From contig DXQT01000024.1 in the NCBI GenBank assembly GCA_019411365.1, forward strand, positions 1 through 34,829: a stretch of DNA of 34,829 nt. The letters are read 5' to 3'. This document shows, in pieces, positions 1-34,829 of the stretch. Position 1 is the first letter of the stretch. Every line of letters starts with the position of its first letter. Below the pieces are notes generated by a model. That model had not been told where the DNA came from, made no database searches, and worked only from the letters and a program-made list of their open reading frames with translations. A program made the translations under genes and the position numbers. The stretch comes from Roseburia sp. Lineage in GTDB: Bacteria > Bacillota_A > Clostridia > Lachnospirales > Lachnospiraceae.

Positions 1-47
1 GTCTTCCGTATGGAATTTAAGTTTACGTGCGGAATTTACTTTTTCAC

Positions 48-458
48 TCAAGCATTTTCTTTCCGTTCTATAAAGTCACACATTCCGTCACCCGGTTCGG
101 ATCTGAAATCATAGGCAATTTGCTCTCCCTCAAAGGAAACAGAAAAGCTTCCCTCCATATCCATAAAGGAATGAATGTGCGCAATTTCTGATAAAACATC
201 TGCAAACTCATCTAAAAATGCCTCTGCTGCATCCGCATTTGCACAGTCCGCCTCCTCGATCGTCTCATCCACATATAATCTCAACTCAAATTCATCTAAA
301 TCACTCTCGTTGTCGATCTGTGCGCATTTTATGTATGGGTTTGCATGATTATGCAGCACGTTTTCCAGATAGGATGCAGAAGAAAGGATCCTTGACTGCG
401 AAACATCCTCTGCTTCCAAGTATAATTTATATTCGATTTTTAATGCGTTATCTGCCAT
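48..458 (-). CDS. Small acidic hypothetical protein
   Basis: I do not recognise this 136-residue protein. It is strongly acidic, with Asp/Glu clusters in the middle, and has no signal peptide or membrane segment, so it is probably cytosolic. The frame is open to a GTG at 473, but that GTG lies inside GTGAGG, which makes a good Shine-Dalgarno sequence for the ATG at 458; I therefore take 458 as the start (protein begins MADNALK). It reads away from the inverted repeat at 492-643, which lies just upstream. The stop is 47 bases from the window edge, so a downstream partner cannot be judged. No function is proposed. Confidence 0.7.
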   Translation of the reverse strand: MADNALKIEYKLYLEAEDVSQSRILSSASYLENVLHNHANPYIKCAQIDNESDLDEFELRLYVDETIEEADCANADAAEAFLDEFADVLSEIAHIHSFMDMEGSFSVSFEGEQIAYDFRSEPGDGMCDFIERKENA

Positions 459-491
459 TTGGGGTGTCCTCACTTTTCTTTAGTGTATTTC

Positions 492-643
492 TGTTATTAG
501 ATAATCGGAAACCTCCTCTTCGTATCTTTATTAATTGTTCAAAATTAACAAGATCATCGAAAACATGTTTTCTTATGCTCTTGTCAATTTTTCACAATTC
601 ATTTTAGTTATATATGAGTTTTCCAATTATCTATTCTAACTTA
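492..643. repeat. Long imperfect inverted repeat, arms-only copy (element 1)
   Basis: Two arms of roughly 70 bases meet at the perfect palindrome GAAAACATGTTTTC (559-572), so there is almost no loop. The inner left arm (533-565) matches the inner left arm of the element at 5610-5851 at 30 of 33 positions by eye, and the right arms are similar over about 70 bases. The central core present in the other copy is missing here. It fills most of the gap between two divergent genes. It could be a small mobile element, a structured RNA or a large transcription barrier; the sequence does not decide. Confidence 0.8.
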
Positions 644-707
644 TTTTGCAGGGAAACGTAAATACATTATGACAATAAAATTTTCAATGGTTCTCCACAC
701 AAATCCA

Positions 708-716
708 TGTTATAAT
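708..716 (+). promoter_or_regulatory. Extended -10 promoter of the XdhC-family gene
   Basis: TGTTATAAT is an extended -10 (TGn followed by a perfect TATAAT). No good -35 lies 17 bases upstream, which fits an extended -10 promoter. Transcription would start near 723. That places the in-frame ATG at 724 at the transcript end and supports the ATG at 754 as the real start. Confidence 0.6.
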
Positions 717-753
717 TTATACTATGAAATATAGCAAAAAAGAGGACTTTATC

Positions 754-1665
754 ATGAATCCTGTAGAATTTCATCCATTTGAAATGCAGTTTGAAGTGCC
801 GGGTACTGACGGCCAGACTGTGTATACAAGAAGATTTCAGGCACCGCGGCGCCTGATCATCTTAGGCTGCGGCTATGTGGCGCAATCGCTCTGCCGCTTT
901 GCCTCCCAGTTGGAATTTGACATCTATGCGGCGGACGACAGACCCTCCTTTGCCAATCCTTATACGATGACAAACGCAAAAAAAGTGATCTGCGACAGTT
1001 TTCCTGCTGCGATCGAACAGATGCATCCTGATGAACAGGATTTCGTTGCCATTGTCACCCGTGGGCACAAACATGATGCAGATTGTATCCGCACTCTTTA
1101 TGGCAGCGGCATCACACCTGCTTATATGGGGCTTATCGGTTCGAAAAGACGTGTTGCCGGGCTTTTTGAAAACCTGTATGCAGAAGGGATTGACCGCTCT
1201 TTTCTTGATCAGATCCACACGCCGATCGGTTTAGACATCGGTGCCGTCACAACGGATGAGATTGCCATTTCCATTTTATCCGAACTAATCCTCTGCCGCA
1301 GCAGACTTTCCCTCGGAAAAAGGAATGGGATTCTTGAACAGACCAACCTTGATCCCGTTTTCTTAAACGCACTCCAGACAAAGGAAGAAAAAGCAATCGC
1401 TGTTGTTGTGGAGCGCAAAGGCTCTACTCCCGTCAAAACCGGTGCGATCATGTGCGTCAATGCGCTTGGACAGTCTTTTGGCACAATCGGCGGCGGCTGT
1501 GGCGAGCATGAAGTGCTGCGAAAGGCCTTAGAAGTTCTCTCTGACAAAAAAGATACGTTCCTCTCCGTCGATATGACCAATGATTTTGCCGGGGAAGAAG
1601 GCATGGTATGCGGAGGAACGATGGATGTGATCATTCAATATGTACCGGGGAAAGTGGAGATTTAG
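754..1665 (+). CDS. XdhC/CoxI-family protein with permuted domains
   Basis: XdhC proteins help insert or mature the molybdenum cofactor of xanthine dehydrogenase-type hydroxylases. Here a Rossmann domain comes first (about residues 25-180, nucleotide-binding motif ILGCGYVAQSL, then YAADDRP and MGLIGSKRR), and the XdhC/CoxI domain follows (about 205-300, with VVERKGSTPVKTG, GTIGGGCGEHEV and the late VCGGTMDV). In classical XdhC the CoxI domain is N-terminal and the Rossmann domain C-terminal, so this is the reverse order. The start at 754 is chosen for the AGAGGA at 741-746; an upstream in-frame ATG at 724 has no such site. No molybdenum hydroxylase or cofactor gene is visible nearby, so its partner enzyme is unknown. 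It converges on the regulator gene with a 13-base gap. Confidence 0.85.
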   Translation: MNPVEFHPFEMQFEVPGTDGQTVYTRRFQAPRRLIILGCGYVAQSLCRFASQLEFDIYAADDRPSFANPYTMTNAKKVICDSFPAAIEQMHPDEQDFVAIVTRGHKHDADCIRTLYGSGITPAYMGLIGSKRRVAGLFENLYAEGIDRSFLDQIHTPIGLDIGAVTTDEIAISILSELILCRSRLSLGKRNGILEQTNLDPVFLNALQTKEEKAIAVVVERKGSTPVKTGAIMCVNALGQSFGTIGGGCGEHEVLRKALEVLSDKKDTFLSVDMTNDFAGEEGMVCGGTMDVIIQYVPGKVEI

Positions 1666-1678
1666 CCCTTCACTTTTC

Positions 1679-2713
1679 CTATTTACTAACAAGTTTTTCC
1701 CACGGTTCATATCCTTTCATATAAGAAAATTCTGTCTCATCGCGGAATCCTTCTAACAGTTTTTCGCGCAATTCGTCTGCATTCCAACGGGCATTTTTCT
1801 TAAATTGCAGATGCCGGTATAATTTTGAACCCGAAAAATCTCCAATACTCTCCACATTTTCAAGCAATTGCCTGACCACCTGAAAAGTACCTTCTACATT
1901 TTTCTCTGCATATACAACATCAAGCATAGTGGAACACTCACTATATTTTCCCATCTCAAATGTATGGGCGAGTGCTCCCATTTTCTCTGCGAGCACTCTT
2001 CCATAGTCAAAATCTTTTTCTTTCAATGCCATACTAAGCAGAAATGAAAATGTAACACCAAGCGTCTGGCTCTGCGAGAGAAGAACTTCTTCTATTGTTT
2101 TATATGCTTCTTCGGTTTTTCCCTGCTCTTTGTACAGACGTGCCCTGAATATCTTTTTCATAGGATCATGCTCCGAAAAATAGTTTAAATATTTTTCTGC
2201 TGCCACATATTCTTTTTTCCTTAAATAAAAGCCAAACAGAAAATCGGCTGCATGGTACTGTATCTCTTCGTTTTCGTCCTGTAACACCATCTCATACCAC
2301 GCATTGATCTGTTCGTCATATTGTTCCGGATTCCCGCACGCTCCTGTTATTCTTCCTGCGTCAAGCATTACTGCGATCTGCCAGATCAGCATATTGCAGT
2401 TCGGATACTTTTTTGTGATCTGCACCGCCCATTCGTAGGTCTTTTCAAATCCTTCTTTCTCTAATTTGTCACCCATCTGCCGGATAAGTGTCTCAATCTC
2501 CATGTCCGTCAGTTTTTCCTGAAAAGACAACAGTGTGTCGAGTGAAATATGCAACAGCCGGGCAATCGGTGCCAACAGTTCGATATCGGGATTCGTGTTT
2601 CCATTTTCCCACTTATTCACAGCCGGGGTAGTCACCCCTAACCTTTTTGCCATCTCTTCCTGTGTAAGCCCACATTCTTTTCTGTATTTTCTTATTACAC
2701 TGCCAATCTGCAT
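1679..2713 (-). CDS. XRE-family regulator with helical-repeat C-terminal part
   Basis: The N-terminal 60 residues are a Cro/C1-type helix-turn-helix (GLTQEEMAKRLGVTTPAVNK, then WENGNTNPD and LLHISLDTLL). The remaining roughly 280 residues are alpha-helical and look like TPR-type repeats, with paired helices rich in aromatic and acidic residues (KTYEWAVQITKKYP, AAEKYLNYFSEHDP, KTEEAYKTIEEVLL). This architecture is common in Firmicute regulators whose repeat domain senses a peptide or protein, but no ligand can be inferred here. GAGGAG sits directly against the first ATG (2722) but 7 bases before the ATG at 2713, so 2713 is the better start. It is divergent from the Rpn gene and may act on the shared 470-base intergenic region. 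Confidence 0.8.
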   Translation of the reverse strand: MQIGSVIRKYRKECGLTQEEMAKRLGVTTPAVNKWENGNTNPDIELLAPIARLLHISLDTLLSFQEKLTDMEIETLIRQMGDKLEKEGFEKTYEWAVQITKKYPNCNMLIWQIAVMLDAGRITGACGNPEQYDEQINAWYEMVLQDENEEIQYHAADFLFGFYLRKKEYVAAEKYLNYFSEHDPMKKIFRARLYKEQGKTEEAYKTIEEVLLSQSQTLGVTFSFLLSMALKEKDFDYGRVLAEKMGALAHTFEMGKYSECSTMLDVVYAEKNVEGTFQVVRQLLENVESIGDFSGSKLYRHLQFKKNARWNADELREKLLEGFRDETEFSYMKGYEPWEKLVSK

Positions 2714-2917
2714 TTGTGTCATCTCCTCATATTATAAAAATTCAAAGTTATTTTTCCACAACAATACTCTTGCTTGTTACTGCGTAAAAAGTGTTTGCAG
2801 AAGCTTCTGTAAATAAATCATAACAGAAGTTTCGAAGCTGCACAATTGAGGAGTTGTTAATTGTTTTTTCATTTTTTTAACTTTCGCTCAAATTTAAAGA
2901 TTTTATAAAAAGCAATC

Positions 2918-2947
2918 TTGTATCTTCTCATTGTGCTGTGTTATAAT
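2918..2947 (+). promoter_or_regulatory. Sigma-A-type promoter for the Rpn nuclease gene
   Basis: TTGTAT (2918-2923), an 18-base spacer and a perfect TATAAT (2942-2947). Transcription would start near 2954, giving an untranslated leader of about 230 bases before the start codon at 3183. The rest of the 2714-3182 gap also holds an 8-bp hairpin at 3008-3033 with a T-rich loop, and AT-rich sequence. Confidence 0.55.
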
Positions 2948-3080
2948 GAACTAAAGCATATTTTACAAAATCTTCATGACATTTTTGTCATCTATATTCT
3001 AAGAACGACAGATTCGTTTTTTTTAGAATCTGTGTACTTCATTCGTATCTATGCTTTTTGTTACCCATCAACAATTGAAA

Positions 3081-3130
3081 AGCAGGAGACGAAATGAACT
3101 TGGAATCATAAACAGTTGTATTCTCCTGCT
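3081..3130 (+). promoter_or_regulatory. Leader hairpin enclosing a five-codon mini-ORF
   Basis: AGCAGGAGA (3081-3089) pairs perfectly with TCTCCTGCT (3122-3130) across a 32-base loop. The left arm contains a good Shine-Dalgarno sequence (AGGAG, 3084-3088), followed 5 bases later by ATG and a five-codon frame, MNLES-stop (3094-3111), inside the loop. Folding would hide that ribosome site. The stretch lies in the long leader of the Rpn gene, about 50 bases before its start. A leader-peptide or attenuation role is inference only. Confidence 0.4.
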
Positions 3131-3182
3131 ATCAGAAAACAGTTTTTATAATCTGTTCTGCCACATCAGGAGGAAACGATTT

Positions 3183-4109
3183 ATGGCAAAATGCAAAAGA
3201 AACCGTAACAAGGACAAAAGAGACTTCACAATTAAAACACTGACAGCAAACCGAAACTACAAGGACACCGTTTTTCGGATGTTATTTTCTGACCGTAAGA
3301 ATCTGCTCTCACTTTACAATGCGGTGAATCAGAGAGATTACAAAAACCCTGAGGATCTGGAGATCGTGACACTCGAAAATGCTATTTATATGGGAATGAA
3401 AAACGATCTGGCATTCATTATAGATACCAATTTATACCTATATGAACATCAATCAACCTACAACCCAAATATGCCGCTTCGGGATTTGTTTTATATTTGC
3501 AGTGAATATCAGAAACTTGTGGATAAGAAATCACTATTCTCATCCACCTTGCAGAAAATTCCTGCCCCAAATTTTATTGAGTTTTATAATGGTTCAACAG
3601 TAATTGCTGACTGTACAGATCTTCGACTTTCCTCGGCATTTGAACATCTGACAGGAGAAGCAAAACTTGAATTAATTGTTACAGTTTTAAATGTCAATGA
3701 AGGACACAATGCAGAGCTAATGCAACATTGCAGTACATTAAACGAATATGCACAGTATGTTGCCAGAGTGCGTCACTACGCAACAGACATGCCCTTGAAC
3801 CAAGCTGTGGAGCGTGCTGTAGACGAGTGTATCCAGAAAGGGATTCTGACGGAATTTCTTACCCGGAATCGAAATGAGGTCATCAGTATGAGTATTTTTG
3901 AATATGATAAAGAATTGGAAGAAAAGAAGTTACGGAAAGCAGAATATGAATACGGATTCTCTGAAGGTAAGAAAACTGGATTTCAGAATGCTGCAATGGA
4001 AACTGCCAGACGCATGCTGAAATCCAACAAACTTTCTTTGGAAGATATTGCTGATTTTTCCGGTTTATCCATAGACGAAATTAAACAACTGCAAAACACG
4101 AAATCATGA
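3183..4109 (+). CDS. Rpn-family PD-(D/E)XK nuclease / transposase-like protein
   Basis: This 308-residue protein resembles the Rpn (recombination-promoting nuclease) family, often labelled PD-(D/E)XK nuclease family transposase. Visible hallmarks are the N-terminal KDTVFRMLFSDRKNLLSLYN block, the nuclease core with an Asp in MKNDLAFIID and the ExQ-like YLYEHQSTYNP, and a C-terminal glycine/lysine helical tail (EYGFSEGKKTGF) ending in a small helix-turn-helix-like segment (LSLEDIADFSGLSIDEI). The start at 3183 follows AGGAGG; the frame is open for 132 bases upstream, but that part has no comparable site. Families of this type cleave DNA and can be multicopy. No terminal repeats or target duplications were seen, so it is not called as an insertion sequence. 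Its stop is 15 bases from the converging cinA-like gene. Confidence 0.85.
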   Translation: MAKCKRNRNKDKRDFTIKTLTANRNYKDTVFRMLFSDRKNLLSLYNAVNQRDYKNPEDLEIVTLENAIYMGMKNDLAFIIDTNLYLYEHQSTYNPNMPLRDLFYICSEYQKLVDKKSLFSSTLQKIPAPNFIEFYNGSTVIADCTDLRLSSAFEHLTGEAKLELIVTVLNVNEGHNAELMQHCSTLNEYAQYVARVRHYATDMPLNQAVERAVDECIQKGILTEFLTRNRNEVISMSIFEYDKELEEKKLRKAEYEYGFSEGKKTGFQNAAMETARRMLKSNKLSLEDIADFSGLSIDEIKQLQNTKS

Positions 4110-4124
4110 AATAATTATCATTTT

Positions 4125-4646
4125 TCATACAGAATCACAGCTGAGATCACTACTGGAATGAACGATATTTATCAATTTTGCGAGTTCTTCAAATACTTTA
4201 TCTGCATATAACTCCTTGATCTCATGGCGGCTCATCCGGGTGACCTCTGCATTGTATTCATAGTCATACGCATTCTCTCCCACAAGAATACAGAAAAATA
4301 CTTTTCCCTGCATGCTGTCTGCATTATTCGGGTCGACATTTCCGGTCGTACCTGTGATTCCGACCGCAATCTCTGTATGAAGGTTTTTCTGAGCAGTTTC
4401 AGCCATCGCCCTCGCACATTGCTTAGAATAAACACCGTGCTCTTTTATAATTTTTTCGTCAACACCGCATAAGATTTTCGTTTTGTTCAGATAAGTGACA
4501 TAACCTCCCGGAAAAACTGCCGATGCCCCTTCCGTATCCGTGATCATGGATGCGATCAGACCGGAAGTGCAGCTCTCCATCGTGGAAATCGTGGTATTTG
4601 TGTCGATCAGTTTTCTTACGATTTTATCTTTTTCCTGCTGGTTCAT
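4125..4646 (-). CDS. pncC: CinA C-terminal-domain amidohydrolase (PncC-like)
   Basis: A 173-residue standalone version of the CinA C-terminal domain, which in characterised members deamidates nicotinamide mononucleotide during NAD recycling. The family motif is seen as STMESCTSGLIASMI, with the likely nucleophile Ser25, followed by FPGGYVTYLNKTKI, a glycine-rich VGITGTTGNVDP and a C-terminal helix. The tail beyond about residue 160 (NIVHSSSDLSCDSV) is probably lineage-specific. It has a good ribosome site (GGGGAAAGGAAC). It lies 73 bases downstream of nfo on the same strand and may be co-transcribed with it. NMN deamidase activity is assigned by family only; CinA-domain proteins of unknown activity also exist. 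Confidence 0.85.
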   Translation of the reverse strand: MNQQEKDKIVRKLIDTNTTISTMESCTSGLIASMITDTEGASAVFPGGYVTYLNKTKILCGVDEKIIKEHGVYSKQCARAMAETAQKNLHTEIAVGITGTTGNVDPNNADSMQGKVFFCILVGENAYDYEYNAEVTRMSRHEIKELYADKVFEELAKLINIVHSSSDLSCDSV

Positions 4647-4719
4647 TTTGTTCCTTTCCCCTTGAATTTCACTATAAGATGTCTAAAATGGCTTCTCCAA
4701 CACGCCTTACCCATCTCTC

Positions 4720-5586
4720 TTATCTCAGCAGCCGTGCGATTTCCTCCTTATAAGGCGGAATTGTCTTTTTCGTTTCACCTTCTGCGCAAAGCCACGGGGT
4801 CTCTAAGATTTTTGGCACATCAAGGAACCGCTCGTCATGCACCACCTTATATAAAGGATCAAACCCAATCGTTCCTGCTCCAATATTTGCGTGACGGTCT
4901 TTGTGCGCACCGAGAAGATTCAGGCTGTCATTGATATGAAACACTGCAATCTGATCAAGTCCTAAAACCTCTTCGAATTTCTTGAAAACACCGTCATAAT
5001 CATTGACCAAGTCATAGCCCGCATCGTTTACATGACAGGTATCAAAGCAGACACGCAGACGGTCTTTTTTGTGAACCCCATCATAGATCATTTTCAGTTC
5101 CTCAAAAGTGCGCCCAATCTCGCTCCCTTTGCCAGCCATTGTCTCAAGGGCAATGACTACATCATCATCATTAGCATCCAGAACCATGTTCAGGCCTTTT
5201 ACTGCCTGTGCAATCCCGGCTTCCGTTCCTGCATCCAGCGCAGAACCCGGATGTAACACCAGGATTTTGCTTTGCATCGCTGCGGTACGCTTGATCTCTT
5301 TTTCCAAAAATCCCACCGCAAGTTCAAATGTTTCCGGCTTTACAGTGTTGGCAAGATTGATGATATACGGTGCATGCACGATGATCTCTTCAATCCCTGC
5401 CTTTTTCGCATACTCCCATCCGGCCTCAATATTCAGTTCTGAAATCTCTTTTCTCCTTGTATTCTGCGGTGCTCCGGTATAAAGCATTAAAATATTGGCA
5501 CCATAACTTTCCGCCTCCTTCACAGAAGCAAGAAACATTTCCTTTCCAGCCATTCCCACATGGGAACCAAGTTTTATCTGTGACAT
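4720..5586 (-). CDS. nfo: Deoxyribonuclease IV (endonuclease IV)
   Basis: Class II AP endonuclease that cuts DNA 5' of abasic sites in base-excision repair. All nine metal ligands of the trinuclear zinc site can be matched by motif: His in VHAPY, His in VLHPGS, Glu in [13 protein letters not shown], Asp and His in [13 protein letters not shown], His in VFHINDS, Asp and His in [11 protein letters not shown], and Glu in ILETPW. The length of 288 residues is typical. The start at 5586 is chosen because AAGGAG lies just before it; the upstream in-frame ATG at 5604 overlaps that ribosome site. The inverted-repeat element 5610-5851 occupies the whole upstream gap, so its promoter must lie in or beyond that element. 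Confidence 0.95.
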
Positions 5587-5609
5587 TTTTGTACTCCTTT
5601 TCATCTTTT

Positions 5610-5851
5610 ACTTTACATAGGCGTTTGCGAAACTCTTCATAATCTTCTTTAAATTGTTCAAAATTAACAAAATTTTCGAAAACACGCTTTCGCTACGTGT
5701 CGCTGGTAACGGTACTAAGAAGCCAGTCACAACGATTGTTGTACCTGCCTTCAAGTACCGACCGCTCCCCAGTGTTTTCTCAAGCTTTTGTTAATTTTTC
5801 ACAATTCAATTTAGGTTTCTATGAGTTTCGCAATTGTCTATTTTACTTTAC
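5610..5851. repeat. Long inverted repeat with structured core (element 2)
   Basis: Arms of about 75 bases (5610-5685 and 5771-5851) are imperfect inverted copies, sharing for example GCGAAACTC, AATTGTTCAAAATTAACAAA and GAAAACAC against their complements. The roughly 85-base loop begins with a 40-base core (5682-5721) containing a hairpin (ACACG/CGTGT, 5682-5686 with 5696-5700). A second pairing of CGGTACT with AGTACCG encloses ACAACGATTGTTGT. The core matches element 3 at 35 of 40 positions. The right arm runs over the stop codon of the ydcF-like gene (5843-5845), so insertion or expansion may have changed that gene's 3' end. Confidence 0.85.
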
Positions 5852-6592
5852 ACTGCGGATCAAAAACTTGATCTCTGCACAATATTCCCGCAGCATATTG
5901 TTTGGAAGATAGAATTTCGTCGAATCTGCTGCAATTCCACATACATCAGAGAGCCCCTGTTTTTGGGCGATCTGCAAAGCACGGAACATATGAAAATCAT
6001 TCGTGATAATCCCCACTTCCGCATCTTCCGGCAAAAATTTCCGGCTGTACCGCAGGTTTTCTTCAGTCGTTTTCGATTGATCTTCCAACAGGATCCGTTC
6101 TTTGTCAATTCCATTCTGCATCAGATACTGCGCCATTCCATACGCTTCGGAATAAGGCTCATTTTTCCCCTGACCGCCCGCTACTATACAGACTGTCTCC
6201 GGATTCTCATTCAGATATAAAATTGCCTCATCCAGCCGGTATTTCAATACCACACTCGGTTTATCCGCGTGCACCTGTGCACCCAGCACGATCACATAGT
6301 CCAGATTATCTTCTCCCTGTGCATGCATCTGGCGGATCACCATTCCCTCAATCACAAGAAACGACAGGAAAAATATACCGCACAATATTCCAAATATCCA
6401 CCTAACGATCTGCGGTATCCTGTCCCAAATTCCCATATGAAGCAGACCTGCCAGCGCAAAGAGAATCACTGCAATGCCAATCCATACAATAAAAAATTTT
6501 GTTCCACCGGAACCTGCAATCGCCACGATCAGCCCATAAACCAGACAAAGCAGTCCCAAAATCAGACAGATGTTCATATATTTTTTCCTCAT
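5843..6592 (-). CDS. YdcF/SanA-like membrane protein (DUF218)
   Basis: Three or four hydrophobic segments in the first about 90 residues (near 6-26, 33-52 and 66-86) are followed by a DUF218 domain at about 98-235. Its conserved blocks are DYVIVLGAQVHADKPS, CIVAGGQGKNEPYSEA, RILLEDQSKTTEENLRYS and GIITNDFHMFRA. DUF218 proteins are linked to envelope processes such as vancomycin tolerance (SanA) and cell-wall precursor metabolism (ElyC), but their reaction is not settled. The start overlaps the MFS gene stop by ATGA, so the two are translationally coupled. It is the last gene of the five-gene minus-strand run. The stop codon lies inside the right arm of element 2. Confidence 0.85.
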   Translation of the reverse strand: MRKKYMNICLILGLLCLVYGLIVAIAGSGGTKFFIVWIGIAVILFALAGLLHMGIWDRIPQIVRWIFGILCGIFFLSFLVIEGMVIRQMHAQGEDNLDYVIVLGAQVHADKPSVVLKYRLDEAILYLNENPETVCIVAGGQGKNEPYSEAYGMAQYLMQNGIDKERILLEDQSKTTEENLRYSRKFLPEDAEVGIITNDFHMFRALQIAQKQGLSDVCGIAADSTKFYLPNNMLREYCAEIKFLIRSVK

Positions 6593-7869
6593 CCTTCCAC
6601 CTTTCCTTCTTTTTTCTCATACAGTAAATAAAACTGTTTTTTATCCATAATGTTGAGTGTCACCGCCAAAACGATGGTTGCAACACCAAAAGCCCCCACT
6701 GCAAGCCACGCTCGGTCATATCCACTGTTATCAACGATTTTTCCGATCAGAATATTGCCCCAGGCAGAAAATGCACCGCTTACCGTATAAATGAACGAAT
6801 TGACACGTCCCCAGTGCGTGGACGGCATCCGTCTGGTCATATACGGCTGGTTTCCCAGCGTATTAAACACTTCGCCAACTGTAAAAATAATCATCAGCAC
6901 AAAATAAAGCGGCATGATTCCCTGTACAAACCGATACCCGGATAATCCTAAAATAATCAGGCTTTCTCCAATCAGAATTTTTCGGACATCTATTATTCTT
7001 CCTGTAAAAGTAGTTATAATTGGTGTTGCAATGATCACTACCAATGCGTTTGTGCTTGTCAGCATGCCAAAAATAGCAGCTCCTTTTGCTCCGTATAATG
7101 TTTCCATGTTCAGTGGCAGAAGATAATTAAACTGTGCATAGACCAGCCCTCCGAAACCTGCCACCAAAGCATAAATCAGGATTGGCCTGCGTTCCCATAA
7201 AATCTTAAATACATGCTCATTCTCCCGTTTTTCCTCGTACTCGCTCACTTTTTTCTTCTCTACCCGAAGCTGCTTTACAAATAAAATAATCAAAAGCGTG
7301 GAGGAAAATGTTGCAATTCCGGTAATTATAAATGCCAGTCCCAGATAATTTTCAAATAAAAATCCGGCAATTGTCGGGGAAAGCACAAGTCCTAAATTCA
7401 TTCCGAGATATTGCAGACTATACGCCTTTTCCCTGCTCTCGCTGTCACTCAGATCTGCAACCAGCGCATCATAGGATGGACCTTCAATTGTCGCAAACAC
7501 TCCGGCAAGATAAAAAAGTGCAATGCTATATCCAGACAACGGCAGCAGACCGCAGATAATATAAGAAATAACTGTAACCATATCACAGCATACGATAATT
7601 TTTTTACGGTTCATCGTATCTGCCAGTTTTCCGCCAAGCAGCAGCATTGGAAACTGCAAAATGGACATTGCCATTGTGATGGTGGCAATCGTTGTCGCAT
7701 TATATCCTAATTTATTTTTCAAAATCAAAGTGAGAAGCGGCCAGATCAGGGAACCCATACTGGTCACAACTCTGCCAAAGAACAGAATGTAAATCTCCTT
7801 GCTCAGATTTTTATATTGCTGTATAAATTTCATTTTCCAAACTCCATCCCATTTCTTTTGTAAATCCAT
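6589..7869 (-). CDS. MFS transporter
   Basis: A 12-segment major facilitator superfamily permease of 426 residues, about the usual length. The loop between the second and third segments carries the MFS motif A in the form GGKLADTMNRKKI. A central basic loop (KQLRVEKKKVSEYEEKRENE) separates the two halves. It resembles drug or metabolite exporters, but the substrate cannot be read from sequence. The start ATG shares one base with the TrmH stop (TAATG). A second in-frame ATG at 7833 (MKFIQQY) also has a purine-rich site and could be the true start. It overlaps the ydcF-like gene downstream by 4 bases. Confidence 0.9.
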   Translation of the reverse strand: MDLQKKWDGVWKMKFIQQYKNLSKEIYILFFGRVVTSMGSLIWPLLTLILKNKLGYNATTIATITMAMSILQFPMLLLGGKLADTMNRKKIIVCCDMVTVISYIICGLLPLSGYSIALFYLAGVFATIEGPSYDALVADLSDSESREKAYSLQYLGMNLGLVLSPTIAGFLFENYLGLAFIITGIATFSSTLLIILFVKQLRVEKKKVSEYEEKRENEHVFKILWERRPILIYALVAGFGGLVYAQFNYLLPLNMETLYGAKGAAIFGMLTSTNALVVIIATPIITTFTGRIIDVRKILIGESLIILGLSGYRFVQGIMPLYFVLMIIFTVGEVFNTLGNQPYMTRRMPSTHWGRVNSFIYTVSGAFSAWGNILIGKIVDNSGYDRAWLAVGAFGVATIVLAVTLNIMDKKQFYLLYEKKEGKVEG

Positions 7870-8729
7870 TACTTTCCAAATTCCCAGAAAGCAACCGCAC
7901 TCGCCGCCGCTACGTTTAAAGAATCCACTCCGTGGCTCATTGGGATTTTTACTGTATAGTCACAGTCTGCCATAGTCTCTGCAGCCAGACCATCTCCCTC
8001 AGTTCCTAAAATAATTGCAAGCTTTTCTTCTGCATGTAATTTTTCATCATCAATACGGACAGAATCATTCCGAAGAGCCATGGCAACCGTCTTAAATCCA
8101 TACTCATGCAATAAGTCCATCCCACCCTGTGGCCAGGAGACATTTTTATTTTCAATGTAAGTCCACGGCACCTGAAATACAGTTCCCATGCTCACACGGA
8201 TTGCCCTGCGGTAAAGGGGATCACTGCACGCAGACGTCAACAGCACCGCATCCATGTTTAATGCCGCCGCTGACCGGAAAATCGCTCCTACATTTGTTGG
8301 ATTTACAACATTTTCCAACACTGCGATACGCCTTGCATTTTTACAGACTTCTTCTGCCGAAGGCATTGCAGGACGATGCATGGCACACAACATTCCCCTT
8401 GCAAGTTTATATCCTGTGATCTGTTCTAACACCTCAAGTTTTGCTGTGTAAACCGGTGTGTTTTTGCATTGTGCAATGATATTTTTTCCACAGGTATCGA
8501 AATCCTTCTGCTCCATCAAAAGGGAGATGGGCTCACATCCGAACTCTAATGCTCTCTCGATCACCTTTGGGCTTTCAGCAATAAAAATTCCCGGTGCCGG
8601 TTCATAATAATGCAGTAACTGCGCCTCATTGAGGCTTGTATACACCTGTAATTCAGGCAAAGTCAAATCTGTAATTTCTATTCTGTTCATTCTGTTATGG
8701 ATTGCAGTTTTTACATGGATCATATCCAT
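7869..8729 (-). CDS. TrmH/SpoU-family RNA 2'-O-methyltransferase
   Basis: SPOUT-fold methyltransferase that should place a 2'-O-methyl group on rRNA or tRNA. The N-terminal part (LPELQVYTSLNEAQ, GIFIAESPKVIERAL) is the substrate-binding region. The SpoU core has the three family motifs: VLENVVNPTNVGAIFRSAAA, LAIILGTEGDGLA and VKIPMSHGVDSLNVAAASAV. The target nucleotide is not known. The start is uncertain. The ATG at 8729 has AGAGGAAG upstream but overlaps the nuclease gene by 35 bases, while the ATG at 8690 (MNRIEITDL) lies 4 bases after that gene's stop and fits the usual N terminus of the family. Either way it is coupled to its upstream neighbour and touches the MFS start. Confidence 0.9.
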   Translation of the reverse strand: MDMIHVKTAIHNRMNRIEITDLTLPELQVYTSLNEAQLLHYYEPAPGIFIAESPKVIERALEFGCEPISLLMEQKDFDTCGKNIIAQCKNTPVYTAKLEVLEQITGYKLARGMLCAMHRPAMPSAEEVCKNARRIAVLENVVNPTNVGAIFRSAAALNMDAVLLTSACSDPLYRRAIRVSMGTVFQVPWTYIENKNVSWPQGGMDLLHEYGFKTVAMALRNDSVRIDDEKLHAEEKLAIILGTEGDGLAAETMADCDYTVKIPMSHGVDSLNVAAASAVAFWEFGK

Positions 8730-9648
8730 ATGCAATCGCTTCCTCTCTCGTTCCTGTAAATTCCGCATAATTTTCCGGTTTGATTTTCTCTACACTGCAA
8801 CATCCCGGCTTATGGAATTTATGTGTGTTCGTGTTCAGTACATATGTCTGCGTTTCTTCGGACTGTGAAGTTTCTTCCTGCGCACTGGTATCATTTACAA
8901 TTGTTCCGTCCGCAGAGCTTTCTCCTGTCGCATAATCAATTGACACTCCCGGCTGCATATTATATGCAAAAACGCAGAATAAAACACCTTCTCCGTTGTC
9001 TTCAACCGATTTTCCCTCCATCAGCACGCCTGCCGCCAGAAGGTTATCACCCTCAAAAACCGGCGTCACACGATACATAACGTGTTGATCTGTTTCTTTC
9101 ACATAGTCCGCTACCATATTTTCAAACGGAAGCATTCCTTCTATGTTCAAATATCTGGTTCCGGTAATAAGATTTTTTTCATTTGCATTTTCTCCTGTAA
9201 GCTGATAACCGATCAGATGACAGCGGTTATACAAATATTTTCCATCGACAAAATCATATTTCACAGTATGCCAGCCGGTCGGCTTTACCGCACCAATATT
9301 CCCACGCTCCTCCGCCGGCATCAGATCCTGTCCCACGCTTGCCACACAGACCGTGCATCTTCCAAGCGGATCCAATTCTCCATACGTCTCATAGGAAGCA
9401 CTGCTCAACTCTTCCTCTGTAAAAAAAGGAACGTTATCATTGACTGCAACATATGCCGTTCCATCATATGCCGGAACGGCTGCAAAATCAAATGTTTCTA
9501 CGATTGTCGTTACATTTTCTTGTGTACTCTGTGCTGATTCTGTTGTTCCACATCCAGAAGCAAACTGCATCGTCAATGCGAGACAAATCACCATCGCCAG
9601 TGCTCTCATATTATTTTTCCATTTTAAAATTTCTCTGTTCTTCCTCAT
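8695..9648 (-). CDS. Secreted DNA/RNA non-specific endonuclease lipoprotein
   Basis: A beta-beta-alpha-metal nuclease that would degrade extracellular DNA or RNA. The N terminus is a lipoprotein signal (hydrophobic ALAMVICLALTMQ, lipobox FASGC), so it should be anchored outside the membrane. The nuclease signature is the RCHLIGYQLTGENANEKNL block followed by ITGTRYLNIEGMLPFE. After an acidic Ser/Glu-rich linker the C terminus carries a His/Cys module (THKFHKPGCCSVEKIKP, then DPCKNCNP) that looks like a small metal-binding domain found on such nucleases. I start at the ATG at 9648; the frame is open to a TTG at 9705 and includes a GTG, but both overlap or crowd the upstream gene. It overlaps trmH downstream. 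Confidence 0.85.
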   Translation of the reverse strand: MRKNREILKWKNNMRALAMVICLALTMQFASGCGTTESAQSTQENVTTIVETFDFAAVPAYDGTAYVAVNDNVPFFTEEELSSASYETYGELDPLGRCTVCVASVGQDLMPAEERGNIGAVKPTGWHTVKYDFVDGKYLYNRCHLIGYQLTGENANEKNLITGTRYLNIEGMLPFENMVADYVKETDQHVMYRVTPVFEGDNLLAAGVLMEGKSVEDNGEGVLFCVFAYNMQPGVSIDYATGESSADGTIVNDTSAQEETSQSEETQTYVLNTNTHKFHKPGCCSVEKIKPENYAEFTGTREEAIAYGYDPCKNCNP

Positions 9649-9692
9649 TGCCTTACTCTTACAAAACACTTTTCGTTCTGCTTTTTCTCCTT

Positions 9693-10094
9693 CTACTCTC
9701 TGCAATAAATTTCTTTTGTAATTTTTTCATGTGAAAAACCGGGAAACTCTTCCGTTTCTGTCAGTTTCCATTCGGCTCCTATCTCAACAGAAACATCTGC
9801 TGGATATACTCTGTTCCAGCGATAGATTATAAACTGCTCAATTTGTTCGTCATCTGTATCCAATGTTTCCAATTCCTGAAAAACATATTCTCCTTTTTTC
9901 GCTTCCTCTTTTGGATTTTCACTGATTTCTAAATTCGAAACAGCTTGAAACAACTTCCGGCTGTAATCAGTTATCCAAAGTTTCTTTTCTCCAACTGTTT
10001 TGCTGATATCTTCCGCTACGATGCGGTCCTGCGACTGTCTTCTGTGGTTGAAGGCAAGTCCGTTATTGTCGTCTAAGCATAAAATAATGTACAT
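9693..10094 (-). CDS. Conserved hypothetical protein, first gene of a five-gene run
   Basis: A 133-residue soluble protein that I associate with an uncharacterised Lachnospiraceae family. It begins MYIILCLDDNNGLAFNHRRQSQDR, with an N-terminal beta strand followed by DDxNG and a basic HRRQSQDR stretch, then an acidic C-terminal half. No catalytic motif is recognised and no function is proposed. AAGGAG six bases upstream makes the start secure, and a good promoter lies at 10131-10159. It leads the run that continues into the secreted nuclease, TrmH, MFS and YdcF-like genes. Confidence 0.75.
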   Translation of the reverse strand: MYIILCLDDNNGLAFNHRRQSQDRIVAEDISKTVGEKKLWITDYSRKLFQAVSNLEISENPKEEAKKGEYVFQELETLDTDDEQIEQFIIYRWNRVYPADVSVEIGAEWKLTETEEFPGFSHEKITKEIYCRE

Positions 10095-10130
10095 GCGGTG
10101 CTCCTTGCATTTGTTTAATACTCAAGTTCT

Positions 10131-10159
10131 ATCATATCGTTTTTTTGTTCTTTTGCCAA
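10131..10159 (-). promoter_or_regulatory. Sigma-A promoter of the five-gene minus-strand run
   Basis: Reading the minus strand: TTGGCA (10159-10154), a 17-base spacer, TATGAT (10136-10131). Transcription would start near 10124, about 30 bases before the start codon at 10094. No comparable promoter was seen between the overlapping genes downstream, so this probably serves all five. Confidence 0.65.
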
Positions 10160-10211
10160 TAAAATTATATTTTTCCACTGCTTGGTACGTTCCACGTGAC
10201 CGATACTGAAT

Positions 10212-10252
10212 AAAAATAGCACCTGACAGATTTTTATTTCCGTCAGATGCTA
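10212..10252 (-). terminator. Terminator downstream of the toxin-antitoxin pair
   Basis: Hairpin with arms 10217-10231 and 10241-10252 (TAGCAnCTGAC against GTCAGnTGCTA), followed on the minus strand by a T run (10216-10212). It lies about 160 bases after the toxin stop. The rest of the gap, 10253-10411, is AT-rich with nothing else recognisable. Confidence 0.65.
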
Positions 10253-10411
10253 TATGAACACTACACTTTTATTTAATTACACTGATTTCTTTTCTTTCTT
10301 TTAAAACATTTGCTAATTTATAATAAACTGTCATTATAGTTTATCATCTCAATATTATATTCTCCATTTTAACAGAAAAGGAACTGCCTTACGACAATTC
10401 CAATTCATTAA

Positions 10412-10687
10412 TTAAAATAAATCACTATGCGTTCCAGTTCTAGTAAGATATAAAATTAATTCGTCTTCTATATACTTATATACTAACAACCAATCTGGTA
10501 ATATGTGACATTCTCTATATCCTTCCCAGTTTCCATGCAAATCTTGATCCTTATTTTTCTCTTCTAGCTTTTCTCCATTAGCAAGTTTTTTGATAATCTG
10601 ATTAATTAACTCAATGTCATAACCTCTGCTTTTGCATAATTTTAAATCTTTTTCAAACTTTGTTGTCGGTTGTACTTCATATTTCAT
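10412..10687 (-). CDS. YafQ-family toxin (mRNA interferase)
   Basis: A 91-residue RelE-superfamily toxin that cuts mRNA on the ribosome. It has the YafQ hallmarks: GYRECHILPDWLLVYK in the centre and the terminal LYLTRTGTHSDLF. The residues matching the E. coli YafQ active site are His51, His61, Asp65, His87 and Phe91, so it should be active. The start codon overlaps the antitoxin stop by ATGA, the normal coupling in these pairs. The pair sits in an AT-rich patch next to two gene remnants, which suggests horizontal acquisition. Confidence 0.95.
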   Translation of the reverse strand: MKYEVQPTTKFEKDLKLCKSRGYDIELINQIIKKLANGEKLEEKNKDQDLHGNWEGYRECHILPDWLLVYKYIEDELILYLTRTGTHSDLF

Positions 10688-10962
10688 CCAAGAATATCCT
10701 CCATCATTTTATCAACGTCATCATACGTTTTTCTCACTTCTGGATGATTAATTAAATACTCCGTTTCTGCCATTGCTTTTAAGGTTTCAATATTAGGTGT
10801 TTCATTCATATCTGGCTTAAATGGCAACGCTTGTTCTCTTACCGCCTGTTTTGCAGCCATTGTAAAGAAAGTTGTCATATCAAGACCTAAATTAGACATA
10901 AGTTCCTGTAATTGAGCCTTTAAAGTTTCATCAATTCTCATAGTTACATTCGTATTTGCCAT
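10684..10962 (-). CDS. RelB/DinJ-family antitoxin
   Basis: A 92-residue antitoxin. The N-terminal half is a ribbon-helix-helix DNA-binding domain (NVTMRIDETLKAQLQELMSN, LGLDMTTFFTMAAKQAV), and the acidic C-terminal half should wrap the toxin. The start at 10962 (MANTN) is set by GGAAGGTG; the in-frame GTG at 10971 lies inside that ribosome site. It probably represses its own promoter through the palindromes at 11006-11030, as is usual for DinJ-YafQ systems. Confidence 0.95.
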   Translation of the reverse strand: MANTNVTMRIDETLKAQLQELMSNLGLDMTTFFTMAAKQAVREQALPFKPDMNETPNIETLKAMAETEYLINHPEVRKTYDDVDKMMEDILG

Positions 10963-10985
10963 ATATATCACCTTCCTTTAATTAT

Positions 10986-11030
10986 ATTATAGTTCCCATT
11001 TTATCCATTGTCAATACAATGTTATAACAT
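10986..11030 (-). promoter_or_regulatory. Perfect-consensus promoter with two palindromes, toxin-antitoxin operon
   Basis: On the minus strand there is TTGACA (11014-11009), a 17-base spacer and TATAAT (10991-10986), a perfect sigma-A consensus. Two palindromes lie over or next to the -35: CATTGT-CAAT-ACAATG (11006-11021) and ATGTTATAACAT (11019-11030). They are good candidates for antitoxin binding, which would explain why a maximal-strength promoter can be kept. Confidence 0.7.
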
Positions 11031-11065
11031 CGCACATGTGAATCTATTATTTACATATTTCCATT

Positions 11066-11278
11066 TTACACAATATCACCCAACAACTCAATTACTTCGT
11101 CAAGTTTCTCACTCGCTTCTTCCATATTATCAATTGCATCTTCAGAACACATTCCTCTATAGCTGCTCTGTAATCCTTCTGGCATATTATCAAATGCGTC
11201 CTGTTCTTCACTTAATATAGAAGATAACTCAATGTTACGGTAAAGGTATTCAAATCCACAGAAAACGCATATATGGAT
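11066..11278 (-). pseudogene. Remnant: C-terminal fragment of a small acidic protein
   Basis: The minus-strand frame is open from an in-frame TAG (11281-11279) to a TAA at 11066-11068. It reads FCGFEYLYRNIELSSILSEE followed by QDAFDNMPEGLQSSYRGMCS and an acidic helical tail ending VIELLGDIV. This looks like the end of a conserved small protein of the DNMPEGLQ type seen in accessory regions of Clostridia. It has no start codon or ribosome site, so it is read as a truncated remnant. Confidence 0.5.
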
Positions 11279-11373
11279 CTAAGGACAGTGCTTTAAAAGC
11301 TATCGGTAAGCAATTTGAAAATAAAATTGTCCCAAGCAAGGATAAATTAAAATGGAACGCACAAATGTTATAA
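11272..11373 (+). pseudogene. Remnant: C-terminal fragment of an unidentified protein
   Basis: A plus-strand frame reads YGSKDSALKAIGKQFENKIV then PSKDKLKWNAQML and stops at 11371-11373, with coding-like composition and a strong plus-strand terminator six bases later. There is no start codon or ribosome site upstream, and a second frame just before it (VTVKVFKSTENAYMDLRTVL) suggests a frameshift. I do not recognise the parent protein. The terminator supports a formerly real gene in this direction. Confidence 0.4.
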
Positions 11374-11378
11374 AAGTT

Positions 11379-11426
11379 ATAGGGTATACACCAATCTTAA
11401 TTGAACTGTGTATACCCTATTTTTTT
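11379..11426 (+). terminator. Strong intrinsic terminator
   Basis: A perfect 13-bp stem (ATAGGGTATACAC with GTGTATACCCTAT, 11379-11391 and 11408-11420) is followed by a T7 tract on the plus strand. The plus orientation fits the gene remnant just upstream. With its opposite A/T tract it could also serve metA on the minus strand. Confidence 0.8.
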
Positions 11427-11456
11427 ACGATTTTGCAAAAGTTCTTTGCAGTTGAA

Positions 11457-12389
11457 TTATTTTCCCACAATCTCATCTGTATTAATGAACTGGAACGGTG
11501 TCGTCTGATACACGTAATAGTTCAGCCAGTTTGAATAGAGAATGTTTCCATGTGATCTCCACTGCAGTCTCGGTTTCTGTGTGTCATCATCATTCGGATA
11601 ATAATTGACAGGCATTTTGATGTCCAGACCTTTATCCTTATCACGTTTGTACTCCTTGTCGAGGGTAACCCGGTCATATTCCGGATGTCCCATCACAAAA
11701 ATTTTACGTCCCTCATCTGCAATGGCAAGGAACACGCCGGCTTCCTCTGATTCTGCTAAAATCGTCAGTTCCTTCACGGCACGGATATCCTCTGCACGCA
11801 CTTCAGTATGTCTCGAATGCGGTGCCATAAAATAGTCATCAAAGCCTCGGACAAGCGGTACTTTACGGTTCATCACATGATGCTCATACACACCGAATTT
11901 TTTCTCCGGAAGCAGATATTTCTTCAAACCGTAATGATAATAGAGCCCTGCCTGCGCACCCCAGCAGAGATGTAAGGTAGACGTGGCATGTGTCTTGCTC
12001 CACTCAAAGATCTCGCACATTTCCTTCCAGTAATCCACCTCTTCATATTCCATCTGTTCCACCGGTGCTCCGGTAATGATCAGACCATCAAAATAACGAT
12101 TTTTAATGTCTGCAAAAGTCTCATAAAACTTATTCAGATGACTCATTGATGTGTTTTTTGACTCATGGGAAGACACTGCTACAAACGTCACATCTACCTG
12201 TAACGGTGTGTTTGAAAGCGAGCGTAAAAGCTGAAGCTCCGTATCTTCCTTTAACGGCATCAGGTTTAAGATTGCAATATTGATTGCTCTGATATCCTGA
12301 TGTGTCGCACGATTTTCGTCCATAACAAATATATTTTCCTTTTCCAATATTTCCTTTGCCGGCAAATCACTCTGTGTCTTAATTGGCAT
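11457..12389 (-). CDS. metA: Homoserine O-acetyltransferase (MetA type)
   Basis: Activates homoserine by O-acylation, the first committed step of methionine synthesis. It is the class I glutamine-amidotransferase-like MetA fold, 310 residues, with the catalytic Cys142 (HLCWGAQAG), His235 and Glu237 (VMGHPEYDR) all present. Position 111 is Glu ([10 protein letters not shown]), where E. coli has Gly. This residue is known to switch acyl donor from succinyl-CoA to acetyl-CoA, so I predict homoserine acetyltransferase despite the usual succinyltransferase label. It lies 86 bases downstream of ligA on the same strand. I saw no SAM riboswitch or T-box in that short gap, so it is probably expressed with ligA or from a weak local promoter. 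Confidence 0.95.
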
Positions 12390-12475
12390 ATCTTCTTACA
12401 AACCCTTCCTCGCGATCAGAATCGCTCTCCTATTTTCGACAGTATGTCCTGCTACATCTTCCAGTACAGTGAAAA

Positions 12476-14482
12476 CTAAATTCCAAGCATTTCTTTCAAC
12501 TGTTCTTCTGAAATAACAGGAATTCCAAGTTCCTGTGCTTTGGTCAGCTTGCTTCCTGCATTTTCTCCCGCAAGCACGTAATCTGTTTTTTTTGAGACGG
12601 AACCAGAAGCCTTTCCACCATATTTTTCGATCAGCTCAGACGCTTCTTTTCGTCCTAATGTCGGCAGTGTTCCTGTTACTACAACTGTCTTTCCTGTCAG
12701 AACAGATTCCACCGTTTCTGTCTCTTCCGCCTGCATATTCACTCCATACTCTTTCAAGCGGTCTAAAATTTCAATATTTTTTTCATCTGTAAAGAAATTC
12801 CGGATACAAAGCGCACTCACTTCTCCTATATCGTTGACCTCTGTGAGCTGCTCAACGGAAGCTTCCTTTAAATGATCCATATCTTTAAAATACTTCATGA
12901 TCGCTTTTGCAGCTGCCTTTCCCACATTCGGAATCCCAAGTCCGGTGAGAAGCTTATAGGCATCATTCTCTTTTGATTTCTCGATCGCATCCAAAAGCTT
13001 ATCCGTATTTTTTTCTTTTCCGATAATTCCCTGATCGATCAATTCATCGCGATGTGTCTTTAGTACAAAAACATCAGCGACATTATTAATATACCCTAAA
13101 CGGACAAGTTCTTCAATATAAACTGTACCAAAACCTTTGATGTCCATTGCGTCACGCCCTACAAAGTTGATAATATGGCGTTCTAACTGTGCCGGACAGT
13201 TTGGTGATGTACACTTAATATCCGCAGTGTCTTTCTCCCTCTCTGTCTTTGCACCGCAAACAGGGCAGACATCCGGGATCACAAACCGTTTCCAGTCAGA
13301 AGGTCTTTTCTCTTTCTTCACTTCCTTGATCTTCGGAATGATCTCCCCCGACTTATAAACTACAATTGTATCTCCAATTCCGATATCCAGATCATCAATA
13401 AAATCCTGATTGTGCAAAGTTGCCCTGGAAACAGAAGTTCCGCAGAGGCGCACCGGCTCAAACACAGCTGTCGGTGTGATTCTTCCGGTTCTTCCTACCG
13501 AAAGTTCAATATTTAATAGTCTGGACTCTTTCTCCTCCGGTGGATATTTGTATGCGATTGCCCAGCGCGGTACTTTGGATGTTTCTCCCAACTGCTCACG
13601 GTCAGAAAAACGATTGATCTTCACCACAGCGCCGTCAATATCATATGCCAGATTTCCGCGGTTTTCACCAATTGCCGTGATCGCATCCCACACTTCCTCT
13701 GCGGTCTTGCAGACTTTGTAATCGTCTATGACATGGATCCCCTGCTTTTTCAAAAATTCATATCCTTCGGTATGAGTTGCAAACTCCATGCCACGCACCT
13801 GCTGGATATTGAAAATAAACATGGAAAGATCCCGCTCTTTCGTCACCTTGCTGTCTAACTGGCGGAGTGTTCCCGCTGCACAGTTTCTTGGATTGGCAAA
13901 CACTTTTTTTCCAAGAAGCTCCTGTGTCTCATTTACCTTTTCAAATGCAGCGTTTTTCATGTATACTTCACCGCGGATCTCCAGATACTCCGGTTTGTCC
14001 TTTAACTTTTGTTTTACGTCTTTGATCACTTTCGCATTCGCGGTGACATCCTCACCGAAATTAATTCCATCCCCTCTGGTTTCCGCCAGTATTAATTCTC
14101 CGTTCTCATAACGCAGTGACATGGAAAGTCCGTCAATTTTATACTCCACAACAAATTCCGGATGATCTAACTGTTTCTGCATTTCCTCCACGAAGTTAAA
14201 TACTTCCTCTTTGGAAAAAACATCCTGAAGGCTCAACATCGGAACATTGTGGCGCACAAGCACACCCGCTTCTCTTTTTGCTGTTCCACCAACACGCTGT
14301 GTCGGAGAATCTGGCGTGACAAGCTCCGGGTGCTCTTTTTCCAGACCCTTCAGCTCCTGCATCATCATGTCGTATTCATAATCTGAAATCTCAGGACTGT
14401 CCTGATTATAATAGCGGTCAATATGATATTCGAGTGTTTTCTTTAACTCGGCAATTCTCTCTTCTGCTGACATTTTTTTCAT
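12476..14482 (-). CDS. ligA: NAD-dependent DNA ligase
   Basis: Seals nicks between Okazaki fragments and in repair, using NAD. Domains in order are Ia domain for NMN (HIDRYYNQDSPEISDYEYD), adenylation domain with the nucleotide-attaching Lys115 in KIDG, OB fold (GRTGRITPTAVFEPV), four-cysteine zinc finger (CPVCGAKTE with CTSPNCPAQ), helix-hairpin-helix repeats (TGLGIPNVGKAAAKAI) and a C-terminal BRCT domain (GKTVVVTGTLPTLGRKEA). The length of 668 residues is typical. It starts 6 bases after the rluF stop. Two close start codons exist (14482 and 14473) with only weak ribosome sites, consistent with coupling to rluF. Confidence 0.98.
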   Translation of the reverse strand: MKKMSAEERIAELKKTLEYHIDRYYNQDSPEISDYEYDMMMQELKGLEKEHPELVTPDSPTQRVGGTAKREAGVLVRHNVPMLSLQDVFSKEEVFNFVEEMQKQLDHPEFVVEYKIDGLSMSLRYENGELILAETRGDGINFGEDVTANAKVIKDVKQKLKDKPEYLEIRGEVYMKNAAFEKVNETQELLGKKVFANPRNCAAGTLRQLDSKVTKERDLSMFIFNIQQVRGMEFATHTEGYEFLKKQGIHVIDDYKVCKTAEEVWDAITAIGENRGNLAYDIDGAVVKINRFSDREQLGETSKVPRWAIAYKYPPEEKESRLLNIELSVGRTGRITPTAVFEPVRLCGTSVSRATLHNQDFIDDLDIGIGDTIVVYKSGEIIPKIKEVKKEKRPSDWKRFVIPDVCPVCGAKTEREKDTADIKCTSPNCPAQLERHIINFVGRDAMDIKGFGTVYIEELVRLGYINNVADVFVLKTHRDELIDQGIIGKEKNTDKLLDAIEKSKENDAYKLLTGLGIPNVGKAAAKAIMKYFKDMDHLKEASVEQLTEVNDIGEVSALCIRNFFTDEKNIEILDRLKEYGVNMQAEETETVESVLTGKTVVVTGTLPTLGRKEASELIEKYGGKASGSVSKKTDYVLAGENAGSKLTKAQELGIPVISEEQLKEMLGI

Positions 14483-14488
14483 CCATTT

Positions 14489-15271
14489 CTACTTTTTTGA
14501 TTTTTCTTTCATACGCTCACTTTTGGAATATTTCTTCGGGATGACCGTCTCATTGGAGGAATCTTTAATTAATGATAAAAGCTGTCTGTACTCCTCCGGT
14601 GTAACATCCCGGTATGTTCCAACCGGCAGGTCTCCAAGTTCAATATTCATGATTCTTGTACGAACAAGTTTCTCCACACGATAACCGAAATATTCACACA
14701 TCCGTCTGATCTGGCGGTTTAGTCCCTGTGTCAAAATAATCTTAAACTGTTTCTTTCCAATCTGTTTTACATGACATTTTCTGGTCATTGTATTCAGTTC
14801 AGCAAGCGGCACTCCGTTTGCCAGACCATGGATAAAACTCTCGGTGACTGGTCTGTTGACTGTAACAATGTACTCTTTTTCATGCATATTCCCGGAGCGC
14901 ATCATTTTATTGACAATATCACCGTTGTTCGTCAGTAACAACAGCCCTTCTGAATCTTTATCCAGACGTCCGACCGGATAGATGCGCTTCGGGTAATTAA
15001 TATAATCGATCACATTGTTTTTTTCGCGCTTTTCTACGGTACAGACAATGCCAACCGGTTTGTGGAACGCAATTAAGATCATTTCCTCTTCTTTTAAAAC
15101 TTTCTTTCCCTGAAACAAAACCGACTGTCCTGGCAATACTCTTGCGCCTGTTTTCGCAACTTTTCCATCAATGGTAATATTTCCAAGTTCAACCTGACGG
15201 TCTGCCTCGCGTCTGGAACATACCCCTGCTTCGCTCAAAAATTTATTGATACGGATTCCGTTTTCTTCCAT
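14489..15271 (-). CDS. rluF: 23S rRNA pseudouridine synthase, RluF type
   Basis: Converts a uridine to pseudouridine in 23S rRNA (position 2604 for E. coli RluF). An S4 RNA-binding domain fills the first about 60 residues (IRINKFLSEAGVCSRREADR). The catalytic domain has the RluB/E/F-type motif VGRLDKDSEGLLLLTNNG with catalytic Asp104. GLNRQIRRMCEYFGYRVEKL and RTRIMNIELGDLPVGTYRDV are closer to RluF than to RluB. The C terminus is a basic tail (KKYSKSERMKEKSKK). It is followed directly by ligA. Assignment to RluF rather than another subfamily rests on these motifs alone. Confidence 0.9.
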   Translation of the reverse strand: MEENGIRINKFLSEAGVCSRREADRQVELGNITIDGKVAKTGARVLPGQSVLFQGKKVLKEEEMILIAFHKPVGIVCTVEKREKNNVIDYINYPKRIYPVGRLDKDSEGLLLLTNNGDIVNKMMRSGNMHEKEYIVTVNRPVTESFIHGLANGVPLAELNTMTRKCHVKQIGKKQFKIILTQGLNRQIRRMCEYFGYRVEKLVRTRIMNIELGDLPVGTYRDVTPEEYRQLLSLIKDSSNETVIPKKYSKSERMKEKSKK

Positions 15272-15331
15272 ACTTTTCCTTTTCCTGTCATTATTCCATA
15301 TGATTCTATTTTGTACAGCTTCAAATAACTA

Positions 15332-15367
15332 CAAAAACGGAGACTTCAATTTGCTGGAAGCCTCCGT
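15332..15367 (-). terminator. Terminator of the SH3-domain protein gene
   Basis: On the minus strand a hairpin (ACGGAGGCTTC against GAAGTCTCCGT, 15337-15367) is followed by a T5 tract (15336-15332). It lies 17 bases after the stop and separates this gene from rluF. Confidence 0.8.
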
Positions 15368-15384
15368 AGCATTCTGTTACTTTT

Positions 15385-16662
15385 TTATTTTAATAAATCG
15401 GTCTTGATATAACCTGTCTTATTCTTCCATGTTACTTTTGTCCAGCCTTCTGCATAACTCATCACAACCGTTACCTTCTCTCCGGCATAGGCAACTCCGA
15501 CTTTGTCTGCTGTCTCGCTCATGGAAGACCGGATGTTTGTTGTGTTGGAGAGCATGATCGTTGTGCCCTCTGTCAATGCTTCTGTTGCCGCTGTCTCAGA
15601 AGCATTCTCCGGTGCTTCTGCTGATAAAAATTCACTCTTAATATAACCTGTTGTACCGTTGTAATCGACAATACTCCAGTCTCCTTCTGTACCAGTTCTG
15701 GTAAGTGCCGTTCCTTTTTCAACAGAGCCAAGCTTGTCTGCTGAGGTATCTGCACCTGACCGGACATTTACCTTGTCTATTGTATATACAGTTTCTGTTG
15801 TCTGTTCTGCCGGCGTTTCTTCCGCTGGAATTTCGTCTGTCGGAGTCTCCTCAGCAGGAGTCTCTGTTGCAGGAACCTCTTCCGTTGCAGGCACTTCTTC
15901 TGTACTCTCTGTTGCGTCTGCCACAATGGTATTACGCCACTCAGTAATTGCATTTGGAATAGTCGTTGCACAGAGATTCAACAGGTTCTCGTCTGTTGAC
16001 AATGCAGCTTCGTATTTCTGCTGGATATCATTCTGTAATTCAATGACATCATCGCTGTTGTAGAAGTTCGTGATAAGGTTGCGGATGCTTGTATCCAACG
16101 CACTCTCCTGTCTGGACAGGTTGTACTCACTGTAAAGATTATCAATGTAAAGACTTCCATCGTCATTTGTTCTGACATAGAAGAAATAAAGCCCCGGTGC
16201 AGGTGTTTCCACTCCCATAAACTTCACATTCAGGCTGACATTTACCATATAAGAATTGCTGTCAAGCCCGGACTTTGTATAGCAGTTAATGTCCTGATAC
16301 TGCTCAATGTACTGACTGATCAGTGTGATATAACTCTGCTCATTCTGTGTGATCGGTGTTGCCAGTGTCTGTAATGTGACAAGATCTCCGGATGCATAAG
16401 CAGTAAAGTAGCTGTTGATCAGCTCATTGACTGCCGGAACTGCATTTTCCTCATATGCTTCTTCTGTCACAACCGTCTCAGTAACCGCCACGTTATTATC
16501 GTCTGCGTTTCCGATTCCATTTCCCGTGAATTTCACTAAAATAAGTAAAAGCACAACAAACAGTGCTCCTGCCACGAAATATCTGGCATTCTTTTTTACA
16601 AATTCTACCATTTTCTGAATATCTATGTTATTTGATTTATTATCCTGATTCGTTGAAGCCAT
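15385..16662 (-). CDS. Membrane-anchored protein with two SH3b domains
   Basis: The 425 residues start with a short cytosolic part and one membrane segment (about 28-47, YFVAGALFVVLLLILVKF), so the bulk is outside. An extracellular domain of unknown fold (about 75-255) is followed by a low-complexity Pro/Glu/Thr linker built of PAEETPxxE-like repeats. Two bacterial SH3 domains close the protein (VYTIDKVNVRSGADTSADKL and TTNIRSSMSETADKVGVAYA blocks). SH3b domains usually bind peptidoglycan, so a cell-wall role is likely, but no catalytic domain is visible. The start at 16662 is preferred over an in-frame TTG at 16671. A perfect 8-bp inverted repeat at 16722-16749 lies upstream. Confidence 0.85.
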   Translation of the reverse strand: MASTNQDNKSNNIDIQKMVEFVKKNARYFVAGALFVVLLLILVKFTGNGIGNADDNNVAVTETVVTEEAYEENAVPAVNELINSYFTAYASGDLVTLQTLATPITQNEQSYITLISQYIEQYQDINCYTKSGLDSNSYMVNVSLNVKFMGVETPAPGLYFFYVRTNDDGSLYIDNLYSEYNLSRQESALDTSIRNLITNFYNSDDVIELQNDIQQKYEAALSTDENLLNLCATTIPNAITEWRNTIVADATESTEEVPATEEVPATETPAEETPTDEIPAEETPAEQTTETVYTIDKVNVRSGADTSADKLGSVEKGTALTRTGTEGDWSIVDYNGTTGYIKSEFLSAEAPENASETAATEALTEGTTIMLSNTTNIRSSMSETADKVGVAYAGEKVTVVMSYAEGWTKVTWKNKTGYIKTDLLK

Positions 16663-16848
16663 TTTTACCAAACCTTTCTGTCACAGACCCGAATTTTGTC
16701 TGCGGTATCTATTATGAAAAATGTAATTGTTTCCTAATCTGCAATTACAAAAAATTAATCTAACAAACATATTACATAATAGCATTATCTCTGTTTATTG
16801 TCAACGAATGGCAGGCTTTTCCAATTCTTAATATTTTATTTCAGAGTA

Positions 16849-16876
16849 AAAAAAAAGATGCCACTACTGACATCTT
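16849..16876 (-). terminator. Terminator of tRNA-Arg
   Basis: Just downstream of the tRNA on the minus strand, AAAAGATG pairs with CATCTTTT around a 10-base loop and continues into a long T tract (16856-16849). The remaining gap to the SH3 gene (16663-16848) holds only the inverted repeat TGTAATTG/CAATTACA (16722-16749). Confidence 0.8.
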
Positions 16877-16881
16877 TTCAC

Positions 16882-16953
16882 TGCGCCTGGCGGGAATCGA
16901 ACCCGCAGCGTCGGAGTCGGAGTCCGATGTTTTATCCATTAAACTACAGCCGC
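16882..16953 (-). tRNA. tRNA-Arg (anticodon CCG)
   Basis: A 72-base cloverleaf is drawn by eye: acceptor GCGGCTG with CAGGCGC plus discriminator A, D stem GTTT/AAAC, anticodon stem TCGGA/TCCGA with loop CTCCGAC (anticodon CCG, reading CGG), four-base variable loop, and T arm GCGGG-TTCGATT-CCCGC. The acceptor has one G-G mismatch at 4:69. CCA is not encoded. It has its own promoter and terminator. Confidence 0.95.
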
Positions 16954-16989
16954 ATATATTCTTTTATCTGTTTCACATACAGCCTATTT

Positions 16990-17018
16990 ATCATAGCAGA
17001 TAAAAGCGTAAATTTCAA
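16990..17018 (-). promoter_or_regulatory. Sigma-A promoter of tRNA-Arg
   Basis: Minus strand: TTGAAA (17018-17013), a 17-base spacer, TATGAT (16995-16990). The start would be about 30 bases before the mature tRNA. A perfect 10-bp inverted repeat, CTTTTATCTG/CAGATAAAAG (16961-16970 with 16997-17006), spans the -10 and the 5' leader. Confidence 0.6.
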
Positions 17019-17025
17019 GAGATTT

Positions 17026-18141
17026 TTATGCATTCAAATCTTTTAATATCTCAGTTTCCAGCTTCTTTTTCTGCTCCGCTGAAATTGGCAGAATAAAAAC
17101 ACCGACTTTTACTGCTGTCTCGCTAACACTCTGCTCTATCAAAAAGCGCCTGTCCTCCTCTGTGACCTGTCCGCTCAGGTATGCACGTATCACTGCATTC
17201 AATCTCGTAAATAAAGTGATAAGTTCCCGAAAACGGTTTTCTTTTCTCAGATAGCAATGCCCCGTCCGTTGTAATTCCTGATCCATGGTTGCAATGATCT
17301 GCATGGAAAGTTTCAGCTCGCCTGTGATGTCGGATGCCTCCATCAGAACATCCGGCCGCTTTTTTAACATTTCCGCAAAATACGTTTTTGCACCAAAAAC
17401 ATCCATAGAAAAGAAGTAACTCGCAAGCTGTTCTTTCATCTCGCGTGTCTCTGCCTTTTCTCCTAACATGCCCACTTTGCACTCATAAACCTTCAGATGA
17501 TTTACGCGCACCCACACAAGCAGCAGGAACTCGGAAATAAATCCAAACACCCGTTTGTGATAATCGTCCTCTCCATTTTCCAGACAGATCCGCTTCTGCA
17601 CCTCAAAAAAAATGTGAAACAGCCATTCACAGTATGTATCAAACCATTTTTTCGATGTGACGATCATATTGCCAAAATACGTTTCCGTTCCGTTCTCGAG
17701 CTGTACAAATGTATCGTAATATTCCGGGTAGAGTTCTTTTATCACCTCTCCTGTCATATCGAGAGCATGAATATTATGATTTGTCGCAAAACCATAATGA
17801 TAGGAGTTGTTCAGCACCACCCTTTTGGTCGTGATCAGATCATAGTCCTTTAAAAGCTTCAGATACTCTGCCTCTGTAAAAATTTTTTCCTGCTCATTCA
17901 AAAGATACCTTCTGTAGTGACAGGTTCCTACATATTTATATGTGTGTACATTTTTCCATATCCAATACAATCCGGTCAGTTCACTGTAATAACAGTTTTC
18001 CGCAGAAATGTTGTCTCCCGTGTTGTCACAGAGGTAACCAAGATCCTCTTTTTCCTCCCTGCCCACCTGAAGCGGCTGGTACATTTTATCTTGTGGTACT
18101 TCAAATTTTTTATGTGTCAGTGCAAAAATTTTTATCTTCAT
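17026..18141 (-). CDS. DUF4422 protein, glycosyltransferase-like
   Basis: DUF4422 proteins are found in capsule and exopolysaccharide loci and are thought to be glycosyltransferases. Recognised blocks in the first about 230 residues are IKIFALTHKKFEVPQD, LQVGREEKEDLGYLCDN, ISAENCYYSELTGLYWIWKN, KYVGTCHYRRYL and, after a variable stretch, FGNMIVTSKKWFDTYCEWLF and FGFISEFLLLVW. The last about 140 residues are helical and unlike the family core. There is no signal peptide. Start at 18141 is chosen for AGGTG; an in-frame GTG at 18150 lies in that site. It follows ldh by 45 bases and may be read through from it. No polysaccharide locus surrounds it here, so it is an isolated copy. Confidence 0.85.
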   Translation of the reverse strand: MKIKIFALTHKKFEVPQDKMYQPLQVGREEKEDLGYLCDNTGDNISAENCYYSELTGLYWIWKNVHTYKYVGTCHYRRYLLNEQEKIFTEAEYLKLLKDYDLITTKRVVLNNSYHYGFATNHNIHALDMTGEVIKELYPEYYDTFVQLENGTETYFGNMIVTSKKWFDTYCEWLFHIFFEVQKRICLENGEDDYHKRVFGFISEFLLLVWVRVNHLKVYECKVGMLGEKAETREMKEQLASYFFSMDVFGAKTYFAEMLKKRPDVLMEASDITGELKLSMQIIATMDQELQRTGHCYLRKENRFRELITLFTRLNAVIRAYLSGQVTEEDRRFLIEQSVSETAVKVGVFILPISAEQKKKLETEILKDLNA

Positions 18142-18186
18142 GTGAAACACCTGTCTTTAAAGCATGTTATCGAAAACTTCCGACAC

Positions 18187-19146
18187 TCATTTTACACCAT
18201 GTTCGGTTTTTATCATAGTGTTTAATTCTTTTAAAAGCGTGGCTGATTTTTTTAACTGCTCCTGTTCCTCCTCATCGAGTTCGATCGGCACAACTGCCTC
18301 CACACCATCTTTTCCGACGATTGCAGGCATACTGATGACCACATCTTCCATACCATAAATTCCGTGCATCATGGAAGACACTGGGAGAATGGACTGCTCG
18401 TTTCTTATGATACACTCGCAGATTCTTTTTACCGCCATCGCAATTCCGTAGTAAGTTGCCTGTTTTCTCTGAATGATCTCATAGGCACTGTTTTTCACTT
18501 CCTCATAAATTTTATCCTCGGATTCCTCGTGAAAATAATGTCCGCGCATCTCACAGAACGCATCGAGCCGCACACCGGAAACGTTTGCATTTGACCAAGC
18601 TGCCAGCTCGCTGTCCCCGTGTTCACCGATGATAAACGCATGCACACTGCGGTTGTCGACCTTCAAATGTTCCCCGATCAGATATTTTAATCTTGCCGTG
18701 TCAAGCACCGTTCCAGAACCAAGCACTCTGTTCTCCGGGAAACCGGACAGTTTTAACGCTGTGTAAGTGAGAATATCCACCGGATTTGAAACGATAAGAA
18801 GCATGCCCTCGCAGTTTCGCTTTGCGATTTCCGGGATGATTGTTTTATAAATTTCCACATTTTTGTGGATGAGATCAAGCCTCGTCTCGTCCGGCTTCTG
18901 ACTTGCCCCCGCCGTAATGATGATAATCGCCGCATCGACAATGTCATCGTAAGTTCCGGCATACAGCCGGATCGGCCTTGCAAACGGAAGTCCATGTGCG
19001 ATATCCATCGCCTCACCTTCCGCTTTTTCCCTGTTTACATCGATCATTACCATCTCGGAAAAAATGCCGCTCTGCATTAATGCAAACGCAGAGGACGAAC
19101 CTACAAATCCACAGCCGATCATGGCGGCTTTTCGAATATTTACCAT
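18187..19146 (-). CDS. ldh: L-lactate dehydrogenase
   Basis: Reduces pyruvate to lactate with NADH, closing the fermentation redox balance. The NAD-binding glycine motif is IGCGFVGSSSA, with Asp36 as the likely NAD selector (MVMIDVN). The substrate loop reads GASQKPDETRLDL, where Gln83 marks lactate rather than malate specificity and Arg89 follows. Catalytic His176 is in FIIGEHGDSE and the substrate-binding Arg is in DTARLKYLIGEHL. The length of 319 residues is normal. Upstream a hairpin-forming repeat (19159-19186) sits just before the ribosome site, and element 3 occupies the rest of the gap to dinB. Confidence 0.95.
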   Translation of the reverse strand: MVNIRKAAMIGCGFVGSSSAFALMQSGIFSEMVMIDVNREKAEGEAMDIAHGLPFARPIRLYAGTYDDIVDAAIIIITAGASQKPDETRLDLIHKNVEIYKTIIPEIAKRNCEGMLLIVSNPVDILTYTALKLSGFPENRVLGSGTVLDTARLKYLIGEHLKVDNRSVHAFIIGEHGDSELAAWSNANVSGVRLDAFCEMRGHYFHEESEDKIYEEVKNSAYEIIQRKQATYYGIAMAVKRICECIIRNEQSILPVSSMMHGIYGMEDVVISMPAIVGKDGVEAVVPIELDEEEQEQLKKSATLLKELNTMIKTEHGVK

Positions 19147-19158
19147 AATAAAATCACC

Positions 19159-19186
19159 TTATCGTTGTTTATAATGTTTACGATAA
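19159..19186 (-). promoter_or_regulatory. Inverted repeat just before the ldh ribosome site
   Basis: TTATCGT and ACGATAA (19159-19165 with 19180-19186) are perfect complements 14 bases apart, directly before the AAGGTG ribosome site of ldh. It could be an operator over the promoter (the spacer holds an AT-rich -10-like stretch) or an RNA hairpin beside the ribosome site. It does not match the known Rex consensus well. Confidence 0.4.
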
Positions 19187-19427
19187 TTTTTGAGAGGTAA
19201 ATCTACGCACTGAAATATGAGGGAATGCAATCAAACTTTCGGAGACACGCTCCCGCTACGTGTCGCTCGCAGCGGTACTAAGAACTCACATCCTGCATTT
19301 TATTTCTGATAAATCAGAATAAAACGCAGAATCTGACTTCTAAGAACCGGCGGCTCCACAGTGTCTCCTTCTCTTTTGATTGCATTCCCTCATATCATAT
19401 ACATATTGAAACCTCTCAAAAATCATC
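19182..19427. repeat. Long inverted repeat with structured core (element 3)
   Basis: Arms 19182-19248 and 19361-19427 contain a perfect 21-base complement (19215-19235 with 19375-19395) and a perfect 13-base complement (19186-19198 with 19411-19423). The arm sequence is unrelated to elements 1 and 2. The loop opens with the same 40-base core as element 2 (19245-19284), including the ACACG/CGTGT hairpin and GGTACTAAGAA. It then has its own AT-rich hairpin around TTTCTGATAAATCAGAA, and ends with a CCACAGTGTC that matches the end of element 2's loop. It lies between divergent ldh and dinB. Confidence 0.85.
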
Positions 19428-19503
19428 TTATTCGCTACTATCATGCCCGATTCGGTGAATTTTATGTGTCACAACACACAGGATTGGTATGGGTTATGAC
19501 ATA

Positions 19504-19517
19504 CGAACATATATTCG
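19504..19517 (+). promoter_or_regulatory. LexA-binding (SOS) box of dinB
   Basis: CGAACATATATTCG matches the Gram-positive LexA consensus (CGAAC, four bases, GTTCG) at 9 of 10 defined positions. It ends 7 bases before the -35 of the dinB promoter, so LexA bound here should block it until DNA damage. Confidence 0.75.
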
Positions 19518-19524
19518 TTTTTAG

Positions 19525-19553
19525 TTTACAGATTTCCTCGAGTTTGCTATAAT
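19525..19553 (+). promoter_or_regulatory. Sigma-A promoter of dinB
   Basis: TTTACA (19525-19530), a 17-base spacer, then a perfect TATAAT (19548-19553). Transcription would begin near 19560, about 75 bases before the start codon. Confidence 0.75.
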
Positions 19554-19634
19554 TGATGTAATGTAAAGCTCGAAACTCGTACATAATGTAGAACGCGTTT
19601 CGCACAAACCATTATGATACCAGGAGGAATCTGT

Positions 19635-20831
19635 ATGCACTCTCTCATTTTTCATGTCGATGTGAACTCTGCCTTTTTGAGCTGGGAATCGGCGAAACGC
19701 CTGCGTGATAACCCGGATGCACTGGATTTAAGAACCATCAACGCCGTAATCGGCGGCGATGAAAAGATGCGCCACGGAGTGGTCCTTGCAAAATCTCCTT
19801 CTGCGAAGAAATACGGCATTATGACCGGCGAACCTTTATCCCATGCCAGACAAAAATGCCCGGATCTTGTCATTGTTCCGCCGGATCATGAACTATATGC
19901 TGCTTCCTCCCGAAAATTTATCGGCATTCTGGAAGAGGTTGCCCCGGTGATCGAACAGTGCAGCATTGATGAGGCATTCTGCGACATGACCGGAACGGAA
20001 AAACTCTACGGTGATCCCGTTGTTTTCGCAACAAAATTAAAAGACCGGATTTATAAGGAGCTTGGCTTTACCGTCAATATCGGTATCTCTACAAATAAGC
20101 TTTTAGCAAAGATGGCATCTGATTTTGAGAAGCCAAACCGTGTGCATACTCTTTTTCCGGAAGAGATGGCGACAAAGTTCTGGCCGCTCCCGGTGGAATC
20201 GTTATACGGCTGTGGAAAAACCACTGCAAAAAGACTGCGCTCTCTTGGAATCACAACCATCGGCGCACTTGCAAAAGCAGACCGCCAGATGTTACTCTCT
20301 AATTTTAAATCCCAGGGCGATTATCTGTGGGAATCCGCCAATGGGATCTCCTCCTCTGCCGTGACTGCAGAATCTCCTGCCAACAAGGGTTATGGCAACT
20401 CGGTCACTCTGCCTTATGATGTCACAGATACAGAAAACGCGCACCACATTCTGTTATCTCTCTGTGAGACTGTGGGTGCGCGCATCCGTTATGATAAAGC
20501 CTACATCAGCGTGGTGCAGGTTCAGATTGTGGACAATGACTTTCATCACCGCTGTAAGCAGTTATCCCTGCCTTCTGCCACTAACGTGACCGAAAAGATT
20601 TATGAGGCAGCCTGCAATGCATTTGACCAGGGCTGGGATCACGCTCCCATCCGGCTGCTCGGTGTCTCTACGAGCAAAGCAACCGACGAAAGCTATGAGC
20701 AGTATAATCTTTTCGATCAGGATAAGTTTGAGCGGTTGTCCAAATTAAATTCTGCTATCGATAAAATCCGTGATAAGTATGGGGATGATGCAATCGTGCG
20801 TGCCTGTTTTGCGGATACGCACAAAAATTAA
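19635..20831 (+). CDS. dinB: DNA polymerase IV (Y family)
   Basis: Error-prone translesion polymerase. The 398-residue protein has the catalytic acid motifs FHVDVNSAFLSWE near the N terminus and CSIDEAFCDMT near residue 110, the finger block GIMTGEPLSHARQKCPDLV, the helix-hairpin-helix CGKTTAKRLRSLGITTIGAL and a C-terminal little-finger domain. The start at 19635 follows AGGAGGAATCTGT; an upstream ATG at 19614 is in frame but overlaps that site. It has no C-terminal beta-clamp motif that I can identify with certainty. A LexA-like box and promoter lie upstream, so it should be SOS-induced. Its stop shares bases with the stop of the converging ABC gene. Confidence 0.95.
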   Translation: MHSLIFHVDVNSAFLSWESAKRLRDNPDALDLRTINAVIGGDEKMRHGVVLAKSPSAKKYGIMTGEPLSHARQKCPDLVIVPPDHELYAASSRKFIGILEEVAPVIEQCSIDEAFCDMTGTEKLYGDPVVFATKLKDRIYKELGFTVNIGISTNKLLAKMASDFEKPNRVHTLFPEEMATKFWPLPVESLYGCGKTTAKRLRSLGITTIGALAKADRQMLLSNFKSQGDYLWESANGISSSAVTAESPANKGYGNSVTLPYDVTDTENAHHILLSLCETVGARIRYDKAYISVVQVQIVDNDFHHRCKQLSLPSATNVTEKIYEAACNAFDQGWDHAPIRLLGVSTSKATDESYEQYNLFDQDKFERLSKLNSAIDKIRDKYGDDAIVRACFADTHKN

Positions 20832-22681
20832 GCTACAACATCCTCAAACTGGGAATTATAAAGGTTCGCATAGAAACCTCCTGCTGCGAGAAGTTCCTCA
20901 TGTCTTCCCTGCTCAATGATATCTCCATCCTTCATGACAAGAATCAAATCTGCGTCACGGATCGTGGAAAGTCTGTGTGCAATGACAAAGCTGGTTCTGC
21001 CCTTCATCAGGTTATCCATTGCCTTCTGGATCTCAATCTCGGTTCTTGTATCTACCGAAGAAGTTGCCTCATCTAAAATCAGGATCTTATTGTCTGCAAG
21101 GATTGCTCGCGCAATGGTCAGAAGCTGTTTCTGTCCCTGCGATACATTGCTTGCATCCTCGTTTAATTCCATCTGGTAACCACCCGGCAGCGTCTTGATG
21201 AAATGATCTGCTCTCGCTGCCTTCGCTGCCGCGATCACTTCCTCATCCGTTGCGTCAAGCCGGCCGTACCGGATATTTTCCATGATTGTTCCCTTGAACA
21301 GCCAGGTATCCTGCAATACCATTCCGAATGCATCACGCAGTTCCCTGCGGTTGAAATCCTTGATATTATGTCCATCAAGACAGATTGCTCCGCTGTTTAC
21401 ATCATAGAAACGCATAAGCAGTTTTACCATCGTCGTTTTTCCGGCTCCGGTTGGTCCTACGATTGCGATTTTCTGTCCCGGTTTTACGCTGGCACTGAAA
21501 TCATTGATGATGATCTGCTCTGGATTGTATCCAAAATGGACATGATCAAATGTCACTGCACCTGTAATTTTCGAAACATCCGCCGGATGTTCTACAATCT
21601 GCTCTTCTTCCTCTTCCTCCAAAAACTCAAATACACGCTCGGATGCTGCAGACATAGACTGTACCTGATTGATCACCTGCGCGATCTGCTGGATCGGCTG
21701 TGTGAAGTTTTTCACATACTGGATGAACGCCTGGATATCACCGATTGTGATCGTGCCACGGATTGCAAGCAGTCCACCTGTCAGGGCAACACAGGCATAA
21801 CCTAAGTTTCCGACAAACATCATGATTGGCTGCATCATACCGGACAAAAACTGTGATTTCCATGCGGAATCATAGAGAATATCATTCGTTTTCTCAAACT
21901 CTTCAATCGTATCTTTCTCGCGGTTAAATGCCTTGATGACAAGGTGACCACCGTATACCTCTTCCACCTGTCCATTGATGTGTCCTAAATACTCCTGCTG
22001 CGCACGGAAATATTTCTGCGATTTTTTTGTCACAAATCCAATCAGTCCCATGGAGATTGGTAAGATCACAAGTGCAATAAGTGTCATAAGCGGTGAAATA
22101 CTGAGCATCATCACAAGCACGCCGATCAGTGTTGCAACGGATGTAATAATCGTGGTAATACTCTGGTTCAGTCCCTGTCCCAACGTATCTACATCGTTGG
22201 TGATACGGGACAATACCTCGCCGTAAGTACGGCTCTCGAAGTATTTCATCGGCATGCGGTTGATTTTTTCTGAGATTTCTTTTCTGAGCTGGTAGCACAC
22301 TTTCTGTGTGATCCCGGTCATGATCCATCCCTGGATAAAGTTGAAAACCGCACTGCACAGATACAGACCAAGCACAAACAAAAGAATGCTTCCAATCTTT
22401 CCAAAATCAATGCTTCCGGTTCCCTGAATTTTCGCCATCAGACCTTCCGATAATGCAGTGGTCGCTTTTCCTAAAATTTTCGGTCCTGCAACATTAAATA
22501 TGGTAGAACATGCTGCAAAAAACATGACAACAAAAATTGCAGCTTTGTATTTTCCGATATAGCTCATCAGCTTTTTGATGGATTTTTTGAAGTCCTTCGG
22601 TTTCTCGCCCGGCTGCATGCCATGTCCCATCGGTCCTCTTCTCCGTGGCTGATGTGTTTTAACTTCCTGTTCTCTACTCAT
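20828..22681 (-). CDS. ABC exporter half, catalytic-site subunit
   Basis: A 617-residue half transporter with six membrane segments (about 45-330) fused to an ATPase domain (about 375-610). Walker A is GPTGAGKT (409-416), the signature is the unusual VSQGQ (513-517), Walker B ends in the normal catalytic Glu538 (ILILDEATS), and the switch His569 is present (IAHRLS). The basic N-terminal tail (QPRRRGPMGHGMQPGE) is cytosolic. It follows its partner with an 8-base overlap (ATGAGTAG). With the partner's degenerate Walker B, the pair forms one normal and one weakened ATP site, as in TM287/288-type heterodimeric multidrug exporters. The substrate is unknown; MarR control suggests drugs or toxic metabolites. 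Confidence 0.95.
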   Translation of the reverse strand: MSREQEVKTHQPRRRGPMGHGMQPGEKPKDFKKSIKKLMSYIGKYKAAIFVVMFFAACSTIFNVAGPKILGKATTALSEGLMAKIQGTGSIDFGKIGSILLFVLGLYLCSAVFNFIQGWIMTGITQKVCYQLRKEISEKINRMPMKYFESRTYGEVLSRITNDVDTLGQGLNQSITTIITSVATLIGVLVMMLSISPLMTLIALVILPISMGLIGFVTKKSQKYFRAQQEYLGHINGQVEEVYGGHLVIKAFNREKDTIEEFEKTNDILYDSAWKSQFLSGMMQPIMMFVGNLGYACVALTGGLLAIRGTITIGDIQAFIQYVKNFTQPIQQIAQVINQVQSMSAASERVFEFLEEEEEEQIVEHPADVSKITGAVTFDHVHFGYNPEQIIINDFSASVKPGQKIAIVGPTGAGKTTMVKLLMRFYDVNSGAICLDGHNIKDFNRRELRDAFGMVLQDTWLFKGTIMENIRYGRLDATDEEVIAAAKAARADHFIKTLPGGYQMELNEDASNVSQGQKQLLTIARAILADNKILILDEATSSVDTRTEIEIQKAMDNLMKGRTSFVIAHRLSTIRDADLILVMKDGDIIEQGRHEELLAAGGFYANLYNSQFEDVVA

Positions 22682-24842
22682 TCAAAGCCACCTCACTTTC
22701 CTCAAGTCCAAGTTCTTTCGCGGATAACTGTGATTTTGCAATCTGCCGGTAAACTTCGCATGATTTTAACAGTTCTTCATGTGTACCCTTGCCGACAATT
22801 TTTCCGTCATCGAGCACTAAAATCTGCTCTGCATGTAAAATGGTACTGATACGCTGTGCCACGATGATCACAGTACTGTCTTTTACATTCTCAGCAAGCG
22901 CTTTTCGCAGTGCCGCGTCTGTCTTTAAATCGAGCGCCGAGAAACTGTCATCGAAAATAAAGATTTTCGGATCTTTTGCAATCGCCCTTGCAATCGCAAG
23001 ACGCTGTTTCTGTCCACCGGAAACATTGCTTCCGCCCTGCGCGATTGCACTCTCATACTTGTCATCCTTCGCCTCGATAAACTCTGTTGCCTGTGCAATC
23101 TCTGCCGCTTTCTTAATCTCCTCGTCTGTCGCATCATCTTTTCCAAAACGAAGATTCGAAGCGATCGTTCCGGAGAATAAAACACCTTTCTGTGGAACGA
23201 AACCAATCTCATCACGAAGATCAGACATCGTAATGTTACGGATATCTTTTCCATCGAGTGTAATACTTCCGTCTGTCACATCATATAAACGTGGAATCAG
23301 ATTGACCAGTGTGGATTTACCACAACCGGTACTTCCAATGATTGCGGTGGTCTGTCCCGGTTCCGCTGTAAAATCAATGTCATGAAGCACATCTTCCTCC
23401 GCACCCGGATATTTGAAATTCACATGGGAGAATTTCACAACTCCATTGTGTGTTGTCACTTTTTCCGGCTCTTTTGCGTCATGGATCGAGGATTCTGTCT
23501 GAATGACCTCATCAATACGGTCTGCTGCAACGGCTGCACGAGGAAGCATGATCGACATCATCGTGAGCATTAAGAATGACATAACGATCATCATCGAATA
23601 AGTGATAAACGCTGTCATTGCGCCGACCTGCATCGTTCCTGCATCAATTTTGTGGGCACCCACCCAAACGATACCAACGGAAAGAACATTCATGATCATC
23701 ATCATTCCCGGCATCATAAAAGTCATGACACGGTTGGTAAACAGCATTGTTTTTGTCAGGTCTTTGTTTGCCACATCAAAACGTTCTTCCTCTTTTTTCT
23801 CCCTGCCGAAAGCACGGATGACCGAAAGACCGGTCAGAATCTCTCTGGATACCAGATTGATATTATCCACCAGCTTCTGCATCAACTGGAACTTTGGCAT
23901 GGCAACTGCCATCAGCACCATCACATAACCAAGGATCACAAGGATCGCAAGGACAATGATCCATCCCATTCCGGCTCCGGTCTGCACGACTTTTAACACA
24001 CCGCCAATGCCTAAGATCGGTGCATACGCTACCATACGAAGCAGCATAACCGAAACCATCTGGATCTGCTGGATATCATTCGTGCTTCTTGTAATCAGGG
24101 AAGCTGTGGAAAATTTATCCATCTCCGCATTAGAAAATCCAACAACCTGTTTAAATACTTTCTCTCTTAATGTTCTTCCGATGCCTGCACCGACACGGGA
24201 GGCAAAGAAGCCCACTAAAACCGTCACGATTCCGATCATCAGCGCCATGCCGACCATTTTCAGTCCGGCTGTGACAAGATAACTTTTCTGAATCTTTTCC
24301 ACGTCAATTCCTGCCGCTTTATCGCAGGATACCGCATAGGCTGCGCCCATGGATTTCACAAGGGAACTTCCCATTGTATCAATGGTCTCTTCCATGCTGT
24401 CTCTCATGGAAAGTAAGGTGTCTTTTTCCAGAGTACCGGCATCTGCCCCGGTCGGTTTTGCAACATGCTCTTTTACTGCAGAGTCTTCCATCGCACTCAT
24501 CTGATAATTCATAATGAGCGGAACTGCCAGTGTGTCATCGATCTCGTTTAATTCTGATCTGGATGTCACCTGCAGCCGGTAAATATCACCGTCTTTCTCA
24601 TAGATACTCTCCCAGAGATCTGCCTCCTCATCCGTCATGAATAACTCTGCCGTTTCAAACTCATCCGCAGTCAATGCCTCCGGCACTACATGTTCCACAC
24701 CATAGTTCTGGATACCAACATCAATGATATCCGATGTGTAAGACGGTAGTGACAGATCACACCATGCCTGCACAAAGAGTAACGCAATGATAATCACAAT
24801 TGATTTCCAATATGGAATCATATTTTTAAAAATCTTACTCAT
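22674..24842 (-). CDS. ABC exporter half, degenerate-site subunit
   Basis: A 722-residue half transporter. Walker A (GSTGCGKS, 503-510) and the signature VSGGQ (607-611) are normal, but the Walker B catalytic Glu is Asp632 (IFIFDDSFS) and the switch His is Gln663 (VAQRIS). These are the substitutions seen in the degenerate site of TM287-type exporters. About 145 residues, acidic and largely polar, separate membrane segments 1 and 2 (about 41-186), an extracellular insertion absent from short relatives. The start at 24842 follows AAAGGAAAGGG and overlaps the marR stop by 8 bases; the frame is open to 24899, but that part overlaps marR more deeply. It should work only as a dimer with the downstream half. 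Confidence 0.95.
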   Translation of the reverse strand: MSKIFKNMIPYWKSIVIIIALLFVQAWCDLSLPSYTSDIIDVGIQNYGVEHVVPEALTADEFETAELFMTDEEADLWESIYEKDGDIYRLQVTSRSELNEIDDTLAVPLIMNYQMSAMEDSAVKEHVAKPTGADAGTLEKDTLLSMRDSMEETIDTMGSSLVKSMGAAYAVSCDKAAGIDVEKIQKSYLVTAGLKMVGMALMIGIVTVLVGFFASRVGAGIGRTLREKVFKQVVGFSNAEMDKFSTASLITRSTNDIQQIQMVSVMLLRMVAYAPILGIGGVLKVVQTGAGMGWIIVLAILVILGYVMVLMAVAMPKFQLMQKLVDNINLVSREILTGLSVIRAFGREKKEEERFDVANKDLTKTMLFTNRVMTFMMPGMMMIMNVLSVGIVWVGAHKIDAGTMQVGAMTAFITYSMMIVMSFLMLTMMSIMLPRAAVAADRIDEVIQTESSIHDAKEPEKVTTHNGVVKFSHVNFKYPGAEEDVLHDIDFTAEPGQTTAIIGSTGCGKSTLVNLIPRLYDVTDGSITLDGKDIRNITMSDLRDEIGFVPQKGVLFSGTIASNLRFGKDDATDEEIKKAAEIAQATEFIEAKDDKYESAIAQGGSNVSGGQKQRLAIARAIAKDPKIFIFDDSFSALDLKTDAALRKALAENVKDSTVIIVAQRISTILHAEQILVLDDGKIVGKGTHEELLKSCEVYRQIAKSQLSAKELGLEESEVALNE

Positions 24843-25305
24843 GTTCCCTTTCCTTTCTTCTGCCTTGCCCTTTTCTAGCTTCAATCTCTTTTTCCGCAAT
24901 ATGATAAATGTTATCCAAATAAGAAATCAGGTGTTTCATATCTGCCTCATCCACCTGTGACATCACAGATTTGCCGAAGTCCGCCATGATCTGCCTTGCT
25001 TCCTCTGTCAGACGTTCTCCCTCTGCAGTCAGTTCCACATACGTATTCCGTCTGTCATTTTTATTGATATTCCGCTCCACATATCCGCGCTCTTCTAACC
25101 CTTTTAAAGTTCTGGAAATCGCGGATGGAAGCATTTTCGCTCTGGATGCAAGTTCCGAAATGGTAATCTTTCCATTCTCCCCTTTATCCATAATCGTACA
25201 CATTACGAAAAAATCTGTCCTGTTGATCATCGGAAACATCTCCGCAAATTTCAGCTTGCGGAACTGATTCATCGCGCGGAACAGTTCTTCATATAATTTA
25301 TCCAT
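24835..25305 (-). CDS. MarR-family regulator of the ABC exporter
   Basis: A 156-residue winged-helix regulator. The recognition region reads ITISELASRAKMLPSAISRT then LKGLEERGYVERNINKNDRR and the wing strand NTYVELTAEG. N- and C-terminal helices should form the dimer, and the C-terminal tail is basic (EARKGQGRRKEREHE). It is the first gene of the exporter operon and overlaps the next start by ATGAGTAA. MarR proteins commonly repress the efflux genes beside them and release on binding a small ligand. The inverted repeat at 25324-25364, over the likely promoter, is a candidate operator. Confidence 0.92.
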   Translation of the reverse strand: MDKLYEELFRAMNQFRKLKFAEMFPMINRTDFFVMCTIMDKGENGKITISELASRAKMLPSAISRTLKGLEERGYVERNINKNDRRNTYVELTAEGERLTEEARQIMADFGKSVMSQVDEADMKHLISYLDNIYHIAEKEIEARKGQGRRKEREHE

Positions 25306-25323
25306 AATTCACTCACCACCTGC

Positions 25324-25364
25324 TATTATTTAACATTGTTATATATTGCATGTGTCAAATAATA
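25324..25364 (-). promoter_or_regulatory. Candidate MarR operator and promoter
   Basis: TATTATTT and AAATAATA (25324-25331 with 25357-25364) are perfect complements with 25 bases between. A consensus -35, TTGACA, lies on the minus strand at 25358-25353; the -10 is unclear (an AT-rich TTAAAT is about 19 bases on). The overlap of repeat and -35 fits autorepression. Confidence 0.45.
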
Positions 25365-25402
25365 ACACCGGCAAATATCTATGTCAAGAAATTTGCCGGT
25401 GT
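25365..25402 (-). terminator. Hairpin terminator after aroD
   Basis: A perfect 12-bp stem, ACACCGGCAAAT with ATTTGCCGGTGT (25365-25376 and 25391-25402). It lies 28 bases after the aroD stop. The minus-strand tail is only moderately T-rich (TTATTATTT), so termination may be partial. It directly abuts the marR operator region. Confidence 0.65.
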
Positions 25403-25430
25403 TTCCATTTATTTTCTCTTTTGTTTATAC

Positions 25431-26183
25431 TTATTTAATAATTTTATGCATTTTCTCCAAAATATCAGCCACCTCATGCATCTCCATCTGACCTGGTGCA
25501 CTCGCTTTTTTGTGTGCCGCAAAAGTGACCGCTGCGCCAAAACTCTCGCCGCACAGCCTGCTGATCATCCCCATCTTTCCCATGGACATTGTGATGACCG
25601 GCGTGTCCGGATTCTCTTCCTTAAACTCATTCGTCACAGATAAAAGTTTTAAAACATCCTCCATATTCTGTGGCATAACTGCAAGTTTTACAATATCTGC
25701 ACCTCCTGCACACATCTGTTCTAACAGCATCTTCATAACTTCTCTGTCCGGCGTCTCATAAAAATCATGGTGGGAGGCAATGACTTTCAAGCCCTGTTTA
25801 TGAAGCTTTCTGATTTTTCTTGCCGGATGCTCCTCCTCAAAAAATTCCAGATCAAGCAAATCCACGCATCCTGACTCTGCCGCAAGATCATGAAGGTCGT
25901 TCAGTTCATCCGGTGCGAGTTCTCCCATGCCGCCCTGTTTTTTGGTTCGGAATGTATATAAGAAAATCTTCTCTTTCATGCACTCTGCCGCAGCCGCAAA
26001 CACTTCGCGCACTGCGTTGTAATTCTTATAATCCACGAAAGTATCTATACGCCATTCCACTATATCTGCTTCACTTTTTGCAAGTGTCCGTAATTCGTCT
26101 ATGATCTCTTCTTTATTACTTTCCATAACCGGAACGCATAAAAGTGGTTTTCCTGTTCCAATTGTTTTTCCCTTAATCTCCAT
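25431..26183 (-). CDS. aroD: 3-Dehydroquinate dehydratase, type I
   Basis: Third step of the shikimate pathway, syn-dehydration of 3-dehydroquinate through a Schiff base. The 250-residue TIM barrel shows the active-site His139 (IASHHDF) and the imine-forming Lys166 (ADIVKLAVMP), with DIVEWRID and YTFRTKKQGG early and ITMSMGKMGMISR and GSF-type SFGAAVTFA late. A ribosome site (AAGGAGCAGG) lies upstream. It is divergent from the DAHP synthase gene, which performs the first step of the same pathway. No aroB, aroE or aroK is in view, so the pathway genes are scattered. Confidence 0.95.
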   Translation of the reverse strand: MEIKGKTIGTGKPLLCVPVMESNKEEIIDELRTLAKSEADIVEWRIDTFVDYKNYNAVREVFAAAAECMKEKIFLYTFRTKKQGGMGELAPDELNDLHDLAAESGCVDLLDLEFFEEEHPARKIRKLHKQGLKVIASHHDFYETPDREVMKMLLEQMCAGGADIVKLAVMPQNMEDVLKLLSVTNEFKEENPDTPVITMSMGKMGMISRLCGESFGAAVTFAAHKKASAPGQMEMHEVADILEKMHKIIK

Positions 26184-26350
26184 ATGCCTGTCCTGCTCCT
26201 TTTTTATCCATCCTAAACCGGATTTGCGAAACTCTGCCTGATTTATTGTTCCACGATCATTTCTATTTTAAAACACCAGACTCTAATATTCAATGCATGC
26301 AATATAAATAGTATTCATGGAGGCTATAAAAAATTGGAACATCTGTGAAT

Positions 26351-26379
26351 TTGACAATTTATTCACAATCTATTAGAAT
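26351..26379 (+). promoter_or_regulatory. Strong sigma-A promoter of the DAHP synthase gene
   Basis: TTGACA (26351-26356), a 17-base spacer, TAGAAT (26374-26379). The start would be near 26386, leaving a short leader of about 30 bases with no room for a riboswitch or attenuator. The rest of the 26184-26414 gap holds a 13-base match (26223-26235) to the arm of element 2 and nothing else recognised. Confidence 0.75.
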
Positions 26380-26414
26380 GACTGTTAATATAACCTACTA
26401 AAGGAGAGTTTCAC

Positions 26415-27446
26415 ATGAGTTTCACATTTTTAAACGAATTACCTTCTCCTGCCCAGATCCAAGAAAGATATCCTCTGTCAGAGAAATTGCAGGAGTTAAA
26501 AAAACAGCGTGACGCAGAGATCAGCAATGTGATCAAAGGTCTTGACAACCGTTTTCTTGTCATCATCGGACCTTGTTCTGCAGACAACGAAGATTCTGTA
26601 TGCGATTATGTCAGCCGTCTCACTTCCATCCAGGAAGATGTCAAAGACAAGCTGATCATCATCCCACGTGTGTATACAAATAAACCACGTACCACCGGTG
26701 AAGGCTACAAAGGAATCGCTTCCCAGCCTGACCCTGAAAAAGCACCAGATATGGTGGAAGGTCTGATCGCCATGCGCAAAATGCACATCCGTGCCATTGA
26801 AGAAAGCGGTCTCACCTGTGCAGACGAAATGCTTTACCCGGAAAACTGGGGATATGTAGAAGACCTGCTCTCCTACGTTGCGATCGGTGCACGTTCTGTT
26901 GAAGATCAGCAGCACCGTCTTACCGTCAGCGGTTTTGATGTTGCATCCGGTATGAAAAATCCAACCAGCGGTGACTTTTCCGTTATGTTAAACTCTGTTT
27001 ATGCCGCCCAGCATCCACACCATTTTGTTTACCGTGGCTATGAAGTGGAGACAACTGGAAATCCATTAACCCACGTTGTACTCCGCGGCGCCGTAAGCAA
27101 ACACGGAAACAGCACGCAGAACTATCATTATGAAGATCTGATCCGTCTCTGTGATATGTATGCCAAAATGGATCTTGTAAACCCGGCTGCCATTATTGAT
27201 GCAAACCACTCCAATTCCGGCAAGCAGTTCAAAGAACAGATCCGTATTGTTAAGGAAGTCATGCATAACCGTCAGTTATCGCAAGACATCCATAACATGG
27301 TAAAAGGTGTGATGATTGAGAGTTATATTGAAGAAGGATCTCAGAAGATCCACGATCATATTTATGGAAAATCTATCACAGATCCTTGCCTTGGATGGGA
27401 AGATTCCAAAAAACTGATTTATGATATTGCGGAGATGTGTAAATAA
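26415..27446 (+). CDS. aroF: 3-Deoxy-7-phosphoheptulonate synthase (DAHP synthase), AroG/F/H type
   Basis: Condenses phosphoenolpyruvate and erythrose 4-phosphate, the entry step of aromatic amino acid synthesis. It is the type I alpha class, 343 residues, with family blocks IIGPCSADNEDS, PRVYTNKPRTTGEGYKG, ARSVEDQQHR, SGFDVASGMKNPTSGDFSV, HVVLRGAVSKHGN, IDANHSNSGKQ and VKGVMIESYIEEGSQ. The metal-binding Cys (GPCS), His (ANHSNS) and Glu (IESY) are present. The N-terminal extension is the feedback-binding region in enterobacterial isozymes, but which amino acid inhibits this one cannot be read, so the gene letter is approximate. AAAGGAGAG precedes the start. Confidence 0.95.
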   Translation: MSFTFLNELPSPAQIQERYPLSEKLQELKKQRDAEISNVIKGLDNRFLVIIGPCSADNEDSVCDYVSRLTSIQEDVKDKLIIIPRVYTNKPRTTGEGYKGIASQPDPEKAPDMVEGLIAMRKMHIRAIEESGLTCADEMLYPENWGYVEDLLSYVAIGARSVEDQQHRLTVSGFDVASGMKNPTSGDFSVMLNSVYAAQHPHHFVYRGYEVETTGNPLTHVVLRGAVSKHGNSTQNYHYEDLIRLCDMYAKMDLVNPAAIIDANHSNSGKQFKEQIRIVKEVMHNRQLSQDIHNMVKGVMIESYIEEGSQKIHDHIYGKSITDPCLGWEDSKKLIYDIAEMCK

Positions 27447-27474
27447 AACATCGCTTTTTATTTTGTTCTATAGT

Positions 27475-27517
27475 AAAAAAGTCTGCCGACAGGTACTACC
27501 TGCCAGCAGACTTTTTT
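27475..27517. terminator. Bidirectional terminator between converging genes
   Basis: AAAAAAGTCTGC pairs with GCAGACTTTTTT, with an inner CAGGTA/TACCTG stem (27475-27517). The A and T tracts on both sides let it act for the DAHP synthase gene (+) and the converging membrane-protein gene (-). Confidence 0.9.
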
Positions 27518-27562
27518 CATGCACCATACAGTGCTCATTTTTCATTACAGATCTGATGAAGA

Positions 27563-28615
27563 TTATTCCGCACGGGACATAGCTTCTTCGTAATCTTTTG
27601 TGCCTTTCCAGATCTCATCTTTGTAAGGATTCTTCTTTAACTTCATAGAACGTTTGATGATCGCAGCGAATACAACAACGTTGACTACAATTGAAAGAAC
27701 AGAGATCACACCCTGTGCTGTAGGATCTACTGCTGTTGGATGTGTAGCTGCATCCATGAATCCATCTGCGTAGAGCCTTGGGATAACTGCGAATTTACCC
27801 TGATCCTGGAATAATGGGAATACCTGGGCAAACATACACCATAATGCTAATGTGTTAGCACGGTTCTGAATCCAGCCACCTTTGTTCCAGAATGCTGCAG
27901 CAAATGTAGGTGCAAGTAATAATGCAACACCACAATACCAGGAATGAGTCGGAAGGTTTAAGTAAGTATACTGGAAGTTCCATACATCATAAGCTAAGAT
28001 GAACATCCATGTCATATCCGGCCATAACATATCATCTTTTTTCTTAGATGAGTAGATTCCCCACCAGCCTGTCATACATAAGATATTGATAATACCTGCA
28101 AGACCGTTGAGAACGTTCCACCATCCACCATATAACCATACGCCTTCAGATGATAACCACCAGCTTGTTCCTGTCTCTGCAAGTGCATGTGCACCTCTGA
28201 TTGCAGATTCGAAATCGCTGCATACTGCGATCAAAATGTTGATTGCTACGATGACAAATGGGAAAGCCTTAAACCACTGTGTTTTACCAATACCCCATTT
28301 GTATTTGAGCATCATAAAACCAATACATCCAGCTGTAGCTGCATATAACTTCGCATAGTGGAACCAGCTTGTCATATGTACATATGTATTGTTATTAAGT
28401 GCCCATTCAGCTCCCGCTGCTGCTGAAACGTAAATTGCAATAAAGTAAACTGTCAGAATGATTGGAAGAACAACGAAACATAACATTCCGCCGGCTTTTG
28501 TACGTCTGGCAATTTCATTTGCAAGTACGAGACAGGTAAAAACTAAAATCCAGCCAAGAAACTGCCATGCAGCTCCCTCGCCGTAAACCTGAAACAACAG
28601 TCCATGATTTAACAT
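27563..28615 (-). CDS. Polytopic membrane protein, probably DUF5692 family
   Basis: A 350-residue protein with about nine or ten hydrophobic segments and many Trp residues (for example TSWWLSSEGVWLYGGWWNVL and MLWPDMTWMFILAYDVWNFQ). I associate it with DUF5692, a family without assigned function common in gut Clostridia; this is from memory of the sequence style. The C terminus is a charged cytosolic tail (KKNPYKDEIWKGTKDYEEA). It has a strong promoter (28670-28698), a long leader, an excellent ribosome site (GAGGGAGG) and a bidirectional terminator, so it is a monocistronic and probably well-expressed gene. Transport or sensing are both possible; nothing in the neighbours points to one. Confidence 0.8.
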   Translation of the reverse strand: MLNHGLLFQVYGEGAAWQFLGWILVFTCLVLANEIARRTKAGGMLCFVVLPIILTVYFIAIYVSAAAGAEWALNNNTYVHMTSWFHYAKLYAATAGCIGFMMLKYKWGIGKTQWFKAFPFVIVAINILIAVCSDFESAIRGAHALAETGTSWWLSSEGVWLYGGWWNVLNGLAGIINILCMTGWWGIYSSKKKDDMLWPDMTWMFILAYDVWNFQYTYLNLPTHSWYCGVALLLAPTFAAAFWNKGGWIQNRANTLALWCMFAQVFPLFQDQGKFAVIPRLYADGFMDAATHPTAVDPTAQGVISVLSIVVNVVVFAAIIKRSMKLKKNPYKDEIWKGTKDYEEAMSRAE

Positions 28616-28669
28616 ATTGTTTCCTCCCTCATAAAATTATTATTTCTGGTCATACCAGTGATTGTTATG

Positions 28670-28698
28670 ATTTTAACACTTTTTTTATAAAGTTTCAA
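28670..28698 (-). promoter_or_regulatory. Sigma-A promoter of the DUF5692-like gene
   Basis: Minus strand: TTGAAA (28698-28693), a 17-base spacer, TAAAAT (28675-28670). The leader is about 45 bases. Upstream to 28835 is AT-rich with no other feature seen. Confidence 0.65.
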
Positions 28699-28835
28699 CA
28701 TTATTTACATTTTCATATACTTTTTGACAAAATTGTATATTATTTCCAATTGATTATTTCCCTTTTTTTTGGGATTTCTGGAGAGACTCTTCCAAAATGT
28801 TTTCAAGGATATTCTTATTTTACCTGATTTTGCAT

Positions 28836-28882
28836 CAAAAAAGATGTTCTGTGGTACAACCAGATCCACGAACATCTTTTTC
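28836..28882 (-). terminator. Terminator of the surface-protein cluster
   Basis: AAAGATGTTC-GTGG pairs with CCAC-GAACATCTTT (28836-28882), with A/T tracts on both sides. On the minus strand it ends in T6 and closes the gene run that comes from the right. Confidence 0.8.
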
Positions 28883-28930
28883 CTTATACTATCCATATGT
28901 ACAAGCTTATAGATATCAATCTCTCAAGGG

Positions 28931-29389
28931 TTATTTTTCATCCTCGATCACAAGTTTTCCTGCTGACACTTCCATAAATACACTCTCCGGATCTGCCTTT
29001 TTCATCGCAAGCAGTAATTCCCACAGATTGTGGATCTGATTTGCCAGCACACCGGACGCCTGAACCGCATACGGCAGCAGCATTGGCAGCTGGAACACAC
29101 GGATTCCAAGCGGTGGAAGGAAGATCATGTTGGTCGTATGCACCTTATCTCCGGCAGTTTTGATCATCTCATAGGTGATCATCAGAAAATCCTGTCCCTT
29201 GTATTTACAGTAATAAGAAACATAACATTCATCGATCGTCCAGGATACACCGTCCTCCACTTCGACCGGTTTCTCAGATACTTCATTATTTTCTGTTGTC
29301 TGCACACTGATGTTCCAGTGAATTTTTCCATCCTTCGTATCATTGTACATCTCTGTCAGCATATGACTCAATTCTTCTGGTCTTTTCAT
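28931..29389 (-). CDS. Hypothetical protein downstream of sortase
   Basis: A 152-residue soluble protein without signal peptide that I do not recognise. It has a central part of beta-strand character (VSWTIDECYVSYYCKYKGQD) and a more hydrophobic C-terminal half (FLPPLGIRVFQLPMLLPYAV) that looks like a buried helix or an amphipathic membrane contact. AAGGAG precedes the ATG. It is 27 bases after the sortase stop on the same strand and is closed by a terminator, so it is co-transcribed with the sortase; that is its only functional clue. Confidence 0.7.
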   Translation of the reverse strand: MKRPEELSHMLTEMYNDTKDGKIHWNISVQTTENNEVSEKPVEVEDGVSWTIDECYVSYYCKYKGQDFLMITYEMIKTAGDKVHTTNMIFLPPLGIRVFQLPMLLPYAVQASGVLANQIHNLWELLLAMKKADPESVFMEVSAGKLVIEDEK

Positions 29390-29416
29390 TGTTTTTCTCC
29401 TTATGTTGTTCTTTTT

Positions 29417-30205
29417 CTATTTCTCCAACGCATGTTCCCCGATGCGCACTGCATGCACTACAAAACGTTTTCCCGTGGTAGAACAGGTCGACAGTGTCAT
29501 AATATGATCGTCTTTCGTCACGTTCACTCCTGTATCATCATAGGACTTTTGTTTCATCTTATCAATAAATTTTTGAAAAGTATCATCCGGCGCAAAGCCA
29601 ACCGTGTAAACTTCGTCGGTTTCCGGCACATCATAGTAGGCAAAAATCTGATAACGGTACGCACACTCTGATGTATAGATCGTAAAAAACTGATGATCTT
29701 TATAAAAATCCTCTGTTTTATATTTTTTCAGGCTGCCAAACATGCTTAAGTTTTTCATGTTGTGCCCATATAGGATTGTATGGTAATCCTGAAAATCCGG
29801 TGTGTTCATCCCCTCCATAAAAATACATCCGGCAATCGTCTGATTTCCGTAAATATCCGTGCGAAGATACTTCTCATCATCCCCGGAATATAAAACCGGA
29901 TAACTGAGCTGCTCCAGATTATCAAACCGTATCCAGCCGATAATATCCGCATTGACCTGCTGAAGTTCTTCCAGCTTCACATCCACATCTGTATACCACC
30001 ACGAATCATCCCCCTCTGTCTCCTCCGCCACTTCCGTATTCTCCGCTTTCTCTGAAATATAGTTTTCCTTTAATGCCTCATAGGTGTCGTTGGACTGTTT
30101 GTAATTCAAAAGATCCGGCACCAGCATAATGAGTGCTGCCACGATCAGCGCTGCGCCAAGAAGAAAAAGAAGAACCGTTGACCGGCTGCTTTTATTTTGT
30201 TTCAT
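29417..30205 (-). CDS. srtB: Class B sortase
   Basis: A cysteine transpeptidase that joins secreted proteins to peptidoglycan or to each other. The 262-residue protein has an N-terminal membrane anchor (about 10-30) and an acidic linker. The class B catalytic domain carries His148 (HTILYGHNMKNLSMFG), Cys241 (MTLSTCSTTG) and Arg247 (GKRFVVHAVR). The class B helix insertion before the catalytic Cys is present (DTFQKFIDKMKQKSYDD). It sits between the SipW/TasA-like genes and an unknown gene. A terminator (30276-30315) separates it from the TasA-like gene, so it is made by read-through or from a weak local promoter. None of the secreted proteins in view ends in an obvious sorting signal. Confidence 0.93.
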   Translation of the reverse strand: MKQNKSSRSTVLLFLLGAALIVAALIMLVPDLLNYKQSNDTYEALKENYISEKAENTEVAEETEGDDSWWYTDVDVKLEELQQVNADIIGWIRFDNLEQLSYPVLYSGDDEKYLRTDIYGNQTIAGCIFMEGMNTPDFQDYHTILYGHNMKNLSMFGSLKKYKTEDFYKDHQFFTIYTSECAYRYQIFAYYDVPETDEVYTVGFAPDDTFQKFIDKMKQKSYDDTGVNVTKDDHIMTLSTCSTTGKRFVVHAVRIGEHALEK

Positions 30206-30275
30206 GCCCGTTTCTCTCCCACTTTACTCTGCTGTGCACGTAAAAAACTATCTGCACTGTTTTAGATTGTACCAC

Positions 30276-30315
30276 AAAATGAGCAGACCTCATAGCCCCT
30301 ATGAAAGTCTGCTCA
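30276..30315 (-). terminator. Hairpin between the TasA-like gene and srtB
   Basis: TGAGCAGAC with GTCTGCTCA (30280-30288 and 30307-30315), plus an inner CATAG/CTATG, is followed on the minus strand by TTTTG. It would lower transcription of srtB relative to the more abundant structural protein upstream. Confidence 0.7.
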
Positions 30316-30332
30316 GATGTTTTACCTTTTAT

Positions 30333-30962
30333 TTAGTTGAAAGAAACCTGTGCAAGTGCGTCTGTGTAATTTGCAAAGCCGGCTGCCTGAACTGCACATG
30401 CAGAAACTTTAATATCGGTAAATGTGGTATTCTCTGTCACATTGTTTCCAACCGTTACTTCTTCAAAGATGGTAGAATGAGCGGATTTGGAAATCACATC
30501 TTTTTTTGCATATACTTTGTAGTCAATATTATTTAAGTTCTGTGCTGTTTTATAAGCGTCTGTCACATCTACCCAGTCAGAAGCATATGTGATCGTAAGT
30601 TCCGGGTTTTCATTCACGATTTTCGCAAATACCCATGCGTCCTGTGAATCATCTGCCATGTGTACGGTCGGATCTTTGTATACCACTTCTCCTGCAACCA
30701 GATCCTCGTACTTATTTTCTTTTACCGTCCACTCTCCGGTGCCATCAGCATCCACATACAGATTGCTGTTTTCATCTCTTGCCACTTTGGACTCGGATAA
30801 ACCGCCTGTCAGCGGATCATCATCAAAGTTTACATTGCCGACGGTAAAGGTGTTGGTGACAGTTCCGGTTGTGCTCGTCAGGTAAGCAAATGTGCTGCCT
30901 GCGCCGATTGCACCGATCAGGCTGATCGCTCCAAGCAGTGTGACTAATTTTGTTTTCTTCAT
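30333..30962 (-). CDS. SipW-dependent TasA-like secreted protein
   Basis: The 209-residue protein starts with a signal peptide of the SipW-dependent kind (LVTLLGAISLIGAIGAGSTF then AYLTSTTGTVTNTFTVGNV). This type is cut by ER-type signal peptidase and is found on TasA biofilm fibre proteins and camelysin. The mature part is acidic and beta-rich, with the TasA-like VHMADDSQDAWVFAKIVNEN. It lacks an LPXTG-like motif and a C-terminal membrane segment, so it is probably released or assembled into fibres. A strong ribosome site (AAAGGAG) and a terminator suggest high expression. It lies beyond a 166-base gap from sipW, in which I see no feature other than a weak possible promoter. Confidence 0.88.
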   Translation of the reverse strand: MKKTKLVTLLGAISLIGAIGAGSTFAYLTSTTGTVTNTFTVGNVNFDDDPLTGGLSESKVARDENSNLYVDADGTGEWTVKENKYEDLVAGEVVYKDPTVHMADDSQDAWVFAKIVNENPELTITYASDWVDVTDAYKTAQNLNNIDYKVYAKKDVISKSAHSTIFEEVTVGNNVTENTTFTDIKVSACAVQAAGFANYTDALAQVSFN

Positions 30963-31128
30963 AATTTCTGATCTCCTTTTTCATTTCATGATAATCTATT
31001 TATTCTTATGTACTTTCCATTCTGCAACTTGCGATTCCTGCCCTATCAGAAACCGTTTTGTTACGATACTGTTTTATCACTCAATGGTCACACGGCGGTC
31101 ATATATCAGAAATTTCAGCAACTGTTCT

Positions 31129-31632
31129 TCATTCCGTATTTAAATTTTTCTTCTTATCCTCCTCTAAAATATCCGGGATGAAGTTTAAGAGGATCAGCAC
31201 GATCAAAACACCGCACACCACCGCAATACCAAGCGGTGTCTTTGCATAAATGGAAATATATCCAAGATACGGGATATGAAATGCATACACCCCGATGATC
31301 TGCTGCCATGCAACAGGAGCTGCATCTGCAATATTATTAGCGTCTCCCTGCGTGACAACGGTCTGTTCCTCCTTATCCACCGAAATGATCCTGTGCGTCA
31401 CCAGCGTTCCCGCCGGAAGCTGATAAGTGACGACTGCTCCTTCCCTCGCCTCACTCGCGGCAAAATTTTTATCATAGACGATCGCCCCGACCGGGATCCC
31501 GGGTTCCATGCTGCCGCTCAGGACCGCATACTCATCATATCCAAGCATTTTCGGGACAAACAGAAAGCCTGCGATCACAAGCAGTCCGAGAAATACCACC
31601 ATTGATAATACACTGCAAATTTTCCTTGTCAT
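31129..31632 (-). CDS. sipW: Signal peptidase I, SipW (ER) type
   Basis: A 167-residue membrane protease with one N-terminal (about 8-28) and one C-terminal (about 135-155) membrane segment. The nucleophile is Ser41 in VLSGSMEPGIP. The second catalytic position is His80 (LVTHRIISVD) instead of the Lys of ordinary bacterial signal peptidases; this Ser-His arrangement defines the ER/SipW type. It is flanked by two genes whose products carry SipW-dependent signal peptides, which are its expected substrates. Confidence 0.93.
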   Translation of the reverse strand: MTRKICSVLSMVVFLGLLVIAGFLFVPKMLGYDEYAVLSGSMEPGIPVGAIVYDKNFAASEAREGAVVTYQLPAGTLVTHRIISVDKEEQTVVTQGDANNIADAAPVAWQQIIGVYAFHIPYLGYISIYAKTPLGIAVVCGVLIVLILLNFIPDILEEDKKKNLNTE

Positions 31633-31653
31633 TTTCTTTTGCGCCTTTCTGAC

Positions 31654-32262
31654 TTATTTTGTTACTTCTGCAAAAAATCCCTTCAAAACCGGAAGTTCCA
31701 CTTGATCTTTGGCCTCATAACTTCCGGCAAACACTGCCTCCTGATAAACCGTGATATCAAAATTTTTTGTCACATTTCCAATTTTTACTGCATCAAATAA
31801 ATTATCCGTGTTCTGCCCCGGTGCAACCGGACTGTTGTAGTAAAACCAGCCGTCCGTGCCCTGATACCAGCCGATCCCGTCACCGTCAGGATCATACAGC
31901 GTACTCTCGGTCGCAATGCTGTCCGCTGCCTTGCCTTTCTCCGAAAAAGCAGTTCCGTTCCAGGTACCGTTTAACAGCGTCACTTCTGTCTGTTCCGGTG
32001 AGATCGTGATCCTGACCCGGACAAATGCATCTGAAATTCCGGTGTTTTTCACGCTCGGATTTTTTTTCACGGTGCTGCCTGCTCTGATCCCGCCCTCAAA
32101 CTCTTCCTCGATCTCAGTTGCCACTTTTGCCGCCTGAAACGTATTGGTCACCGTTCCTGCTGTTGCTGTGATAATTGCAAATGTTGCTGCTGTTCCAATA
32201 ATTCCAACCATCAGTGCAATTGTGATCACAAATATTTTTTTCTTTTTCCATATTTCTTTCAT
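31654..32262 (-). CDS. Second SipW-dependent TasA-like protein
   Basis: A 202-residue protein with a signal peptide of the SipW type (IFVITIALMVGIIGTAATFA, then IITATAGTVTNTFQAAKV). Its mature region (KKNPSVKNTGISDAFVRVRI, WFYYNSPVAPGQNTDNLFDA) has the look of TasA-like or pilin-associated beta domains, with PSVKNTG typical of the group. There is no C-terminal anchor or sorting motif. The start at 32262 follows GGAGG; an in-frame GTG at 32268 is too close to it. It sits 15 bases after the VWA gene and 21 bases before sipW, so the three form one transcript. Confidence 0.85.
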   Translation of the reverse strand: MKEIWKKKKIFVITIALMVGIIGTAATFAIITATAGTVTNTFQAAKVATEIEEEFEGGIRAGSTVKKNPSVKNTGISDAFVRVRITISPEQTEVTLLNGTWNGTAFSEKGKAADSIATESTLYDPDGDGIGWYQGTDGWFYYNSPVAPGQNTDNLFDAVKIGNVTKNFDITVYQEAVFAGSYEAKDQVELPVLKGFFAEVTK

Positions 32263-32277
32263 ACACACTGCCTCCGA

Positions 32278-34797
32278 TTATTTGCGCACATCTGTTGTGG
32301 AATGATTATCAACATCTGTCGTCCTGGTTGCTTTTTCATGGATCACAAATTGATTTTTCACGGCATCTGTATCCGTGAGTTTTCCATCACTTCTGGTCTT
32401 ATTGTTTTTGGCTGTGACGTTCACACGGTCTGCCTGCAAGTGTAAATCTGCCGCTGTTGTGACAAAGTCCTCTGCGTCAAAGCTGCAGGCCTCGTCTCTG
32501 CTGCGGATACCAACTGCAAATTGTGCGCTGTTTCCGGCAATCTGTGATGCACAGTTTGTGTCTGCGGTAAACTCTTTTAACGTAAAGCCCATCGTGTCAA
32601 GTTCTTCTACTTTATAGATTCCCTGCGCAAGTCCTTCCAGTGTCGTCTGTGCTTTCACATTGAACATTCCGGTTGTCGTGTTCTGCTTCTCTGCGCTTTT
32701 CTCTCCAAATCTTAACGTCTTATAATAAACATCGCCTGTCGTCTGATTGGTGATCTTAAATGTAAAGATCGGATCACCCTCACACGCTCTGATATCTTTT
32801 TTACTGATTTTCTTTGTGATCGTAAGCGTTCCCGTTTTCACTTTCACGTCATATTTTCCTGCATAGGCTTCCCCATCCGCATGCGCTGCCTCCACCTGTG
32901 TCTCATTTTTATAGATCACACCGTTTAACGTGGAGTTTGCGTTGGAAGCATCTGTCGCTTCCTCCACCGGCAGAAATGCTTTTGCGTAATACGTGGTATC
33001 CTGTTTAGGTCTCTCTTTTTTCAGGTTTTCCTGCGTGATCTCCTCACGGCAGCCTTTGTCCGTGTAGAACGTCAGATACACCTTTGTCATTTTGGCGCTG
33101 TCCGCATCTTTCATGCGCACTGCCGCATCATCTGCATAGTTTTCCAGATTTTCCCCGAGGAAAATCGTATCTGCTGTGTCTGTGATCTGATACGCAATTC
33201 TCACATTCACGGTCGGCTGCGGCAATTCCAGCTGTGTGCCGCCAAAGCTTAAAAAGGAATTCGGATTTACATTTGTAGTCATATTATTTCCACCCAGACA
33301 GGATTCTTTTGCCACGATATGGATTGTTTTCTGCCAGCCGGAGGCGCCGTTTTCCTTCGGCTTTACTTCCTGATCAAGCCAGCTGACCGTTGTTGTGCCA
33401 TCCTCATTGACCGTCACCTGTGCGCCATCCGCTCTCAGACGTTGGATCTCGGCATCTGTCAGCTCAAATTCCGCATCAATAACGTCCGTCACCTGCACTC
33501 CGGTCAGGGATCTTGACTGTGTGATCGTGCTCTGGATGTTCTGAAAGATTTTGTTTAACTCCTCCGCAGTATCCGCCGTAAATGCACAGCCGGCTGATGC
33601 CACTTTCTCTCCCAGCCATGTGGCAGTCTCGTTATTTAAACCAAGCCCGACTGTGATGACCGTATAGCCTGCCTCTTTCAGCTTCACCGCTGATGCTTCT
33701 GTCCCCGTTTTGTCATTGCTGTCCGAAGGCTCTCCGTCGGAGAACAGGATCACATATTTTTTGTTGTCATCTTCTGCCTTCTGCAATTCGCTGTATGCAT
33801 GCTCCAGTCCTTTCTGTGGAGAGGTACCGCCGTCCGCAAAAAGCGCATTGACGGACTTTAACATCTCATTTTTATTTACTTTCGAAAGACCGTGGTTTAA
33901 TTTGCCCTCGGTACTGCTGTTCCACCCATTGCCAATGCCATAAAAGGTGGCGATTCCGACCAGACTGTCCGGTGATGTATCGGAAATACCTTTCACAAAT
34001 CCGCTGGCGGCGTCTTTTAACGCAGAAATCTTAGACGTCCATGCTGCCATCACATCACTGTCTGAAATGCTCTGATAACTGCCGTCCACATACTTTTTCC
34101 ATTGTCCGTCGATATATTTTACCGGATACTTCGCATACACATTACCGGATACAGCCGCCGTTCCCATTCCGACACTCTTATCGTACGTCCATGGCCACCA
34201 GCCACTCTTTTCATATTTATTCCAGTAGTACACTTTATTGATATCCATCTGATTCTTCACACTGCTGAATTCTCCGATGTCCTTTAATTGATTTTCACCG
34301 GACAAAATTTCATTCATCGAGCCGGACAGGTCAAATACCATCATGGCATCCACTGTCTGTATTTTTTCAACTGTGCTCTGCGAGGTTGCGAGCGAACTTG
34401 CGTCAAGATCGATCTGATACTCTCTGTTCTCCCAGTCCGTCAGTTTCACTGTCTTATGATATTCCACATCCTTCTCCGTAAAATCAACCGGCTCCTCCGG
34501 CGGGATATCCGGCACGTCGTCGTCCACCACTTTGATCACGTCCGCATTCGGAAGCGTAAACTTCATGTTACAGTTTGCCTTTCCTGCACCGCGCTCCATA
34601 TATAAAATGGTCAGATGATGTTCTTTGTTTTTGTCTGTCCTGTCAATATATTTCCAGAGATCGACCGTATCTGTCAGAGCGTCATGGATACCGCCAAGAT
34701 CGATGACCACCTGTTTTCCATCCAGAATCACCCAGAGATCATCATCCCCGGTAAAAGAATAGTTCAGTTCCCCGATATAATCCTGTTTTTGACAGTT
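32278..34797 (-). CDS. Large VWA surface protein with fibro-slime-like region, 5' end outside the window
   Basis: Probably an adhesin or tip protein of the fibre cluster. From the edge it reads: a fibro-slime-type block (YIGELNYSFTGDDDLWVILD then LGGIHDALT); a von Willebrand A domain (about 125-410, numbered from the GTG at 34731) with MIDAS residues in DLSGSMN, the Thr of DGGTSPQKGLEHA and the Asp of ILFSDGEPSD; and a domain with VTDVIDAEFELTDAEIQRL. A Cna-B-like beta domain follows (LTITKKISKKDIRACEGDPI, YKVEELDTMGFTLKEF). The C terminus (NHSTTDVRK) has no LPXTG, NPQTN or membrane segment. The frame is closed by a TGA at 34798-34800, while coding-like sequence continues in another frame upstream, so the gene appears frameshifted or has a sequencing error. 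Confidence 0.85.
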   Translation of the reverse strand, partial: NCQKQDYIGELNYSFTGDDDLWVILDGKQVVIDLGGIHDALTDTVDLWKYIDRTDKNKEHHLTILYMERGAGKANCNMKFTLPNADVIKVVDDDVPDIPPEEPVDFTEKDVEYHKTVKLTDWENREYQIDLDASSLATSQSTVEKIQTVDAMMVFDLSGSMNEILSGENQLKDIGEFSSVKNQMDINKVYYWNKYEKSGWWPWTYDKSVGMGTAAVSGNVYAKYPVKYIDGQWKKYVDGSYQSISDSDVMAAWTSKISALKDAASGFVKGISDTSPDSLVGIATFYGIGNGWNSSTEGKLNHGLSKVNKNEMLKSVNALFADGGTSPQKGLEHAYSELQKAEDDNKKYVILFSDGEPSDSNDKTGTEASAVKLKEAGYTVITVGLGLNNETATWLGEKVASAGCAFTADTAEELNKIFQNIQSTITQSRSLTGVQVTDVIDAEFELTDAEIQRLRADGAQVTVNEDGTTTVSWLDQEVKPKENGASGWQKTIHIVAKESCLGGNNMTTNVNPNSFLSFGGTQLELPQPTVNVRIAYQITDTADTIFLGENLENYADDAAVRMKDADSAKMTKVYLTFYTDKGCREEITQENLKKERPKQDTTYYAKAFLPVEEATDASNANSTLNGVIYKNETQVEAAHADGEAYAGKYDVKVKTGTLTITKKISKKDIRACEGDPIFTFKITNQTTGDVYYKTLRFGEKSAEKQNTTTGMFNVKAQTTLEGLAQGIYKVEELDTMGFTLKEFTADTNCASQIAGNSAQFAVGIRSRDEACSFDAEDFVTTAADLHLQADRVNVTAKNNKTRSDGKLTDTDAVKNQFVIHEKATRTTDVDNHSTTDVRK

Positions 34798-34829
34798 TCA
34801 AAAAATAAAATCGCTGCAACGCCAGAAAA

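Follow-up and report, generated by a model that had tools for sequence, protein, structure and literature searches.

A putative superfamily of MITE-like mobile hairpins with a common folded core in Lachnospiraceae

Introduction

The closest described systems are the REP and BIME palindromes, the MITEs of IS1182-like (DUF772) insertion sequences, and the structured-RNA repeats of Rfam 15. REPs are 20–40 bp long (PMC3733652), and that text mentions neither Clostridia and Firmicutes nor Butyrivibrio, Roseburia, or Eubacterium.

The window analyzed here is a stretch of 34,829 nt from a Roseburia sp. assembly (GCA_019411365.1, contig DXQT01000024.1, positions 1 to 34,829). A preliminary description of it had noted a long hairpin in which a conserved core was enclosed by arms that differed between two copies. 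It had read this hairpin as either a structured RNA or a non-autonomous mobile element of no known family, and the checks it had suggested included a search for further copies and a covariance model with a survey of covarying pairs. Both of these were run.

The element in the window

A 223-bp mobile element occupied positions 5618–5840 of the window, with 18-bp inverted ends and a 94-nt core at the tip of a hairpin (all parts are given on the plus strand). It was flanked by a perfect 12-bp target-site duplication without assigned strand, TTTTACTTTACA, at 5606–5617 and again at 5841–5852. The left terminal inverted repeat (TAGGCGTTTGCGAAACTC, 5618–5635) agreed at 15 of 18 positions with the terminal inverted repeat used in the search for duplications, and the right one (GAGTTTCGCAATTGTCTA, 5823–5840) was included in the right arm (5776–5840), which pairs with the left arm (5618–5681). 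The core at the hairpin tip (5682–5775) was matched by the covariance model and entered alignments A1, A3, and A4. It contained a conserved mini-hairpin, GC-TTTC-GC, within a large asymmetric loop (5686–5693; helix 2, paired in 98.7% of cells), the 5′ side of P2 with one bulged T (5702–5707, partner 5761–5765), and the 5′ side of P3, CGGTACT (5710–5716), whose partner is AGTACCG at 5754–5760. The preliminary description had given a loop of approximately 85 bases and arms of approximately 75; the hairpin was real, but the arms measured approximately 64 nt and the core 94 nt, and the outermost bases that had been counted as arm were target duplication (5606–5617 and 5841–5852). Its GGTACT/AGTACC closing stem was right and is part of a stem kept family-wide.

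The long hairpins of the window copies are far beyond chance: the RNA fold of two copies had z-scores of −9.90 and −12.95 against shuffles, and the DNA fold of the first copy had z = −7.24. No ORF of at least 100 aa was present inside the 223-bp element, and a transposase gene was absent. In the one copy scanned (window 5400–6100), we found neither a promoter-like or terminator-like site nor an intrinsic terminator (a G+C-rich stem with a small loop and a T run).

A second copy lay at 19163–19436 (plus strand), with an inverted repeat, ATTTTTGAGAGGT, at 19186–19198 and 19411–19423. Its core (19245–19364), also matched by the model, had a longer inner hairpin. As the preliminary description had stated, positions 5682–5721 were identical to 19245–19284 at 35 of 40 positions, and the surrounding arms of the two copies were unrelated; the repeat search extended the likeness of the cores to 52 nt at 85% (repeat family D4). 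A third copy, at about 498–633 (plus strand), had been overlooked. It was coreless, with decayed arms of the same kind as those of the first copy and a junction GAAAACA/TGTTTTC at 565/566 (repeat families D2 and D12).

The 274 bp of the second copy (19163–19436) corresponded to 43 bp in the nearest genome (G001), with flanks 99% and 98% identical. These 43 bp retained a TAAATCTACG stretch, perhaps a remnant of the element, and the locus was therefore rejected as a clean empty site. The third copy and one G001 copy (L026) occupied the same locus, coreless in the window and with a core and other arms in G001. This locus was not counted as evidence of arm swapping, because the right flank had diverged too.

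Ends, target duplications, and a candidate helper

The nearest genome shared 63% of the sampled words of the window assembly, and one of its loci was identical over 3220 bp to a contig of Roseburia inulinivorans DSM 16841. It contained 41 core sites at two or fewer mismatches (29 forward and 12 reverse) and 71 sites resembling the terminal inverted repeat, compared with 0 for both in the backwards control. Both ends were located around 31 cores of this Roseburia type, whose ends read TAG..AATTGCGAAACTC. Direct repeats of 10–12 bp stood at the boundary of the terminal inverted repeats in 10 of the 31 copies (5 perfect and 5 with one or two mismatches), compared with 2.5% when flanks were randomly re-paired; the same rule gave no duplication in the other 21.

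One G001 locus, picked from end sites without a core nearby (L082), encoded a DUF772 protein between the ends TAGGCGTTTGCGAAAC (start) and GTTTCGCAATTACCTA (finish), with an 11-bp duplication, CTATTACACTA, on both sides. The protein matched PF05598 (E = 2.4e-13) and scored 72.2 bits with the NCBIfam IS1182 model, under the cut-off of 270. This IS1182-like element is the likely helper of the Roseburia-type arms. The arms themselves are of a known kind, namely those of a MITE whose ends match an IS1182-like element: they have terminal inverted repeats, duplications, ends common to an autonomous element, and no internal transposase. For this type, the proposal of a non-autonomous mobile element was supported by the inverted ends, the 10–12-bp duplications, an insertion sequence with similar ends, and a locus differing between related genomes. 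That no known family applies is correct for Rfam 15 (no gathering-score match for the window and 12 loci, with only weak, chance-like matches below) and for the literature searched, which gave no recognised description of the repeat, but not for the Roseburia-type arms.

Three places in G001 (L061, L086, and L087) shared one identical coreless junction within identical ends. This suggests that the coreless form itself was copied and, because the junction is common to three loci, that the core is not required for movement. It is also possible that repeated independent deletion gave the common junction, since this sits at a short repeated word.

Elsewhere, ends were read by eye. The ends in G018 were CTCCCATTTCGG-like, with repeats of 8 and 9 bp at two loci (L294 and L295). 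In CAJTEN, the end CAATGTCATTAAGTTAAG was present in six copies, of which four had 9–10-bp duplications (one with a mismatch) and two had none. Most solitary copies of G282 showed neither common ends nor a clear duplication. Five CAJTEN copies (L181, L192, L201, L226, and L233) had a recurring insertion target around GTTCAGCC or TTCACGGC, and in two of the six the bordering repeats were inverted instead of direct, as would result from insertion halfway along another palindrome.

DUF772 was counted once in G045 and eight times in G001, and was not found in eight carriers, several of them high-copy (G018, G052, G008, G064, G055, G005, G049, and G051; some genomes incomplete). Y1_Tnp was counted seven times in G001 and once in G005, and was not found in six carriers with 11–63 copies (G018, G052, G045, G008, G064, and G055; some genomes incomplete). 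On these counts, an IS1182-like enzyme and a RAYT or other Y1 transposase were each rejected as the general mobiliser. The idea that pairs of hairpins form the ends of a larger transposon was likewise rejected, as the ORFs between the more widely spaced copies at L229, L181, and L140 looked chromosomal by eye.

The folded core

The consensus core had an outer part (a closing stem and a large asymmetric loop, which bore the mini-hairpin GC-NNNC-GC on its 5′ side and had a short A-rich 3′ side), an inner part (P2 and P3, CGGUACU/AGUACCG, with two bulged 5′-side bases, AR, between them) and, innermost, kept U·C and C·U mismatches followed by a variable inner hairpin. The kept mismatches appeared as T·C at columns 52–139 in 76 of 116 rows and as C·T at columns 53–138 in 85 of 116, and the loop sequences of the core were kept across genera. 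An ACACG/CGTGT hairpin, which the preliminary description had placed in the core, was nearly invariant in the Roseburia type but not seen in the other aligned lineages, and was omitted from the wide model; what those lineages do keep is the GC-NNNC-GC mini-hairpin (98.7% of cells paired).

The survey of covarying pairs gave strong covariation. In cores drawn from the window and five genomes (31 in all), 87% of cells were paired, compared with 72% in shuffles. In the 31-row plain MAFFT alignment, the covariation score was 0.407 vs. 0.167 for shuffled alignments, with two-sided changes at 21 of 25 pairs. Of the five measures, one (how many pair types occurred) was not above shuffles (149 of 500 reached it). 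A3, the plain MAFFT alignment, took its rows from hits of model R1. Pair counts lean toward structure where alignments were fitted to models (A2 and A4) and many rows came from pair-scoring models; read with this in mind, 116 distinct cores had 88.0% of cells paired (70.7% in shuffles), a covariation score of 0.469 (0.164 in shuffles, and reached by 0 of 500), and two-sided change in 23 of 25 core pairs. Slid structures, the control for this 116-row score, gave 0.03–0.10. The column pair 36–153 read U-A in 63 rows, C-G in 52, and a wobble pair in none, which speaks for DNA rather than RNA.

The arms

Under a single matching rule, we compared the left arm of each copy with its own right arm and with the right arms of other copies. 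Own arms matched best in G052 and G008 (20 copies; median 0.93 for own and 0.63 for other arms, own best in 18 of 20) and in G282 (12 usable of 15 copies tried; 0.78 and 0.60, own the single best in 9 of 12). Most copies in some genomes had a private arm sequence, self-complementary and unlike the arms of other copies. Pairing with the own arm was no better than with the arms of other copies in G018 (17 copies; 0.83 and 0.73, own best in 5 of 17) and in the Roseburia type of G001 (26 copies; 0.78 and 0.73, own best in 4 of 26). Copies have arms in common in both of these sets, in the Roseburia type as after a recent burst.

The core was carried in different ends and arms in different lineages, and the earlier claim of a conserved core with exchangeable arms holds much more widely than the window, among relatives and in the order-wide and named-genome searches. 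Beyond the variable arm, G052 copies had another internal loop (TCTAAATACTACGAAA on its left side), and outside that loop came one more arm specific to the copy. Three loci (L302–L304) were close duplicates with both arms in common.

Some copies deviated from the common form. Five in G001 (L098 and L129–L132) had a second arm type, with palindromes of several hundred bp, a longer inner core hairpin, and GAACTGCCGC/GCGGCAG-like outer repeats. L014 was a mosaic when compared with L002 and L012 (alignment A7), its left and right inner arms coming from different subfamilies, so that the arms mispair; this suggests recombination between copies. In L062, L064, and L073, the core varied in having a longer inner insertion. 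Since the contigs of L064 and L073 stop within it, this could be an independent repeated module.

Distribution among genomes

The search for further copies found the core at many places in the nearest genome and in some of its relatives. Model R1 matched 5 of 40 relatives, all of one genus, and none of 16 genomes from other families of the order. Model R2 matched 17 of 62 genomes of that genus, with a maximum of 63 copies (G018), and 78 of 343 genomes order-wide (36 of 158 genera). All R2 positives among these sampled genomes fell in the family of that genus, which the titles of named genomes indicate to be Lachnospiraceae. A sequence pattern with no arm requirement, two words of which can pair mutually, gave at least 119 stretches in named genomes. 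Among the 80 loci listed, 39 were titled Lachnospiraceae and 8 Butyrivibrio; Roseburia, Eisenbergiella, Hungatella, Falcatimonas, Robinsoniella, and Eubacterium were also present, as were a few assembled genomes labelled, as deposited, Selenomonadaceae, Mogibacterium, and Muribaculaceae.

The sequence pattern had 0 matches in viral contigs, and there was no match in plasmids. Among 50,697 phage records, 7 matched, all unannotated entries named 'Bacteriophage sp.' from faeces. Spread through viruses or plasmids was rejected on these figures. The seven records, from human faeces (MT838743.1, MT836432.1, MT839590.1, and four others), are complete or partial matches to the element and could be bacterial contigs assigned wrongly, or the edges of prophages.

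Wobble pairs, orientation, and placement

The ratio of G·T to A·C mismatches was 91:83 in arms of the Roseburia set, 316:264 in other arms, and 72:78 in the core, where 39 G·T fell at one pair that was never A·C. This pair, columns 43–149, was U·G in 39 of 115 cells and never C·A; it is strand-specific, the pattern predicted for RNA or for a fold tied to one strand. Wobble pairs show no clear sign of RNA; the 316:264 ratio leans slightly to the RNA side. A folded-DNA role for the core is slightly favoured over RNA. No protein partner of the core was found.

Genes were called as simple ORFs. The neighbours of 75 classified named loci were oriented (−,−) in 24, (+,+) in 22, (+,−) in 17, and (−,+) in 12, after 19 loci at edges and 5 within ORFs had been left out; these named loci showed no gene-orientation bias. 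Orientation was also unbiased among 15 copies of G282, in which the left gene pointed toward the copy in 10 and the right gene in 9, and 0 of the 15 examined lay between divergent genes. Replication-strand bias was rejected for the same genome, where the matches listed divided roughly evenly (22 vs. 17, on the assumption that the contig is circular and its origin is at dnaA). Copies were nearer gene 3′ ends in 56 of 95 cases, compared with 138 of 339 random intergenic points. Among Roseburia-type copies of G001 (L001–L030), the left neighbour was on the minus strand, pointing away, in 23 of 28, and copies often stood directly before an apparent ribosome-binding site.

Two model scans gave 15 convergent pairs (plus then minus) less than 500 bp apart, 2 tandem pairs (L179 and L118), and 0 divergent pairs; one of the 15 convergent pairs (L120) has a partial second copy. 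Among the further matches listed, at least 6 convergent pairs (one in G018, one in G052, two in G289, and two in G301) and at least 2 tandem pairs (G289) were present.

Discussion

We consider it somewhat probable that these elements form a superfamily of non-autonomous, MITE-like mobile hairpins of Lachnospiraceae with a common folded scaffold, putatively acting as folded single-strand DNA. The observations from which we start are the inverted ends, the duplications, the copy number and spread, the covariation, the variety of arms, the differing locus, and the coreless copies with a common junction. Each unit with readable ends would be MITE-like, having terminal inverted repeats flanked by target duplications of approximately 8–12 bp, and would be moved in trans by any transposase fitting those ends, probably an IS1182-like enzyme in the Roseburia type. 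The superfamily would be united not by its ends but by the central scaffold, in which internal loops are conserved and helices are free to vary; the fold rather than the linear sequence appears to be what is kept. Such a scaffold may be a passenger module on several kinds of ends. It would act as a folded single DNA strand (an extruded or lagging-strand hairpin) bound by a protein, and not as RNA. A DDE transposase needs no folded strand, which counts against the folded-DNA part of this reading.

A first alternative, which we regard as unlikely though worth weighing, treats the scaffold as a functional, structured RNA (approximately 100–200 nt) carried on MITEs and acting in trans or in 3′ untranslated regions, so that only pairing matters and helices vary. 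Conserved loops with covarying helices are consistent with such an RNA, as are the strand-specific U·G at columns 43–149, the excess of copies nearer gene 3′ ends, and the absence of G282 copies from between divergent genes. Against it stand the lack of a clear G·U excess, the even sense and antisense placement at the 75 classified loci, and the one scanned copy without promoter-like or terminator-like sites, together with the lack of an Rfam match. The structured RNA of the preliminary description was accordingly right in being structured, but wobble pairs, orientation, and the promoter scan gave no clear sign of RNA.

It is slightly more doubtful that the core itself is the mobile unit, recognised as a hairpin and entering the tips of existing hairpins (palindromic MITEs or terminators), with arms that belong to the target. 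The same core within unrelated arms, the copy-specific arms of G282 and of G052/G008, the coreless palindrome at 498–633 that closes exactly at the core's expected place, and the two CAJTEN copies bordered by inverted repeats would all fit such insertions. The parts that recur outside the core argue the other way: by eye, G052/G008 have the second conserved loop beyond a variable arm, species with unlike arms have in common a small internal loop beside the closing stem, and the related L302–L304 have arms as well as core in common. Moreover, none of the orthologous places offered an empty hairpin whose arms match (the second-copy locus in G001 is not one), and Y1 transposases were not found in the six carriers with 11–63 copies.

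That there is no selection on the fold, the arms being kept complementary by template-switch correction of quasi-palindromes and the core being their slowly changing middle, is very unlikely: it would account for core pairs that covary with hardly any wobble state in between at certain columns, and for the close copies L302 and L303 differing by a change that is matched on both arms, but correction should remove the U·C/C·U mismatches and the AR bulge, which are kept, as are the loop sequences across genera.

We tentatively suggest, at a level of confidence well short of that for the superfamily, that the folded strand of the element is recognised by its shape, with stems renewed per copy but internal loops and tip conserved, a tip common to unrelated transposon ends family-wide, and a dedicated, putative hairpin-binding partner. 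Within one family, bacteria of the human gut and the rumen may carry dozens of copies at gene borders. In draft genomes, contigs end at some of the copies, and every copy places a long hairpin beside genes. Ordinary transposition does not preserve a fold from genus to genus and yet rewrite its stems, sometimes copy by copy, and the question of which protein or process reads the folded strand is now testable.

The superfamily as a whole does not fit any of the REP, IS1182-MITE, and Rfam definitions tested. The structured-RNA repeats of Rfam 15 are alike in having conserved secondary structure with covariation, and none of their families matched. REPs and BIMEs of the GTAG and CGTC families (PMC3733652) are likewise numerous intergenic palindromes whose close copies are mostly opposite in orientation; however, the present elements measure approximately 100–500 bp (223 bp for the window copy) rather than 20–40 bp, and, unlike REP/BIME systems with their RAYTs, several carrier genomes were those in which Y1 transposases were not found. 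The MITEs of IS1182-like (DUF772) insertion sequences resemble the Roseburia type in inverted ends, 10–12-bp duplications, lack of ORFs, and high number, whereas the folded core described here recurs with other ends, including in genomes where DUF772 was not found, and its arms can be specific to a single copy.
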